A DNA stretch of 64,000 bases from Helcobacillus massiliensis (GTDB lineage Bacteria; Actinomycetota; Actinomycetes; Actinomycetales; Dermabacteraceae). Of this stretch, positions 1 to 64,000 are shown piece by piece; position 1 is the stretch's first letter, and each line of letters begins with the position of its first letter. A program made the translations under genes and the position numbers. A model generated the notes under the pieces. It did not search any database. It worked only from the letters and a program-made list of their open reading frames with translations, and was not told where the DNA came from. The DNA lies in NCBI RefSeq assembly GCF_014191425.1, contig NZ_JACHWP010000001.1, forward strand, positions 1,054,001 through 1,118,000, read 5' to 3'.

Positions 1-835
1 TTGCCATCTTAGGCGATGGAGCCACCGCGCGCGAACCTGACGTGATGCCCACGAAGCGGGCGAACAGTTCGGCGGCGTCCGCGCGCGTCTCCGGATGGAA
101 CTGGACGGCGAGGACCGGCGCACCGGAGGTCGACTGCACCGCATGCACAACCCCCGAGGCGTGGCGCGCCACCACGCGCAGCCCCCGCCCCAGGGCGTCG
201 ATCGCCTGGTGGTGGAACGCGCTGACGGTCGGTGCGGTGCCGAGCGCCAGCGCCACGTCGCTGTCCGCGTCGACCTCGATCGGCACCTCGGTGAGCTGCT
301 GGTCACTGCGCGGGTACGCGAGATCCTCATCCGCGAGGTGCTGGATGAGGGTGCCGCCGCGCGCCACGTTGATGATCTGCAGGCCGCGGCAGATGCCGAG
401 CACGGGGATGCCGTTCTCCTCGGCGGCCTGAGCGAGCTCGATCTCGAACGCGTCGCGCGCCTCGTCGGCGGCGAAGTCCGTCGGCAGAGCATCCGCGCCG
501 TAGCGCGCGGGGTCGATGTCGGTGCCGCCGGTGATGACGATGCCGTCGAGGTCGGCGAGCTCGTCGGCGCTCCACACCTCACCGGGCGTCAGGATGACGG
601 GCCGTCCGCCGGCTTCGCGGATGGCGGTGGTGTAGTTGGTGGTCACGGCGGTGGCCTCGTACCCGGCCCAGGCGCCGTCGGTGAGCGTGCGCGTGCCGGC
701 GGTGATGCCGATGAGGGGCCGACGGGTGCGGCCGGTGGCGGTGTCCGCGCTGGGGGCGGCGGTGCTGCCGATGAAGGCGGACATGCGGATGGCGTCCTTG
801 TGAGAAGCAGTGTCATGTGCAGCGATGTTGCTCAT
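1..835 (-). CDS. Class I glutamine amidotransferase / gamma-glutamyl-GABA hydrolase-like (PuuD family), truncated by window edge
   Basis: The reading frame opens at ATG (835) and runs off the window at position 1 after about 278 residues, so only the extreme C-terminus is missing. The nucleophile elbow GICRG is visible with Cys in the middle, followed by LQIINVARGGTL and then QFHPE, which supplies the His and Glu of the Cys-His-Glu triad. The order and spacing fit peptidase C26 proteins such as PuuD, which hydrolyse gamma-glutamyl amides in putrescine breakdown or act on related gamma-glutamyl compounds. No polyamine genes are visible beside it, so the substrate is not assigned. The first ~20 residues (MSNIAAHDTASHKDAIR) are poorly conserved in type; an internal Met at residue 18 could be the true start. 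Confidence 0.85.
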   Translation of the reverse strand, partial: MSNIAAHDTASHKDAIRMSAFIGSTAAPSADTATGRTRRPLIGITAGTRTLTDGAWAGYEATAVTTNYTTAIREAGGRPVILTPGEVWSADELADLDGIVITGGTDIDPARYGADALPTDFAADEARDAFEIELAQAAEENGIPVLGICRGLQIINVARGGTLIQHLADEDLAYPRSDQQLTEVPIEVDADSDVALALGTAPTVSAFHHQAIDALGRGLRVVARHASGVVHAVQSTSGAPVLAVQFHPETRADAAELFARFVGITSGSRAVAPSPKMA

Positions 836-980
836 TGCGCCATCCTTTCCGTGTCATTCGGCGGTGCTCGGCGGCCCCGCAGTGGTGCTGTGCTCCCCCG
901 CTGCCGCGAGGGTTCCCCCAGTTCACTGCACGGGAAGGCCCCATCACAATCTGCATGGCCGAATGTGAACACGCCGCGAT

Positions 981-1023
981 CCGAGCCCGGGCGCGCCGTC
1001 AGCCGCACCCGGGCCGGGCTCGG
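981..1023 (-). terminator. GC-rich hairpin just after the MetE-like gene
   Basis: A perfect 10-base inverted repeat (981-990 with 1014-1023) lies immediately past the stop of the minus-strand MetE-like gene, which ends at 1029. There is no T-tract, which is common for actinobacterial terminators. A terminator or 3' stabiliser is inferred from position only. Confidence 0.5.
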
Positions 1024-1028
1024 TCGGC

Positions 1029-2234
1029 TCAGCCGCGGGAGGCGATCGCTGCGCCCTCGGTCAGTGACTCGAGCTTCGCCCAGGCGATGTCCGGGTGGAT
1101 GCGGCCGCCGAACCCGCAGTCGGAGGATCCGATGACGCGCTCCGGTCCCACGATGTCGGCGAAGCGGCGCAGGCGCTGCGCCACGAGTTCCGGATGCTCC
1201 ACCACGTTGGTGGCGTGCGAGACCACGCCGGGCATGATAACGCGGTCCGCGGGCAGCTCGATGTCCTTCCACACCACCCATTCGTGCTCATGGCGCACAT
1301 TGCCGGCCTCGAAGCTGAAGTACTTCGCGTTGATCTGCAGCATCAGCTCCGCGATGTGGCGGAACTCGATGTCGGTGGTGTGGGGGCCGTGCCAGGAGCC
1401 CCAGCAGAGGTGGAAGCGCACCTGCTCCTGCGGGATCCCCTCCAGTGCCCGGTTGATCGCATCGACCCGCTTCTGGGTGAACGCGAGGTAGTCCTCGATG
1501 GTGGGTTCGGGGTTGATCTGGTCCCAGTTCTCCGCGATCGACGGATCGTCGATCTGCAGCAGAAGTCCGGAGTCCGCGATCGCGCGGTACTCCTCGCGCA
1601 TGACCTGCACCCACGCCTCGATGAACGCGTCCTCATCGCCGTAGTGGTCATCGGCGATGCGGGCACCGGAGCCCGGTGAGAGGGAGGAGAGGAAGCCCTG
1701 GTCGTACCCTGCGGCGTCGAGCGCGGAGCGGAAGTTGCGGGTGTCCGTCGCGGCGAACTCCCGGCCGAGGTCGGTGTAGCCGATGGCGGAGGTGGCGGCC
1801 GGGAACACCTTCTGTCCACCGACCGTGATGCCGGACTCCGGGTCGTTGTAGGCGTCGGCGAAGCGGACCCAGTCGCGGCGATCGGGGAACGAGGTGAGGC
1901 GGATGCGGCCCGGTTCGGAGCGCTTGGGCTCACTGTGGCGGTGGTCCTCGCCCGTGATCTCCAGGCCGGCGGTGCGGCCGAAGATGTACGACCACCAGGA
2001 GCCGTAGTTGACGCCGGTGGACATGTCCTTGCCGTATTCGCCGTCTCCGGGAATGGAGATGCCGATGTCCTTCTGGCGCTGCACCACCGAGGCGACGGCG
2101 TCGCGCAGCGTCTCGGCGAACTCGTCCGTGGTGACGGGGGTGATCCCGTCGGCCTCGAGGGGCCGTTCAGCGTTGGCGGTGATCAGCTCGGGAGTGCGGG
2201 GAAGGGAGCCCGCATGCGTTGTCTCAATGGTCAT
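1029..2234 (-). CDS. MetE C-terminal-domain-like protein (cobalamin-independent methionine synthase II family)
   Basis: A 401-residue protein matching only the catalytic (C-terminal) half of cobalamin-independent methionine synthase. Visible metal-ligand-like segments are RFHLCWGSWHGPH near the middle and GSSDCGFGG near the C-terminus, which fit the His/Cys/Cys zinc site that activates a thiol substrate. Full MetE is about 750 residues with an N-terminal folate-binding repeat that is absent here, so this belongs to the short family whose members transfer methyl or alkyl groups between thiols and other carriers. Whether it makes methionine is unknown. Start ATG 2234 is chosen because a TACTGT hexamer sits exactly six bases upstream; a longer frame to 2282 would run through the hairpin behind gcvP. 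Confidence 0.8.
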   Translation of the reverse strand: MTIETTHAGSLPRTPELITANAERPLEADGITPVTTDEFAETLRDAVASVVQRQKDIGISIPGDGEYGKDMSTGVNYGSWWSYIFGRTAGLEITGEDHRHSEPKRSEPGRIRLTSFPDRRDWVRFADAYNDPESGITVGGQKVFPAATSAIGYTDLGREFAATDTRNFRSALDAAGYDQGFLSSLSPGSGARIADDHYGDEDAFIEAWVQVMREEYRAIADSGLLLQIDDPSIAENWDQINPEPTIEDYLAFTQKRVDAINRALEGIPQEQVRFHLCWGSWHGPHTTDIEFRHIAELMLQINAKYFSFEAGNVRHEHEWVVWKDIELPADRVIMPGVVSHATNVVEHPELVAQRLRRFADIVGPERVIGSSDCGFGGRIHPDIAWAKLESLTEGAAIASRG

Positions 2235-2240
2235 GTCGCC

Positions 2241-2246
2241 ACAGTA
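2241..2246 (-). promoter_or_regulatory. -10 hexamer for a probably leaderless MetE-like mRNA
   Basis: TACTGT on the minus strand, six bases before ATG 2234, with no Shine-Dalgarno. The spacing implies transcription starting at or next to the start codon. Confidence 0.5.
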
Positions 2247-2256
2247 GCGGGACGGC

Positions 2257-2292
2257 ATGACGCCCCGTGAACCGGAGTTCACGGGGCGTCAT
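2257..2292 (-). terminator. Terminator of the glycine cleavage operon
   Basis: A perfect 15-base inverted repeat (2257-2271 with 2278-2292) with a six-base loop lies 35 bases after the gcvP stop. It also precedes the MetE-like promoter, separating the two same-strand units. No T-tract. Confidence 0.75.
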
Positions 2293-2326
2293 GATCAGTC
2301 ACATCTCAGCGGCTGAGCCGCGGCGA

Positions 2327-5287
<2,961 letters not shown>

Positions 5288-5306
5288 CAGTTGAGAGTGG
5301 CCCCTA

Positions 5307-5672
5307 TCAGGACTGGGTGAGCTTGTCGTACTCGTCCTTGGACATGAGGTCATCGGGAAGGGATTCGACCTTCACCTTGATGAGCCATGCCGCACCGAAC
5401 GGATCTTCGTTGACCTTCTCGGGTTCGTCGACGACGTCCTCGTTGATCTCGATGACCTCACCGGTGACCGGGGAGAAGAGGTCGGAGACGCTCTTGGTGG
5501 ACTCGATCTCGCCCATCTCGGTGTGCGCCTCGACGCTGTCGCCCACCTCGGGCAGGTCAACGTAGACGACGTCGCCCAGCTGGTCAGCGGCGAAATCGGT
5601 CACGCCGACGACGACGGTGTCGCCCTCTTCGCGAACCCATTCGTGGTCCTTGGAAAACTTGAGATCAGACAT
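5307..5672 (-). CDS. gcvH: Glycine cleavage system H protein
   Basis: A 121-residue lipoyl carrier protein. The lipoylation lysine is K60 in [11 protein letters not shown], and the N-terminal KDHEWV and C-terminal AAWLIKVKV segments are typical. It shuttles the aminomethyl group between GcvP and GcvT and electrons to the L-protein. An in-frame ATG lies six bases earlier (5678), but the Shine-Dalgarno AAAGGAA abuts it directly. The spacing is correct only for the second ATG, which begins MSDLKF. Confidence 0.97.
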
Positions 5673-5719
5673 GGTCATTTCCTTTCGATTGTGGAAAAGA
5701 GTGGAAAGCTCTGGAGGGA

Positions 5720-6847
5720 TTACTTCTCGCGGGAGTAGAACGGGAGGTTGACCACCGTGGCGGGCAGGGTCTTGCCGCGGACGTCGATCTCCAGCTTGGT
5801 GCCCGGCTCGGCGAACTTCGGATCCACGTAGCCCAGGGCGATCGGGTAGCCGAGGGTCGGCGAGAGTGCGCCGGAGCTCACGTGGCCGATCTCGGTGCCG
5901 GACTCGTCCTTGATGCTGTAGCCGGCGCGCGCTGCGCGACGGCCCTCAGCGGTCATGCCCACGAGGACGGGCATGTCGCTGAAGTCCTTGCCTTCGAGGG
6001 CCTCGCGGCCGACGAAGTCGTCCTTCGACTTGAACGCAACCACGCGACCGAGACCGGCCTGCGCGGGGAAGAGGTCCTCGGACAGCTCGTTGCCGTACAG
6101 CGGCATACCGGCCTCGAGGCGGAGGGAGTCGCGGCAGGCGAGACCGCACGGGAGGATGCCCTCGCCGCCGATGGTCTCCATGGCCTTCCACAGGTCCACG
6201 GCGCTTTCGTTCGGGACGTACAGCTCGAAGCCGTCCTCACCGGTGTAGCCGGTGCGGGCGATCAGCAGGCGCTTGCCCTGGTAGGTGCCCTCGAGGATGC
6301 GGTAGTACTTGAGCTCGGCGAGCTCGTCGAGGTCGACCTCGACCTCGTCGGACTTCGCGAACTCCTCGACGATGTCGGCGGACTTCGGGCCCTGCACGGC
6401 GACCAGTGCGGTCTGCTCGGACTGGTCCTCGACCTTGACGTCGAAGCCTTCTGCGCGCTTGACGAGCTGCTCGGCGTCCACGAGGCGGTTGCCGGCGTTG
6501 GGGACGGTCATGAACTCGTCCTCGCTGAGGCGGTAGACGATGAGGTCGTCGATGATGCCGCCCTGGTCATTGAGCAGCAGGGTGTACTTCGCGCGGCCGA
6601 TCTGCATGCTGGAGAGCTTGCCGGCGAGGGCGTAGTCGAGGGCCTCCCCGGCCTGCGGGCCGGTGAAGAACACTTCGCCCATGTGGGAGAGGTCGAACTG
6701 ACCGGCCGAGTCGCGGACCGCAGCGTGCTCCGCCTTGTCGGAGGTGTAGCGCACGGGCATGTTCCAGCCGGCGAAGTCGGTGAACGACGCTCCCAGCTCC
6801 TGGTGGACTTCCTGGAGGGGTGTGCGAAGAAGCTCATCAGCGGACAT
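5720..6847 (-). CDS. gcvT: Glycine cleavage system aminomethyltransferase, T protein
   Basis: A 375-residue tetrahydrofolate-dependent aminomethyltransferase that releases ammonia and forms 5,10-methylene-THF from the GcvH-bound intermediate. Conserved segments include the N-terminal FAGWNMPVRY, DLSHMGEVFFTGP, TGYTGEDGFELY and ACRDSLRLEAGMPLYGNEL. Start ATG 6847 follows AGGAG with five bases between; the frame stays open about 190 codons further upstream but that part is non-conserved and overlaps the divergent acetyltransferase gene. It is first in the operon, so the operon promoter must lie in 6848-7009. I looked there for a glycine riboswitch and did not find one. Confidence 0.97.
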   Translation of the reverse strand: MSADELLRTPLQEVHQELGASFTDFAGWNMPVRYTSDKAEHAAVRDSAGQFDLSHMGEVFFTGPQAGEALDYALAGKLSSMQIGRAKYTLLLNDQGGIIDDLIVYRLSEDEFMTVPNAGNRLVDAEQLVKRAEGFDVKVEDQSEQTALVAVQGPKSADIVEEFAKSDEVEVDLDELAELKYYRILEGTYQGKRLLIARTGYTGEDGFELYVPNESAVDLWKAMETIGGEGILPCGLACRDSLRLEAGMPLYGNELSEDLFPAQAGLGRVVAFKSKDDFVGREALEGKDFSDMPVLVGMTAEGRRAARAGYSIKDESGTEIGHVSSGALSPTLGYPIALGYVDPKFAEPGTKLEIDVRGKTLPATVVNLPFYSREK

Positions 6848-6997
6848 TAAGACTCCTAGATCTGCGCAATGCGCGTACAACACATTGTTCCATCGATCCC
6901 GGTCCCGAGAATTCGCACAACCTGCGACCAGCGCTGGACCGGGCTGCTGGCGCCACTCTACTAGGGATTCCTGGACCGGCCGTCCTGCCGCCTGGCC

Positions 6998-7003
6998 TAG
7001 GCT
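6998..7003 (+). promoter_or_regulatory. -10 hexamer for probably leaderless acetyltransferase mRNA
   Basis: TAGGCT six bases before GTG 7010 and no Shine-Dalgarno. It lies in the 162-base region divergent from gcvT. Confidence 0.55.
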
Positions 7004-7009
7004 GACGGC

Positions 7010-7558
7010 GTGAACACTGAGGGTACGAACGTATGGCCCGTCCGCTTGACAACGGACCGGCTGTCGATCAGGGAGCCGTCGGAGCGCGACCGCCCCGCCC
7101 TCATCGAGCTGATCACCGCTGATCGCGCCCGCGACTACCTCGGCGGCGCCGTCGGCTTCGCCTCCCGGCAGGCCCTGGAGCTCTCGCCTCTCGGCCTGAC
7201 CTGGGGCCGATGGGTGATCGCGGCAACATCTGCCGACGGAGTCGAGGATCACACTGACGATGCACCGGCGGACCGCATGCTGGGCATCGTCACCCTCAGC
7301 TACGACCGCGAAGAGCTGGAGCTGACGTACGCGCTGCTGCCGAACTGCGTCGGCTTCGGATACGCCGCGGAGGCGTGCCATGCTGTTCTCGACTGGGCGG
7401 CGGAGAACCTGCCGGATGAGCATGTGATCGCGGTGACCGCCTCGCGCAACAAACGCAGCGTGGCGCTGCTGAAGCGCCTCGGCTTCACGACCCGGAAGGG
7501 CCTGACGGAGTTCGGCGAGCAGTGCCTGCTGATGGAGCGGCCCCTGGCGCTGGACTGA
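7010..7558 (+). CDS. GNAT-family N-acetyltransferase (RimJ/RimL-like)
   Basis: A 182-residue acetyltransferase. The opening VRLTTDRLSIREPSERDR is the usual first strand of RimJ-type GNATs, and the C-terminal half shows the acetyl-CoA region (GFGYAAEACHAVLDWA) and ASRNKRSVALLKRLGF. This group acetylates ribosomal-protein N-termini or small molecules; the substrate cannot be read from the sequence. It is a single gene, divergent from gcvT and convergent with the sirtuin gene, which ends six bases away. The GTG start is supported by the TAGGCT hexamer at leaderless spacing. Confidence 0.85.
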   Translation: MNTEGTNVWPVRLTTDRLSIREPSERDRPALIELITADRARDYLGGAVGFASRQALELSPLGLTWGRWVIAATSADGVEDHTDDAPADRMLGIVTLSYDREELELTYALLPNCVGFGYAAEACHAVLDWAAENLPDEHVIAVTASRNKRSVALLKRLGFTTRKGLTEFGEQCLLMERPLALD

Positions 7559-7564
7559 CCGGAA

Positions 7565-8362
7565 TCAGAACGGCTCGAGGAAGGGGTTGCGCCGCTCCTT
7601 GTCGCGCAGCTGCGCCCAGCGCGGCAGCACCGTGTGGGCGTCCTCGGCGATGACGTGATCGAACACGGCGCTGACGCTGGAGGTCGTGGCGCGCGGGTCG
7701 ATGCACACGGTGACGGCGCCGCAGGAGCGGGCCAGCGGAGCCAGCAGCGCGGCCGGCGCGACCGTGTTGGAGGTGCCGACGGCGAGGAACACATCGCAGC
7801 TGCGCGCGGCGCGCTCGGCCGCCTCGATGACGGCGACGTCCAGCATTTCGCCGAACAGCACCACGTCCGGTCGGGTGCGCTCTCCGCAGAGGGGGCAGGC
7901 CGACGGGGCACCGTACCGCTCGGGCAGATCCCGCGGGACGGCGCCCGCTTGCCCGGCGACGAGGTCGGCGCGCCACGGGCAGTCGTCGTTCAGGCAGCGG
8001 GCATGGGCGGCGCTGCCGTGGAGTTCGGCGACATCGCGGCTGCCGGCGACCTGATGGAGGCCGTCCACGTTCTGGGTGAGGACCTGCGCGCCGATCCGGG
8101 CGAGAGCCCGGTGGCCGGGCGTGGGGCCGTTGACCGCGGCGGTCTCGAACACGCCGCCCCACACTTGCCACAGATGATCGAGGCTGTCCGGCAGGGCGGC
8201 GACGTCCATGGACGCCTCCAGCAGCGGGTCCTCCTCCCAGAGGCCGCCCGGGCCGCGGAATGTGCGCAGGCCGGCCGCCGCGCTGAGGCCCGCCCCGGTG
8301 AGGGCGACCACGCGGCGGTGATGGGGGCGGAGTTCGAAGGCACGCGTCTGCACGCCTCCCAT
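7565..8362 (-). CDS. SIR2-family NAD-dependent protein deacylase
   Basis: A 265-residue sirtuin. The NAD-binding GAGLSAAAGLRTFRG, catalytic-core TQNVDGLHQVAGS with ELHGS (catalytic His), and a four-cysteine zinc module (CLNDDC ... CPLCG) are all present, followed by the GTSNTVAPA Rossmann segment. It removes acyl groups from protein lysines using NAD. It starts 12 bases after cysE and is probably the third gene of a cysK-cysE-sirtuin operon. I cannot tell whether it prefers acetyl or succinyl groups: the Tyr/Arg pair of desuccinylases is not obvious near TFRG. Confidence 0.92.
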   Translation of the reverse strand: MGGVQTRAFELRPHHRRVVALTGAGLSAAAGLRTFRGPGGLWEEDPLLEASMDVAALPDSLDHLWQVWGGVFETAAVNGPTPGHRALARIGAQVLTQNVDGLHQVAGSRDVAELHGSAAHARCLNDDCPWRADLVAGQAGAVPRDLPERYGAPSACPLCGERTRPDVVLFGEMLDVAVIEAAERAARSCDVFLAVGTSNTVAPAALLAPLARSCGAVTVCIDPRATTSSVSAVFDHVIAEDAHTVLPRWAQLRDKERRNPFLEPF

Positions 8363-8374
8363 GCTAGCGCCCGC

Positions 8375-8977
8375 TCAGATGAGGATCGCGGGATCGGTTC
8401 CGGCGGACTCCTCGCGGTGAACGGTCGGATCCAGCGGGCGTGAGCGGGCTGGGATTCCGACAGCGGAGGACTCCGTCGGCACGTCGCTGACCACCACGGC
8501 GTTCGCGCCGATCCGTGACCGCGCGCCGATCTCGACGGGGCCGAGGATGCGCGCACCGGCGCCGACGATCACGCCGTCACCGACGGTGGGGTGGCGCTTG
8601 GTCTGCTCGAGGGAGCGCCCGCCGAGCGTGACCTGGTGGTAGAGCATGACGTCGTCGCCGACCTCGGCGGTCTCGCCGATGACGACCCCCATGCCGTGGT
8701 CGATGAAGAAGCGCCGCCCGATCCGCGCACCCGGGTGGATCTCCACACCGGTTGCGGCGCGGCTCACCTGCGACAGGGCGCGGGCGGCGAAGCGCAGGCG
8801 GGGCCGCTGCCAGAGCCGGTGGGAGATGCGGTGGGTCCAGACCGCGTGCAGCCCGGGGTACAGCAGGGCGATCTCGAGGTCGCTGCGTGCGGCGGGGTCG
8901 CGCTCGCGCGCGCCCTGCAGGTCCTCGCGGAGCTGCTCGCGCACGGCGGTCAGGGAGCGGGCGGCGCGGCGGATCAT
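8375..8977 (-). CDS. cysE: Serine O-acetyltransferase
   Basis: A 200-residue left-handed beta-helix acetyltransferase that makes O-acetylserine from serine and acetyl-CoA, the first step of cysteine synthesis. The hexapeptide-repeat region includes [41 protein letters not shown] and the histidine-containing [16 protein letters not shown]. The N-terminal helical part is shorter than in enteric CysE, as is usual for Gram-positive enzymes. Its ATG overlaps the cysK stop by one base (TGATG), so the two are translationally coupled. Confidence 0.96.
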
Positions 8978-9906
8978 CAGTCGAGGTACTCCGAGAACAG
9001 CGGGGTGGACAGGTACCGCTCGCCGAAGCTGGGGATCATCACGACGATGAGCTTGCCGGCCATGTCATCGCGGGAGCCGAGCTCGATGGCCGCTTCGACG
9101 GCGGCGCCGGAGGAGATGCCGACGAGCAGGCCTTCGGAGCGGGCGACGCTGCGGGCGCGCTCCATCGCCTTCTCGCCTTCGACGGCGATGACCTCGTCGT
9201 ACACCTCGGTGTCGAGCACCTCGGGCACGAAGTTCGCGCCGAGACCCTGGATCTTGTGGGGGCCGGCGCTGCCGCCGGACAGCAGCGGCGACTCGGCGGG
9301 CTCCACAGCGACGATGCGGACGTCCGGCTTGCGCTCCTTGAGCACCTGGCCGACGCCGGTGATGGTGCCGCCGGTGCCGACGCCGGCGACGAGCGCGTCC
9401 ACGGTTCCGTCGGTGTCGCGCCAGATCTCCTCCGCCGTCGTGGCGCGATGGATCTCGCGGTTGGCCTGGTTGGCGAACTGGCGCACGAGGACGCCGCCGG
9501 TCTCCTCGGCGAGCTCTTCGGCCCTCTGAACGGCGCCCTTCATGCCGCCGGCGGGCTCGGTGAGTTCGATCTGGGCACCGAATGCGCGCAGCAGCGCCCG
9601 GCGCTCCTTGGACATCGAGGCGGGCATGGTGAGGATGACGCGGTAGCCGCGGGAGGAGCCGATCATGGCCAGGGCGATGCCGGTGTTGCCGGAGGTGGCT
9701 TCGATGATGGTGCCGCCGGGCGTGAGCTGCCCGGACTCCTCCGCAGCGTTGATCATCGCCGCGCCGATGCGGTCCTTGACGGATGCGCCGGGGTTGGAGA
9801 ACTCGATCTTGGCGACCACGGTGGCCCGGACGGCATCGGGCAGGTGGTTGAGGCGGACGAGCGGGGTGTTGCCGACGAGGTCGGAGACGCTGGAATGGAT
9901 GCGCAC
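8977..9906 (-). CDS. cysK: Cysteine synthase A (O-acetylserine sulfhydrylase)
   Basis: A 309-residue PLP enzyme converting O-acetylserine and sulfide to cysteine. GNTPLVRLN at the N-terminus and NPGASVKDR place the PLP lysine at K44; [12 protein letters not shown] is the substrate loop and [10 protein letters not shown] binds the PLP phosphate. I chose the GTG at 9906 because GGAG stands nine bases before it and family similarity begins at [12 protein letters not shown]; a longer frame to 9978 adds 24 non-conserved residues. It is first in the operon with cysE. The 203 bases upstream to trpS hold the trpS terminator and presumably the cys promoter. Confidence 0.96.
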
Positions 9907-10053
9907 GCGGATCAGCTCCTGTTCTGGGTGGGTGGGTGGATGAGTGCCGACGGATGCACCGCCTTCACTTTTGGTCACCCTAAGTTGCTCTTATGGCTCC
10001 ATCCTATGCCGCCGTCCCTGAGCGACCAGCGCTGCACCCTCGGAAACGACGGC

Positions 10054-10085
10054 GGGGCGCCGCAGCGTCGATGCTGCAGCGCCCC
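10054..10085 (-). terminator. Terminator of trpS
   Basis: A 13-base inverted repeat with one mismatch (10054-10066 with 10073-10085) and a six-base loop, lying 25 bases past the minus-strand trpS stop. No T-tract. Confidence 0.65.
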
Positions 10086-10109
10086 ACCACGGAGTTCGTC
10101 CTGGCTCGG

Positions 10110-11210
10110 TCAGTAGGCCATGCCCATGAAGTCCCGCACCTGATCCAGCGTGCGAACCGCCTGATCACGCGCCTTTTCATTACCGGCGCGCAGCACCTCG
10201 AGGAGGTAGTCGGGGCTCTGCTCGAGCTCTTCGCGGCGTGCCCGCAGCGGCGCCAGATGTTCGTTGAGAGCTTCGGCACACATGACCTTCAGCGTGCCGG
10301 CCCCCTTGTCGCCGATCTCGTCAGCGATCTCCTGGGGACTGCGACCGGTGCACTCGCTGGTGATGGTCAGCAGGTTCGCCACCTCGGGGCGGGCGTCGGG
10401 GTCGTAGGTGATGGTGCGGTCCGAGTCGGTCTTGGCGCGCTTGATCTGCTTCTCGGTCTCCTTGGCGGTCATCGAGAGCATGACGGTGTTGCCGCGGGAC
10501 TTCGACATCTTGTCGCCGTCGAGGCCGAGGATGATCGGCGCCTTGGAGAGCAGCGCGTCCGGTTCGGTGAAGAACTTCTCGCCGCCGGCGAAGCGCTCGT
10601 TGAAGCGACGGGCGATGACCCGGGTCTGTTCGATGTGGGGCAGCTGATCCTTGCCCACGGGTACGAGGTTGCCGTGGCAGAAGAGGATGTCGGCGGCCTG
10701 ATGGACCGGATAGGTGAGCAGCAGTCCGCCCATATGGCTCTTGCCGGCAGCGGCGAGCTCGGACTTCACGGTGGGGTTGCGCTCGAGCTCCGGCTGGGTG
10801 ACCAGGGCGAGGAACGGCAGCACGAGCTGGTTGAGCTCGGGGATCGCGGAGTGGGCGAAGATCGTGGACTTCTCGGGGTCGATGCCGGCTGCGAGGTAGT
10901 CGGTCAGCAGCTGGGTGACGCTGCCGCGGATGTCGCCGACGAGGTCGCGATCGGTGATGACCTGCAGGTCCGCCACCAGGATCCAGGACTCCACACCGGC
11001 GTTCTGGAGCCGGACGCGGTTGCGCAGCGTGCCGAAGTAGTGCCCGATGTGCAGAGCACCGGTGGGGCGGTCACCGGTCAGCATGCGGAAGACCGACGGG
11101 TCCTTCTCCAGCTGCTGCTCGATCTGCTCATTGCGGCGCAGCGCGGCGGCGTAGGTGCCGCTGGGGATCTCGGCGATGGTCGGGGACGTAGAAGCGGTGT
11201 TCGTGTTCAC
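10110..11210 (-). CDS. trpS: Tryptophanyl-tRNA synthetase
   Basis: A 366-residue class Ic aminoacyl-tRNA synthetase charging tRNA-Trp. The ATP-binding LHIGHYFG (HIGH) and DKMSKSRGN (KMSKS) signatures are intact, and GDRPTGALHIGH is the usual TrpRS opening. A GTG start at 11210 is chosen: TACGGT lies six bases upstream in the leaderless pattern, and the frame beyond it is low-complexity. No T-box or leader peptide is visible, consistent with a leaderless mRNA. It stands alone between the LacI-type regulator and cysK. Confidence 0.96.
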   Translation of the reverse strand: MNTNTASTSPTIAEIPSGTYAAALRRNEQIEQQLEKDPSVFRMLTGDRPTGALHIGHYFGTLRNRVRLQNAGVESWILVADLQVITDRDLVGDIRGSVTQLLTDYLAAGIDPEKSTIFAHSAIPELNQLVLPFLALVTQPELERNPTVKSELAAAGKSHMGGLLLTYPVHQAADILFCHGNLVPVGKDQLPHIEQTRVIARRFNERFAGGEKFFTEPDALLSKAPIILGLDGDKMSKSRGNTVMLSMTAKETEKQIKRAKTDSDRTITYDPDARPEVANLLTITSECTGRSPQEIADEIGDKGAGTLKVMCAEALNEHLAPLRARREELEQSPDYLLEVLRAGNEKARDQAVRTLDQVRDFMGMAY

Positions 11211-11216
11211 CCCTCT

Positions 11217-11222
11217 ACCGTA
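11217..11222 (-). promoter_or_regulatory. -10 hexamer for probably leaderless trpS mRNA
   Basis: TACGGT on the minus strand, six bases before the GTG start of trpS. Confidence 0.5.
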
Positions 11223-11296
11223 CCGAATGCGCGCGCCGGATCCGCCGCCCGCTCCCCCGCAGCGAGGCTGGCGGCGCACCGCTGAAGGATCGGCCG

Positions 11297-12292
11297 TCAG
11301 CGGGGCGCAGCGGTGGAGGCGCGGACCACGAGTTCGGGGCGGGCGGCGAAGGCGGAGGAAGGGGCCCGACGGGTGCGCCCCTCAGAGGCGAGGACGTGCC
11401 GCAGCGCAGTGCGGGCCATCAGCGCGACCGGCTGGCGGATCGTCGTGATCGCCGGCGAGTGGGTGCGGGCGGTGGGGATGTCGTCGTAGCCGACGACTGA
11501 GAGGTCCCGCGGGACGCTGAGGCCGCGGTCGGCGGCGGCGGCGACGGCACCGACGGCCATGACGTCCGAGCCGCAGATGATGGCCGTGCAGTCCTTGTCC
11601 AGCAGTTCGCTCGCGGACTGGTAGCCGCCGGCGTAGGAGAAGTCGGTGTAGGAGATGGGGCTGCGGCCGGAGCAGTCGGCCGTCTGCGCGCTGAAGGCGG
11701 CGGTCTTGCGGCGCACCGGCCAGGTGTGCTCATCGCCGACGGCGAGGCCGATGCGCTCATGGCCGAGCTCGCGCAGGTGGGTGAGCGCGAGGCTGATCGC
11801 GAATTCGTCATCCGCGGTGATGAAGGCGGCCTGCAGGTCCGGCAGTTCGCCGTTGACGAGGCTGAACGCGACGCCGCGCTCCATCGCCGCCCGGTAGTGG
11901 TCGTGGCTGTGCGCGGAGTCGGCATGCAGACCCGAGACCACGATGATGCCGCGGGAGCCGGCGCGCACGAGGCGATCGAAGATCCGCTCCTCGTCCTCTG
12001 GGCTGCGGGCACCGGCGCCGATGAGGACGTCTGCGTCGGCGCGGGCGGCTTCCTGCTCGACTGCGTCGGCGAACATCGGGAAGATCGGATTGTCCAGCAC
12101 GGGCAGCACCACGCCGATGAGCGGACGGGAGTCCTGCAGGGCCGCATCGCTGTATCGGCCGAGCTCGCGGGCGATCTGCAGCACCTTCTCGCGCGTGGCC
12201 GAGTTGACGCCGGGCTTTCCTGCAAGAACACGGGACACGGTTGCTTCACTGACGTGCGCTTGCGCTGCGATGTCGATCAGTCGCGCTTTCAT
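11297..12292 (-). CDS. LacI-family transcriptional regulator, probable maltodextrin-locus repressor
   Basis: A 331-residue LacI/GalR regulator. The N-terminal helix-turn-helix (about residues 4-25: DIAAQAHVSEATVSRVLAG) is followed by the hinge and a periplasmic-binding-protein-like sensor domain ending with the typical SVVGYDDIPTARTHSPAITTIRQP. It is divergent from the sugar-binding lipoprotein gene, with 274 bases between, and a TGCAA-N5-TTGCA inverted repeat lies in that gap. It therefore probably represses the transport and GH13 genes until a maltodextrin-derived inducer binds. The ATG at 12292 is chosen because the HTH begins directly after it; 91 upstream codons in frame are not conserved. 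Confidence 0.9.
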   Translation of the reverse strand: MKARLIDIAAQAHVSEATVSRVLAGKPGVNSATREKVLQIARELGRYSDAALQDSRPLIGVVLPVLDNPIFPMFADAVEQEAARADADVLIGAGARSPEDEERIFDRLVRAGSRGIIVVSGLHADSAHSHDHYRAAMERGVAFSLVNGELPDLQAAFITADDEFAISLALTHLRELGHERIGLAVGDEHTWPVRRKTAAFSAQTADCSGRSPISYTDFSYAGGYQSASELLDKDCTAIICGSDVMAVGAVAAAADRGLSVPRDLSVVGYDDIPTARTHSPAITTIRQPVALMARTALRHVLASEGRTRRAPSSAFAARPELVVRASTAAPR

Positions 12293-12406
12293 TGCTGCTG
12301 CTTTCTTCGCCACCCGCGGCCCGATTCCCGTGCAGGAGCACGAGTGGGAACGGCCCAGAGGGGTGGACGAACGTCCTTGTTCGGGAGTCGGCGACTCCTC
12401 ATTCAA

Positions 12407-12421
12407 TGCAACTTTCTTGCA
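12407..12421. promoter_or_regulatory. Candidate LacI-type operator
   Basis: TGCAA-CTTTC-TTGCA, a perfect inverted repeat with a five-base centre. Two more CTTGCA half-sites follow at 12423-12428 and 12437-12442. All lie between the divergent regulator and the binding-protein gene, which is where a LacI-family operator is expected. Confidence 0.6.
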
Positions 12422-12566
12422 TCTTGCAGTCTCATTCTTGCATACGCGGACCCCTCGGCCTACCGTGAAGCAACGGGAGTGGCCCGCCACCCCCGCGACC
12501 GATGCCCGCCACCACGGTTCCCCATCGGACCGCACAGCGAGCAGCCACCATTCGAAGGAGAACACG

Positions 12567-13835
12567 GTGCTGATCCGTCGTCATACATTCCTGGCCATGG
12601 GCGCCGCCACCCTCGCCGCCTGCGGCGGAGGCTCCACCGAGAAGAAGGGCGCCGATTCCGGCGCGTCCGACGCCGGTGGCGCGGAGGGCGCAGCCCCGGC
12701 CGTCCCCAAGAACGCCGACCTCGTCATCTGGGCGGACGAGAAGAAGGCCGCCGCCCTGCAGGAGCCCGCGAAGGCATGGGGCGAGTCCCAGGGCCTCACG
12801 GTCGCCGTGCAGACCGTCGCCGACGAGCTGCAGAGCTCTTTCATCACCGCCAACCAGGCCGGCAACGGCCCGGACCTGCTGCTCGGCGCCCACGACTGGA
12901 TCGGCAACCTCGTGCAGAACGGCGCGGTCTCCCCCGTTCAGCTGCCGGCAGAAGCCAAGAAGGCCCTGGCACCCGTCGGCCTCGACGCCGTCACCTACGA
13001 CGGCCAGACCTACGGCATGCCGTACGCCGTGGAGTGCATTGCGCTGTTCGCCAACAAGAAGCTCACCGACAAGCCGAGCCCGGCCACGATTGAGGAGCTC
13101 GTCGAGGCCGGCAAGGCCGGCGGCGCCGAGACCCCGCTCTCCCTGCCCGTCGGCGAAGAGGGCGATCCCTACGCCATGCACCCGCTGTACACCTCCGCGG
13201 GCGGCTACCTGTTCGGAGAGAAGGCCGACGGCGGCCTCAACCCCGAGGACGTCGGCGTCGGCAAGGACGGCTCCGTCTCCGCCGGTGAGAAGATGCAGCA
13301 GCTCGGCAAGGAGGGCGTGCTGAAGACCTCCATCACCAACGACAACGCCATCTCGCTGTTCACCGACGGCAAGGCCGCCTACCTGATCTCCGGCCCGTGG
13401 GCGCTCGCGGACATCAAGAAGGCGAAGATCGACTTCGAGCTCTCCCCCATTCCCGGCTTCGAAGGCCTGGAGGAGGCCCGCCCGTTCGCCGGCGTGAACG
13501 CGTTCTACGTCGCCTCCAAGGGCAAGAACGCCGCGTTCGCCAACCAGTTCGTCAACGCCGTCGCCGCCTCCCCGGACCTGGTGGAGCAGATGTTCGCGAA
13601 GAACGAGCTGCCGCCGGTGAACCTCGAGCTGCAGAAAAAGCTCGCTGATAAGCACCCGGAGGTCGTGAAGTTCGCGCAGTTCGCCGAGAAGGCCGAGCCG
13701 ATGCCGTCGATCCCGCAGATGGCGGCCGTGTGGAAGCCGCTCGGGATCGCCGAGGCCAACATCATCGGCGGCGCCGACCCGAAGTCCTCCATGGAGGGCG
13801 CGGGCAAGGCCATCACCGACTCCATCGCGGGCTGA
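12567..13835 (+). CDS. Maltose/maltodextrin ABC transporter substrate-binding lipoprotein (MalE-like)
   Basis: A 422-residue extracytoplasmic solute-binding protein. The N-terminus is a lipoprotein signal: basic MLIRRH, a short hydrophobic stretch and the lipobox LAAC, with Cys anchored to the membrane, then a Gly/Ser/Ala-rich linker. The mature part has family-1 binding-protein features (DLVIWADEKKA, GPDLLLGAHDWIG, YGMPYAVECIALFANKKL, AAYLISGPWAL). Start GTG 12567 follows GAAGGAG; the frame is open well upstream but without conservation. It is first of the transport operon, followed by a strong hairpin before malF. Maltodextrin specificity is inferred from the MalF/MalG type and the adjacent GH13 enzymes. 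Confidence 0.92.
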   Translation: MLIRRHTFLAMGAATLAACGGGSTEKKGADSGASDAGGAEGAAPAVPKNADLVIWADEKKAAALQEPAKAWGESQGLTVAVQTVADELQSSFITANQAGNGPDLLLGAHDWIGNLVQNGAVSPVQLPAEAKKALAPVGLDAVTYDGQTYGMPYAVECIALFANKKLTDKPSPATIEELVEAGKAGGAETPLSLPVGEEGDPYAMHPLYTSAGGYLFGEKADGGLNPEDVGVGKDGSVSAGEKMQQLGKEGVLKTSITNDNAISLFTDGKAAYLISGPWALADIKKAKIDFELSPIPGFEGLEEARPFAGVNAFYVASKGKNAAFANQFVNAVAASPDLVEQMFAKNELPPVNLELQKKLADKHPEVVKFAQFAEKAEPMPSIPQMAAVWKPLGIAEANIIGGADPKSSMEGAGKAITDSIAG

Positions 13836-13843
13836 TCCCGCCA

Positions 13844-13891
13844 GGCGGCTGGGGCCCCGCTCGCCTCTGCGCCGGCGGGGCCCCAGCCGCC
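13844..13891 (+). terminator. Strong hairpin between binding-protein gene and malF
   Basis: A perfect 17-base inverted repeat (13844-13860 with 13875-13891) with a 14-base loop, starting nine bases after the stop codon. Between cistrons of a binding-protein operon, such hairpins usually stop part of transcription or protect the upstream message, giving more binding protein than permease. Confidence 0.7.
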
Positions 13892-13938
13892 ACCCCTCCC
13901 CAACTCCGTCGTCCGAAGCATCGAGGAAGATCCGCGAG

Positions 13939-15516
13939 ATGACCGACACCTCCGCCCCTGCCCACCGGCAGCGCACCACCTCCACCACCGCCCTGGTGGT
14001 GAAGATCCTGTTCCTGGGCTCCGTCGCCGCCGCTGCCGTGTGGCTGATCCCGCTGCTGATCGGTCTGAAGGCCTGGCTGTGGCTGACCTTCACCGTGCTG
14101 ACCGTGGCGGCGATCTTCGCGCTCTACACCACCAAGCGCTTCATCCCCGGCAAGTACATCTTCCCCGGCACGTTCTTCCTGGTGGTCTTCCTGATCACGC
14201 CGATCATCCTGACGGTCGGGTACTCGTTCACGAACTACGGGGACGGCTCCCGCGGCACGAAGCAGGAGGCGATCAACTCGATCACCGGCAACTCCGTGCA
14301 GCAGGTCGACGGCGCATCCCGCTACACCCTCACCGTCGGCACCAAGGGCGCCGTGGAGGGCCCGTACACGTTCTTCCTCGTGGACCAGAGCACCGGTGAG
14401 GCCTTCACCGGCAGCGCCGAGCAGCCGCTCGAACCGGTCGAGGAGGACGCGGTCTCGATCTCCTCGGGCCGCGTCACGGAGGCCGACGGATTCACCCTCC
14501 TCAAGCCCCGCGAGGTCAACGACCACTTCCGTGAGATCAGCGACGTCGCAGTCACCGTGGACGACACAACCGCGGTGCGCATCCTCGACGCCGGCACGGC
14601 GTTCCAGGGAACGAAGGTGCTCCAGTACGACGAAGCGAAGGACCAGATCGTCAACACCGCCACCGGTGAGGTCTTCACCGTCGGAGAGGTGGGCGGCGAG
14701 CAGGCGTTCGTGGATGCCGACGGCAAGCGCGCCTTCTCCCAGTCCTGGCTGCAGGGCGTCGGGTTCGACAACTACTCCCGCCTGTTCACCAACGGCAGCG
14801 TGGGCGCCCAGTTCCTCAAGGCGTTCGCATGGACCCTCGTGTTCGCCGCCGGCTCGGTCATCACCACGTTCGCGCTCGGTCTGGCCCTCGCACTCGCCCT
14901 CAACGACGAACGGATCCGGGGGCGCCGCCTGTACCGGTCGTTCCTGCTGCTGCCGTACGCGGTGCCGGCCTTCATCGCTCTGCTGATCTGGTCGAACTTC
15001 TACAACCAGGACTACGGGCTGATCAACCAGCTCACCGGCCTGCACATCAACTGGCTGGGCGACCCCACCTGGGCGAAGGTCGCGATCCTGCTGACCAACC
15101 TGTGGATGGGCTTCCCGTACATGTTCATCGTCTGCACCGGCGCGCTGCAGTCGATCCCGTCGGACGTGAAGGAGGCCGCCCGCATCGACGGCGCCTCCTC
15201 GCTGCAGACCACCGTCAAGGTGATCACCCCGCTGCTGCTGGTGTCGATCGCGCCGCTGCTGGTGGCCTCGTTCGCCTTCAACTTCAACAACTTCAACGCC
15301 ATTGAGCTGCTCACCGGCGGCGGCCCGTTCCCCGACAACGAGTTCACCCGAGGCGGCACCGACATCCTGATCTCGATGGTGTACCGCATCGCCTTCGGCG
15401 GTTCCGGAGCGGACTTCGGCTTCGCCTCCGCCGTGTCCGTGGTCCTCTTCGCGATCACCGGTCTGCTGGCGGCGTTCCAGTTCCGGTTCACGAAGTTCCT
15501 CGAAGACGTCAACTGA
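13939..15516 (+). CDS. malF: Maltose-type ABC transporter permease, MalF-like
   Basis: A 525-residue inner-membrane permease. Two N-terminal hydrophobic segments, then FIPGKYIFPGTFFLVVFLITPIILTVGYSFTN, lead into an extracytoplasmic insertion of roughly 170-190 residues (about residues 100-280), the equivalent of the MalF P2 loop that contacts the binding protein. A set of C-terminal membrane segments follows. The EAA loop that docks the ATPase is EAARIDGASSLQTTVKVITP. GAGGAAG precedes ATG 13939 by about nine bases. It pairs with the next gene. No ATPase gene is present, so a shared MsiK/MalK-type ATPase elsewhere is expected. Confidence 0.92.
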   Translation: MTDTSAPAHRQRTTSTTALVVKILFLGSVAAAAVWLIPLLIGLKAWLWLTFTVLTVAAIFALYTTKRFIPGKYIFPGTFFLVVFLITPIILTVGYSFTNYGDGSRGTKQEAINSITGNSVQQVDGASRYTLTVGTKGAVEGPYTFFLVDQSTGEAFTGSAEQPLEPVEEDAVSISSGRVTEADGFTLLKPREVNDHFREISDVAVTVDDTTAVRILDAGTAFQGTKVLQYDEAKDQIVNTATGEVFTVGEVGGEQAFVDADGKRAFSQSWLQGVGFDNYSRLFTNGSVGAQFLKAFAWTLVFAAGSVITTFALGLALALALNDERIRGRRLYRSFLLLPYAVPAFIALLIWSNFYNQDYGLINQLTGLHINWLGDPTWAKVAILLTNLWMGFPYMFIVCTGALQSIPSDVKEAARIDGASSLQTTVKVITPLLLVSIAPLLVASFAFNFNNFNAIELLTGGGPFPDNEFTRGGTDILISMVYRIAFGGSGADFGFASAVSVVLFAITGLLAAFQFRFTKFLEDVN

Positions 15517-15543
15517 CCGGCCGCAGCACAAGGACTGACACCG

Positions 15544-16449
15544 ATGAGCACCTCCATCACCACCCCCACCGACGACCCGGCTCCGCGCAACCGCATGAGC
15601 GCGGGCCGCTGGTTCCGCGAGGTCGGCTGGCGCCACCTGGTCGGCATCGCCGCCCTGGTCTTCGCCGCCATCCCGATCCTGTACGTCATCTCCGCATCCC
15701 TGAATCCGCTGGGCACCGTGTCCTCCACGAACCTGATTCCGCGGGCGTTCAGCCTCGACCACTTCCGCGAGCTGCTGTCCGGTTCCCGCGGCCCGTTCCT
15801 GCGCTGGTACCTCAACACCGCAATCGTGTGCGGCGTGGTGGCCCTCACCCAGGTGAGCCTGTCGGTGCTGGCGAGCTATGCATTCTCCCGCCTGCGCTTC
15901 GCGGGCCGGCGCGGCGGCATGCTGGCGCTGCTGCTGATCATGATGTTCCCGGCGATCCTGTCGATGATCGCGATCTACACGATGATCTCCGACCTCGGCG
16001 AGGCGATCCCGTTCCTCGGCCTGGACTCCCTGCCCGGCTACATCGTGGTGCTGCTGGGCGGCTCCCTCGGGCAGGTGTGGCTGATCAAGGGCTTCTTCGA
16101 CACCATCCCCCGGGAACTGGATGAGGCGGCGATCATCGACGGCGCCACCCACTGGCAGACCTTCACCCGCATCCTGCTGCCCACGCTGACCCCGATCCTG
16201 GCGACCACGTTCCTGCTGTCGCTGGTCGGCGTGATGAGCGACTTCCTCCTCGGGTCGATCTTCCTCACCAGTGACGAGAACAAGACCCTCGCCGTGGGTC
16301 TCTACGGCATGCTCGCCGGTGACCGCTCCAACAACCTGGGCGTGTTCGCCGCCGGCGCGGTGCTGACGATGATCCCGGTGATCGTCCTCTACCAGTTCCT
16401 GCAGAAGTACATCGTGGGCGGCTCCACCTCCGGCGCCGTCAAGGGCTGA
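15544..16449 (+). CDS. malG: Maltose-type ABC transporter permease, MalG-like
   Basis: A 301-residue permease with about six membrane segments. The EAA loop is DEAAIIDGATHWQTFTRILLP, and IPILYVISASLNPLGT near the N-terminus is typical of MalG. It forms the heterodimeric channel with the preceding MalF. It is 27 bases after malF, with AAGGA before the ATG. The C-terminus ends LQKYIVGGSTSGAVKG, a standard ending for this family. Confidence 0.93.
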   Translation: MSTSITTPTDDPAPRNRMSAGRWFREVGWRHLVGIAALVFAAIPILYVISASLNPLGTVSSTNLIPRAFSLDHFRELLSGSRGPFLRWYLNTAIVCGVVALTQVSLSVLASYAFSRLRFAGRRGGMLALLLIMMFPAILSMIAIYTMISDLGEAIPFLGLDSLPGYIVVLLGGSLGQVWLIKGFFDTIPRELDEAAIIDGATHWQTFTRILLPTLTPILATTFLLSLVGVMSDFLLGSIFLTSDENKTLAVGLYGMLAGDRSNNLGVFAAGAVLTMIPVIVLYQFLQKYIVGGSTSGAVKG

Positions 16450-16456
16450 GCGCACA

Positions 16457-18406
16457 TTGACCGCACCGTTCACCCCCACGGCACCCGGCCTCGACCTGTT
16501 CGCCGCTGAGCCGTTCCACGACTCCGGTCCGCTGTGCACCTCCGCGTCCGCCCCGGCGCTCGGCGACACCGTCGAGGTCCGTCTGTGGGTGCCGGACCTG
16601 TGGCATGCGAGCGCGGTCGCCCTGCGGCAGGTCCGCGACGGCGAACCCGTCGCCACCGCGCTCGAGCGGGGCCCCGCTGACGGCGCCGGGCACTGGTTCA
16701 CCGGCGAGGTGCTCGTCCACAACCCGGTCACCCGCTACCGGTTCTGCGTGGTCGGCTCCCAGGACCCGTCGGCCCCCTCCCCGCTGCCGTACGCGTGGGT
16801 GACCGCCGCCGGGGTGCGCGACCACGACGTCACCGACGCCGAGGACTTCACCCTCATCGCCCACACCCCCGCTCCCGACTGGGTCGCCGACGCGATCGTC
16901 TACCAGATCTTCCCGGACCGCTTCGCCCGCGCCGCCCACTCCCCCACCACAGCCGACGGCCTCCCCGATCTCGACCTGCCCGACTGGGCGGAGCCGATGC
17001 GCTGGTCCGATCCCGCCTCGGAGGACGGCCACCGCAACGGCGTCCAGCTGTTCGGCGGTGACCTCGACGGCATCATCGAGCACCTCGACCACATCCAGGG
17101 CCTCGGCGCGGACACGGTCTACCTGACGCCGATCTTCCCCGCCGGCTCCGTGCACCGCTACGACGCCTCCGCGTTCGAGCGCGTCGACCCGCTGCTCGGC
17201 GGCGACGACGCCCTCGCACGGCTCAGCGCCGCCCTGCACGAGCGCGGCATGCGCCTCATCCTCGACCTCACCACGAACCACACGGGCGATCGGCACGCCT
17301 GGTTCCAGGCGGCGCTCGCCGACCCCACCGCCCCGGAGCGGGACTTCTATCTGTTCTCCGGCGACGGCGACGACTACGTCGGCTGGCTCGGCGTCCCCAG
17401 CCTGCCGAAGCTCGACCACCGCGCACCCGCGATGCGCCGCGCACTCTATGAGGGCGCCGACTCCGTCACCGCGCACTGGCTCGCCGAGCCGTTCAGCGCC
17501 GACGGGTGGCGCATCGACGTGGCGAACATGACCGGCCGCCACGGCGCCCAGGACCTCGCGCACGAGGTGGCCCGCACCATGCGCCGCACCCTCGGCCGGC
17601 AGCACTGGCTGATCGCCGAGCACGGCCACGACGCCACGCGCGACCTCGACGGCGACGGCTGGCACGGAACCATGAACTACGCCGGCTTCACCCGCCCCCT
17701 CTGGGCGTGGCTCGCCGACCCCGACTCGGACCTCAACTGGCTCGGTCTGCCGATGAGCATCCCCCGCCTGCCAGGCGGCGCAGCCACCCGCACGCTGCGC
17801 GGTGTGAACGCCCAGATGCCGTATCCGTCACGGCTGCATTCGCAGAACCTGCTGTCCAGCCACGACACGCCCCGCATCCGCACGGTCACCGGTGACGCCG
17901 GCCGCACCCGGGTGGCGCTCGGACTGCTCGCCTGCCTGCCCGGCGTCCCCACCCTGTTCGCCGGCGACGAGCTGGGCCTGCACGGGCTGAACGGCGAGCA
18001 CTCCCGCACTCCGATGCCGTGGGACCTGATCGACGGCTCCGGGCCCGCGAGCGCCGTCACCGCGATCGACCACGACGCCCTCACCACCGTCCAGCGCTCC
18101 TTTGCGGCCCGCGCCGCCTCGCCCGCCCTGCGCCGCGGCGGCATCCGCTGGATCGCGGCCACCGCCGACGCGCTCGTGTTCGTCCGCACTCACCCGGAGG
18201 GCAGCGTGCTGATCCATGCGGCCCGCACCGCCCATGACGCGATCGAGGTCCCCACCGATCTGCTGCTGGGGACGGTGCGCGCCCAGAATCCGTCGGCCGC
18301 CCTCCTGCACGTGGGCGGAGCCGCCTGGGCCGACGGGGCCGGTGTCCTCCGCCTGAGCGCCGAGGGGCCCGGGCTGAGCGCGCTCCCCCTCACCGACCTG
18401 ACCTGA
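16457..18406 (+). CDS. GH13 alpha-glucan hydrolase (neopullulanase/cyclomaltodextrinase-like)
   Basis: A 649-residue glycoside hydrolase family 13 enzyme. About 150 N-terminal residues form a beta-rich domain resembling the CBM34-type domain of neopullulanases. The (beta/alpha)8 barrel then begins at WVADAIVYQIFPDRFA. Catalytic residues: nucleophile D354 in DGWRIDVANM, acid/base E388 in LIAEHGHD, and transition-state stabiliser D470 in SSHDTPR. With no signal peptide it should act in the cytoplasm on imported maltodextrins. The start is a TTG (16457), eight bases after malG, and the Shine-Dalgarno is weak, so expression may depend on read-through from malG. Exact specificity (neopullulanase, cyclomaltodextrinase or maltogenic amylase) cannot be fixed. 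Confidence 0.85.
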   Translation: MTAPFTPTAPGLDLFAAEPFHDSGPLCTSASAPALGDTVEVRLWVPDLWHASAVALRQVRDGEPVATALERGPADGAGHWFTGEVLVHNPVTRYRFCVVGSQDPSAPSPLPYAWVTAAGVRDHDVTDAEDFTLIAHTPAPDWVADAIVYQIFPDRFARAAHSPTTADGLPDLDLPDWAEPMRWSDPASEDGHRNGVQLFGGDLDGIIEHLDHIQGLGADTVYLTPIFPAGSVHRYDASAFERVDPLLGGDDALARLSAALHERGMRLILDLTTNHTGDRHAWFQAALADPTAPERDFYLFSGDGDDYVGWLGVPSLPKLDHRAPAMRRALYEGADSVTAHWLAEPFSADGWRIDVANMTGRHGAQDLAHEVARTMRRTLGRQHWLIAEHGHDATRDLDGDGWHGTMNYAGFTRPLWAWLADPDSDLNWLGLPMSIPRLPGGAATRTLRGVNAQMPYPSRLHSQNLLSSHDTPRIRTVTGDAGRTRVALGLLACLPGVPTLFAGDELGLHGLNGEHSRTPMPWDLIDGSGPASAVTAIDHDALTTVQRSFAARAASPALRRGGIRWIAATADALVFVRTHPEGSVLIHAARTAHDAIEVPTDLLLGTVRAQNPSAALLHVGGAAWADGAGVLRLSAEGPGLSALPLTDLT

Positions 18407-18444
18407 ACCGACGACCATCCACCCCCCAGAGAAGGAGGACTGCA

Positions 18445-20049
18445 ATGTCGAACAAATGGTGGCGCAGCGCCGTGGTGTACCAGGTGTACCCGCGGTCGTT
18501 CGCCGACGGCAACGGCGACGGCATGGGCGACCTGCCCGGCATCACCGCGCGTCTGGAGCACATCCGGGACCTGGGCGCGGACGCGATCTGGCTGTCCCCG
18601 TTCTACACCTCGCCGCAGCACGACGCCGGCTATGACGTCGCGGACTTCACCGACGTCGACCCCCGCTTCGGCACCCTCGAGGACGCCGATGCCCTGATCG
18701 CCCGGGCCCATGAGCTCGGCATCCGGGTGATCGTGGACATCGTCCCCAACCACTCGTCCTCCGAGCACCCCCTGTTCAGGGCCGCGCTGGACGCGGAGCC
18801 CGGCTCCCCGGAGCGCGAGATGTACATCTTCCGCGACGGCAGGGGCGAGCATGGCGAGGAGCCGCCGAACAACTGGCAGTCGATCTTCCACGGCAGCGCC
18901 TGGACCCGCGAGGAGAAGCACGGCCAGTGGTACCTGCACCTGTTCGACACCTCCCAGCCGGACTTCAACTGGACCAACCGCGCCGTGCGCGACATGTTCG
19001 AAGGCGTTCTGCGGTTCTGGCTGGACCGCGGTGTGGACGGCTTCCGCGTGGACGTCGCCCACGGCATGATCAAGCCGGACGGCCTGCCGGATGAGTCCGA
19101 GGAGCACCGTCAGCTCATGGCCGGCGACCCCGACGTGGTCCCCGTCTACTTCGACCAGGACGGGGTCCACGAGATCTACCGCGAGTGGCGCCGTGTGCTC
19201 GACGAGTACGAGGGCGACCGCATGATGGTGGCGGAGGCGTGGGTGCCGAAGAACCGTCAGCACCTGTACATCAGGCCCGACGAGATGCACCAGATCTTCA
19301 ACTTCGGCTTCCTCGGCGCTGGCTGGAGCGTGGACACCATCACCGACGCCATCATGACGCCGCTGACCTTCGCGAAGGAGGTCGGCTCCCCCAGCACCTG
19401 GGTGCTGTCCAACCATGACGTGATCCGTCACGCCACCCGGTACGGCTTCGACCACGGCTACCGCTTCGGTGAGGGTCTGTCCCGCGAGGAGAAGCCGGAC
19501 CTGGAGCTGGGTCTGCGTCGCGCCCGCGGCGCCACCGCCCTTATGCTGGCTCTGCCCGGCTCCGCCTACCTGTACCAGGGCGAGGAGATGGGGCTGCCGG
19601 AGGTCGCGGAGATCCCCGACGAGCTGCGCGAGGACCCTGCGCACAAGCGGGCCGGCGTGCCGGGCCGCGACGGCTGCCGTGTGCCGCTGGCGTGGGAGAA
19701 GGACTCCCCCGCCTACGGCTTCTCCTCGACGGGGAAGGCGTGGCTGCCGCAGCCGGACGTCTACGGTGAGCGCGCCGCGGATCAGCAGGACGGCGTGGCC
19801 GGCTCCACCCTGGAGTTCTACCGCGCCGCGATCGCGCAGCGCCGCGCCCTGGGTCTGGCGACCGGTGACCTGGTGATGAACGAGAGCCCGCATGAGGGCG
19901 TGCTCTCGCTCACCAACGCCGGGGTCACGGTCCTGGTGAACACCACGGATCAGGACCATGACCTGCCGGCGGGCGCTGAGGTGCTGCTCGCCTCCCACCC
20001 GGACGCGCAGGAGCGTCTGGCGGCGAACAGCACCGTCTGGTTGCGCTGA
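18445..20049 (+). CDS. GH13 alpha-glucosidase / oligo-1,6-glucosidase
   Basis: A 534-residue GH13 enzyme of the oligo-1,6-glucosidase subfamily. The opening WWRSAVVYQVYPRSFADGNGDGMGDLPGI is diagnostic. Catalytic residues are D203 (DGFRVDVAHG), E264 (MVAEAW) and D325 (SNHD). It is cytoplasmic and releases glucose from short malto- or isomalto-oligosaccharides, completing the pathway begun by the preceding enzyme. GAAGGAGG gives a strong ribosome-binding site before ATG 18445. It closes the maltodextrin operon. Confidence 0.94.
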   Translation: MSNKWWRSAVVYQVYPRSFADGNGDGMGDLPGITARLEHIRDLGADAIWLSPFYTSPQHDAGYDVADFTDVDPRFGTLEDADALIARAHELGIRVIVDIVPNHSSSEHPLFRAALDAEPGSPEREMYIFRDGRGEHGEEPPNNWQSIFHGSAWTREEKHGQWYLHLFDTSQPDFNWTNRAVRDMFEGVLRFWLDRGVDGFRVDVAHGMIKPDGLPDESEEHRQLMAGDPDVVPVYFDQDGVHEIYREWRRVLDEYEGDRMMVAEAWVPKNRQHLYIRPDEMHQIFNFGFLGAGWSVDTITDAIMTPLTFAKEVGSPSTWVLSNHDVIRHATRYGFDHGYRFGEGLSREEKPDLELGLRRARGATALMLALPGSAYLYQGEEMGLPEVAEIPDELREDPAHKRAGVPGRDGCRVPLAWEKDSPAYGFSSTGKAWLPQPDVYGERAADQQDGVAGSTLEFYRAAIAQRRALGLATGDLVMNESPHEGVLSLTNAGVTVLVNTTDQDHDLPAGAEVLLASHPDAQERLAANSTVWLR

Positions 20050-20060
20050 CCACCGCTTGG

Positions 20061-20066
20061 TAGTCT
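20061..20066 (+). promoter_or_regulatory. -10 hexamer for probably leaderless ATP-grasp mRNA
   Basis: TAGTCT seven bases before ATG 20074, just after the alpha-glucosidase stop. It separates the maltodextrin operon from the following envelope cluster. Confidence 0.5.
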
Positions 20067-20073
20067 GCAGTTC

Positions 20074-21336
20074 ATGCGCTCTCACACACCGGCGGAGCCG
20101 CGTGATGACTTCGATGTGGTCATCCTCGGCGCGGGCCTGAACTCCCTGAACCTTGCGATCGCCTTCCACGCCCAGTACGGGATGCGCTCCACCTTCGTGA
20201 TGCGCTCCTCGGTGGCCATGAACGAGAAGACGGTCACAGCGGATGCGGTGACGCTGCCGTTGGGGACCTCCGATGAGGAGTTCGCTGAGGCGCTCGTCGA
20301 GCTGGCCCGCAGGCGTCCTGCGGGCCGGCCGGCCCTGCTGCTGACCAACGATGACACGCTGATCGCGTTCATCGACCGCTTCCGGGACCAGCTGGAGCCG
20401 CACTACCTGCTTACGCAGATCCCGCGGAGCCTGCTCGATCAGCTGGCGGACAAGGCAGAGTTCGCGGAGATCTGCGCGAGGCTGGACATTCCCACCCCGC
20501 CGACTGTGACCGTGGACTTCTCCCGCGCCGGTCAGGAGGGGTGGAACGGGCACGAGGAGCTGCCGTGGCAGTTCCCCGTGGTGGCGAAGCCCGCCCGCAC
20601 CAGCGACTACGCCCATCTCACCTTCCCCGGGAAGCGCAAGGTGTTCATGCTGGAGTCCGAGCGGGAGCGCCGCGATCTCGTCGAGTCGCTGACGAACGCC
20701 GGATTCCGCGGCCGGTTCCTGTTCCAGGAGCTGATCGAGGGCGACGACACTACGCTGCGGTCGATCACGGCCTACCGGTCCACACGCGGCCGCGTCACGC
20801 TGCTGTGCGCCGCGCAGGTGCTGTTGGGGGAGCACACGCCGGAGGCGCTGGGCCGTCCTGCGGCGATGATCACCGGGTCGTTCCCGGAGCTGACGGCGCA
20901 GGCGGAGCGGTTCCTGGACCATGTGGACTACGTCGGGTTCGCGAACTTCGATCTGAAGGTGGATCCGCGCACCGGCGAGGCGTACTTCCTGGAGATCAAC
21001 CCGCGCATCGGCCGCAACAACTACTACGTGACCGGAGCGGGCGAGCCCGTGTCGCGCCACATCGTGGCGGACCGCATCGACGGGGTCGACCTCGATCAGG
21101 TCGTCGTTGACCGCGAGGTGCTCTATTCGATCGTGCCGCGCCTGTGGGTGCGGCGCTACATCCGTGACCGCCACCTGCGGCGCCGCTTCGACCGCATTGC
21201 GCGGCGCGCTCTGCGCAACCCGTTCCGCTACGGCCCGGAGCGCCTGTGGATCAAGGCGTACTCAGTGGTGTCCGGGGCGAACTTCGTGCGCAAGTACCTG
21301 CGCGTGTATCCGCGGCCGACGGATTCCGGTTTCTGA
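20074..21336 (+). CDS. ATP-grasp carboxylate-amine ligase, paralogue 1
   Basis: A 420-residue ATP-grasp protein. An N-terminal nucleotide-fold domain (DVVILGAGLNSLNLAIAFHA) precedes the ATP-grasp core: PVVAKPAR, FPGKRKVF, FQELIEGDDTT, then FANFDLKVD and FLEINPRIGRNN for metal and ATP. The fold joins a carboxylate to an amine through an acyl phosphate. It resembles the predicted carboligases that include the D-aspartate ligase of Gram-positive peptidoglycan cross-bridges; that link is from memory of the family, not a search. A close paralogue follows 54 bases downstream. Possible roles are adding an amino acid to lipid II or a cross-bridge, or making a small amide. No signal peptide or membrane segment. 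Confidence 0.8.
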   Translation: MRSHTPAEPRDDFDVVILGAGLNSLNLAIAFHAQYGMRSTFVMRSSVAMNEKTVTADAVTLPLGTSDEEFAEALVELARRRPAGRPALLLTNDDTLIAFIDRFRDQLEPHYLLTQIPRSLLDQLADKAEFAEICARLDIPTPPTVTVDFSRAGQEGWNGHEELPWQFPVVAKPARTSDYAHLTFPGKRKVFMLESERERRDLVESLTNAGFRGRFLFQELIEGDDTTLRSITAYRSTRGRVTLLCAAQVLLGEHTPEALGRPAAMITGSFPELTAQAERFLDHVDYVGFANFDLKVDPRTGEAYFLEINPRIGRNNYYVTGAGEPVSRHIVADRIDGVDLDQVVVDREVLYSIVPRLWVRRYIRDRHLRRRFDRIARRALRNPFRYGPERLWIKAYSVVSGANFVRKYLRVYPRPTDSGF

Positions 21337-21390
21337 TCCCGCGCCGCCCTGTGCCACGCTTCTTCTCTCCGATCGAAAGCTTCGTCTGCC

Positions 21391-22692
21391 ATGACCCGTT
21401 CCTCCGCCCTTCCGGCTTCGCCTTCGCCGGCTGACCACTCCGACACCGAGCATGTGCAGCTGGTGCTGCTGGGCGGTGACATCGGCGTCTACGCGATCGC
21501 GCGCGCGTTCCACGAAGCCTTCGGCACTCACGCCACGGTGATCACACGCAGCGTGGCGGGACCCGTCGCGGACTCCTCGATCCTGCAGGCCCGCGGTCTG
21601 GGTGCCGAGGCCGGAGAGGCGGAGCTGCTCGAAGCCGCTCTGGAGACCGGGCGCCTGGCCACCGCGCAGCGGGCGCGGACGGGAGGTCCGAAGCCGTTCC
21701 TGCTGGCGAACGCGGACTGGCTGATTGCGCTGATCGTCCGCAACCGGGAAGCGCTGAGTGAGCACTATCTGCTGCCGGTGCTGCCGGAGGACCTGCTGGA
21801 GCAGGTGGCGGACAAGGCTGAGTTCGCGAGGCTGTGCGCCGAGGTGGAGATGACCACTCCGACTACGGTGATCGTGGACTTCACCGACGGTGCCCTGCCG
21901 GCGGTGCCGGAAGTGGAGCATCTGGGCTGGCCGCTGGTGGCCAAGCCGTCCCGCTCCTCGGCGTACGCGCATGTGAAGTTCCCCGGGAAGCGGAAGGTGT
22001 TCGAGATCGCTGACCGCGCGCAGCTGGAGGATCTGGTCCGTCGCCTGCATGAGGCGGGGTTCCGGGACCGCTTCGTGCTGCAGGAGATGATCCCGGGCGA
22101 TGACACGGCGATGCGGTCGGTGACGGCGTATGTGGATCAGCGCGGGGCGGTCACGCTGATGGGCGGAGCGCATGTGCTGCTGGAGGAGCACACGCCGGGC
22201 GCCCTGGGGAATCCGGCGGCGATGATCACGCAGGACATGCCCGAGCTGTTCGCTCAGGCGGAGCGGTTCCTGACGCATGTGGGCTACCGCGGGTACGCGA
22301 ACTTCGATGTGAAGGTGGATCCGCGCGATGGGCAGCCGAAGTTCTTCGAGGTGAACCCGCGGGTGGGCCGCAACAACGTCTACATGACGGCGGCGGGCGC
22401 CAATATTGCGCTGCCGGCTGTGGCGGACCATCTGCAGCAGCGCAGCATCGAGCAGATCCGCCCCACCCGGGAGATCCTCTACTCGATCATCCCGAGAACC
22501 CTGCTGTGGCGCTACGTCACGGACCCGTCTCTGCGGTCACGCGCGAAGGCGATCGCGAAGCGTGCCACGGTCCACCCGCTGCTGTACCGTCCCGAGGGCC
22601 TGAAGCGCCGCGCCTACGTCGCGGCGGCGATGGCGAACCAGGTGAAGAAGTTCGCCCAGCACTACCGGTCGCCGTCGGCCGACGGCTTCTGA
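21391..22692 (+). CDS. ATP-grasp carboxylate-amine ligase, paralogue 2
   Basis: A 433-residue paralogue of the preceding protein. Shared blocks include ADKAEFA, the FPGKRKVF loop, QEMIPGDDTAMRSVTAY, EHTPGALGNPAAMIT, ANFDVKVDPRDG and FEVNPRVGRNNVYMT, and even the C-terminal DGF. The N-terminal substrate-side domain differs much more (VLLGGDIGVYAIARAFHEAFG), which suggests related chemistry on a different substrate. ATG 21391 lies 54 bases after the first gene, so co-transcription is likely. Tandem duplication and divergence is the simplest origin. Two successive additions in a peptidoglycan bridge would explain a pair, but this is inference. Confidence 0.8.
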   Translation: MTRSSALPASPSPADHSDTEHVQLVLLGGDIGVYAIARAFHEAFGTHATVITRSVAGPVADSSILQARGLGAEAGEAELLEAALETGRLATAQRARTGGPKPFLLANADWLIALIVRNREALSEHYLLPVLPEDLLEQVADKAEFARLCAEVEMTTPTTVIVDFTDGALPAVPEVEHLGWPLVAKPSRSSAYAHVKFPGKRKVFEIADRAQLEDLVRRLHEAGFRDRFVLQEMIPGDDTAMRSVTAYVDQRGAVTLMGGAHVLLEEHTPGALGNPAAMITQDMPELFAQAERFLTHVGYRGYANFDVKVDPRDGQPKFFEVNPRVGRNNVYMTAAGANIALPAVADHLQQRSIEQIRPTREILYSIIPRTLLWRYVTDPSLRSRAKAIAKRATVHPLLYRPEGLKRRAYVAAAMANQVKKFAQHYRSPSADGF

Positions 22693-22757
22693 CCCCGTCC
22701 GGGCCACTCCGGGGAATCTCCGGGGCGTCGCACCGGCGCGCCGCCGACTGCTGCCCG

Positions 22758-22763
22758 TAGCCT
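22758..22763 (+). promoter_or_regulatory. -10 hexamer before a 32-codon leader ORF
   Basis: TAGCCT seven bases before ATG 22771, in the same arrangement as the other leaderless candidates in the window. Confidence 0.45.
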
Positions 22764-22770
22764 GGCAGGG

Positions 22771-22869
22771 ATGGAACCGAGCCGTGCTGCCGCCGTCCTC
22801 AAGTCGGATCAGCTCGCGACTTTCCGACGATGGTCGCGGCCGCGCGGATCAGTGACGATGGGGGCATGA
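22771..22869 (+). CDS. Small upstream ORF (32 residues), possibly coupled to the glycosyltransferase
   Basis: The frame opens at ATG 22771 directly behind a TAGCCT hexamer and ends at TGA 22867-22869, which overlaps the glycosyltransferase ATG 22866 as ATGA. The peptide (MEPSRAAAVLKSDQLATFRR and 12 more residues) has no recognisable motif. The position suggests that ribosomes translating this leader reinitiate on the next gene. It could instead be chance: the length is short and coding cannot be shown from one genome. Confidence 0.4.
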   Translation: MEPSRAAAVLKSDQLATFRRWSRPRGSVTMGA

Positions 22870-24119
22870 GGATGGAACGACCGCTGAAGGTGCTGATCAC
22901 CACCGACTGGTACGAGCCCGTGGTGAACGGAGTGGTGGCCAGTGTGCTCACCCTGAAGAAGCAGCTGGAGCTGCTGGGCTGCGATGTCCGCGTCCTCACG
23001 CTGTCCGGGTCCGTCCGCTCCACCATCGAGAACGGGGTGTACCGTCTCGGGTCCGTGTCCGCGTCCCTGTTCTACGACCATGCACGCCTGGCGGTCCGCT
23101 CGAACCGCAGGATTCGCCGCGAGCTCGAGCAGTGGCGTCCCGATGTCATCCATTCCCAGTGCGAGTTCTCCACGCACCTGTGGGCGAAGCGCCTGGCGAA
23201 GAGCCTCCGCATCCCCGTGGTGCACACCTACCACACGATCTACGAGGACTACACGCACTACTATTCGCCCTCGCGCACCATGGGCAAGAAGATGGTGTCC
23301 TCCTTCAGCCGCAAGGTGTGCACGGCGATGGACGCCGTCATCGTCCCGACCGGCAAGGTCGCCGATCTGCTGCAGGGCTACGGCATCACCACCCCGATCT
23401 CCGTGATCCCCACGGGCCTGGACCTCACGCACTTCCGTCCCGCCGCCACGATTGCGGAGCGGGAGCAGAGCGTGCGCCTGCGCGCTGAGCTCGGCGTCCC
23501 CGCCCACCACCGCGTCCTCATCTCCGTGTGCCGCCTGGCGAAGGAGAAGAACGTGGACGAGGTCATCGCGTCCTTCGCCGCGTCCGGTGCAGAGAACACC
23601 ACTCTCGTGCTCGTGGGCGATGGCCCGTACCGGCCGGAGCTCGAACGCCTTGTGGAGCGCCTGGATGTGCAGGAGTCGGTGCGATTCGCCGGCTTCGTGG
23701 CCCCGTCGGCCGTCCCCGAGTACTACCGGATGGCGGACGTCTTCGTCTCCGCCTCCCTCAGTGAGACGCAGGGGCTCACCTACATCGAGGCGCAGGCGTG
23801 CGGGCTGCCGCTGCTGTGCCGCGAGGATCCATCCCTGGAGCAGGTCGTCGTCCCCGGCCGGACAGGGTGGACGTTCACCTCGGCCGACGGGTTCCGCCGC
23901 GGGCTCGATGCCATCACCTCCAGCTCCGCCGTCATGCGGGCGATGGGTGATGAGGGCGCGTCCCATGCGGCTGCCGTGTTCAGTGCCCGGGCGTTCGGCC
24001 TCGCCGTGCTCGGCGTGTACCGCCGGGTGCTGGGCCTGCCGTCGGTGGAGCAGATCGCCGAGGAGATGCTTCTCACCGATCTCATGACCGGGCGCGAGCT
24101 CGAGCTGCAGGCCGCCTGA
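22866..24119 (+). CDS. GT4-family glycosyltransferase (diacylglycerol glucosyltransferase-like)
   Basis: A 417-residue retaining glycosyltransferase of the GT-B fold. The N-terminal acceptor domain starts KVLITTDWYEPVVNGVVASV and carries HTYHTIYEDYTHYYSP, a segment typical of enzymes that glucosylate diacylglycerol or phosphatidylinositol-like lipids. The C-terminal donor domain has VSASLSETQGLTYIEAQACGLPLL with the E-x7-E type motif of GT4. ATG 22866 is chosen because it overlaps the stop of a small upstream ORF (ATGA); a second ATG at 22872 is also possible. It is followed one base after its stop by the VTT membrane protein and then another GT4 gene, so glycolipid or lipoteichoic-type anchor synthesis is likely. 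Confidence 0.85.
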   Translation: MRMERPLKVLITTDWYEPVVNGVVASVLTLKKQLELLGCDVRVLTLSGSVRSTIENGVYRLGSVSASLFYDHARLAVRSNRRIRRELEQWRPDVIHSQCEFSTHLWAKRLAKSLRIPVVHTYHTIYEDYTHYYSPSRTMGKKMVSSFSRKVCTAMDAVIVPTGKVADLLQGYGITTPISVIPTGLDLTHFRPAATIAEREQSVRLRAELGVPAHHRVLISVCRLAKEKNVDEVIASFAASGAENTTLVLVGDGPYRPELERLVERLDVQESVRFAGFVAPSAVPEYYRMADVFVSASLSETQGLTYIEAQACGLPLLCREDPSLEQVVVPGRTGWTFTSADGFRRGLDAITSSSAVMRAMGDEGASHAAAVFSARAFGLAVLGVYRRVLGLPSVEQIAEEMLLTDLMTGRELELQAA

Positions 24120-24120
24120 C

Positions 24121-24777
24121 GTGTCGCACGCAGCCGAGACCGCAGCCGGTGGTCCCGCTGAACTGACGCGCGCTCAGCAGAGCGTGAAGGAGCACTCCGC
24201 TGCGATCCGGTGGGCCTCGCGCATCCTTCCGCTCATCGGCCTGGCGGTCTGCGCCGGCTTCGTCATCGCCGGGCTGAAGAGCGGGGTGCTGTCCTCGCAG
24301 GACGACCTGCGCGCCTTCATCGACTCCCTCGGATTCTGGGGCCCGCTGGTGTTCGGCTTCGCGTCCTTCGCCTCCGTGGTGTTCCCCATCGTGCCCGGCG
24401 GCCTCCTCGTGCTCGCAGCCCCCGTGCTGTTCGGGCCGGTCACGGGCACCATCATCAACTGGGTCGCGGTGTGCGCCGGGTCGCTGCTGAACTTCATCAT
24501 CGCCCGTCACATCGGCCTGGCCCTGATCGAGACGCTGTTCAGCGAGAAGCTGGTGGAGAAGTACCTCGGGTGGACCCGGCACCGGAACTTCGCTCGGGCC
24601 TTCGCGATCGCCATCGTGCTCCCCGTCGCCCCCGACGACCTGCTGTGCTATCTCGCCGGCACCACGAAGATGCGGTTCTCCGCGTACGCGATCATCATCC
24701 TGTTGGGCAAGATCCCCACCCTGCTCGCCTACGGCCTCGGCATCAGCGCGCTGCTCGCCACGGTCGTCCCCTGGTGA
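24121..24777 (+). CDS. VTT-domain (TVP38/TMEM64, DedA-like) membrane protein
   Basis: A 218-residue membrane protein. A hydrophilic ~30-residue N-terminus is followed by a first membrane segment, then LGFWGPLVFGFASFASVVFPIVPGG with re-entrant-type Gly/Pro segments, ending with FAIAIVLPVAPDDLLCYLAGTTKM and a last membrane helix. These are the hallmarks of VTT/SNARE-associated Golgi proteins, several of which scramble or flip lipids such as undecaprenyl phosphate or phosphatidylethanolamine. The GTG start lies one base after the upstream stop. Placed between two glycosyltransferases, it could move their lipid product or carrier across the membrane. Confidence 0.8.
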   Translation: MSHAAETAAGGPAELTRAQQSVKEHSAAIRWASRILPLIGLAVCAGFVIAGLKSGVLSSQDDLRAFIDSLGFWGPLVFGFASFASVVFPIVPGGLLVLAAPVLFGPVTGTIINWVAVCAGSLLNFIIARHIGLALIETLFSEKLVEKYLGWTRHRNFARAFAIAIVLPVAPDDLLCYLAGTTKMRFSAYAIIILLGKIPTLLAYGLGISALLATVVPW

Positions 24778-24802
24778 CCCGCCCCTGACCGAAGGACCCT
24801 CA

Positions 24803-25858
24803 GTGAAGCCCACAATCCACGCCTTCTCCAAAGCCGATTCCGTTGCCGGCCAGGGAGTGGGCTCCGCCTACCTGGAGCAGGTGCAGCTGATCGAGCGGGA
24901 GCTGTCCGACCAGTTCGACATCCTCGGCCGGGCCCGGCTGCGCGGCGGCTTCGGCGACATCAACCACTTCCACTCCATCAACCCGGAGTACTTCGCGGCG
25001 ATGATCCCGGCGGCGCGGCGCGGCGCAACGGTCGCGCACGTCCACTTCATCCCGGAGACCGTGAACGATTCGATCCGGATGCCGCGGCCTGCCCGCGCCG
25101 TGTTCGACCGGTACATGCTCGCGTTCTACCGGCGCGCCCAGCACCTGGTGACCGTGAACCCCTGGTTCATCACGAAGCTCGCCGACGACTACGGCATGGA
25201 CCCGCAGCGGATCACGTTCATCCCGAACTTCGTCTCCGCGGATGACTTCCACCCCCTCGCGGCGGACGATCCCCGCATTGCCGCGATGCGCACGCGCTTC
25301 GGGGTGCCGACGGGCCGGCCCGTGGTGCTGTGCGCGGGCCAGCTGCAGGTCCGCAAGGGCTTCTTCGACTTCCTCGCCGTGGCGCGCGCCCTGCCGCACG
25401 TGCAGTTCCTGTGGGCCGGTGATTTCTCCTTCGGCCGCATCACCGCCGGGCACTCGGAGATCACCCGGGCGATGCGCGAGCTGCCAGCGAACGTGAACCT
25501 GGTGGGGCTGGTGCCGCGGGGCGAGATGAACGTCCTGTTCAACCTGGCCGACGCCTTCTTCCTGCCGTCCTTCGAGGAACTGTTCCCGATGACGATCCTG
25601 GAGGCGATGGCGGCGCACACGCCCGTGGTGGTGCGCGACCTCGTCTACTACGACGGCGTCCTGCACGACTATGCGGCGCGGATCGACGCCGCGCCCGGTG
25701 AGATCGACCGGTTCGTTCAGCAGCTGCAGCGCATCCTCGAACCAGGCGCGGTTCGCGATGCCGCCGTGGCGGATGCGCGCCGCGGCGCCGAGTTCTACAA
25801 CCGCGACTCCGTGGCCCGCCAGTGGCGGGACTTCTACACGGCGCTGCTGCCCGCCTGA
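24803..25858 (+). CDS. GT4-family glycosyltransferase
   Basis: A 351-residue GT-B glycosyltransferase. The N-terminal half (FSKADSVAGQGVGSAYLEQVQLIE, then FHSINPEYF and AHVHFIPETVND) and the C-terminal donor-site block FFLPSFEELFPMTILEAMAAHTPVVVRD match GT4 enzymes. The first half resembles the glycosyltransferases paired with diacylglycerol glucosyltransferases in Gram-positive glycolipid pathways, where the second enzyme adds the next sugar. GTG 24803 is 25 bases after the VTT gene, with GAAGGA upstream. It ends the cluster, convergent with hspR. Confidence 0.82.
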   Translation: MKPTIHAFSKADSVAGQGVGSAYLEQVQLIERELSDQFDILGRARLRGGFGDINHFHSINPEYFAAMIPAARRGATVAHVHFIPETVNDSIRMPRPARAVFDRYMLAFYRRAQHLVTVNPWFITKLADDYGMDPQRITFIPNFVSADDFHPLAADDPRIAAMRTRFGVPTGRPVVLCAGQLQVRKGFFDFLAVARALPHVQFLWAGDFSFGRITAGHSEITRAMRELPANVNLVGLVPRGEMNVLFNLADAFFLPSFEELFPMTILEAMAAHTPVVVRDLVYYDGVLHDYAARIDAAPGEIDRFVQQLQRILEPGAVRDAAVADARRGAEFYNRDSVARQWRDFYTALLPA

Positions 25859-25883
25859 GGCGCGGTCCCCGTCGGCCCCGGTG

Positions 25884-26324
25884 TCATACCCGCGGGCCGC
25901 GCTGGCCGCGGTAGAGCACGAGCGCTCCCCCGCGTCGACGCTCCGGCGGACGCTCACCACGGCGGATCGGCGTCACCTCACCGTCGGCGGAGCCGGTGAA
26001 CACGCGCGACTTCTGCCCCTGCAGGCGCATGATCGCCTCCGCGGCGCGCTCCAACTGGCCCTGCAGCTCCTCCACCTGGCTCTCCAGCTCCATGATCCGC
26101 TTGATGCCGGCGAGGTTGATGCCCTCCTCCTGGCTGAGCCGCTGCACTTCGCGCAGCTGGGCGATGTTCCAGGCGGAGTAGCGGCGGCCCCGGCCCCGCG
26201 TCCGCTGCGGGGACACGATGCCGAGGCGATCGTAGGTCCGCAGCGTCTGCGGGTGCATGCCGGACAGTTCAGCGGCCACGGAGATGACGAACACTCCCTT
26301 GTGCTGATCCAGTCCCTGCGGCAT
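25884..26324 (-). CDS. hspR: Heat-shock repressor HspR (MerR family)
   Basis: A 146-residue MerR-type regulator. FVISVAAELSGMHPQTLRTYDRLGIVSPQRTRGRGRRYS is the winged helix-turn-helix diagnostic of HspR (about residues 12-50), followed by a coiled-coil helix (IMELESQVEELQGQLERAAE) and a basic, disordered tail. HspR binds HAIR repeats (CTTGAGT-N7-ACTCAAG) with DnaK as co-repressor and controls its own operon. It is the last gene of dnaK-grpE-dnaJ-hspR, 11 bases after dnaJ. Two matching operators lie upstream of dnaK. Confidence 0.95.
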   Translation of the reverse strand: MPQGLDQHKGVFVISVAAELSGMHPQTLRTYDRLGIVSPQRTRGRGRRYSAWNIAQLREVQRLSQEEGINLAGIKRIMELESQVEELQGQLERAAEAIMRLQGQKSRVFTGSADGEVTPIRRGERPPERRRGGALVLYRGQRGPRV

Positions 26325-26335
26325 GGTCCGTCACC

Positions 26336-27358
26336 TCATTCCGCGGCGGCGTCGAACAGGCCGGCGCGGGGGTTCTGCTCCTCCGTCGCCTTCCCGAACA
26401 GACGCAGCGCCTTCTCGGCGTCGTCGCTGAGCTCGGTGGGCACGGCGATGCTGAGGGTGACGAGCAGGTCGCCGGTGCCGGACTTCGTGGTGATGCCCTT
26501 GCCCTTGGCGCGCAGCACGCGTCCGCTCGGGGTGTTCTGCGGGACGCGCAGCTTCACCGAGCCGCCCTCGAGCAGCGGCACCTCGATGGTGGTGCCGAAC
26601 ACCGCCTCCGGCAGCGTCACCGGCACGGTGACGCGCAGGTTCGAGCCGTCCATCGTGAACAGAGGATGGGCGGCGACGTCCGCGATGATGATGAGGTCAC
26701 CGCTCTCACCGCCGTAGGGGCTGGGGTGGCCCTTGCCGCGCAGGCGGATCTTCTGGCCGTCCCGCACCCCCGCGGGGATGCGGGTCTTCACGGTGCGGCC
26801 GCCGACGGGGATCGAGATCTGCGTGCCGAGCGCGGCATCGCGGAACGACAGGCGCGCCCGCGCCTGCTGGTCCTCGCCCTTCGGCGCCTGCTGACCGTGG
26901 CCTCCACCGAATCCGCCGCTGAAGCCTCCGCCGCCGAAGGGGCTGAAGCCTCCCTGCCCGCCGGCCTGGGCGCCACCGAACGCACCGAGGATGTCCTCGA
27001 TGTTGATGCCGCCGGCCTGCCCACCGCCGGGTCGGCCGCCGCCGGCGAAGGCGGAGAAGATGTCTTCGAAGCCGCCCGCTCCGCCGGCGCCGCCGGGCCC
27101 GGATGCGAAGCGGGCTCCGCCGGCTCCCATGGCGCGGATGGCGTCGTACTGCTTGCGCTGTTCAGGATCGTTGAGGATCGAATAGGCCTCGCCGATCTCC
27201 TTGAACTTCGCCTCGGTCTGCTTGTCGCCCGGGTTGCGGTCCGGGTGGTACTTCTTGGCGAGCTTGCGGTAGGCCTTCTTGATGTCGGACGCACTGGCGT
27301 CCTGCGACACACCGAGGACCTTGTAGAAGTCCTTGCTCAGCCAGTCCTGCTGGGACAC
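26336..27358 (-). CDS. dnaJ: DnaJ-family co-chaperone lacking the zinc domain
   Basis: A 340-residue Hsp40. The J-domain (about residues 9-75) has the HPD motif in [11 protein letters not shown] long Gly/Phe-rich region follows ([20 protein letters not shown]), then the two C-terminal beta domains. The CxxCxGxG zinc repeats of classical DnaJ are absent, so it is a type-II (CbpA/DnaJ1-like) protein that stimulates DnaK ATPase and delivers clients. The start is GTG 27358 behind AGGAGG. An inverted repeat separates it from grpE. Confidence 0.94.
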
Positions 27359-27394
27359 TGTGCCTCCTGAAGAGTGGAAAGTCGTGGAATGGGA

Positions 27395-27434
27395 AGCGGG
27401 CGGCGGGAATCCGGTGGGACTCCCGCCGCCCGCT
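27395..27434 (-). terminator. Intercistronic hairpin between grpE and dnaJ
   Basis: A perfect 14-base GC-only-rich inverted repeat (27395-27408 with 27421-27434) with a 12-base loop, lying between the grpE stop and the dnaJ Shine-Dalgarno. It may stop part of transcription or protect the dnaK-grpE message. Confidence 0.6.
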
Positions 27435-27452
27435 CCTGTGGGGACTCGGGGC

Positions 27453-28114
27453 TCAGCCCTGAGTTCCGACGCGTGCGGGTCGCAGCACGCGCTCGTTCAT
27501 CCGGTAGCCCGGCTGCATGACGACCTTCAGCGTGGTGCTCTCAGCACCCTCCTGATCCTCATGCATGAGTGCCTCGTGCATCTGCGGGTCGAACTCCTCG
27601 CCCTCCTTGCCGAACCGCTGCAGACCGTGCTGGGCCAGTGCGGACTCGAGCTTGGCGGCGATGGAGGCGAACGGCGTGCCCTCCGGGAGATCACCGTGCT
27701 GGCGGGCCAGCTCGATGTCGTCCATGACGCCGAGGACGGAGTTCAGCACGTTCGCCACGGCGTTCTGCTTGGACACCTCGGCGTTCTGCTGGATGCGGCG
27801 GCGCGAGTTGACGTACTCGGCCTGTTCGCGCTTCAGCTCCTCCTCCAGTTCGGCGACGCGTTCGCGCAGCTGGTCCGCTTCTGCGACGGACGACTCGTAG
27901 AGCCGCCCCGCCTCGGCGGAGAGGTCGTCGACCTCGCCGTCGCCGGCAGCGCCCTGCTCGTCGGCGGCGTCCGGCTGGGCGGTGGGGGCCTCGGCGGCAC
28001 CGTCCTGCGGGGCAGTGGAGGTGCCGTCCGAGGTCACCTTGCGCTTGTCAGTGAAGCTGAAGGGCGCGTCCTGGCGCTCGGGCTCGTCGCCTGCGCGCTG
28101 GTCGTCCTGCTGGC

Positions 28115-28118
<4 letters not shown>
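27453..28118 (-). CDS. grpE: Nucleotide exchange factor GrpE
   Basis: A 221-residue GrpE that releases ADP from DnaK. A disordered acidic N-terminus of about 75 residues is followed by a long coiled-coil ([31 protein letters not shown]) and the head domain with [20 protein letters not shown] and [17 protein letters not shown]. The C-terminal [19 protein letters not shown] is the family signature. Its ATG overlaps the dnaK stop by four bases (ATGA). Confidence 0.96.
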
Positions 28119-29983
<1,865 letters not shown>

Positions 29984-30019
29984 AAGTTCTGATCCTTCTT
30001 CCTGCCGGACCTGCCGGCC

Positions 30020-30040
30020 ATTGAGTCACTGCGGCTCAAG
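30020..30040. promoter_or_regulatory. HAIR-like HspR operator, promoter-proximal
   Basis: On the minus strand, CTTGAGC-N7-ACTCAAT matches the HspR consensus CTTGAGT-N7-ACTCAAG with one mismatch in each arm. It sits about 37 bases before dnaK, downstream of the likely -10 region. Confidence 0.85.
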
Positions 30041-30050
30041 AACAGTCCCA

Positions 30051-30079
30051 GTCAAACGACCCGCTTCTCGGGTTGTCAA
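30051..30079 (-). promoter_or_regulatory. Candidate dnaK promoter
   Basis: TTGACA on the minus strand (30074-30079) is a full -35 match. The best -10 at 17-base spacing is only TTTGAC (30051-30056), so the -10 is uncertain. It lies between the two HAIR-like repeats. Confidence 0.45.
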
Positions 30080-30095
30080 TCAGCGTGGCACTGAA

Positions 30096-30116
30096 GTTGA
30101 GTTCACTAGGCTCAAC
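30096..30116. promoter_or_regulatory. HAIR-like HspR operator, distal
   Basis: GTTGAGT-N7-GCTCAAC matches CTTGAGT-N7-ACTCAAG at 11 of 14 fixed positions and is itself symmetric at six of seven pairs. It is 55 bases upstream of the proximal copy, so HspR could bridge the promoter. Confidence 0.85.
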
Positions 30117-30157
30117 CTTCGCCGATCGGCTTTCATTCCCGGCCCGATCCGACTGTG

Positions 30158-31447
30158 TCAGCGATCACAGGGCCGGCGCTTCCGAGCGCCGATCGCGAAC
30201 ACGACCACCCCGACCGCGATCAGCAGCAGCGCCGCGATGATCGAGGTCAGCGGCAGGAACACGACCAGCAGAACGCACCCCACCAGCCCGATCGCCGGAA
30301 TCGCCTTCGTGCCCGCCGCCTCCCGCTTCGTCAGCGTCAGCGCTGACGCATTCGCCACCGCGTAGTACAGCAGCACTCCGAATGAGGAGAACCCGATCGC
30401 GTGGCGCAGATCCGCCACCAGCAGCGCTGCGCACACCACGACGCCCACCGCGATCTCCGCGCGGTGGGGCACCCCGAAGCGCGGATGCACCGCCGCCAGC
30501 GCGCCCGGCAGGCGGCCGTCGCGGGCCATGGCGAACGCGGTGCGGGAGATCCCGAGGATCAGGCCCAGCAGGGAGCCGACGGATCCCACCACCATCGCCG
30601 CCGCCATCACCCACACCAGCCAGGTGCCTCCGAGTGCCCGCGCCGCATCGACCAGCGGCGCCGGCGACTGCGCGAGGGGCTCCGCCCCCAGCGCCCGCAG
30701 CACCGTCACCGCAACCAGGGCGTACACGAGAAGTGCGATCCCCAGCGCCGTGATGATGGCCCGCGGGATCGTCGACTCCGGTTCGCGGACCTCCTCGCCG
30801 AGCGTCGCAATGCGCGCGTACCCGGCGAACGCGAAGAACAGCAGACCGGCCGCACCGAGGATCCCGACGACGCCGCCTGCGCCCTCAGGAGCGTCGGAGC
30901 CGAGGGACAGCAGGGCCCCGTCGGCCCCGCCCCCGCCGAGCGCCGCCAGCAGCCCGGCGGCGACCAGCGCCGCAAGCGCCGCCAGCACGCCGGCCACGAT
31001 GGCACGGGTCAGCAGGGCGGACTTCTGCACGCCCCGCGTGTTCAGAACCGTCAGCGCGATGACCGCCGCGGCCGCGATGGGCCGGGCGGCATCGGGAGCG
31101 ATGGCCGAGCCGATGGTGAGGGCCATCGCGGCGGCCGAGGCGCTCTTGCCGATGAGGAAGCACCAGCCGGCGAGGAAGCCGGGCAGTGCTCCGAGCCGCT
31201 CAGTGCCGTACACGTAGGCGCCGCCCGCACGCGGGTGGAGCGCGGCGAGGCGCGCTGTTGAGGTGGCATTGGCGTAGGCGATGACGGCCGCGATCGCCAG
31301 CGCGATCAGCAGGCCGCTCCCGGCGCTGGCGGCGGCCGGAGCGAGCGCGGCGAAGATCCCCGCACCGATCATGGAGCCGAGGCCGATGGTGACGGCGTCG
31401 ACCATGCCGAGGCGCCGCCGAAGATCAGAGGATTCCACGGCCGCCAT
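30158..31447 (-). CDS. APC-superfamily amino-acid permease
   Basis: A 429-residue membrane protein with about 12 hydrophobic segments. The first helix carries GLGSMIGAGIFAALAPA, the unwound substrate-binding motif of APC amino-acid transporters, and FAFAGYARIATLGEEVREPESTIPRAI is the conserved loop after helix 6. Substrate is not assignable. Start ATG 31447 overlaps the last base of the upstream acetyltransferase stop; GTG 31450 is an alternative that gives a GTGA overlap. The two genes are therefore coupled. Confidence 0.88.
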   Translation of the reverse strand: MAAVESSDLRRRLGMVDAVTIGLGSMIGAGIFAALAPAAASAGSGLLIALAIAAVIAYANATSTARLAALHPRAGGAYVYGTERLGALPGFLAGWCFLIGKSASAAAMALTIGSAIAPDAARPIAAAAVIALTVLNTRGVQKSALLTRAIVAGVLAALAALVAAGLLAALGGGGADGALLSLGSDAPEGAGGVVGILGAAGLLFFAFAGYARIATLGEEVREPESTIPRAIITALGIALLVYALVAVTVLRALGAEPLAQSPAPLVDAARALGGTWLVWVMAAAMVVGSVGSLLGLILGISRTAFAMARDGRLPGALAAVHPRFGVPHRAEIAVGVVVCAALLVADLRHAIGFSSFGVLLYYAVANASALTLTKREAAGTKAIPAIGLVGCVLLVVFLPLTSIIAALLLIAVGVVVFAIGARKRRPCDR

Positions 31448-31905
31448 CACGGCACCGCCGGGTGGGCGCTCGGCTTCTCCAGGATCAGCTGCTGCTCTCC
31501 CTCCGCCGCGGTCCTCCTGCCCGTGTCCACGTATCCGCAGCGCTGGTACAGCGCGGCGGCGCTCAGGTTGTCCGCGGCGACCTGCAGGCGGATCGCACCG
31601 GCGGCGGCGAGCTCGGCCTCCGCAGCGATCGCGGCCTCCGCAGCGGCGAGCAGCTGCGTGCCGATGCCGCGGCCCTGGTGCGCCGCCAGCACCTCCAGGT
31701 GGCGGAGGAGCGGCACCGCCCCCGCGGTCACGATCTCCACCATGCCGACGGGTCCCGGGTCGTGCGCCACGAGGACGCGGGAGCGCCCGGCGTCCTGCAG
31801 CAGAATCCAGTACGGGGCCGCCTCGGCCCAGTCGGGGTGCGCGGCGGCGAACGGGAGGAGGGTGTCGATGCTCAGCGGAGCGATGGTGACGGGGCTGATC
31901 AGCAC
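31447..31905 (-). CDS. GNAT-family N-acetyltransferase
   Basis: A 152-residue acetyltransferase. The acetyl-CoA loop LEVLAAHQGRGIGTQLLAAAEAAI is clear (about residues 70-95), followed by LQVAADNLSAAALYQRCGYVDTGRR. Acceptor unknown. The start is GTG 31905 with TAGGAT exactly six bases upstream and no Shine-Dalgarno, so the mRNA is probably leaderless. It is the first gene of a two-gene unit with the amino-acid permease. Confidence 0.85.
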   Translation of the reverse strand: MLISPVTIAPLSIDTLLPFAAAHPDWAEAAPYWILLQDAGRSRVLVAHDPGPVGMVEIVTAGAVPLLRHLEVLAAHQGRGIGTQLLAAAEAAIAAEAELAAAGAIRLQVAADNLSAAALYQRCGYVDTGRRTAAEGEQQLILEKPSAHPAVP

Positions 31906-31911
31906 AGTGTG

Positions 31912-31917
31912 ATCCTA
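31912..31917 (-). promoter_or_regulatory. -10 hexamer for probably leaderless acetyltransferase-permease mRNA
   Basis: TAGGAT on the minus strand, six bases before GTG 31905. Confidence 0.55.
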
Positions 31918-31965
31918 CGTGGACGGGGATGGCTGAGTCGCACGGTTCCGTGGGAGCGTGGCGGG

Positions 31966-33153
31966 ATGTTCACCCCCTCGCCGTCTCTGGCCCGCCTGGG
32001 CATCTCCGCTCAGTTCCTCACCAACGGGGCGCTGCTCGCCTCGCTGATGCCGCGCCTGCCGGAGGTGAAGGACCGCTTCGCGCTGGATGACCACGCGTTC
32101 GGGTTCGTCGTCATCGCCACCGCGATCGGTGCGCTGATCGCCGCGCCGGCGGCTGGAGCGGTGATCCGCCGGGCCGGCGCGCTGCCCACGATGGTCGCCG
32201 GCTCGATCCTGGTGGGCGGCCTGGTCACTGCTGCGGCGGGCGCGCCGACGGCCGCGCTGTTCGTCCTCGCCATGATGGCCGCTGGCGCCGCCGACGCCGT
32301 CGTCGACACGGCGCAGAACCTGCAGGGCCTCGCCGTGCAGCGCTGGAAGGGGTCCACCATTCTCGGCTCCCTGCACGCCGCCTGGTCCATCGGCGCCGCT
32401 GCGGGCGGCGCGATCGGCACCTGGGCGGCCGCCGCCTCCGTCCCCCTGCTGGTGCACATGGGCATCAACTCGTGCATCTGGGTGCTCGTGGTGGTGGCGG
32501 CCGCGGCCGCAGCCCGCACCCCTGAGCGCTTCGTGCGCGACGCCGACGCCGAGGACGCGCCGGCCGGTGCCGCATCGACGCGCCGTCCTGCGGGGCCCGC
32601 GGTGATCACCCTGCTGGCCCTGTCGCTGCTGGCGATCGCCGGGACGATGGTGGAGGACGTCGCGAACAACTGGTCCGCACTGTTCACCGGCCGCGAACTC
32701 GGCGCCTCCCCCGGCGTCGCCGGACTCGCCTTCACCCTGACGCTCACCGCGCAGGTGGTGGGGCGCTTCGCGACCGATCCGATCAGCAGCCGATTCGGCA
32801 TGCATGCGGCTGCCGTCGGTGGCGGCGTGCTGATCGCCGCGGGCGGTGCGACCGCTGCGCTCGCCTCGGCCCCGGTCGTCGGCATCGCCGGATTCATGCT
32901 GATGGGGCTGGGATGCGGCCCGCTCGTGCCGGCTGCGCTCGCCGGCGCCGACGCGATCCCCGGCCTCCGGCACGGCACCGGTGTCGCGGTGCTGTCGTGG
33001 TCGATGCGGATCGGGATGCTCGCGACGTCGCCGATCATCGGCCTGGTGTCGGTGTCGGCGGGTCTGAGGATCGGTCTGCTGGTCACCGTCGTGGGCGGCC
33101 TCGTGGGTGCGGCGGTCGCGTTCCACCAGGGCCGACGGGTGCGCCTCAGCTGA
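31966..33153 (+). CDS. Major facilitator superfamily transporter
   Basis: A 395-residue MFS protein with about 12 membrane segments. LGISAQFLTNGALLASLMPRLPEVKDRF is the first helix and periplasmic loop of the FucP/YbjJ-like MFS group, and DTAQNLQGLAVQRWKG plus GSLHAAWSIGAAAGGAIG fit that group too. Substrate unknown; related proteins move sugars or export small molecules. Start ATG 31966 has GGAG and GCGGG upstream; the frame is open earlier but overlaps the divergent gene. Its last eight bases overlap the end of the convergent MFS gene. Confidence 0.87.
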   Translation: MFTPSPSLARLGISAQFLTNGALLASLMPRLPEVKDRFALDDHAFGFVVIATAIGALIAAPAAGAVIRRAGALPTMVAGSILVGGLVTAAAGAPTAALFVLAMMAAGAADAVVDTAQNLQGLAVQRWKGSTILGSLHAAWSIGAAAGGAIGTWAAAASVPLLVHMGINSCIWVLVVVAAAAAARTPERFVRDADAEDAPAGAASTRRPAGPAVITLLALSLLAIAGTMVEDVANNWSALFTGRELGASPGVAGLAFTLTLTAQVVGRFATDPISSRFGMHAAAVGGGVLIAAGGATAALASAPVVGIAGFMLMGLGCGPLVPAALAGADAIPGLRHGTGVAVLSWSMRIGMLATSPIIGLVSVSAGLRIGLLVTVVGGLVGAAVAFHQGRRVRLS

Positions 33154-34453
33154 GCGGCTCCTCCTCCCGGCGGGCGGCCGGTCCGGCGAGCGCGGCGGCC
33201 GCCACCAGCAGTCCGGCCGCGCCGAGCACGACGGCCGGCGCCACCAGTGGCCCCAGAGCGCGGTCGAGCAGCGGCATGTACAGCATCGTCAGGGATGGCA
33301 GCACGATCGACGCCGAATAGGCGGTGCCGTAGCCGCGGGAGCGGACCGCTGCGGAGAACGATTCGGAGATGTAGGCGCCCATCGGGCCGTACACCGGGAC
33401 CGTCACCATCTGCAGCAGGACCACCGGCGCCAGCGCCGCGCCCAGCGTGCCCGTGCCCATTGCCCACATCCACACGGCCGGTGCCAGCACCGCCGAACCG
33501 ACGCCCCACAGCGTCAGGAAGCGGCGGCGCCCCAGCAGTGTGGACGCATGACCCGCGACCGCCATCACCGCAGCTTGCGCGATGGAAGCGGCGAGCATGA
33601 TCAGTGCGGTGTCATCCGCGTCGAGTCCGGGCCCGTCCGATGCACTGAGCCGGCCGACGATGACGATGACGGTCATCTGGGTCATCAGCCACAGTCCGGT
33701 CATGAGGGCGAAGAGCTGCCAGAAGGGCTTCGCCCACCGGCCCGCCACGACGTCCCACAGCCGCGTCCGCGCCGCTGCCTCAGCCGATGTCGACGCCGCG
33801 GCGTCCACCACATGGCGCCGGTAGAAGATCAGCATGCCGACGCTGAGCGCGGAGGCGATCAGGAAGATGATCCGCCACCCCCACTGGGCGTAGGCATCCG
33901 GTCCCAGGCCCTGCAGGGCGAGGGCGGTGAACGCCGCGATCCCGGCCTGGGCCAGCGGCGCCATCGCCATGATGAGGCCCGAGTTCAGGCCGCGTCGGCG
34001 CGGCGCGGACCATTCCATCGCCAGTGGGATCGCGGCGCTGTACTCGCCGGCGATGGCGATGCCGAGCAGGAAGCGCAGCGCGATCAGCGCGACCAGTGTC
34101 CCCACCCCGAGGGTGGCGTGTCCGGGCACGAGGGCGATCAGCAGCGAGCAGAGCGCGGTGCCGCCGATCGCGATCTGGGTGGTGGCGGTGCGGGAGACGC
34201 GGTCGGCGATGCTGCCGAACACGGCGGCGCCGACGGGGCGGCCGATCAGTGTGGCGGCCATGACGAGCGCGGCGGCGAGCTCGATGCGGTCCGACCCAAT
34301 CAGGGTGGGCAGCGCCGGGGCGAGCGCCACCACCGGCACGAAGATGTGCAGCTGGTCGATGAGGTTGCCGACGATGCCGCCGGCGACGGCCCGCCTCGCC
34401 CGACCGGATGCGCCCACCGGTGCTGTCCCCACCGGGGCGGTTGCCGCGCTCAC
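33146..34453 (-). CDS. Major facilitator superfamily transporter (metabolite:H+ symporter-like)
   Basis: A 435-residue MFS protein with about 12 membrane segments. RPVGAAVFGSIADRVSRTATT is the loop 2-3 signature and LRFLLGIAIAGEYSAAIPLAMEW with PRRRGLNSGLI is typical of the metabolite:H+ symporter group (ProP/ShiA/KgtP type), which import organic acids or osmolytes. The start overlaps the stop of the upstream DUF1801 gene by four bases (ATGA). Confidence 0.85.
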   Translation of the reverse strand: MSAATAPVGTAPVGASGRARRAVAGGIVGNLIDQLHIFVPVVALAPALPTLIGSDRIELAAALVMAATLIGRPVGAAVFGSIADRVSRTATTQIAIGGTALCSLLIALVPGHATLGVGTLVALIALRFLLGIAIAGEYSAAIPLAMEWSAPRRRGLNSGLIMAMAPLAQAGIAAFTALALQGLGPDAYAQWGWRIIFLIASALSVGMLIFYRRHVVDAAASTSAEAAARTRLWDVVAGRWAKPFWQLFALMTGLWLMTQMTVIVIVGRLSASDGPGLDADDTALIMLAASIAQAAVMAVAGHASTLLGRRRFLTLWGVGSAVLAPAVWMWAMGTGTLGAALAPVVLLQMVTVPVYGPMGAYISESFSAAVRSRGYGTAYSASIVLPSLTMLYMPLLDRALGPLVAPAVVLGAAGLLVAAAALAGPAARREEEPLS

Positions 34454-34911
34454 GCGCCGAAGGCGGTGCGCACCTGAGCGGTGATGCGCTCGCGCACCTC
34501 ATCGTTCACCTCGAGGACGGCGAAGGAAGTGGGCCACATCGCGCCGTCGTCGAGCTGGGCGCCGTCGTTGAAGCCGAGCGTGCAGTAGCGGGTGCCGAAC
34601 TTCGAGGCGGGCTGCACGAACGCGATCACGGGCCCGTCGAGGTGGTAGGCGGGGAACCCGTACCAGGTCTTGGCGCGCACGTCCTCGACCTCGGCGAACA
34701 CGATCTCGTGGACGGCTTCGGCGATGGCGCGGTCGCTCTCCGGCAGGGCGGCGATCGCGTCGGTGCAGGCGGTCAGCTCCGCGGCGCGCTTCGCCGCGGC
34801 CCTCCCCGCGCGGGTCCCGCCCTTCTTCGCGGCGGCCGCAAAAGCCTTCCGCTCGGCGGCTGCTTGCGTCATGGCTGCGCGCTCGGCGGCGCTGAACGTT
34901 TCGTCCGTCAT
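34450..34911 (-). CDS. DUF1801 (YdhG-type) protein
   Basis: A 153-residue soluble protein. The C-terminal two-thirds (about 55-150) have the DUF1801 pattern: VHEIVFAEVEDVRAKTWYGFPAYHLDGPVIAFVQ and YCTLGFNDGAQLDDG. The N-terminal ~45 residues are Ala/Lys-rich and helical. Members fold like frataxin-related YdhG proteins, but function is not established. Start ATG 34911 has TACGCT six bases upstream and no Shine-Dalgarno (probable leaderless mRNA). It is followed by the coupled MFS gene. Confidence 0.8.
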   Translation of the reverse strand: MTDETFSAAERAAMTQAAAERKAFAAAAKKGGTRAGRAAAKRAAELTACTDAIAALPESDRAIAEAVHEIVFAEVEDVRAKTWYGFPAYHLDGPVIAFVQPASKFGTRYCTLGFNDGAQLDDGAMWPTSFAVLEVNDEVRERITAQVRTAFGA

Positions 34912-34917
34912 GCTCCC

Positions 34918-34923
34918 AGCGTA
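34918..34923 (-). promoter_or_regulatory. -10 hexamer for probably leaderless DUF1801-MFS mRNA
   Basis: TACGCT on the minus strand, six bases before ATG 34911. Confidence 0.5.
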
Positions 34924-35043
34924 CTGACAGCTACAACCATCGGATGACCGGGCATCTTCGGGTCGCTCCCAGCGATTGATGCCGCAGGGAACCGCCGCGG
35001 CGGATGATCGTGGTGAACCGATTCCCCGAGCGAAGGAAACGCC

Positions 35044-35799
<756 letters not shown>

Positions 35800-35813
35800 G
35801 AGGAGCCGCCGTC

Positions 35814-38393
35814 ATGAAGCGCAGTCGTCTGCGTCTGCAGCCCGCGCACCGGCAGGCCGCAGCAGTCGTCACCGTCACCCTCGCCACCGCGTTCGTGTCC
35901 CTTGTGATCCTCGCGATCACGTTCGTGTCCGGCATCATCACCGCTCAGGTGGAGGGCCAGTACGCCGGCACCGACGTGATCGTCCAGCCCACGGTCGACG
36001 ACGAGACCGGCGTGGCCGGCCAGATCGCGCCCGCCGATGTCGAGAAGACCGATGGGGTCAGGGCCGCCTGGCCGGTGCCGGAGAACCTGCTGGGCAAGCT
36101 CGTCGCCGATGAGTCGAAGATCGACGATCAGAACCCGTTCGCCACTCCCGGGGCGTTCGTCGATGTGCAGGTCGCGCCTCCCGGCGCCGACAGCGACACG
36201 CGCCTGAACTCCGGGTCGATGCCGTCCTCGCCGTCCGAGGTCCTCATCGACACCGCCATCGCCGAGGACAACGACCTCGCGGTGGGCGATGAGCTGGTGC
36301 TGCAGAAGGTGACCGACGGCAAGCCGGTCCGCCTCACGGTCGCCGGTATCCAGGACACCCCCAAGAGCGCCCTGCTCGGCGCCTCCCCGCTGGTGATGAC
36401 CAGCGAGGGCGCAGCGACCCTCGCCGGGGACCCCGTGGAGTTCGGCGGCCCCGCGATCTACGCCCAGGTCGAGGACGGCACCGACCCGGCCCAGGTGGTG
36501 AAGCAGCTGCAGGCCGACGGGTTCGACGCCACCACCACCGAGCAGGTCATCAAGGACATGAACTCCGCCGTGCTCGTCATGGTCGCGTCCCTGACCGTGG
36601 CGCTCGGCTCGTTCGTCGCGATCGCCGTGGTGACCGCCGCTCTGGTGGTGGCGAATACGTTCGCCGTGACCGTTGCGCAGCGCCGCCGTTCCTTCGCGCT
36701 GCTGCGCGCACTCGGCGCCACCCGCGGCCAGGTGGTGCGGCTCGTGCTGAAGGACTCCGCCCTCGTCGGCCTCGTCGGCGCCGTCATCGGCGTGGTGCTC
36801 GCGTACCTGGCCGGCACCGGTGCGCTGAACCTGCTGCGCATCACCTCCTCCACCGCGTTCCCGCCGCTGCCGCCCCTGTCCATCCTCGCGATCATCGTCC
36901 CGATCGTGCTGGGCGTTCTGCTGACGGTGGCCGCGGGGCTCGTCCCGGCGATCTCCGCCACGAAGGTGCGACCCGTGGAGGCGCTGCGCCCGATCGAAGC
37001 GGCGGCCGGCAAGGGCGCGGGGGTGATCCGCACGTTCGTCGCCGCGCTGCTCGTCGCAGCGGGCGCGGCCCTGCTCGCCGCCGGCTGGTTCCTGGCCCTG
37101 CGCAACGATTCGCCCGATGCGGCTGTCACCGCGGTGCCGATGCTCGTGGCGATCCTCGGCACCATCGTCATGATGATCGGCGTCATCGCCGGTGTGCTGG
37201 TCGTGGTGCCCGCCATCATGCGCCTGTTCCGCGCAGTGCTCGGTCGCATCGGCGGCGTTCCCGGACGGTTCGCCGCTCTGAACGCCGGCAGGCACCCGCG
37301 CCGCAGCGCCGCCACCATCACCGCCCTGGTCATCGGCACCACGCTGATGGCGACGATGAGCGTGGGCGCGAACACCGCGGAGCGCACCCTGATCACCGAG
37401 CTGAACTCCTCCTCCCCGTTCGACGTGATCGCCTCCTCGGCCGCCTTCACGGACTCCAGTGCGAAGCGGACCCAGGCGGTCGACGGAGTCGAGACCGCGG
37501 TGCAGGGCGTCAGCGTCGATGTGAAGGCGCCGAACGGCGAGATGATGACCATCCTCGGCTTCGACCGGGATGAGATCGAGCGCGTCAGCGTCCTCGACGG
37601 CCTCGCCGACGACGTCCGCGACAACGAGGTCCTCGTCGGCAAGGACCGCGCGGAGAGCTTCGGTCTGAAGGACGGCGACACCCTCACCGCACCCGACGGC
37701 ACGAAGGTCAGGGTCCGCGTGAACGAGTCGCTCAGCCTCACGCTCACCACCGAGGAGACCGTCCAGCACTTCTCGACCTCGCCCGAAACGGCGGTGGCTG
37801 CGCGGCTCGCGGAGCGCTCGGATCCGCAGCGGAAGCAGACGGATGCGCCCACCATACTGACGGAGGTCGGCTCCGTCCTCGGCCCGCAGGCCCAGGACGG
37901 TGACGACGGCGCCGATGAGGAGAACCCCGCGGGTCTGGGACTGGACATGCCGGGTGTTCAGCGCGACATGTTCACCACCGCCGTCAACGGACTGCTGATG
38001 TTCGCCACCGGCATGCTGGCTGTTGCGGTCCTCGTGGCTCTGGTCGGGGTGATGAACACGCTCTCGCTCAGCGTGGTGGAGCGACGCGGCGAGAACGCCC
38101 TGCTGCGCGCTCTCGGCACCTCGAAGGGACAGATCCGGGCGATGCTCGCCTGGGAGGGCGTCATCATGGCCCTGGTCGGCGCCGCGATCGGCCTCCTGCT
38201 CGGAACCGTGTTCGGAGTGGTCGGCGCCCGCACCGTGGTGCCGGCGAGCGTCCCGTTCGTCATCGGCATCCCGTGGGTGACCCTGCTGGCCGTTGTCGTG
38301 CTGGCGATCCTCGCGGGTCTGCTCGCCTCGGTGATCCCGGCGCGGTCCGCCGCGAAGGTCTCCCCCGCTGAGGCCCTCGCCGCCGCGGACTGA
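35814..38393 (+). CDS. FtsX-like ABC permease with two FtsX domains
   Basis: An 859-residue membrane protein. An N-terminal membrane helix leads into a large extracytoplasmic domain (about 50-250), then three membrane segments of FtsX domain 1 (VAQRRRSFALLRALGATRGQVVRL), a middle helix, a second extracellular domain (about 520-710), and FtsX domain 2 (VERRGENALLRALGTSKGQIRAML) ending AKVSPAEALAA. These 8-10 TM permeases of Gram-positives export peptides or lipoproteins, or sense and remove antibiotics. AGGAG precedes ATG 35814; a GTG at 35796 overlapping the ATPase stop is an alternative. No two-component system is adjacent. Confidence 0.92.
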   Translation: MKRSRLRLQPAHRQAAAVVTVTLATAFVSLVILAITFVSGIITAQVEGQYAGTDVIVQPTVDDETGVAGQIAPADVEKTDGVRAAWPVPENLLGKLVADESKIDDQNPFATPGAFVDVQVAPPGADSDTRLNSGSMPSSPSEVLIDTAIAEDNDLAVGDELVLQKVTDGKPVRLTVAGIQDTPKSALLGASPLVMTSEGAATLAGDPVEFGGPAIYAQVEDGTDPAQVVKQLQADGFDATTTEQVIKDMNSAVLVMVASLTVALGSFVAIAVVTAALVVANTFAVTVAQRRRSFALLRALGATRGQVVRLVLKDSALVGLVGAVIGVVLAYLAGTGALNLLRITSSTAFPPLPPLSILAIIVPIVLGVLLTVAAGLVPAISATKVRPVEALRPIEAAAGKGAGVIRTFVAALLVAAGAALLAAGWFLALRNDSPDAAVTAVPMLVAILGTIVMMIGVIAGVLVVVPAIMRLFRAVLGRIGGVPGRFAALNAGRHPRRSAATITALVIGTTLMATMSVGANTAERTLITELNSSSPFDVIASSAAFTDSSAKRTQAVDGVETAVQGVSVDVKAPNGEMMTILGFDRDEIERVSVLDGLADDVRDNEVLVGKDRAESFGLKDGDTLTAPDGTKVRVRVNESLSLTLTTEETVQHFSTSPETAVAARLAERSDPQRKQTDAPTILTEVGSVLGPQAQDGDDGADEENPAGLGLDMPGVQRDMFTTAVNGLLMFATGMLAVAVLVALVGVMNTLSLSVVERRGENALLRALGTSKGQIRAMLAWEGVIMALVGAAIGLLLGTVFGVVGARTVVPASVPFVIGIPWVTLLAVVVLAILAGLLASVIPARSAAKVSPAEALAAAD

Positions 38394-38418
38394 CCTGCCG
38401 CCGGATCGGCCCCGCACG

Positions 38419-38450
38419 CAGAAGGCCCCCGCATCAGCGGGGGCCTTCTG
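38419..38450. terminator. Bidirectional terminator
   Basis: A perfect 14-base inverted repeat with a four-base loop (38419-38432 with 38437-38450), between the convergent FtsX-permease and ADP-ribosylglycohydrolase genes. It can serve both strands. Confidence 0.85.
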
Positions 38451-38453
38451 GTG

Positions 38454-39476
38454 TCAGGTCGTGGTCTGCAGGGCGAGGATGTGGTCCATCAGCTCCTCGA
38501 GGTCCCGCGCCGTGTACTCGGGCCAGCCGTGCACGCGCCGCAGCCACATCGGGTCGACCGCCCGTGAGCCGAGCACTGCTCCCACGAGGGAACCGGCGAT
38601 GCAGGCGACGGTGTCGGTGTCGAAGCCGGCGCGGACCGCGTTGTCGAGCACAGTCGAGACGTAGGCGCGCTGCTCATACTTGTCCTCCGGCACGTCCCCG
38701 GCGGCGAAGATCGCGGAGCACGCGGCCTGCAGCGCATGCACCACCCAGCCGTTGCGGTTGAAGAAGGTGCTGGGGGCGCTCGCGGCGTCGTCGATCCGCT
38801 TCAGCCACAGAGTGCGCCGCTCCTCGGGGATCTGGTCGATCCCCGCGTGCAGGTTGAGCTCCCCGGTGAGGATGCCGTGGCGGATGGCGTGCGCCCAGAT
38901 GACGCCCGCGTCGTCGGTCTCCGGGTCCACGTGGGTCAGCGAGCTCACGGCCAGAACGGAGCGCGTCAGGTGCTCCTTCGGCGTGAACAGGCAGGTGGTG
39001 ACCACGGCGTAGGTGCGCATGAGGGCGCCGTTGCCGGCTCCCTGCCCGTCGGTGTCGTAGATCGACTGGGCGGAGCAGCGGAAGTCGTGGGCGCTCGGGA
39101 CGGCGCGGCCGTCGGAGGAGGCGTTCTCCACAGCGCGGGTGATGACCTTCGACGTGAGCACCCCGATGTCGGGGGTGTTCAGCGACCAGCGGTACCAGCC
39201 GGCGGCGATCTGGTCGAGGGCCTCCGTGCTGGTGAGGTCCGGGCCGATCTTCGGATCGGCAGCCACTCCGAGGATCACCACGCTCATGGAGGTGTCGTCG
39301 GTCCATTCCCCCGGTTCCCAGTTCAGCATGCCGCCGCCGATCATGTCGACGTCCTCGGAGGAGGAGATGGGCGGCTGGAACTCGTAGGGAGCTCCGAGAG
39401 CGTCGCCGGTGGCGGCGGTCAGGATGGAGCCGAGGGTGCGTTCCCGCAGCTCCTCGGTGAGCTCACTGGGCGTCAC
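38454..39476 (-). CDS. ADP-ribosylglycohydrolase family protein
   Basis: A 340-residue DraG/ARH-type protein. The dinuclear-metal motifs are present: GDALGAPYEF and WTDDTSMS near the N-terminus, GAGNGALMR in the middle and DTDTVACIAGSLVGAVLG near the end. It should remove ADP-ribose from a protein, nucleic acid or small molecule; the partner transferase is not in the window. GTG 39476 follows AGGAAGGAG. It is monocistronic on the minus strand, with the ATG-less start supported by the strong ribosome-binding site. Confidence 0.9.
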   Translation of the reverse strand: MTPSELTEELRERTLGSILTAATGDALGAPYEFQPPISSSEDVDMIGGGMLNWEPGEWTDDTSMSVVILGVAADPKIGPDLTSTEALDQIAAGWYRWSLNTPDIGVLTSKVITRAVENASSDGRAVPSAHDFRCSAQSIYDTDGQGAGNGALMRTYAVVTTCLFTPKEHLTRSVLAVSSLTHVDPETDDAGVIWAHAIRHGILTGELNLHAGIDQIPEERRTLWLKRIDDAASAPSTFFNRNGWVVHALQAACSAIFAAGDVPEDKYEQRAYVSTVLDNAVRAGFDTDTVACIAGSLVGAVLGSRAVDPMWLRRVHGWPEYTARDLEELMDHILALQTTT

Positions 39477-39691
39477 GGCGCTCCTTCCTGGTGTCGACCT
39501 GCGAGGGCATCAGCGGCGAGACGGCCGCGGCTCCGTCGCCGTCGGCACCCCTGCTGATCAGGGCAATCGTCCCACAGAAGGCTCCGCGGCCGCAGGGAAT
39601 TCGATCCGAAAAGACATGGAGTTCACGTCGACCGCTGACGAAAGCCTCACAGCCCCGTCGGCACCTCTCGAGAGCCACCGCATCCCGACGG

Positions 39692-39697
39692 TATCCT
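39692..39697 (+). promoter_or_regulatory. -10 hexamer before the 39726 gene
   Basis: TATCCT 28 bases before the GTG start, with AAGAAGGAG between. This gives a normal leader of about 20 bases, in contrast to the leaderless genes. The remainder of 39477-39691 shows no other feature. Confidence 0.4.
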
Positions 39698-39725
39698 GAA
39701 CGCCGACCTGCAAGAAGGAGAATCC

Positions 39726-40544
39726 GTGTCAGCCAACACCGCCGCCGACCACACCGTGGACCCCGCGACGAACGCCTGCTCCTGCGGCAGCGACCACGAC
39801 CACGGGCCGACCGGTTCGGACGTGGTGCAGGGCCTCGGCAAGGGCTTCGCGGTCCTCTCCCTCGCAGTGCCCGCCCTCGCGATCGTGCTGATCGCCGGCT
39901 CCCTCATCCTCACCCCGTCCAGCCCGCTCGTGCTCCTGCTCGGCATCGGCATGGGCCTGGGCCACCTCGCCTCCCTCATCGCGCTCAGCGCCGTGGCGAG
40001 CCGAGTCGCGGGCGACCTCGCGAACTCCCCCGTGCTGCTGGTGGCGCGCGTCGGCTTCGAGGAGGCGCTGCGCCTCGCGGTGGTGCTGCTCGGCCTCGTC
40101 CTGTTCGTCGGCGAGGGCCCCGGCCCGCTCGGCCTGTGGATCGGCGTGGGCGCGATGACCGTGTGGGCGGTGCTGACCACCGCCCAGCTGGTGATGAGCC
40201 GCCGACGGATCCTCCGCCCCGGCGACTGGTCGAAGAACACGGTGCTGTCCGTCCTCAACGACAAGCTGTCGGTGCGCCGCGCCATGACCATGCGCTTCGT
40301 GGACATCGCCGCCGTGCTGATCTTCCAGCTCGCCGCCACCGTCCTCGTGGCCGCCGCCCCGATCATGGCCGGCGCGGCGTTCATCCTGTCGGTCGCCTCC
40401 GGGTTCTCCACCCTGGTGGTGCAGCGCTACAGCGCTGAGAGGCGCGCCCGCTCACCGTGGCTGTACGCCCCGATCGTCATCTCCGTGCTCACCCTCCTGC
40501 TGGCGATCGCACTCGTGCTCGTGCCCGCGACGATCGGCGTGTGA
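39726..40544 (+). CDS. Uncharacterised membrane protein with Cys/His-rich N-terminus
   Basis: A 272-residue protein that I do not recognise. About six to seven hydrophobic segments follow a hydrophilic N-terminal stretch of about 40 residues containing CSCGSDHDHG, which could bind a metal. Conserved-looking polar pieces are RVGFEEALRLA in a membrane segment and RRRILRPGDWSKNTVLSVLNDK in a cytoplasmic loop. GTG 39726 has a strong GAAGGAG. Neighbours (ADP-ribosylglycohydrolase, M13 peptidase) give no clue. Confidence 0.75.
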   Translation: MSANTAADHTVDPATNACSCGSDHDHGPTGSDVVQGLGKGFAVLSLAVPALAIVLIAGSLILTPSSPLVLLLGIGMGLGHLASLIALSAVASRVAGDLANSPVLLVARVGFEEALRLAVVLLGLVLFVGEGPGPLGLWIGVGAMTVWAVLTTAQLVMSRRRILRPGDWSKNTVLSVLNDKLSVRRAMTMRFVDIAAVLIFQLAATVLVAAAPIMAGAAFILSVASGFSTLVVQRYSAERRARSPWLYAPIVISVLTLLLAIALVLVPATIGV

Positions 40545-40606
40545 TCTCGGCCTCTCACCGCTGGTAGCGTGGGTCACTGCATCCCACCCCACGAAGGAGA
40601 GAGTGC

Positions 40607-42604
40607 ATGAGCACGCCCACGTCCGGTCTCGACCTGTCCCAGCGGGACCCCTCCATCCGCATCCAGGACGACCTGTTCGGCCACGTCAACGGCGCCTGGC
40701 TCGCCGCCCACGAGATCGCAGAGGACAAGTCCGGCGACAGCGAATTCACCCGCCTCCGGGACCTCTCCGAGGAGCGCGTCCACGCCCTCGCCCAGCGGCT
40801 CGCCGCCGACCAGGCCGACCGCGGAACCATCGAGTCCGATGCCGACAAGGTGGGCGCCCTGTTCACCCAGTTCATGGATGAGGACGCGGCCAACCGCGCC
40901 GGCGCCGAGCCGCTGGAGGAGTTCGTCGGCCGCATCCTCGCTGCTGACTCCCGCTCGGCCCTCACCGAGGTCGCCGCCCGCCCCGAGTCCGCCACCGCCG
41001 TCATCGCGGTCGGAGTGTGGCACGACGCCGACGACTCCTCCCGCAACCAGGCGCAGGTGTTCCAGTCCGGCCTCGGCCTGCCCGACGAGTCCTTCTACCG
41101 CCAGGAGCAGTACGCCCCGATCGTCGAGGCGTACACCGATGTCCTCGCCCGCTTCGCCGACCTCTCATCCCTGCCGGGCCGCGCCGGCCTGCCCGACGGT
41201 GACGCCCGTGCCCTCGCCGAGACCGTGGTCGACCTGGAGAAGCGGATCGCCGCTCACCACGTCGACGTGGTGCGCCTGCGGGACCGCGAGAAGTCCACGA
41301 ACCGGATGGACGCCGATCAGCGCGCCGCCGCATTCCCCGCCTTCGACTGGGATGCCCACTTCAGCGGTCTCGGCGTCGACCTCGCCGAGCTGTCCGACGT
41401 CAACGTCGGCCAGCCGGAGTACCTGCAGGGCGTCAGCACACTGTGGGCGGACGAACCGCTGGAGAACCTGCGCGCGTGGCTGGCGCTGCACTTCGTCGTC
41501 GCATCCGCGCCGTATCTGTCGGATGAGTTCGTCGCCGCGCACCACGAGTTCTTCGGCACCACCCTGACCGGTGTCCCGCAGCTGAAGGAGCGGTGGAAGC
41601 GCGGCGTCGCATTCGTGGAGGACGCTCTCGGTGAGGCGATCGGTGAGATGTACGTGGCCGAGCACTTCCCGCCGGAGGCGAAGCAGCGGATGGAGGAACT
41701 GGTGGACGCCCTCATCGACGCCTACCGCCGCTCCATCACCGATCTGGAGTGGATGACCCCCGCAACCCGCGAGAAGGCCCTGGAGAAGCTCACGCAGTTC
41801 ACGCCGAAGATCGGCTACCCGGCGACGTGGCGCCGCTACGACGAGCTGGAGATCGACGACCGTTCCCTGCTGCATCAGCGCCTTGCCGTCGCCCGCCATG
41901 AGCACGCCCACCAGATGGCGAAGCTCGCCCAGCCGGTGGACCCGGACGAGTGGCACATGACCCCGCAGACGGTCAACGCCTACTACAACCCGGGTGCGAA
42001 CGAGATCGTGTTCCCCGCCGCCATCCTCCAGGCCCCGTACTTCGACATGGACGCCGACGACGCCGTCAACTTCGGCGGAATCGGTGCCGTCATCGGCCAC
42101 GAGATCGGCCACGGATTCGACGACCAGGGATCCAAGTACGACGGACGAGGCAACCTCCGCTCCTGGTGGACGGAGGAGGACCGCACGGAGTTCGAGAACC
42201 GCACCCGCGCCCTCATCGACGACTACTCCGCGATGTCCCCGCGCGACCTCGACGACGAGCACACCGTCAACGGCGCCTTCACCATCGGTGAGAACATCGG
42301 CGACCTCGGCGGACTCTCGATCGCCCTGGACGCCTACCGCCACCTCGCCGGCGACACCGCCGACGAGACGGGGGCCGACGGATTCACAGGCATCCAGCGG
42401 GTCTTCCTCGCCTGGGCGGTCATCTGGCGCGCCAAGTACCGCGAAGCCGAGGCGATCCGTCGTCTCGCGATCGACCCGCACTCGCCCGCCGAGTTCCGCA
42501 CCAACGGCGTGGTGCGGCACATGGACGAGTTCCATGACGCGTTCGGCGTCACGGAGTCCGATTCCTTGTTCCTCGCTCCTGAGAAGCGCGTGTCGATCTG
42601 GTGA
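40607..42604 (+). CDS. M13-family zinc metallopeptidase (neprilysin/PepO-like)
   Basis: A 665-residue gluzincin endopeptidase. Zinc site HEIGHGFDDQG begins at H498; the third ligand Glu is in ENIGDLGGLSIA, and NAYYNPGANEIVFPAAILQ is the substrate-binding segment. The N-terminal SIRIQDDLFGHVNGAWLAAHEIAEDKSGDSEF matches bacterial M13 proteins. With no signal peptide or membrane anchor it is probably cytoplasmic and degrades short peptides. A TAGCGT hexamer at 40565-40570 and GAAGGAGAGAG before the ATG give a leadered message. It is coupled by a four-base GTGA overlap to the next gene. Confidence 0.95.
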   Translation: MSTPTSGLDLSQRDPSIRIQDDLFGHVNGAWLAAHEIAEDKSGDSEFTRLRDLSEERVHALAQRLAADQADRGTIESDADKVGALFTQFMDEDAANRAGAEPLEEFVGRILAADSRSALTEVAARPESATAVIAVGVWHDADDSSRNQAQVFQSGLGLPDESFYRQEQYAPIVEAYTDVLARFADLSSLPGRAGLPDGDARALAETVVDLEKRIAAHHVDVVRLRDREKSTNRMDADQRAAAFPAFDWDAHFSGLGVDLAELSDVNVGQPEYLQGVSTLWADEPLENLRAWLALHFVVASAPYLSDEFVAAHHEFFGTTLTGVPQLKERWKRGVAFVEDALGEAIGEMYVAEHFPPEAKQRMEELVDALIDAYRRSITDLEWMTPATREKALEKLTQFTPKIGYPATWRRYDELEIDDRSLLHQRLAVARHEHAHQMAKLAQPVDPDEWHMTPQTVNAYYNPGANEIVFPAAILQAPYFDMDADDAVNFGGIGAVIGHEIGHGFDDQGSKYDGRGNLRSWWTEEDRTEFENRTRALIDDYSAMSPRDLDDEHTVNGAFTIGENIGDLGGLSIALDAYRHLAGDTADETGADGFTGIQRVFLAWAVIWRAKYREAEAIRRLAIDPHSPAEFRTNGVVRHMDEFHDAFGVTESDSLFLAPEKRVSIW

Positions 42605-43173
42605 GCAAGAACCTGTTCCACAAGGGCCGGATCACCCCCGGCCCCGTCGGCTGGACCCGCATCGCAGCACCGCTGGTGATCGCCCTGGTCGCGGTCCCCC
42701 TGGTGCTGTGGATGCGGGGCGCCGAGGCGCTCCTCGTCGCGGCCGCGTTCATCGTGCTGTTCACGGCGCTGGCGGTGCGGGAATGGATGAACCAGTCCCT
42801 CACCTTCATCGTGGACCCCGAGGGGATCACCGTGTCGCGCGGCGGCTTCTGGCCCGCCCGCACCTGGCCCGCAGAGGAGTTCCGCACCGTACAGATCCGC
42901 CGCATCCCCGGCGACCAGGTCGGCACCCAGGTGGGCGGCTTCGGTCTGCGGCGCGGCCGCGTGCTGCGCGCCCAGATGTCCGCCATCGAGGAGGTCGACG
43001 GCCTGCGCCGTTTGACAGCGGTCGACGAGCGGCAGGACGCCGAATGCGCCGTCACCAAGGGCGGGCGGATCGTCGAAGTGGTCGGGCATCGGGGCCGCAG
43101 CTTCCTGCTGTCCCCCGTCGACCCGGACGCGGCGGCGCACACGCTCGCGCAGGTGATCCGGGCGAAGCGCTGA
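42601..43173 (+). CDS. Small membrane protein, PH-like domain
   Basis: A 190-residue protein with two adjacent hydrophobic segments near the N-terminus (about residues 20-60), then a beta-rich domain (LTFIVDPEGITVSRGGFWPARTWPAEEF) that looks like the DUF3093/PH-like membrane proteins of actinobacteria. Function unknown. GTG 42601 overlaps the peptidase stop (GTGA), indicating co-translation, although no functional link is known. Confidence 0.7.
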   Translation: MSKNLFHKGRITPGPVGWTRIAAPLVIALVAVPLVLWMRGAEALLVAAAFIVLFTALAVREWMNQSLTFIVDPEGITVSRGGFWPARTWPAEEFRTVQIRRIPGDQVGTQVGGFGLRRGRVLRAQMSAIEEVDGLRRLTAVDERQDAECAVTKGGRIVEVVGHRGRSFLLSPVDPDAAAHTLAQVIRAKR

Positions 43174-43216
43174 ACCCGTCGGCCCCGCCGATTGGCCCCC
43201 TCCCGCCGGGAGCGCC

Positions 43217-43222
43217 TACACT
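43217..43222 (+). promoter_or_regulatory. -10 hexamer upstream of TPP riboswitch
   Basis: TACACT about 17 bases before the riboswitch 5' side. A weak TTGGCC at 43192-43197 could be the -35, though the 19-base spacing is long. Confidence 0.45.
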
Positions 43223-43235
43223 CGTGGCCGTCATT

Positions 43236-43328
43236 GTCAGACAGGGGAGCACCGAGCGGTGCTGAGAGTGCGCAGGCGCGCAGACCCTCGAACCTGATCC
43301 GGTTAGCACCGGCGAAGGAAGTCGGGAC
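43236..43328 (+). ncRNA. TPP riboswitch (THI element)
   Basis: The conserved blocks are in order: GGGGAGC (43244-43250), GCTGAGAG (43261-43268), GACCCTCGAACCTGATC (43283-43299), and GGTTAGCACCGGCGAAGGAA (43301-43320). These form the pyrimidine-sensing and pyrophosphate-sensing arms. It lies in the leader of ykoE and a three-domain ECF gene, so thiamine pyrophosphate should turn the transporter off. Confidence 0.95.
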
Positions 43329-43364
43329 GATCTCCCGGTGGCGGCGAACAGCGCACCCACCGGC

Positions 43365-43382
43365 CCTTTCCGCTGGGAAAGG
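43365..43382 (+). promoter_or_regulatory. Shine-Dalgarno-sequestering hairpin of the TPP riboswitch
   Basis: CCTTTCC (43365-43371) pairs perfectly with GGAAAGG (43376-43382) across a four-base loop. The 3' arm is part of the ykoE ribosome-binding site GGAAAGGAG (ATG at 43391). There is no T-tract, so regulation is probably at translation initiation. Confidence 0.65.
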
Positions 43383-43390
43383 AGACCACG

Positions 43391-43996
43391 ATGACCACCA
43401 CCCCCACCGCCCCCGAGCGCGGCTGGCGCACCATCGACATCCTCGTCACGGTGCTGATCGGCGTCGCCTTCGGTGTGGCCTTCATGGGATATTCCCTGTT
43501 CTACACCGCGATCGGTCCGGTCACGGCGCTGTTCCGCCCCGCCGAAGGCATCCTGACGGGCATCTGGTGCCTGCCGGCGATCCTCGCGCTGCTGATCGTC
43601 CGCAAACCGGGCGCCGCGCTCGGCGCGGAGATGATCGCCGCGATCCTGGAGGCCCTGCTCGGCTCCCACTTCGGCATCGGCGCCGTCATCTCCGGCGCTG
43701 CTCAGGGCCTCGGCATGGAGATCGGGTTCGCCGTGTTCGGCTACCGCCGCTTCGGCTGGGCACCCGCCGCCCTCGGCGCATGCCTGTCGGTGTTCTTCGA
43801 ATGGATCTACGAGATCATCGCGTACTTCCCCGAGTGGGACGTGTTCTTCAAGGGCATGTACCTGGTGTTCTTCCTGATCTCCGGGCTGGTCCTGACCGCT
43901 GGGCTGGGCCTTCTGCTGACCCGTCTGCTGGCATCCACCGGTGCGATCAACCGCTTCGCTCCCGGACGGGAGCACGCCGAGCGCACCGCGGTCTGA
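43391..43996 (+). CDS. ykoE: ECF transporter substrate-binding component YkoE (thiamine/HMP-related)
   Basis: A 201-residue S component with about five or six membrane segments. Segments AFGVAFMGYSLFYTAIGPVTALFRPAEGILTGIW and LEALLGSHFGIGAVISGAAQGLGMEIGF are typical of YkoE, which supplies hydroxymethylpyrimidine or thiamine. The TPP riboswitch directly upstream supports this. It is followed one base after its stop by the energising module. ECF S components bind the vitamin and topple in the membrane, driven by the coupled T component and ATPases. Confidence 0.93.
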   Translation: MTTTPTAPERGWRTIDILVTVLIGVAFGVAFMGYSLFYTAIGPVTALFRPAEGILTGIWCLPAILALLIVRKPGAALGAEMIAAILEALLGSHFGIGAVISGAAQGLGMEIGFAVFGYRRFGWAPAALGACLSVFFEWIYEIIAYFPEWDVFFKGMYLVFFLISGLVLTAGLGLLLTRLLASTGAINRFAPGREHAERTAV

Positions 43997-43997
43997 C

Positions 43998-46133
43998 ATG
44001 CCCGCCGCCGTGACCCCGACCGATTCCGCCCTCGCACTGCGCGGCCTCACCTTCACCCCGGTGGGCCGCCGCTCCCCCACGCTCACCGATGTCACGCTCA
44101 GCATCCCCGCTGGGCAGCGTGTGCTGCTGGCGGGCGCGTCGGGGTCCGGCAAATCGACCCTGCTGCGGGCCCTCGCGGGCCTCCTGGCCGACGGGGACAC
44201 CACCGGTGAGGTGCCGCCCGAGCCTGCGGACGCGTCCCGCCGCGCCCTCATGGTGCAGAACCCGGCGCACGCGATCGTCGCCGCGAACGCCGGGCTCGAC
44301 ATCGCCTTCGCACCGGAGAACGAACAGGTGCCGCCCGCGGACATGCCGGAGACGGTGGAGCGGGCGCGCGCCCTCGCGCAGTTCGATGCGCCGTTGCACA
44401 CCGACCCGTTCGCCCTGTCCGGCGGCCAGCAGCAGCGCCTGTCGCTCGCGGGTACTCTCGCGGTGACCAGTGCGGTGATGCTGATGGATGAGCCGCTGTC
44501 GATGGTGGATGAGGCGACGGCCCGCGAAATCCGCGCCTCCATCCTCTCCGCCGCCGACGCCACCGGGCGCACCCTCGTCATCGCGGATCACCGCCTGGAC
44601 GCCTGGTGGGATGAGATGGACCGCGTGATCGTCCTCGGTCCGGGCGGCCGCATCCTCGCGGACGACACACCGGAGCGGATCGACCTGCACCAGCCGGAGC
44701 TGCTGTGCGAGCTCGGTCTCGCGATCGAGCCGTGCAGTGCTCCTCCCGCCCCAGCCTCGCCTGCCTCTCCTCCGGCGGCATCTGCTCTTCACGACCGGCC
44801 CGCCGCGCACTCATCGGCCCCTGTCCTGGACGTCAACGGCGCCCTCGCTGAATCCGATCTTCTCGCTGAGACCGTCCACGTCACTGCTCATCCCGGCGAC
44901 CTGGTGGTGCTGACCGGCCCGAGCGGCGTTGGGAAGTCCACCCTGCTGCGCCGCCTCATCGACGAGGGGCCGTGCTCCTTCCTACCGCAGAATCCGGAGA
45001 TCTCGTTCTGCGCGTCGACAGTTCTCGGCGAGGCGATGGCGACGCCCGGCGTCACCGAGGAGGCGGCACGTGCTGCCCTGGAGCAGGTGCGGATCGGCCA
45101 CCTGGCGCAGGCGAATCCGTTCACCCTGTCGGGCGGGGAGCAGCGACGCCTCGCGTTCGCCGCCGCCACGGCATCGAACCGACCCGTTCTCCTGCTCGAT
45201 GAGCCGACGGTGGGGCTCGACCCCCTCGCCCGCCGTGACGTGCTGGACATGATCCGCGCCCAGCGCGACGCCGGGGTCGCCGTCATCGCGGCCACGCACG
45301 ATCCGGGTCTGGTCGCGGAGGCGGAGCGGGAGGTGCCGCTGGTCCCGTCGGCCTCCCGCTCCGATATGCATCGCCGGCCGGCCGACGGGGCTGCCTCCGC
45401 GCCGATTCCGCGGGTGCGCCGCTCGCCGGTGGTACCCGCCGACGGCATGAATCCCCTGGTCATCATCGCCGTGGCGCTGGCTGCGGCGATCGGGTCCTTC
45501 GCTGTGGATTCACTGCTGGTGGGTGCGGTGGCGGCATCGTTGACGCTGCTGGTGGTGCCGCTCGCGGCGCGGACGCCGAAACGGCTGGGGCTGCGCCTGC
45601 TGCCGGTGTCGTTGGCGGCGCTGTCCCTCGCCTGGTCGACGTTGCTTCTGTCCGGCCGGCCCTGGGGTGAGGCGGCGACGTGGGCGCTCGCCGCCTCGGA
45701 GGCGCTGCGCCTGTTCGCGTTCGTGGCCCCGGGTGCTGTGCTGGCGGAGGCTGTGGATCCGACGCGGCTCGGGCAGGCGCTCGCCCAGCATCTGCGGATG
45801 CCTGCGCGGGCGATGGCGGCGATGACCGCGGGGCTGGTCCGGGTGGGGCACATCCGGGCCCAATGGTCGGAGATCCTGCTGATCCGACGGGTGCGCGGCA
45901 TTCACCGGCGCAACCCGGTGAAGCTGTATGCGGGGGCGACCCTCACCCTGCTGGTGTGGACACTGCGGGGTGCGGAGACTCAGGCTGTGGCGATGGATGC
46001 ACGTGGCTTCGCGGAGGCGAAGGACCGCACCTGGGCACACCGCTCGCGGTTCCATCGGATCGACGCGGTGGGGCTGGTGCTGGTGCTGGTCTTCGCTTTC
46101 GTTCCGCTCGCTGTGCGCCTCCTGCTCGGCTGA
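43998..46133 (+). CDS. ECF transporter energising module: two ATPases fused to T component
   Basis: A 711-residue fusion. ATPase 1 (about 10-230) has Walker A GASGSGKST, signature LSGGQQQR and Walker B MLMDEPL. ATPase 2 (about 275-450) has GPSGVGKST, LSGGEQRR and LLLDEPTVGLDP. The remaining ~230 residues are an EcfT membrane domain with about five helices and the coupling motif AMDARGF. Usually these are two or three separate genes (ecfA1, ecfA2, ecfT). Both nucleotide sites look intact. ATG 43998 is one base after the ykoE stop; 19 more codons upstream in frame overlap ykoE and are not part of the domain. Confidence 0.92.
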   Translation: MPAAVTPTDSALALRGLTFTPVGRRSPTLTDVTLSIPAGQRVLLAGASGSGKSTLLRALAGLLADGDTTGEVPPEPADASRRALMVQNPAHAIVAANAGLDIAFAPENEQVPPADMPETVERARALAQFDAPLHTDPFALSGGQQQRLSLAGTLAVTSAVMLMDEPLSMVDEATAREIRASILSAADATGRTLVIADHRLDAWWDEMDRVIVLGPGGRILADDTPERIDLHQPELLCELGLAIEPCSAPPAPASPASPPAASALHDRPAAHSSAPVLDVNGALAESDLLAETVHVTAHPGDLVVLTGPSGVGKSTLLRRLIDEGPCSFLPQNPEISFCASTVLGEAMATPGVTEEAARAALEQVRIGHLAQANPFTLSGGEQRRLAFAAATASNRPVLLLDEPTVGLDPLARRDVLDMIRAQRDAGVAVIAATHDPGLVAEAEREVPLVPSASRSDMHRRPADGAASAPIPRVRRSPVVPADGMNPLVIIAVALAAAIGSFAVDSLLVGAVAASLTLLVVPLAARTPKRLGLRLLPVSLAALSLAWSTLLLSGRPWGEAATWALAASEALRLFAFVAPGAVLAEAVDPTRLGQALAQHLRMPARAMAAMTAGLVRVGHIRAQWSEILLIRRVRGIHRRNPVKLYAGATLTLLVWTLRGAETQAVAMDARGFAEAKDRTWAHRSRFHRIDAVGLVLVLVFAFVPLAVRLLLG

Positions 46134-46154
46134 TCCGGTGGAGCCGCCGCCGGC

Positions 46155-47261
46155 TCATCTGCGCCGGGCACCGCGTTCGCGGATTCGGTCGAGGCGCTTC
46201 TTCTCGGCACGGTCGTTCATGGCCTCGGTCAGGTCGCGATGCTCAGCGGCCGGATCCTTCCGGCCGAGGTTCTCAGCGGTGCGCGGCGGCACCTCGATCG
46301 GCTTCGCCTCATAGTTCTCACCCGTCAGACGGGCCCGCAGCGACTTCGAATAGAACCAGCCAGGGTCGGAATCGAGCGTGACCGTGCCGTCGATCGGGAT
46401 CTCCTCACCGCCGTCGATGGAATAGCTGCCGGAGTAGGTGGTGCGGATCGTGACCTGGTACCAGCCCTGGAACCGGTAGTAATGGAAGATCGCGCCCGGC
46501 CCCTTCTTCGTCGGCGCCCCACCCGGGAACGTGGTGGTGAGGGTGTTGCCGTCGCCGAGGTCCCATTCATAGGACTCAGCGCGCGCAGTGATCGTCACTT
46601 CGTGGCCGAGGATGGTCTGGGTGTGCGTCTGCACCTCGTCGCCCTTAGCCCAGTACGTGATCGGGATCCGCACCGGAACGTAGTCGAAACCGGGCGCCCG
46701 CATGCCTGTGGGCGGCGTGATGACCAGTTCACCGAACCCGGTCGCGTTCGCCTGCACCGTCGGCATTGCCTCGGCTTCCTGTGCAGCGGGTTTCGCCGGC
46801 TCAGCCGGTTTCGCGGTGCACGGGCGCATCCCTTCGGGTACTGGTGATCCGCGCCGGCGGTAGGCGACGGACTGTGCACCGGTCGCCGAATCCTCGAGAC
46901 AGGTCAGTTCCCCAACACCGCACGACGCGACTGCGCCGGGGATGCACCCTTCACCTTCGATCGAGCTCTGCAACGAGATGAACCGCGGAGGCTTCCGGAC
47001 CGTTTGCTTCGCGGGGCGTTTCACAGACGGCCCGCCAGGAGTGCGTGATCGCGGTTTGCTGCCATGCTTAGGTCGCGAGACTGCGAATGGTGCCCCCGCA
47101 TCTGTCCGGCCCGACGGAACTGACTCTGCTTCAACGAGAAAGCTCTGGTCACCGTCTGTAGCACCCCAATAGTTGTCATCGGAGTTACCTGCATAGGCGA
47201 CGGTCGCGGTACTGCACATCCAGTATGCGGCCATGAGTCCAGCAATCATTCGAGTTCTCAT
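46155..47261 (-). CDS. Secreted PKD-like domain protein
   Basis: A 368-residue exported protein of unknown role. A signal peptide is clear (MRTRMIAGLMAAYWMCSTATVAYA, cleavage likely after AYA). The mature part opens with a Lys/Arg/Pro-rich linker, then a segment with four cysteines (CIPGAVASCGVGELTCLEDS and CTAKP), and a beta-rich region with YEWDLGDGNTLTTTFPGG and FHYYRFQGWYQVTIRT, the W-x-GDG...Y pattern of PKD domains. The C-terminal ~50 residues are charged and helical. Such proteins are common in actinobacterial genomes beside DUF6318 lipoproteins. Its ATG lies two bases after the lipoprotein stop, so the two form an operon. Confidence 0.8.
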   Translation of the reverse strand: MRTRMIAGLMAAYWMCSTATVAYAGNSDDNYWGATDGDQSFLVEAESVPSGRTDAGAPFAVSRPKHGSKPRSRTPGGPSVKRPAKQTVRKPPRFISLQSSIEGEGCIPGAVASCGVGELTCLEDSATGAQSVAYRRRGSPVPEGMRPCTAKPAEPAKPAAQEAEAMPTVQANATGFGELVITPPTGMRAPGFDYVPVRIPITYWAKGDEVQTHTQTILGHEVTITARAESYEWDLGDGNTLTTTFPGGAPTKKGPGAIFHYYRFQGWYQVTIRTTYSGSYSIDGGEEIPIDGTVTLDSDPGWFYSKSLRARLTGENYEAKPIEVPPRTAENLGRKDPAAEHRDLTEAMNDRAEKKRLDRIRERGARRR

Positions 47262-47263
47262 GC

Positions 47264-47950
47264 TTAGCCTTTTTCGTTCTCGGCGTTGAGTCCGAGGATG
47301 ACCCAATGTTCCCCGTTCCATTCAACAAGGGCGGCAAGTTTAACGGTCAGCGCAGGCCGATTCTCCCCGGCTTTTGCGCCCGAAAGAAATTTCCGGGACG
47401 GGACTCCATATTCCACGTAAGCCAGCACGCGGTCCTTATTGTGCTTGACATAGTGCTCCTGGATCTGCGCTTCGGTCGGCGCAGAGTAGGTTCCGTCCAC
47501 AATCGCTTCTGCCACATGTTTGGTGACCTGCCTGCATCCTGTGCACTGCTCAGCGTCGTATACGTCGGCGAGAGGAGAGTCGTCCCCTGTCGATTCGTAG
47601 TAATGCATGGCATCAACGAAATAGAGAAGAACAGCACCTGCCCCCTCATCCGTCTTCTCGTAGAACCCGGGGTAGTCCTTGGGATCGGGAGCCTTGAGGT
47701 CGCGGTTCTCCGGCGGGAGCTGGCTCTTGTCGATGGCGGCATCCGTCGGCTTCGCAGCGGCGCCACCGCCGCCATCGGATGCGACTGAGCCATCATCGCC
47801 TGCGTCCGATGCCGGCGAACCTGCACTGGGCTCCGGCTTCGGTGTGATCACCGGCGGCTCGTCCTTCGACGCGCACCCGGCGGCGCTGAATGCGAGCATA
47901 AGCGCCGCAGCGGCGGTGCTGAAGGAACGGCGCAGGACACGAGGGGACAT
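47264..47950 (-). CDS. DUF6318-like lipoprotein
   Basis: A 228-residue lipoprotein. The signal ends in the lipobox SAAGC (about residue 26), followed by a Ser/Asp/Gly-rich linker of about 50 residues. The C-terminal domain has GAGAVLLYFVDAMHYYESTGDDSPLADVYD, then a CTGC pair and a VEWNGEHWVILGL ending; this pattern fits DUF6318. Function unknown. GC is lower than in its neighbours (57, 60 and 52 percent in three 60-base lines counted by hand at 47281-47460, against 70 percent at 45001-45060). It is transcribed with the secreted PKD-like protein. Confidence 0.75.
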   Translation of the reverse strand: MSPRVLRRSFSTAAAALMLAFSAAGCASKDEPPVITPKPEPSAGSPASDAGDDGSVASDGGGGAAAKPTDAAIDKSQLPPENRDLKAPDPKDYPGFYEKTDEGAGAVLLYFVDAMHYYESTGDDSPLADVYDAEQCTGCRQVTKHVAEAIVDGTYSAPTEAQIQEHYVKHNKDRVLAYVEYGVPSRKFLSGAKAGENRPALTVKLAALVEWNGEHWVILGLNAENEKG

Positions 47951-48151
47951 CGGTGTCTCCTTCGGGAAGGGGAACAGTCATGCCCACGACCCAACCAGCT
48001 CACCAGCACCCGCGGGCATGAATCACAGAAATTGTGGACAGACCGTGACCTCTAGCAGTCCTCGTCGACCTCACGCCGTCACTGGGGACGATCACTTCTC
48101 CACAGCGAGAATTCGCCAGAAACCAGCCCTGACCAGCAGGAACAGACCCCC

Positions 48152-48183
48152 CGACTTTAAATGTCGCACCCCTCTCCTACGCT
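48152..48183 (+). promoter_or_regulatory. Promoter-like region before DUF222/HNH gene
   Basis: TACGCT (48178-48183) is a plausible -10, and an AT-rich near-palindrome CGACTTTAAATGTCG lies at 48152-48166, where the -35 or an operator would be. The rest of 47951-48288 (338 bases between divergent genes) holds no ORF I would support. Confidence 0.35.
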
Positions 48184-48288
48184 GACGGCACGACCGGAAC
48201 CCCAAGGAACAGACGTCCACACAGCACAGACCGGCGGTTCCCTCGCCGGAGGACCACTCGACTATCAGCGAAAGGAGGCGACTCAGCG

Positions 48289-49875
48289 ATGGCGATCGAT
48301 CTCGGTCCCCTGCACGAGCTCCCGCGCTCAACCAACCCCACACTGGACCGCATACATTCCGCTGCGCTCGCTCTCGCTGAGGAGATCTCCACTCTGCACG
48401 ACGAGCTCATGGCCGAGCCGCTGACCCACGCCGAAGAATACGGACCCGCCACCACCGTGGTCGCTGCTGCGCGTGATCAGATCACCCTTCTCATGGGTTC
48501 TCTGGCTGCTCAGGCCACAGCGGCCACCGTCGCAGAGAACCCGCCCCACCCCAGCGACTCCGCCGCGGCTGCCCTGGCGAAACGCCAGATCGCGACTCGG
48601 GCCGCCGCCCATGAGATCGGCACATGGATGCGCCAGTCCCACCACAGGGCCCGCCGTCTCATCGCCGCTCACGCTCTGATGAACTCCTCCATGCCGAAGC
48701 TGCGTGACGCCGTTGCCGCCGGCAGGATCGACCACGAATCCGCCCTCGCCATCACGGGCGAAGCCGCGCTCGCGCCCACGCTTCAGCACCAACAGCGCCT
48801 CGATGACGTTCTCGCTGAGGACGCCGCACAGCTGTCAGCGGCCGGAACTCGTGCGTGGCGCAATCAGGCGCGGCGCCGCATAGCCGAACTGGATCCGCAG
48901 GTCCTCCGCGACCGGACCCGACGCGCCCACCACAATCGGCGCGTCACCATCCACGACGCCGACGACGGCACCAGCATCATCCGCGCCGTCCTCCCCCGCC
49001 TGAACGCCCACCGTGCCTTCACCGCACTCGAAGCCGCCGCGAACACGCTCATCCGCGAACGGAACAATGAGCCGTGCCCTGACGTCGGGGGCATCGGGGG
49101 CGCCGACGGGGACCCGATCAGCAGAACCAGCGCATCACAGCAGGCTGCGGGCACGACAGGAATGAAACGTTTCCAATTGACACGTCATCAGGCGATGGCG
49201 GATGCCTTCGCCCAGATCATCACCGGGGACCGGCCCGCATCGCCTTCCAGTCTCACCCTCAACATCGTTATGACGGACCGGCAGCTGCTCGAGCCGGACA
49301 AGGGCGGGCCCGCACTGATCGACGGCTACAACCCCGTCCCGCTCGAGGAACTCGTCAGCGCGATCCGAAGGAACCCGGACACCGCCTGGATCCGCCGGCT
49401 GTTCACCCACCCCACAAGCGGGCAGCTCATCCACATGGAACAGAAGAAGCGCCGATTCACCGGCGCCATGGCCGAATTCATCCGCATGCGCGCCGGGGGG
49501 ATCTGCGAAGCGCCCTATTGCAACGGCACCGCCACCCACACTGACCACATTCACCCCGCCACCTGCGGAGGACCGACCAGCATCCGCAACGGCGCCGCGC
49601 TCGACGCCTCCGACAACCTCACCAAGGCGGACCACATCCACAAGGCCCGTCCCACACCGAGGGGTGACGGTCTGACGTGGGCGAGCACCGTCGGCATCAT
49701 CACCACCCACTACCCGAGCTACAGCCCAGCAGCACCAATCCACCGAAGTCCGGCCGGAGCCACCAGCACTCCGGCGACGGAACACGAGCGGACCCGCAGC
49801 ACCCCGCTGCGCCGAAGATTCATGACGGCGTGCGACTATCTCCCACCGCCGCGCACCATGCGGATGATCCAGTGA
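48289..49875 (+). CDS. DUF222 and HNH-endonuclease domain protein
   Basis: A 528-residue protein. The N-terminal and central part (about 20-330) is the helical DUF222/13E12-type domain found in many copies in actinobacteria, including the QVLRDRTRRAHHNRRVTIHDADDGTSIIRAVLP segment. The HNH region begins at ICEAPYCNGTATHTDHIHPATCGGPTSIRNG. The usual LC-x2-HH segment is replaced by ALDASDN, so the metal site may be altered. Strong AAAGGAGG before ATG 48289. Such genes are often repetitive and mobile-looking; the biological role is not established. Confidence 0.88.
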   Translation: MAIDLGPLHELPRSTNPTLDRIHSAALALAEEISTLHDELMAEPLTHAEEYGPATTVVAAARDQITLLMGSLAAQATAATVAENPPHPSDSAAAALAKRQIATRAAAHEIGTWMRQSHHRARRLIAAHALMNSSMPKLRDAVAAGRIDHESALAITGEAALAPTLQHQQRLDDVLAEDAAQLSAAGTRAWRNQARRRIAELDPQVLRDRTRRAHHNRRVTIHDADDGTSIIRAVLPRLNAHRAFTALEAAANTLIRERNNEPCPDVGGIGGADGDPISRTSASQQAAGTTGMKRFQLTRHQAMADAFAQIITGDRPASPSSLTLNIVMTDRQLLEPDKGGPALIDGYNPVPLEELVSAIRRNPDTAWIRRLFTHPTSGQLIHMEQKKRRFTGAMAEFIRMRAGGICEAPYCNGTATHTDHIHPATCGGPTSIRNGAALDASDNLTKADHIHKARPTPRGDGLTWASTVGIITTHYPSYSPAAPIHRSPAGATSTPATEHERTRSTPLRRRFMTACDYLPPPRTMRMIQ

Positions 49876-49959
49876 CCCTTCGCAGTGGATTCACCGCGTC
49901 CCCGCGTGCAGACAGCGGGGACACTCGGGATTACGCGGGCGCCCATGAATGGGCCCCGA

Positions 49960-49965
49960 TAGGCT
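49960..49965 (+). promoter_or_regulatory. -10 hexamer for probably leaderless ankyrin-protein mRNA
   Basis: TAGGCT seven bases before GTG 49973. Confidence 0.5.
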
Positions 49966-49972
49966 GGGATGC

Positions 49973-50380
49973 GTGAACACCGACTTCTCTGAGAACTCCA
50001 TGCCAGATGCCGACGCCATCGAACTCGCCAACGCCATCATGGACGCTGCCCGCGCCGGCGAATTGGAACTGCTGCGCCCCGCGCTCGACGCCGGCGCTCC
50101 CCTCGATATGCAGAACGCCAACGGCGACACCATGATCATGCTCGCCGCCTACCACGGCCACACCGACCTCGTGCGCGAACTCATCGAACGCGGGGCCGAC
50201 GTGGACCGCCAGAACGATCGCGGTCAGACCCCCATCGCCGGCGCCGTGTTCAAGAACGACATCGACACCGTGAGAGCACTCAAAGACGGCGGCGCCGACC
50301 TCGACGCCGGGAACCCGTCGGCCCGCGCCACCGCCGAATTCTTCCAGCGCACCGACATGACGGAGCTGTTCAACTCCTGA
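49973..50380 (+). CDS. Small ankyrin-repeat protein
   Basis: A 135-residue protein made mostly of ankyrin repeats: NAIMDAARAGELELLRPALDAGAPLDMQN, then GDTMIMLAAYHGHTDLVRELIERGADVDRQN and GQTPIAGAVFKNDIDTVRALKDGGADLDAGN. It is cytoplasmic with no signal. Small bacterial ankyrin proteins act as binding scaffolds, sometimes as partners of catalases; the partner here is unknown. The start GTG 49973 is preferred over upstream codons because of the TAGGCT hexamer. Confidence 0.85.
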   Translation: MNTDFSENSMPDADAIELANAIMDAARAGELELLRPALDAGAPLDMQNANGDTMIMLAAYHGHTDLVRELIERGADVDRQNDRGQTPIAGAVFKNDIDTVRALKDGGADLDAGNPSARATAEFFQRTDMTELFNS

Positions 50381-50402
50381 CCCCCGCGGCGGCGACGCGG
50401 CC

Positions 50403-50888
50403 TCAGCGGTGCCGGAACTCCATCGGCACGTGGTCGATGCCGGCTTCCATGAAGTGATCGCCCGTGGTCACGTAGCCCATGTCGAGGTACCACTGCTCCA
50501 GGTAGGACTGCGCGTCGATCTTCACCACGCGGTCTGCGTCGATCTGCTCCGTCAGATCGAGGCCCGCCCGCATCACGCGGCCGCCCAGGCCCAGCCTCCG
50601 CGCGTCCTTGCTGACCGCGAGACGCCCGATGCGAAGATTCGCGCCATCATCCAGGACACGAAGATGCGCCAGCGGAATACCGACGCGCTCGCACCACACG
50701 AGGCGGGTGCCGTCCTCAGTCTCGCGACCATCCAGATCCGCGTCCGTGGCGCCCTGCTCCATCGTGAACACGTCCTGCCTCAGCTTCGCCAGCAGGTACA
50801 CCATGACCGGGTCGATGTCCCGGATGTGAGCGGCATGCATCGTGATGCCCTCCGGAAGGTCAGCATCCAGGGTGATCAGGGTCGACAT
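50403..50888 (-). CDS. ElaA-type GNAT acetyltransferase
   Basis: A 161-residue GNAT. LLAKLRQDVFTMEQGATDADLDGRE near the N-terminus is the ElaA signature (R-x3-F-x2-EQ), followed by the acetyl-CoA loop KDARRLGLGGRVMRAGL and the C-terminal LEQWYLDMGYVTTGDHFMEAGIDHVPM. Substrate unknown. AAGGAG precedes ATG 50888, which overlaps the last base of the upstream glycosylase stop (TGATG), so it is translated with that gene. Confidence 0.88.
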   Translation of the reverse strand: MSTLITLDADLPEGITMHAAHIRDIDPVMVYLLAKLRQDVFTMEQGATDADLDGRETEDGTRLVWCERVGIPLAHLRVLDDGANLRIGRLAVSKDARRLGLGGRVMRAGLDLTEQIDADRVVKIDAQSYLEQWYLDMGYVTTGDHFMEAGIDHVPMEFRHR

Positions 50889-51892
50889 CAAACAGCTCCT
50901 TCGGGGTCGGCCCACGGGCCGGCGGGATGGTCAAGGATCCAACGGGCGGCGTTGACGCGCCGGCGCTGGCAGCGGGGACACCAGAACACGGTGCGGCCCT
51001 GCACCATCGCGGTGCGGATCGTCGCATCGCAGATGCGGCACGGCAGGTTCTGCCGGTGGTACACGTAGAACGACTCCTCCCGCGGCACCGCATCCGGGTG
51101 GTCGTCATCGTTCTGGTAGGTCGGCACGGACCGCTCCTGGATCGCGGCGTGGATCGCCCGATGCTCCGGCTGCGTGGTGACGATGCGGCCGGTGCGCCGC
51201 CCGTAGCGGATCAGCGGCACCAGGTCGTCCCAGATCGCGCGAATCGCGGGTCGCGACAGGTCTCGGCCTGGCACGGTCGGATCAAGACGAGCCCTGAACA
51301 GCAGCTCGGCGCGGTAGATGTTGCCGATGCCGGCGACGACCTGCTGGTTCATCAGCAGCGCACCGATCGTGGTCCGCGAGCGCTTCACCACGTCCACGAA
51401 CACGTCGGGATCGGCATCAGCGCGCAGCGGGTCCGGGCCGAGCCGGGCCGTGACCTCAGCGCGGCCGGCGGAGTCGATGATGCGGCACTGGTTCGGGCCG
51501 GTGAGATCGGCGAGGCCGTGGTGGCCGGTGATGCGCAGGCGCACGTTCTGTCCCGGCTGGATCAGCCGCCAGTCCGTGCCCTCCTCATGGATGCGGTTGC
51601 GGGGTGCGCCGATGGCGTGCGCGGTCGCGAAGTCCTCGTCGCCGGCGAACGTCCACGACCCGTACAGTCCCAGGTGGATGTGGACGAACAGGGTGGGGTC
51701 GGTGTCCGCGTCGGGCGAGAACGGCAGGAAGAGGTGCTTGCCGAACGCGTCGGCCGGGTGGAGGTGCCAGCCGTCCAGCTGGGCCGCCTCCTCCGCGAAC
51801 CGGCCCTGCGGCGACGACAGCCGCACCCGGGTGTCCCCGAATGCGGCTGTGATCGCGCGGGCCAGTCGATGGATCGAATGGCCTTCGGGCAT
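50888..51892 (-). CDS. Fpg/Nei-family DNA glycosylase/AP lyase (Nei2-like)
   Basis: A 334-residue base-excision repair enzyme. MPEGHSIHR places the catalytic Pro2 and Glu3, and the zinc finger is CRICDATIRTAMVQGRTVFWCPRCQ near the C-terminus. The H2TH region is around QQVVAGIGNIYRAELLF. The MPEGHS opening marks the Nei (endonuclease VIII) branch, removing oxidised pyrimidines. It is one base after rpiB in the same operon. The ATG is chosen over an 18-codon extension because the catalytic Pro must follow the initiator Met. Confidence 0.93.
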   Translation of the reverse strand: MPEGHSIHRLARAITAAFGDTRVRLSSPQGRFAEEAAQLDGWHLHPADAFGKHLFLPFSPDADTDPTLFVHIHLGLYGSWTFAGDEDFATAHAIGAPRNRIHEEGTDWRLIQPGQNVRLRITGHHGLADLTGPNQCRIIDSAGRAEVTARLGPDPLRADADPDVFVDVVKRSRTTIGALLMNQQVVAGIGNIYRAELLFRARLDPTVPGRDLSRPAIRAIWDDLVPLIRYGRRTGRIVTTQPEHRAIHAAIQERSVPTYQNDDDHPDAVPREESFYVYHRQNLPCRICDATIRTAMVQGRTVFWCPRCQRRRVNAARWILDHPAGPWADPEGAV

Positions 51893-51893
51893 G

Positions 51894-52349
51894 TCAGTAG
51901 GCGCCGGTGGTTTCGAACGTCGCGATCTTCTCGATGCGGCGCACATGGCGCTCGTCGCCGCTGAACGGCTCGGCGAGGAAGAGGTCGATCAGGTGCTCCA
52001 GTTCGTCCTCCGTGTGCTGACGAGCCCCGACGGAGATGACGTTCGCATCATTGTGCTGGCGGGCGAGCTTGGCGGTGTCCTCGTTCCAGACGAGGGCGGC
52101 GCGCACGCCCTTCACCTTGTTCGCGGCGATCTGCTCACCATTGCCGGAGCCGCCGATGACGATGCCGAAGCTGCCGGGCGCGGCGACCACGGCTTCGCCG
52201 ACTGCGGTGCAGAACGGCGGGTAGTCGTCGAGGGCGTCGTAGGTGTGGGCGCCGTGGTCGGTGACCTCGTGGCCCTTCGCCTTCAGTGCCTCGACCAGGC
52301 GGTTCTTGAGTTCGAAGCCGGCGTGGTCGGTGCCGATGTGGACCTGCAT
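51894..52349 (-). CDS. rpiB: Ribose-5-phosphate isomerase B
   Basis: A 151-residue RpiB interconverting ribose-5-phosphate and ribulose-5-phosphate. IGTDHAGFELKN at the N-terminus, DHGAHTYDALDDYPPFC, and the anion hole region GIVIGGSGNGEQIAANKVKGVRAAL are characteristic. The catalytic residue in the loop is Ser rather than Cys (GGSGNG), as in mycobacterial RpiB. AAGGAG lies nine bases before ATG 52349. It is followed by the glycosylase and ElaA genes on the same strand. Confidence 0.94.
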   Translation of the reverse strand: MQVHIGTDHAGFELKNRLVEALKAKGHEVTDHGAHTYDALDDYPPFCTAVGEAVVAAPGSFGIVIGGSGNGEQIAANKVKGVRAALVWNEDTAKLARQHNDANVISVGARQHTEDELEHLIDLFLAEPFSGDERHVRRIEKIATFETTGAY

Positions 52350-52392
52350 GGACGGTGCTCCTTGGGTGTGGTGGGGGTGGGGGCCGACGGGG

Positions 52393-52998
52393 TCAGGAGA
52401 AGTCGAGGGGGTCGCGCTTGCGCTTGAGCTCCGCGAAGCCGCTGATCTCCGCCATCGTGGCCATGGCGTCGAGCAGCCGGCCGGCTTCTTCGCCGCGCGG
52501 GGCGCGGGAGAGGACGGGACCGAAGTAGGCGGTACCGGAGCCGAAGGAGATGACGGGGGTGCCGACGTCATCGCCCACGAGGTCCTGTGCCCGCTTCTGG
52601 GCGGCGCGCAGCGCGTCGTCGTTCGTGTCGGTGTCCATCGCATCGGCGAGGTCCGTCGGCAGGCCGGCCTCCTCGAGCGCCTCGACGGCGACGCGGCGGT
52701 AGTCGTCCTTCTGGTCCTGGACGTGGAAGCGGGTGCCCCAGGCGGTGTACCAGGTGGAGAAGGCGTCCTGACCGTGCTGCTCGTCGATGGCGAGCTGCAG
52801 TCGGGCAGGGCCCCACGCCTTCCGCATCGCCTCCATGTAGTCGGGGTCGAGGTCGCGTCCTTCGTTGAGGACGGACAGGCTCATCGGCTGGAAGCGGATC
52901 CGGACGTCCCGCACCTCAGCGGCGTTGAGCGCCCAGCGGCTGGTCAGCCAGGCGAACGGGCAGGTCGGGTCAACGAAGACGTCGACGATCTGGGCCAT
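52393..52998 (-). CDS. Mycothiol-dependent nitroreductase-like DsbA-family protein
   Basis: A 201-residue DsbA/FrnE-type thioredoxin-fold protein. VDVFVDPTCPFAWLTSRWAL holds the active-site Cys in CPFAW, the same layout as the Rv2466c mycothiol-dependent nitroreductase, where a Cys and mycothiol cycle replaces CxxC. VGTPVISFGSGTAYFGPVLSRAPRGEEAGRL is the conserved C-terminal part. It may reduce nitroaromatics or protect against oxidative stress using mycothiol. GAGGA lies ten bases before ATG 52998. The link to rpiB downstream (43 bases) suggests one operon. Confidence 0.85.
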   Translation of the reverse strand: MAQIVDVFVDPTCPFAWLTSRWALNAAEVRDVRIRFQPMSLSVLNEGRDLDPDYMEAMRKAWGPARLQLAIDEQHGQDAFSTWYTAWGTRFHVQDQKDDYRRVAVEALEEAGLPTDLADAMDTDTNDDALRAAQKRAQDLVGDDVGTPVISFGSGTAYFGPVLSRAPRGEEAGRLLDAMATMAEISGFAELKRKRDPLDFS

Positions 52999-53105
52999 GG
53001 ACTGGTTCCTCCTCGAATCGTGCAGTCAGCCCCTCCATTGTGTCAGAGCCCGGCCGCTGGGAAATCCACTTGCCACCAGGCGACCGGGGCGGTTGGATCG
53101 AGGTC

Positions 53106-54863
53106 ATGACTTCTCCGACTGCGGCGCACGTGCGCACTCTGCGCACCATCATCGCTCGACACCCCGCGAAGGTGACCGCCGCAGTCGCCGCCTCCATCGT
53201 CACGGAAACCCTCGAGATGAGCGTTCCGATCATCTTCGGCTTCGCCGTGGACCGCGGCATCCTCGGCGGCGACCTCACCCTCCTGCTGCAGCTCGCGGCG
53301 CTGGCGGTGCTGGTGCGCCTCGTGGCGATGGCGGCATGGTCGTTCAGCTTCCACTGGGCGATGCAGCTGCGGATGGCGGAGCAGCACAACCTGCGGGTCG
53401 CGCTGACCGCCGCGGCGCTGCACCCCGGTTCGCGGCCGGTGGACCGGCCCGCCGGTGAGGTGCTGTCGATCGCGACAAGCGACGCCGACAATGCGCCCGA
53501 CTTCTTCGACATGATCGGGTGGGCGCTGCCCGCCGCGATCGCCGTGCTCGGCGCCGGCGCGTGGATGGCGTTCGTGTCACCGTGGCTGGGGCTGGCGGTG
53601 CTGATCGGGATCCTGCTGGAGATCGTCGGCCTGAGGGTGGTGACGCCGGTGCTGTCCCGCAAGTACGACGACCAGCAGTCCCGCGCCGCCGACGCCGCCT
53701 CCACCGCAACCGACCTCGTGCACGGCCTGCGGGTGCTGCAGGGCCTCGGTGTGCAGCACCGGGCCCGGCTCAACTACCGGGCGTCGTCCCGGGTCGCGCT
53801 GCGGGCGGCGCTGACGAACGCTCGGTTCTCCGGTGTCGCCAACGGGATGATGATCCTGGTGTCCACGCTGATGATCGCGTCGGTGGTGGTGCTCGCGGCG
53901 TCTCTGACGCTCAGCGGCGCTATCACCGTCGGCGCCCTGATCGCGGTGGTGTCGCTGATCCGCACCATGTCGGGAATGATGCACGGCCTGTCCGGTGTGC
54001 CCGTGTGGTGGGCGTCGATCTCCACATCCGCGAAGCGCATCGACCGCCTGATGGCGGACTTCGGCCGCACCCACGAGGACCCCGTGATCCGCGAGGCGAT
54101 CGCCGCGTCGCCGGCCGTTGGCGAAGCGGCGCCGGTGACGCGCGGCAACGGGCCGCGTCGGGACGGCGTCGGCCCCCTCGCCCTGGAGCTGCCGGACGGC
54201 TGCATCGAGGTGGCCGACGGGGAGGTCGTCGGTGTTGTTGCACCGACTGCGCGGGACGCCCACACCGTCCTGACGGCGCTCGCCGGAACGGCTGGGGACG
54301 CGTCGGCGTCGCTCGGTGGGGAGGCGATCACGCCGGGCACGCTGCAGGAGCGCCGACGGGACCTGCTGATCGAACCGCACACCGTGGACCTCTTCGACGG
54401 CACGCTGCGCGAACAGCTCGCGACCCGCGCCCCCGAGAAGAGCGTCGACCACCTCGACGACGGGGACGCGTGGGCGCGCAGCGCACTGGAGGCGGCGGGG
54501 GCCCTCGATCTGCTGGGGATCCTGTCCGACGGGTTCGACACCCGCATCCAGGACCGCGGCTCGAACCTGTCGGGCGGGCAGCGGCAGCGCCTTGCGCTCG
54601 CCCGCGCCGTCGCCGCTGATCCGCCGGCGCTGGTGCTGCACGACCCCACGACCGCGGTCGACGCGGTGACCGAGCAGAACATCGGGGAAGCGCTCGCCGC
54701 CGCGCGGCGCGTCCCGGACCGGCTGACCCTGATCCTCACGCGCGCCCCGTCCCTGCTGGTGCAGGCGGACAGGGTGGTGTTCCTCGCGCCGACGGGTGCG
54801 GTCAGCGGCACGCACTTCGACCTGATGGAACGGGACGACTATGCGGAGGTGGTGAAGCGATGA
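53106..54863 (+). CDS. ABC exporter half-transporter with degenerate ATP-binding site
   Basis: A 585-residue type IV ABC half-transporter: about six membrane helices (residues 10-310), then an NBD. The NBD is degenerate: the Walker A region (about 375-385) reads APTARDAHT instead of GxxGxGKS, the Q-loop Gln is missing (IEPHTVDLF), Walker B reads VLHDPT (H512, D513 in place of the usual D-E), and the H-loop His is replaced (LILTRAP). The signature LSGGQRQR at about 488 is canonical. It therefore contributes the signature to the active site of its partner and has lost its own. ATG 53106 is chosen over an upstream in-frame extension. It overlaps the next gene by four bases (ATGA). Confidence 0.93.
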   Translation: MTSPTAAHVRTLRTIIARHPAKVTAAVAASIVTETLEMSVPIIFGFAVDRGILGGDLTLLLQLAALAVLVRLVAMAAWSFSFHWAMQLRMAEQHNLRVALTAAALHPGSRPVDRPAGEVLSIATSDADNAPDFFDMIGWALPAAIAVLGAGAWMAFVSPWLGLAVLIGILLEIVGLRVVTPVLSRKYDDQQSRAADAASTATDLVHGLRVLQGLGVQHRARLNYRASSRVALRAALTNARFSGVANGMMILVSTLMIASVVVLAASLTLSGAITVGALIAVVSLIRTMSGMMHGLSGVPVWWASISTSAKRIDRLMADFGRTHEDPVIREAIAASPAVGEAAPVTRGNGPRRDGVGPLALELPDGCIEVADGEVVGVVAPTARDAHTVLTALAGTAGDASASLGGEAITPGTLQERRRDLLIEPHTVDLFDGTLREQLATRAPEKSVDHLDDGDAWARSALEAAGALDLLGILSDGFDTRIQDRGSNLSGGQRQRLALARAVAADPPALVLHDPTTAVDAVTEQNIGEALAAARRVPDRLTLILTRAPSLLVQADRVVFLAPTGAVSGTHFDLMERDDYAEVVKR

Positions 54864-56695
54864 CCATGCCGACCAACGAGGCCAGCGAACGGGAGCTCGA
54901 CCTCATCACCTCGATGCGGGAGGAGGACGATGTCGCCCGGCAGCTGTCCCGCCATGCCGAACTGCTGCCGATCGCGACCGGCCGGCAGACCCTTCGCTTC
55001 CTGCTGACGCGCCTGGGGTCGATGCGCCTCGCGTTCGTGCTGATGGTACTGACGGTGCTCGCCGCCGCGATCGCCGGGGCCGCGGTGCCTCGCCTCATCG
55101 GCACCGTCGTCGATGTGGTGACCGCGCCCGAGGGCGGCCACATGGAGGGCGTGTGGGTGCTCGCCGCGGTGATGGTCGGCGTCGGGGTGCTGCAGGCGGT
55201 GTGCTCTGCACTCGGGCAGGCGCAGGTGTCCGCGCTCGGGCAGCGTCTCCTGGCGGGGATGCGCGAGGACGTCATCGACCGCGCCCTCGACCTGCCGGCG
55301 CAGACGATGGAGCGGGCCGGGATCGGCGATGCCCTCTCCCGTGTCGCCGACGACGTCGCCGTCACCGCGAAGGCCGTCACGAACATCGTCCCGTGGATCA
55401 TCACCGTCACCTTCCAGATCACGATCACGCTGGTGGCGCTGGCGATGCTGTCGCCGTACCTGCTGCTGGTCGTGGTGGCGATCCTGCCGTTCTACATCGC
55501 GGCGCTGCGCTGGTTCCTTCCGCGCACGAACCGCATCTACCGGGTGGAGCGGATCGCGCTGGGGGCGCGAGCGCAGGGCCTGCTGTCCGCCATCAACGGT
55601 GTGCCGACGGTCCACGCCTACGAGATCGAGCAGCGCGAGACGCGGCATGTCGCGGCGCTGTCGCGCTCCGCCTATTCGCTGAAGATGCGGATCATGAACC
55701 TGGTGATCTCGGTGGCCTGGATCATGACAGTGCCGGAGCTGCTGGCGATCACCCTGGTGCTGGTCCTGGGCTTCTTCCTGGTGAACTCCGTCGGGGTGCC
55801 GGTCGGGGTGGTGGCGTCGGCCGGAATCTACATTCTGACCCTGCTGTGGCCGCTGCAGTCGCTGATCTTCTCCCTGGATGATGCGCAGTCGGCGGCGGCG
55901 TCGCTGATGCGGATGGTGGGCGTGATCGTCTCCATCGACCCCGCGGTCTCCCCCGGGCCGGAAGAGCCGGCCGACGGGTCCGTGGAGCTGACGGGGATCG
56001 CGCACTCCTACGGGCAGCAGCGCGTGCTGGAGCCGATCGACCTCACGATCGAGGAGGGCGAGACGATCGCACTGGTGGGCGCCTCCGGTGCGGGGAAGTC
56101 CACCCTCGCGTCGATCATCGCGGGCACGCTGCGGCCCAGTGAGGGGACGGTGCGCCACGGCGGCGCCGATCTCTCGCGGGCGCAGCTGGACGCAGTGCGG
56201 GCGCATGCAGTGATCGTCAGCCAGGACGTGCACGTCTTCCACGGCACCCTCGCCGACGACCTGCGCCTCGCAGCTCCCGACGCGAGCGAGGAGGACCTGT
56301 GGGCGGCGCTGGGAACCGTCGGCGCGGACTCCTGGGCGGAGCTCCTCCCCCACCGGCTCGACACCGCGGTCGGGGAGAAGGGCGAGCGGCTGAGCGCGGA
56401 GCAGGCGCAGCAGCTGGCGCTCGCGCGCGTCGCGCTGAAGGACCCGGCGATCCTGGTGATGGACGAGGCGACCGCCGATGAGGGATCCTCCGGTGCGCGG
56501 GTGCTGGAGCGCGCAGCGCTCGCTGTGGCCGAGGGCCGCACCACCGTCATCGTGGCGCACCGCCTCTCGCAGGCGATGCACGCCGACCGGATCCTCGTGA
56601 TGGCGGACGGGCACGTGATCGAGTCCGGGTCGCATGCGGATCTGCTCGCGGCGGATGGTCAGTACGCGCGGCTGTGGGCGGCCTGGAGCCGGTGA
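54860..56695 (+). CDS. ABC exporter half-transporter with intact Walker motifs
   Basis: A 611-residue partner of the preceding gene. About 60 N-terminal residues and six membrane helices precede an NBD with Walker A GASGAGKST (from about 407), Q-loop IVSQDVHVF, Walker B ILVMDEAT (D535, E536) and H-loop IVAHRLS. Its signature is altered to LSAEQAQQ (about 511) and its D-loop to ADEGS. The active ATP site of the heterodimer is thus formed by this Walker A/B with the other protein's LSGGQ, while the second site is degenerate. Substrate unknown; relatives export drugs, peptides or siderophores. Confidence 0.93.
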   Translation: MTMPTNEASERELDLITSMREEDDVARQLSRHAELLPIATGRQTLRFLLTRLGSMRLAFVLMVLTVLAAAIAGAAVPRLIGTVVDVVTAPEGGHMEGVWVLAAVMVGVGVLQAVCSALGQAQVSALGQRLLAGMREDVIDRALDLPAQTMERAGIGDALSRVADDVAVTAKAVTNIVPWIITVTFQITITLVALAMLSPYLLLVVVAILPFYIAALRWFLPRTNRIYRVERIALGARAQGLLSAINGVPTVHAYEIEQRETRHVAALSRSAYSLKMRIMNLVISVAWIMTVPELLAITLVLVLGFFLVNSVGVPVGVVASAGIYILTLLWPLQSLIFSLDDAQSAAASLMRMVGVIVSIDPAVSPGPEEPADGSVELTGIAHSYGQQRVLEPIDLTIEEGETIALVGASGAGKSTLASIIAGTLRPSEGTVRHGGADLSRAQLDAVRAHAVIVSQDVHVFHGTLADDLRLAAPDASEEDLWAALGTVGADSWAELLPHRLDTAVGEKGERLSAEQAQQLALARVALKDPAILVMDEATADEGSSGARVLERAALAVAEGRTTVIVAHRLSQAMHADRILVMADGHVIESGSHADLLAADGQYARLWAAWSR

Positions 56696-56724
56696 GCGTT
56701 CAGGCGCCCCCGCGTGTGATCCGC

Positions 56725-56730
56725 TAGGCT
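56725..56730 (+). promoter_or_regulatory. -10 hexamer of DUF402 gene
   Basis: TAGGCT about 98 bases before ATG 56828, giving a leader of roughly 90 bases. The leader contains a seven-base inverted repeat CACGAGC/GCTCGTG (56753-56759 with 56796-56802). Confidence 0.4.
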
Positions 56731-56827
56731 CGACCCATACTCGATTCCCCCTCACGAGCGGAATCCACACCCGCGCCTCGGCCGGTCGCGCGTGTGCTCG
56801 TGGGGCTGACCAGGCCAGGAAAACGTG

Positions 56828-57496
56828 ATGTCCCAGAAGCGATGGTCCCCCGGGGACCACGTGACCTGGACGTACTACACGCACGCGCACGACACCATCA
56901 CCGTTCGGCCCGGCACGGTCGTCCTGGATGATGATCGCGGCATCGTGGTGTGGATCGCTCCGGGCACCGAAGTCCTCCTCCCCGTCCTGGAGTCCGGCGC
57001 GCCGCTGCGCCGAGCCGGCGACGAGGGCATGTTCACCGAGCAGCGCCACCAGTCCAAGCAGCTGTGGACCGGCAACGGCATCCTCATGATCGGCCTGCCC
57101 GACAAGCCGTACTCCGTGTGGCTGTTCTACCGAGACGACGGCACCCTCGGGTGCTACTACGTCAACCTCGAATCCCCCCTGGAGCGCACCGACGAAGGCG
57201 TCCGCTCCCGCGACATGGTCCTCGACCTCGTGGTGCTGCCGCGCCGCGACTACCACTACAAGGACGAGGACGAACTCGAAGGGGCGGAGCGCGTCGGCTA
57301 CTTCTCCCCCCAGGAGGCCGACCAGATCCGCGCGTGGGGCCGCGAAGCCGAACGCGACATCCGCGCCTGGTGCTACCCCTTCAACGCCGGGTACGAGTAC
57401 TTCTTCCCCAACCCCAGCTGGGGGACTCCGGCGCTGCCCGACCACTACACGTGGGAGAAGGACCTGACGGACCGGGAGACGCACCGCAAACGCTGA
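56828..57496 (+). CDS. DUF402-family protein (probable nucleoside di/triphosphatase or related)
   Basis: A 222-residue protein. YVNLESPLERTDEGVRSRDMVLDLVV and YHYKDEDELEGAER are the central motif of DUF402, where Asp and Glu residues coordinate divalent metals. FomD and Ntdp, the characterised members, hydrolyse nucleotides or phosphoesters. The C-terminal tail after about residue 160 is helical and Trp/Arg-rich. ATG 56828 follows CCAGGA with eight bases; a GTG codon directly before it is an alternative. Confidence 0.85.
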   Translation: MSQKRWSPGDHVTWTYYTHAHDTITVRPGTVVLDDDRGIVVWIAPGTEVLLPVLESGAPLRRAGDEGMFTEQRHQSKQLWTGNGILMIGLPDKPYSVWLFYRDDGTLGCYYVNLESPLERTDEGVRSRDMVLDLVVLPRRDYHYKDEDELEGAERVGYFSPQEADQIRAWGREAERDIRAWCYPFNAGYEYFFPNPSWGTPALPDHYTWEKDLTDRETHRKR

Positions 57497-57566
57497 TGCC
57501 TCCCCTCGGTGAGATCGGTGACACAATGGCACGGATCCATCTGCACCGACCGAAAGGGATGCCCGC

Positions 57567-60131
57567 GTGAGCGCCACCGAGAACCTGAAGCGCAGCGAAG
57601 CCCAGGAACGCGCCTCGTTCCTGTCCACCTCGACCTATGACGTCACCCTGGATCTGACGCAGGGGCCCACCACCTTCCTCACCGAGTCGACCATCCGCGT
57701 CACCTCCACCGAGGAGCGGGAGACGTTCGTGGACCTCATCGCCCCCGAGGTGCTGGAGATCGAGCTCAACGGCGAGCTGCTGGAGGACCCAGCGTCCCGC
57801 TTCGACGGCGCCCGCGTGCAGCTGCCCGCGCTGCAGAAGGGTGAGAACACCATCCGCATCCGGGCGAATGCCGCCTACATGAACACCGGTGAGGGCCTGC
57901 ATCGCTTCGTCGACCCCGTAGACGACGAGGTGTACCTCTACTCCCAGTTCGAAGTGTCGGACGCGCGCCGCATGTTCGCCTGCTTCGAACAGCCCGACCT
58001 CAAGGCCGAGTTCACGTTCACGGTGACCGCACCCGCGCACTGGCGCGTCATCTCCATCGCCCCCACCCCGGAGCCGACGGATGCCGGCACCGACCAGAAC
58101 GGGCAGCGGATCGCCACCTGGGCGTTCGAAGCGACCGAGCGGATCTCCACCTACCTGACGGCGCTGATCGCCGGCAAGTACGAGGGCGTGGAGGGCACGA
58201 TCCGGTCGCGCGACGGCCGCGAGCTGAAGGCCGGCGTGTACGCCCGCGCCTCCCTCGCCGAGCACCTCGACGGGCAGAACATCATCGACGTCACCCAGCA
58301 GGGATTCGACTTCTACGAGGAGAAGTTCGACTGCCCCTACCCGTTCCGCAAGTACGACCAGGTGTTCGTGCCCGAGTACAACATGGGTGCGATGGAGCAC
58401 CCCGGTGCCGTCACCTACGTGGAGGCGTACGTGTTCCGCTCCGACGTCTCCGACGCCATCCGCGAGCGCCGCGACCTCACCATCCTCCACGAGCTCGCCC
58501 ACATGTGGTTCGGCGACCTCGTCACCATGAAGTGGTGGGACGACCTCTGGCTGAACGAATCCTTCGCCGAATACGCCTCCACCCTCGCCTCCGCCGAAGC
58601 GACGAAGTGGACCACCGCATGGACCACCTTTGCCGGCTCCGAGAAGGCATGGGCGTACAACCAGGACCAGCTGCCGTCCACGCACCCGATCGTGGCGGAC
58701 ATGGTGGACTTCGACGCGGTCGAGACCAACTTCGACGGCATCACCTACGCGAAGGGCGCCTCCGTGCTGCGCCAGCTCGTCGCCTATGTGGGCGAGGACG
58801 CCTTCTTCGAAGGCCTGCGCGCCTACTTCCGCAAGCACGCCTGGGGGAACACGCAGCTGAAGGACCTGCTGGTGGAGCTGGAGGCGACCAGCGGACGCGA
58901 CCTCACCTCCTGGTCAGCACTGTGGCTGGAGAAGGCGGGAGTGACGCTGCTGCGCCCGCAGATCGAGCGGGACCAGGACGGCGCCGTGGTGTCGTTCGCG
59001 GTTCTGCAGGAGGCCCCGTCGGACTACCCGACGCTGCGGCCGCACCGCCTGCGCATCGCCGGCTTCACCGAGCAGGACGGCGCGCTGGTGCGCACCGAGA
59101 CAGTGGAGGTCGATGTCGACGGTGAGCGCACCGAGATCCCCGAGCTGACGGGCAAGCAGGCCGACCTGTGGCTCGTCAACGACGGCGACCTCGCCTACGC
59201 GAAGCTCCGCCTGGACGATGAGTCCCTCGCCACCGCGATGCAGAAGCTGTCCACCCTGGAGGACTCACTGGCCCGCACCCTCATCTGGTCGGCCGCCTGG
59301 GACATGGTGCGCGATGCTGAACTGCCCAGCCGCCGCTACCAGGAGCTGCTGGTGAACAACATCGCCGGTGAGACGGAGTCCTCCGTGATCCGCACCCTGC
59401 TCACCCGCCTCGATGCGGTGGCCGGCCACTACGCTGCGCCGGAGCAGCGCGCCGAGCGCGAAGCCGCCGCCGGCGACGCGCTGTGGCGCCTGACCCAGCA
59501 GGCGGAGGCCGGCAGCGACGCGCAGCTGCAGTACCTGGAGGGCTTCCTCCGCAATGCTGTGACCGACGAGCAGGTGGAGCTCGCGCGCGCCCTGTTCGAC
59601 GGCTCCCAGCAGCTGCCGGGCCGCGACATCGACACCGACCTGCGATGGAAGATCGTCATCGCCCTCGCCGCCGCCGGTGCCCTCGACGACGCCCAGATCG
59701 ACGAGGTGCTCGCGTCCGACGACACGCAGAGCGGCCGCAAGTCCGCGCTCACCGCGCACGCCGCCCTACCGACGGAGGCTGCGAAGGCGAAGGCCTGGGA
59801 GGACACCGTGGAGAAGGACGAACTCGCCAACGAGTCCGTCACCTCCGTGGTGATCGGCTTCAACCAGGGGTCCAAGGAACTGCTCGACCCGTACACGGAG
59901 CGGTTCTTCGGCATGCTGAACACGGCGTGGGCGACCCGCTCCAGTGAGATCGCGAACCGCCTCGTGCAGGGGTACTTCCCGGCGAAGTTCCCCAGCCAGA
60001 AGGTCGTGGACCTGTCCACGCAGTGGCTGGAGGAGAACGCCGACAAGCCGATGGGTCAGCGGCGCCCCATCCTCGAGGGTCGGGACACGGTGCAGCGCGC
60101 CCTGCGGGTGCAGCGCGCCGACGCCCACTGA
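57567..60131 (+). CDS. pepN: Aminopeptidase N (M1 family)
   Basis: An 854-residue M1 zinc aminopeptidase releasing N-terminal residues from peptides in the cytoplasm. GAMEHPGAVTY is the exopeptidase motif, HELAHMWFGDLVTMKWWDDLWLNESFAEY carries the zinc ligands (H308, H312 and the Glu 19 residues on). A helical ERAP1-like C-terminal domain occupies the last ~330 residues. GTG 57567 has GAAAGGG upstream. The length fits the actinobacterial PepN family. A strong hairpin follows the stop. Confidence 0.97.
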   Translation: MSATENLKRSEAQERASFLSTSTYDVTLDLTQGPTTFLTESTIRVTSTEERETFVDLIAPEVLEIELNGELLEDPASRFDGARVQLPALQKGENTIRIRANAAYMNTGEGLHRFVDPVDDEVYLYSQFEVSDARRMFACFEQPDLKAEFTFTVTAPAHWRVISIAPTPEPTDAGTDQNGQRIATWAFEATERISTYLTALIAGKYEGVEGTIRSRDGRELKAGVYARASLAEHLDGQNIIDVTQQGFDFYEEKFDCPYPFRKYDQVFVPEYNMGAMEHPGAVTYVEAYVFRSDVSDAIRERRDLTILHELAHMWFGDLVTMKWWDDLWLNESFAEYASTLASAEATKWTTAWTTFAGSEKAWAYNQDQLPSTHPIVADMVDFDAVETNFDGITYAKGASVLRQLVAYVGEDAFFEGLRAYFRKHAWGNTQLKDLLVELEATSGRDLTSWSALWLEKAGVTLLRPQIERDQDGAVVSFAVLQEAPSDYPTLRPHRLRIAGFTEQDGALVRTETVEVDVDGERTEIPELTGKQADLWLVNDGDLAYAKLRLDDESLATAMQKLSTLEDSLARTLIWSAAWDMVRDAELPSRRYQELLVNNIAGETESSVIRTLLTRLDAVAGHYAAPEQRAEREAAAGDALWRLTQQAEAGSDAQLQYLEGFLRNAVTDEQVELARALFDGSQQLPGRDIDTDLRWKIVIALAAAGALDDAQIDEVLASDDTQSGRKSALTAHAALPTEAAKAKAWEDTVEKDELANESVTSVVIGFNQGSKELLDPYTERFFGMLNTAWATRSSEIANRLVQGYFPAKFPSQKVVDLSTQWLEENADKPMGQRRPILEGRDTVQRALRVQRADAH

Positions 60132-60145
60132 TCCAGGTCAGAGCC

Positions 60146-60181
60146 GCACAGTCAGTGGAGCGGAGGCTCCGCTGACTGTGC
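60146..60181 (+). terminator. Terminator of pepN
   Basis: A 16-base inverted repeat with one G-T pair (60146-60161 with 60166-60181) and a four-base loop, 15 bases after the pepN stop. Confidence 0.8.
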
Positions 60182-60197
60182 TCCCATCCGCGGGGGC

Positions 60198-60203
60198 TAG
60201 CCT
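60198..60203 (+). promoter_or_regulatory. -10 hexamer before mechanosensitive channel gene
   Basis: TAGCCT eight bases before ATG 60212. The spacing is slightly longer than in the other leaderless candidates; no Shine-Dalgarno is visible. Confidence 0.4.
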
Positions 60204-60211
60204 GTTGCCCT

Positions 60212-61138
60212 ATGCTGATCTCTGCTCCCACTTCAGACGACGCCCTCAGTTGGCTGGACCACGCCGGCGCCTGGCTGCTCGATCACGGCGTGAAGATCCT
60301 GCTGATCATCATTCTCGCCTTGGCCGCGCGGTACGTCGCCGCGATACTGATCCGGCGGGTGGTGCGCACTATGCTGGACTCCGGCACCCGCATCTCCGCG
60401 ATGACGAACGCCGCAATCCGCCGCACCGAGCACGCGGGTGAGCAGGAACGCGCCCAGCAGCGCCGGCAGCAGCGCGCCCAGACCCTCTCCCAGGTCGCCG
60501 GGAACGTAGCCGCGCTGATCATCGGCGCGCTCGCCAGCGTGATGGTGCTGTCCGAACTCGGCATCGACATCGCCCCCGTCATCGCCGGTCTCGGCGTGGT
60601 GGGCCTCGCCGCCGGCATCGGTGCGCAGACCATCATCAAGGACATCGTGGCAGGTGTGGTGATGCTGTTCGAGGACATCGTCGCCGTCGGCGACTTCGTG
60701 GACCTCGAGTACGCCACCGGCACGGTGGAGAGCATCAATCTGCGCGCCACGCAGCTGCGCTCCATCGACGGCGTGCTGTGGACCGTCCGCAACGGCGAGA
60801 TCATCCGCATCGGCAACATGTCCCGCGGCTTCGCCACCGCCCTGGTGAAGCTCGACCTCGACCTGTCCAACGACGACGTCCACGTCACCGAGGTGCTGCA
60901 GCGCGTCACCGACGCCCTGTGGCGCGACACCACGTGGGAGAAGGTGCTGCTGGACAAGCCGCAGATCAGCGGCATCCTGTCCATCGACGGCGCCCGCTAC
61001 CAGCGCCGCGTCACCCTGAAGTCGGCGCCCGGCCGCCAGTGGGAGGTGGAGCAGGAGCTGCGCCGCCGCATCCGTCGGGCGTTCCAGGATGAGAAGATCA
61101 GCTTCGCACTCCCCCGATTCCAGGAAGCAGGTCAGTGA
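60212..61138 (+). CDS. MscS-type small-conductance mechanosensitive channel
   Basis: A 308-residue membrane channel that opens on hypo-osmotic shock. A first helix (residues about 25-45), a charged Arg/Gln-rich cytoplasmic stretch (about 60-100), then the pore-lining region [43 protein letters not shown] and the beta domain with [18 protein letters not shown] are characteristic. It has three predicted membrane segments like MscS. It overlaps the globin gene by four bases (GTGA). Confidence 0.93.
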
Positions 61139-61605
61139 CCGTGACCATCCCCCTCCAGCCGACCCGCGGCCGCGACGACGACCAGCAGAGCGTGTACGAC
61201 GCCGTCGGCGGGATGCCCACCTTCACCGCCATCGTCGACCGCTTCTACGAGGGTGTCGCCGAGGATCCGCTGCTGCGCCCCATGTACCCCGAGGACGAGC
61301 TCGACGGCGCGAAGGACCGCCTGCGGATGTTCCTCGTCCAGTACTGGGGCGGGCCGAAGGACTACGGGGCGCAGCGCGGCCACCCGCGCCTGCGGATGCG
61401 CCACGCAGTCTTCCCCGTCTCCCCCGACGCCGCCGACGCCTGGCTGCGCCACATGACCACGGCCGTGACCGAGCAGCAGCTGCCGCCGCTGTACGAAGGC
61501 CTCATGCTCGACTACATGGACCGGGCGGCCCGCTCCCTGATCAACACCGTCAACGGCGGTGAAGCGCCGATGGCGGGCCGCACGATGCCCGACCACATGC
61601 AGTGA
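61135..61605 (+). CDS. glbO: Group II truncated haemoglobin (GlbO-like)
   Basis: A 156-residue globin. [35 protein letters not shown] is the truncated-haemoglobin N-terminal helix, and [14 protein letters not shown] contains the proximal His. FLVQYWGGP holds the Trp/Tyr typical of group II. It binds oxygen and may handle NO or peroxide. GTG 61135 overlaps the upstream stop (GTGA). Confidence 0.94.
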
Positions 61606-61624
61606 CCGCGCAGGCCCGCTGAGG

Positions 61625-62098
61625 TCAGTCGCGGAAGGTGAGCGGCTCCCCCATCCACGGGGCGAGCCGCTCACGCATATCGTCGTCGATGCGCGTCGGG
61701 CGGCCCGAGGAGTCCACCAGCACCACCACGGTGCGCGCCCGGATCAGCGCCTCATCCATCCGCCCCGGCGTGTGGAGCGTGTAGTCCACCGTCAGGGACG
61801 CGCCGCCGAGGCGGGAGATCCAGAGGCGGACCACGGCGCCGTCGCGTCGGTACTCCACCGGCTTCAGGTACTCGATCCGGTTCGAGGCGACGAAGGTCAG
61901 CAGGTCGCGGCCGTCAGCAGAGACCGGCAGCACGATCGGCGACTGCTCGGTGCCGCCGCCGAGCTGTTCCTGCGGCACCTCCCAGAACGCGTGGATGCGC
62001 GCCTCCTCCAGCAGGGTGAGGAGGGCTGCGTTGTTGACGTGCCCGTAGGCGTCGAGGTCGGACCAGCGCAGCGGAACGGGAATGTCGATATGGGCCAT
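61625..62098 (-). CDS. Hotdog-fold acyl-CoA thioesterase (YbgC/4HBT-like)
   Basis: A 157-residue thioesterase. IPVPLRWSDLDAYGHVNNAALLTLLEEARIHAFWE is the 4HBT active-site helix with the catalytic Asp, and NRIEYLKPVEYRRDGAVVRLWISRLGGASLTVDYTLH is the central beta region. Substrate chain length is unknown. The start is ATG 62098; an ATG at 62137 would overlap the upstream symporter gene by 14 bases and the added residues are not conserved. AAAGGA is 12 bases upstream. Confidence 0.88.
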   Translation of the reverse strand: MAHIDIPVPLRWSDLDAYGHVNNAALLTLLEEARIHAFWEVPQEQLGGGTEQSPIVLPVSADGRDLLTFVASNRIEYLKPVEYRRDGAVVRLWISRLGGASLTVDYTLHTPGRMDEALIRARTVVVLVDSSGRPTRIDDDMRERLAPWMGEPLTFRD

Positions 62099-62123
62099 GG
62101 GGGTCGGGGATCCTTTCGAAGGG

Positions 62124-63455
62124 TCAGGGCTGGGCATGCCAGTGCCCGCGGTTCAGCCGCAGTGCGAACGCATAGATCGCGAGGGCGGCCGCCGTCAGGC
62201 CGATGGCGAGGGGCCAGGCGAATCCGGCGAGCACCAGGGCCGGCAGGAACGCCATCAGCACGATGTCGCCCAGGTTGATCGGAATGTACGCCAGGCCGTA
62301 GTAGTCGAGGGTCTTGGAGCGCATCTGCGGGTCCACGATCCGCAGCAGAGCGATGCCCATCGGGACGGTGCCGGTCTGCCAGCCGAAGCTGAACACGGAC
62401 TGCTCGACCTTGTGGTCCCGGAACGACGGCTTCCACACGAACACGTAGGAGAAGAGCAGCAGGATCAGGCCGCCGACCAGCAGCAGCGCGAGCGGCTGCC
62501 AGTAGCGCGCCACCACCGCCGGGCTGATCGCCGCGATGCCGAAGGCGACGAGCAGGTCGGTGGCGGACCCGGAGACGCGGTTCATCGTCTCCGAATCGAG
62601 GACGCGGTCGGCGCCGGTGGTGCGCATCGCCAGCAGGACGAGGCCGCCCACGATGAACGCGACGGCGAACGCAGGGAAGGAGAGGCCGCCGGTGACCTCG
62701 CTGAACCATTCGGAGATCAGGTACGCGGCGCCGGCGATCGCCGCGAGGATCGACGCATGCAGCATCAGCGGGTCGATGCTCATCGTGGAGACGGTGGCCC
62801 GGCCGATCGGGGCGCGGCTCTTCTGCTCCAGCACCCCGGTGCGCAGTTCGCGCGGCAGGTCCGCGAAGTCCTGCAGGTAGGCGGTGCCGCCCCGGCGCGA
62901 TTCCAGTTTGATGATGGTGATGCCTCCGATGATCGCAACGAAGATGCCGATGGTGGCGGAGGTGAAGCCGAGCGAGGCCGCATCGGGCCACCGATCACCG
63001 AAGCCCTCCGCGACCGCTGCCGCGGTGCCGTGCCCGCCCATGAAGCCGGCGGCGAGCATGAGGCCGAATCCGTCGGGCAGGCCGCCGAAGATCAGTGACA
63101 GAAGCATCAGCGACATCAGCAGGCCGAAGCCCCACTGCATGAGGGTAGAGCCCTGCGTGACGGCCCACATGCTCCCCACGGAGCGGATCACGGACTTCAC
63201 CGACACGATGCGCATCGTGAACGGCAGCGCCCCGAACACCACCGCGATCAGCAGGCCGGAGTACTGGCTGATCAGCTCGGAGAACGGGATCACTCCGAAC
63301 ACAGCTGGCCCGAGGATCAGTCCGAGGACACCGGCGATCAGAGAGGCGGGCAGGAACAGGGCCTGCACCGGTGGAACGGTGGCGCGGATCAGCGCCCCGA
63401 CGGCCAGCAGCAGGCCCATCCATGCGAGGTCGAGGAAGACGTCCCAGGCGCTCAC
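62124..63455 (-). CDS. Sodium/glutamate symporter-like protein (GltS family)
   Basis: A 443-residue membrane protein with about 12 hydrophobic segments. The GGHGTAAAVAEGF motif after FGLMLAAGFM is the GltS signature (GGHGTA), and a related helical hairpin repeats in the second half near FGWQTGTVPMGIALLRIVDP. GltS-type proteins import glutamate with sodium. The start is GTG 63455, six bases after the preceding monooxygenase stop. It ends 25 bases before the thioesterase start, so the three form one operon. Confidence 0.85.
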   Translation of the reverse strand: MSAWDVFLDLAWMGLLLAVGALIRATVPPVQALFLPASLIAGVLGLILGPAVFGVIPFSELISQYSGLLIAVVFGALPFTMRIVSVKSVIRSVGSMWAVTQGSTLMQWGFGLLMSLMLLSLIFGGLPDGFGLMLAAGFMGGHGTAAAVAEGFGDRWPDAASLGFTSATIGIFVAIIGGITIIKLESRRGGTAYLQDFADLPRELRTGVLEQKSRAPIGRATVSTMSIDPLMLHASILAAIAGAAYLISEWFSEVTGGLSFPAFAVAFIVGGLVLLAMRTTGADRVLDSETMNRVSGSATDLLVAFGIAAISPAVVARYWQPLALLLVGGLILLLFSYVFVWKPSFRDHKVEQSVFSFGWQTGTVPMGIALLRIVDPQMRSKTLDYYGLAYIPINLGDIVLMAFLPALVLAGFAWPLAIGLTAAALAIYAFALRLNRGHWHAQP

Positions 63456-63461
63456 TGGGCG

Positions 63462-63782
63462 TCAGTCGACCTTCAGCTCACCCATGCGGTCCCAGCCCTC
63501 ACCGTCGACGGTGCGGGAGATGATCTGCGGTGTGGCGGTGAGGAACGGCTTCATCGCCTCCAGGCCGGCGGCGAAATGGTCGGAGCTGACGTGCGCTTCG
63601 CCGGCGTCGTCCTTGAACGCCTCAACGAGCAGCACCTCGTTCTCGTTCTCGGTGGAGCGGTACCAGTCGAACCAGAGGTTGCCCTCTTCAGCGCGGGTGG
63701 CGGCGGTGAACTCGCCGACGGCCTCCAGGAACTCCTCGGCCTGGCCGTCCTTGACGGTGTACTTGACGTTGATGAGGATCAT
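63462..63782 (-). CDS. ABM-domain protein (putative quinol monooxygenase, YgiN-like)
   Basis: A 106-residue ferredoxin-like ABM protein. VKYTVKDGQAEEFLEAVGEFTAATRAEEGNLWFDWYRSTENENEVLLVEAF is the family pattern, and HVSSDHFAAGLEAMKPFL is the second repeat. Such proteins oxidise quinols or small aromatics without cofactor, or act as stress proteins. It begins a three-gene minus-strand unit. Confidence 0.88.
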   Translation of the reverse strand: MILINVKYTVKDGQAEEFLEAVGEFTAATRAEEGNLWFDWYRSTENENEVLLVEAFKDDAGEAHVSSDHFAAGLEAMKPFLTATPQIISRTVDGEGWDRMGELKVD

Positions 63783-63890
63783 GGTCTCGCTCCTTCTCGA
63801 CAGGGGTCAGATGCGTTGACTGTCCCACACCGCCCTGGGAGGCGACGGACGGCACGGGCACCGTCCGTCGCGCCCGGGTGCGTCCCCGCC

Positions 63891-63896
63891 TACGAT
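63891..63896 (+). promoter_or_regulatory. -10 hexamer of the last gene, probably leaderless
   Basis: TACGAT six bases before ATG 63903. Confidence 0.45.
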
Positions 63897-63902
63897 GAGT
63901 CC

Positions 63903-64000
63903 ATGAGCTTTCCTGATGACCGCGCCGTCACCGACGGCCTGCTGACCGTCCTGGACCTCCGCTCCGTCCCGTCCGGGGTCGACGACAGTCCCGTCCCCCA
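63903..64000 (+). CDS. Start of an unidentified gene, truncated by window edge
   Basis: Only 32 codons are present, beginning MSFPDDRAVTDGLLTVLDLR. The frame is open to the end of the window and follows a TACGAT hexamer at leaderless spacing, so it is probably a real gene. The LLTVLDLR string resembles the N-terminus of TesB-type acyl-CoA thioesterases, but that is too short to assign. Confidence 0.5.
   Translation, partial: MSFPDDRAVTDGLLTVLDLRSVPSGVDDSPVP

What the first reader, a model, noticed from the sequence alone, without database searches (positions are those of the whole stretch)
20074..22692. Tandem paralogous ATP-grasp ligases, candidate peptidoglycan cross-bridge enzymes
The two proteins share a complete ATP-grasp core but differ in the N-terminal domain, as expected if they act on different substrates. 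The family resembles the predicted carboligases that include D-aspartate ligase of Gram-positive cross-bridges. Some Micrococcales relatives have interpeptide bridges containing D-Asp and/or D-Glu, which would need two ligases. The genes are followed by lipid-acting glycosyltransferases, giving a consistent envelope context. The role is inference.
Basis: inference. Interest (0 to 1): 0.65.

Follow-up and report, generated by a model that had tools for sequence, protein, structure and literature searches.

The report
Two paired cell-wall cross-bridge ligases
Two neighbouring bacterial genes belong to the enzyme family that attaches D-aspartate to the cell-wall mesh, but they sit in a branch that appears to attach glutamate instead, so they are good candidates for the unidentified enzymes that build glutamate bridges in the walls of many soil and skin actinobacteria.

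Summary
Window 20074-21336 (P1) and 21391-22692 (P2) are tandem paralogues, 46% identical, with full ATP-grasp domains. They are full-length relatives of the D-aspartate ligase (AslA/Aslfm) family.

Every one of 47 Dermabacteraceae genomes carries the family, nearly always as two copies, in one of two arrangements. One is P1+P2 (as here), with no aspartate-type racemase. The other is P1' plus P3 with an aspartate racemase beside P3. At the conserved chromosomal address the P2 slot is exchanged for P3+racemase. Across the order the family splits into a racemase-linked clade and a clade (P1, P2) that never stands alone beside a racemase.

Genomes named by exact published length fit published bridges. 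D-Asp walls have the racemase-linked type (Cellulomonas flavigena, Xylanimonas, Brachybacterium avium). Glu walls have the P1/P2 type (Sanguibacter, Jonesia, Kytococcus, B. faecium). A triglycine species, Intrasporangium, has none.

Best reading: P1 and P2 add glutamate, probably D-Glu, to meso-DAP and build a Glu-Glu bridge. Against a simple rule: Kytococcus has Glu2 with one ligase, Xylanimonas has both types but only D-Asp reported, and B. nesterenkovii has Asp reported without a racemase. No biochemistry exists; donor, chirality and order are inferred.

The parts
20074..21336 (+). P1: ATP-grasp ligase, clade 'E' (no racemase), 420 aa; the copy present in both arrangements of Dermabacteraceae; predicted glutamate ligase
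21391..22692 (+). P2: ATP-grasp ligase, clade 'E', 433 aa; found only in genomes that lack P3 + aspartate-type racemase; predicted second glutamate ligase
18445..20049 (+). alpha-amylase family protein: conserved upstream border of the ligase locus (same address in most Dermabacteraceae); not thought to be part of the function
22830..24119 (+). GT4 glycosyltransferase resembling monoglucosyl-diacylglycerol synthase: conserved downstream border of the locus; not thought to be part of the function

Best explanation
P1 and P2 are cytoplasmic ATP-grasp carboxylate-amine ligases of the AslA/Aslfm (D-aspartate ligase) family that make the interpeptide bridge of the A4-gamma peptidoglycan (meso-diaminopimelate plus acidic amino acids). 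ATP activates a side-chain carboxylate of an acidic amino acid as an acyl phosphate, and the free amino group of meso-DAP in the precursor, or of the residue just added, attacks it. In this genome both most likely use glutamate, probably D-Glu supplied by MurI, in two successive steps, giving a Glu-Glu bridge. P1 would add the residue common to both wall types of the family. P2 would occupy the step that other members fill with P3, a D-Asp ligase, and its aspartate racemase. Shown here: family, tandem pair, exchange of P2 for P3+racemase, racemase linkage of one clade only, agreement with published bridge composition, meso-DAP-type MurE, no FemAB. Inferred: donor residue and its chirality, side-chain activation, acceptor, order of steps.
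For: (1) Homology: P2 matches lactobacillar ligases over 93% of its length, E 8e-38 to 7e-53. In Latilactobacillus curvatus the homologue follows an amino-acid racemase and aspS; in L. crispatus it follows asnB. AslA is the ATP-grasp D-Asp ligase, racD lies in its operon in L. lactis and AsnH amidates the D-Asp (PMC4155827). (2) Swap: P3+racemase or P2, never both, at one address between amylase and glycosyltransferase genes; the racemase passes the TIGR00035 asp_race cut-off. (3) Order level: racemase beside 40 of 47 loci with a clade-A ligase, 0 of 52 loci with clade E only; in later loci 7 of 7 against 0 of 16. (4) Named genomes by exact length: D-Asp or Asp walls C. flavigena, X. cellulosilytica and B. 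avium have clade A + racemase; Glu walls S. keddieii, J. denitrificans, K. sedentarius, B. faecium and B. vulturis have clade E only; I. calvum (Gly3 bridge) has no member. (5) Own genome: MurE with the DNPR motif, no FemAB, MurI as the only PF01177 gene, no RacD-type racemase. (6) Fold: PylC, which couples D-ornithine to the lysine side-chain amine, is among the best structural matches, Z 23-24.
Against: K. sedentarius (Glu2) has one ligase, so two residues do not require two enzymes. X. cellulosilytica carries a clade-E ligase as well as clade A + racemase, though only L-Lys-D-Asp is reported. B. nesterenkovii (P1+P2, no racemase) is tabulated with Asp in its wall. Beutenbergia (L-Lys<-L-Glu) has a clade-A relative without racemase, so donor chirality varies in the family. 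The named sample is small (one-sided Fisher p 0.033 for 10 species, not corrected for relatedness), and part of the composition data is thin-layer chromatography. PylC-like similarity is shared with PurK-type folds at nearly the same Z. The bridge of the window's own species is not known.
Confidence: 0.66

Rival explanations
1. Only one of the two enzymes builds the bridge, perhaps adding both residues in turn; the other puts an amino acid elsewhere on the precursor or on another envelope molecule.
For: Kytococcus has Glu2 with a single clade-E ligase; Xylanimonas and Isoptericola have tandem clade E + clade A + racemase, and only L-Lys-D-Asp is reported for Xylanimonas.
Against: In Dermabacteraceae nearly all genomes have two copies and the two arrangements differ mainly in the second copy, as expected if each copy serves one position.
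Confidence: 0.2
2. The donor is L-glutamate, or differs between P1 and P2, rather than D-glutamate for both.
For: Beutenbergia cavernae, with an L-Lys<-L-Glu bridge, carries a member of the same family, so L-Glu donors are possible; a glutamate donor of either chirality needs no extra racemase.
Against: Beutenbergia's enzyme falls in the other clade; clade-E species with a stated chirality have D-Glu (Sanguibacter, Jonesia).
Confidence: 0.14
3. The pair acts outside peptidoglycan, for example adding amino acids to glycolipids or wall glycopolymers made with the neighbouring glycosyltransferases.
For: The glycosyltransferase-VTT-glycosyltransferase block downstream is conserved at this address in most of the family.
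Against: In Dermabacter and Helcobacillus P1 sits elsewhere, without that block (loci L009, L011, L038); in other families the ligases have other neighbours but keep the racemase linkage; the family matches bridge chemistry, and I. calvum, with a Gly3 bridge, lacks it.
Confidence: 0.06

Closest known systems
D-aspartate ligase AslA (Lactococcus lactis) / Aslfm (Enterococcus faecium)
   Same: Same length and full-length homology to the lactobacillar family members; ATP-grasp; a sister clade in the same bacterial family is encoded beside an aspartate-type racemase, as racD is with aslA
   Different: No aspartate racemase in this genome; two paralogues in tandem; meso-DAP acceptor instead of L-Lys; the clade separates from racemase-linked members at 14 alignment columns; predicted donor glutamate. 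AslA of L. lactis itself was not compared directly
PylC (pyrrolysine biosynthesis)
   Same: Structural match Z 23-24 over about 290 residues; chemically analogous: couples a D-amino acid to the side-chain amine of lysine with ATP
   Different: 12-14% identity, small-molecule substrate, different pathway
FemABX / BppA aminoacyl-tRNA-dependent bridge transferases
   Same: Also add bridge residues to the position-3 amine
   Different: Unrelated fold and tRNA-dependent; FemAB (PF02388) is absent from this genome

Membership tests
AslA/Aslfm D-aspartate ligase family (homology) | Full-length sequence homology to lactobacillar carboxylate-amine ligases with D-Asp-pathway neighbours | tested here: met
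   P2 vs L. crispatus, L. curvatus, L. fermentum: 93% coverage, E 7e-53 to 8e-38; neighbours racemase/aspS and asnB
AslA/Aslfm D-aspartate ligase family (homology) | ATP-grasp fold | tested here: met
   AF2 models pLDDT 90.4 and 90.7; best PDB matches are ATP-grasp enzymes, Z up to 26
D-aspartate ligase in the functional sense | Aspartate racemase (racD) beside the ligase or in the genome | tested here: not met
   No RacD-type hit in G000; the only PF01177 gene is MurI
D-aspartate ligase in the functional sense | Belongs to the racemase-linked clade | tested here: not met
   P1 and P2 fall in the clade with 0 of 52 racemase-adjacent loci
D-aspartate ligase in the functional sense | Ligates D-Asp to the peptidoglycan precursor in vitro | not testable with these tools
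   needs purified enzyme and UDP-MurNAc-pentapeptide
A4-gamma bridge synthesis | meso-DAP-type MurE and no tRNA-dependent bridge transferase | tested here: met
   MurE passes TIGR01085 and carries DNPR; FemAB absent
A4-gamma bridge synthesis | Wall of this species contains an acidic amino-acid bridge | not testable with these tools
   species of the window not named; family reported as A4-gamma (PMC6090031)
PylC | Close sequence identity and a pyrrolysine pathway around the gene | tested here: not met
   12-14% identity in structural alignment; no pyrrolysine genes among the neighbours scanned

The most novel reading that the evidence does not exclude
Clade E is the long-missing glutamate-adding branch of bridge ligases (A4-type walls), and the locus is a natural chemotype switch: exchanging an aspartate racemase plus D-Asp ligase for a single glutamate ligase at one chromosomal address converts an Asp-containing bridge into a Glu-only bridge across Dermabacteraceae.
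Probability: 0.5. Interest if true: 0.66.

Novelty: new variant of a known kind. Interest (0 to 1): 0.52.

Why it matters
Peptidoglycan types with glutamate in the bridge have been used in actinobacterial taxonomy for decades, yet to my knowledge no enzyme adding bridge D-Glu has been identified; searches of the held papers found none. This gives named genes, a sequence signature and a ready comparison (B. faecium or B. vulturis against B. avium; Cellulomonas flavigena against Sanguibacter) that makes the question directly testable, and would let bridge chemistry be predicted from genomes.

Tried and rejected
Family profiles alone do not name the proteins: Pfam and NCBIfam give only weak ATP-grasp or carbamoyl-phosphate-synthase-like matches, the NCBIfam ones far below cut-off, and PDB sequence search likewise. 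I first thought Dermabacter and Helcobacillus had one ligase only; a whole-genome search showed a second, unlinked one. 'Copy number equals number of bridge residues' was tested and rejected by Kytococcus and Xylanimonas. Discriminating columns between the clades were found (14), but the Lactobacillus and Bifidobacteriaceae enzymes match neither clade cleanly, so they are suggestive only. The Cellulomonas fimi and C. gilvus genomes (clade E, no racemase; lengths) were not counted because no held paper gave their bridge. A promoter and terminator scan of the locus found nothing.

Full report
Observation. Two open frames of 420 and 433 aa lie at 20074-21336 and 21391-22692 on the + strand, 54 bp apart. 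They are the only members of their family in the genome, a 2.62 Mb Dermabacteraceae assembly, and align end to end, with identity 35% in the N-terminal part, 57% in the ATP-grasp core and 41% at the C-terminus. Both models are confident (pLDDT 90) and both match ATP-grasp enzymes over the whole chain, first 2pn1 and then PylC and PurK-type enzymes. PylC is chemically instructive because it couples D-ornithine to the side-chain amine of lysine, but its Z is tied with PurK enzymes, so it is an analogy and not a test.

Family. General profile libraries do not name the proteins. A translated search of plasmid records finds full-length relatives in Lactobacillus crispatus, Latilactobacillus curvatus and Limosilactobacillus fermentum. 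In L. curvatus the gene follows an amino-acid racemase and aspS; in L. crispatus it follows asnB. This is the context expected of the D-aspartate ligase: in Lactococcus lactis AslA is an ATP-grasp enzyme, racD is in the same operon, and AsnH amidates the D-Asp (PMC4155827). The review states that most lactobacilli have D-Asp bridges; these strains were not checked one by one. AslA of L. lactis itself was not compared.

Two arrangements in the family. All 47 Dermabacteraceae genomes examined carry the family, 42 of them with two matches; most exceptions are fragmented assemblies or split reading frames, and one genome (G053) has a single copy. A maximum-likelihood tree shows three clades: P1 (always present), P2 and P3. 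P2 genomes have no strong RacD-type racemase; P3 genomes have one, beside P3. The racemase passes the TIGR00035 asp_race cut-off; it also just passes a cysteate-racemase model. In most genomes the address is the same: maltose transport and amylase genes on one side, a glycosyltransferase, VTT protein and glycosyltransferase on the other. The content is either P1>P2> or P1'> <racemase <P3. Dermabacter and Helcobacillus keep P3+racemase at the address and P1 elsewhere.

Across the order. A profile search found the family in 119 of 248 genomes of the order, 194 of 200 of the Sanguibacter/Cellulomonas family and 84 of 188 of the Kytococcus/Intrasporangium family. The wider tree (quick method, several long branches) separates clade A (P3) from clade E (P1, P2). 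A racemase lies within 2.5 kb in 40 of 47 loci with a clade-A member and 0 of 52 with clade E only. Loci fetched afterwards and classified by best match gave 7 of 7 and 0 of 16. These counts include related genomes, so the Fisher values (8e-21, 4e-6) overstate independence.

Named genomes. With racemase-linked clade A: C. flavigena 4,123,179 (bridge D-Asp), X. cellulosilytica 3,742,776 + 88,604 (L-Lys-D-Asp; also a clade-E copy), and B. avium, whose three contigs sum to 3,568,502 (Asp and Glu). With clade E only: S. keddieii 4,253,413 (L-Lys-Ser-D-Glu), J. denitrificans 2,749,646 (L-Lys-L-Ser-D-Glu), K. sedentarius 2,785,024 (L-Lys-Glu2), B. faecium 3,614,992 (DAP, Ala, Glu) and B. vulturis 3,796,663 (no Asp). 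Beutenbergia cavernae 4,669,183 (L-Lys<-L-Glu) has a clade-A relative without racemase. Intrasporangium calvum 4,024,382, with a triglycine bridge, has no member. The exception is B. nesterenkovii: arrangement P1+P2, no aspartate racemase, yet Asp is tabulated. For the ten species with a ligase, one-sided Fisher p is 0.033, uncorrected for relatedness.

The window's genome. MurE carries the DNPR motif of meso-DAP enzymes (the motif's meaning is established knowledge), FemAB is absent, and the only Asp/Glu-racemase-family gene is MurI. Hence D-Asp has no evident source by the usual route, while D-Glu has one.

Mechanism and rivals. I infer that P1 and P2 each ligate glutamate, probably D-Glu, to the peptidoglycan precursor in two steps. 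Kytococcus (two Glu, one ligase) and Xylanimonas (both types, only D-Asp reported) show that copy number does not simply equal the number of residues, so one enzyme of the pair may do both steps or act elsewhere. Chirality is not settled, since Beutenbergia shows an L-Glu case in the family. A role outside peptidoglycan is unlikely because the glycosyltransferase neighbourhood is not kept where P1 has moved.

Novelty. This is a new variant of a known kind: a clade of the D-aspartate-ligase family predicted to use another donor, working as a pair. Searches of the held papers found no identified bridge glutamate ligase; most subscription papers are not in that library.

Noticed in passing
window 20050-20074: Only 24 bp separate the amylase stop codon from the P1 start; TAGTCT ends 8 bp before the ATG, which would fit a leaderless actinobacterial promoter (no sigma-70 consensus found).
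   Followed up: no
L041 (G053) 3742-5085: One Dermabacteraceae genome (genus g5) has a single, deeply branching clade-E ligase and no aspartate racemase: a possible one-residue bridge or a missing contig.
   Followed up: partly
L157, L158, L159, L111, L112, L194: Isoptericola variabilis, Xylanimonas cellulosilytica and relatives carry a tandem clade-E ligase + clade-A ligase + racemase; the role of the clade-E copy where only D-Asp is reported is unexplained.
   Followed up: partly
L073 (G037) 10307-11648: The P1' gene is split into two frames in a single-contig Brachybacterium assembly of 85% completeness: likely sequencing error or a broken gene.
   Followed up: no
window 28487-29980: Strong Pfam hit to PF10712 (NAD-specific glutamate dehydrogenase) on the + strand opposite a 622-aa frame (28115-29983, -); from general knowledge this Pfam family often marks antisense frames of GC-rich genes, so it is probably not a gene.
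   Followed up: no
L136, L137, L138 (G131, G144, G157): Small genomes of one family (f3) hold a very diverged relative forming its own long branch in the tree, without a racemase; substrate unknown.
   Followed up: no
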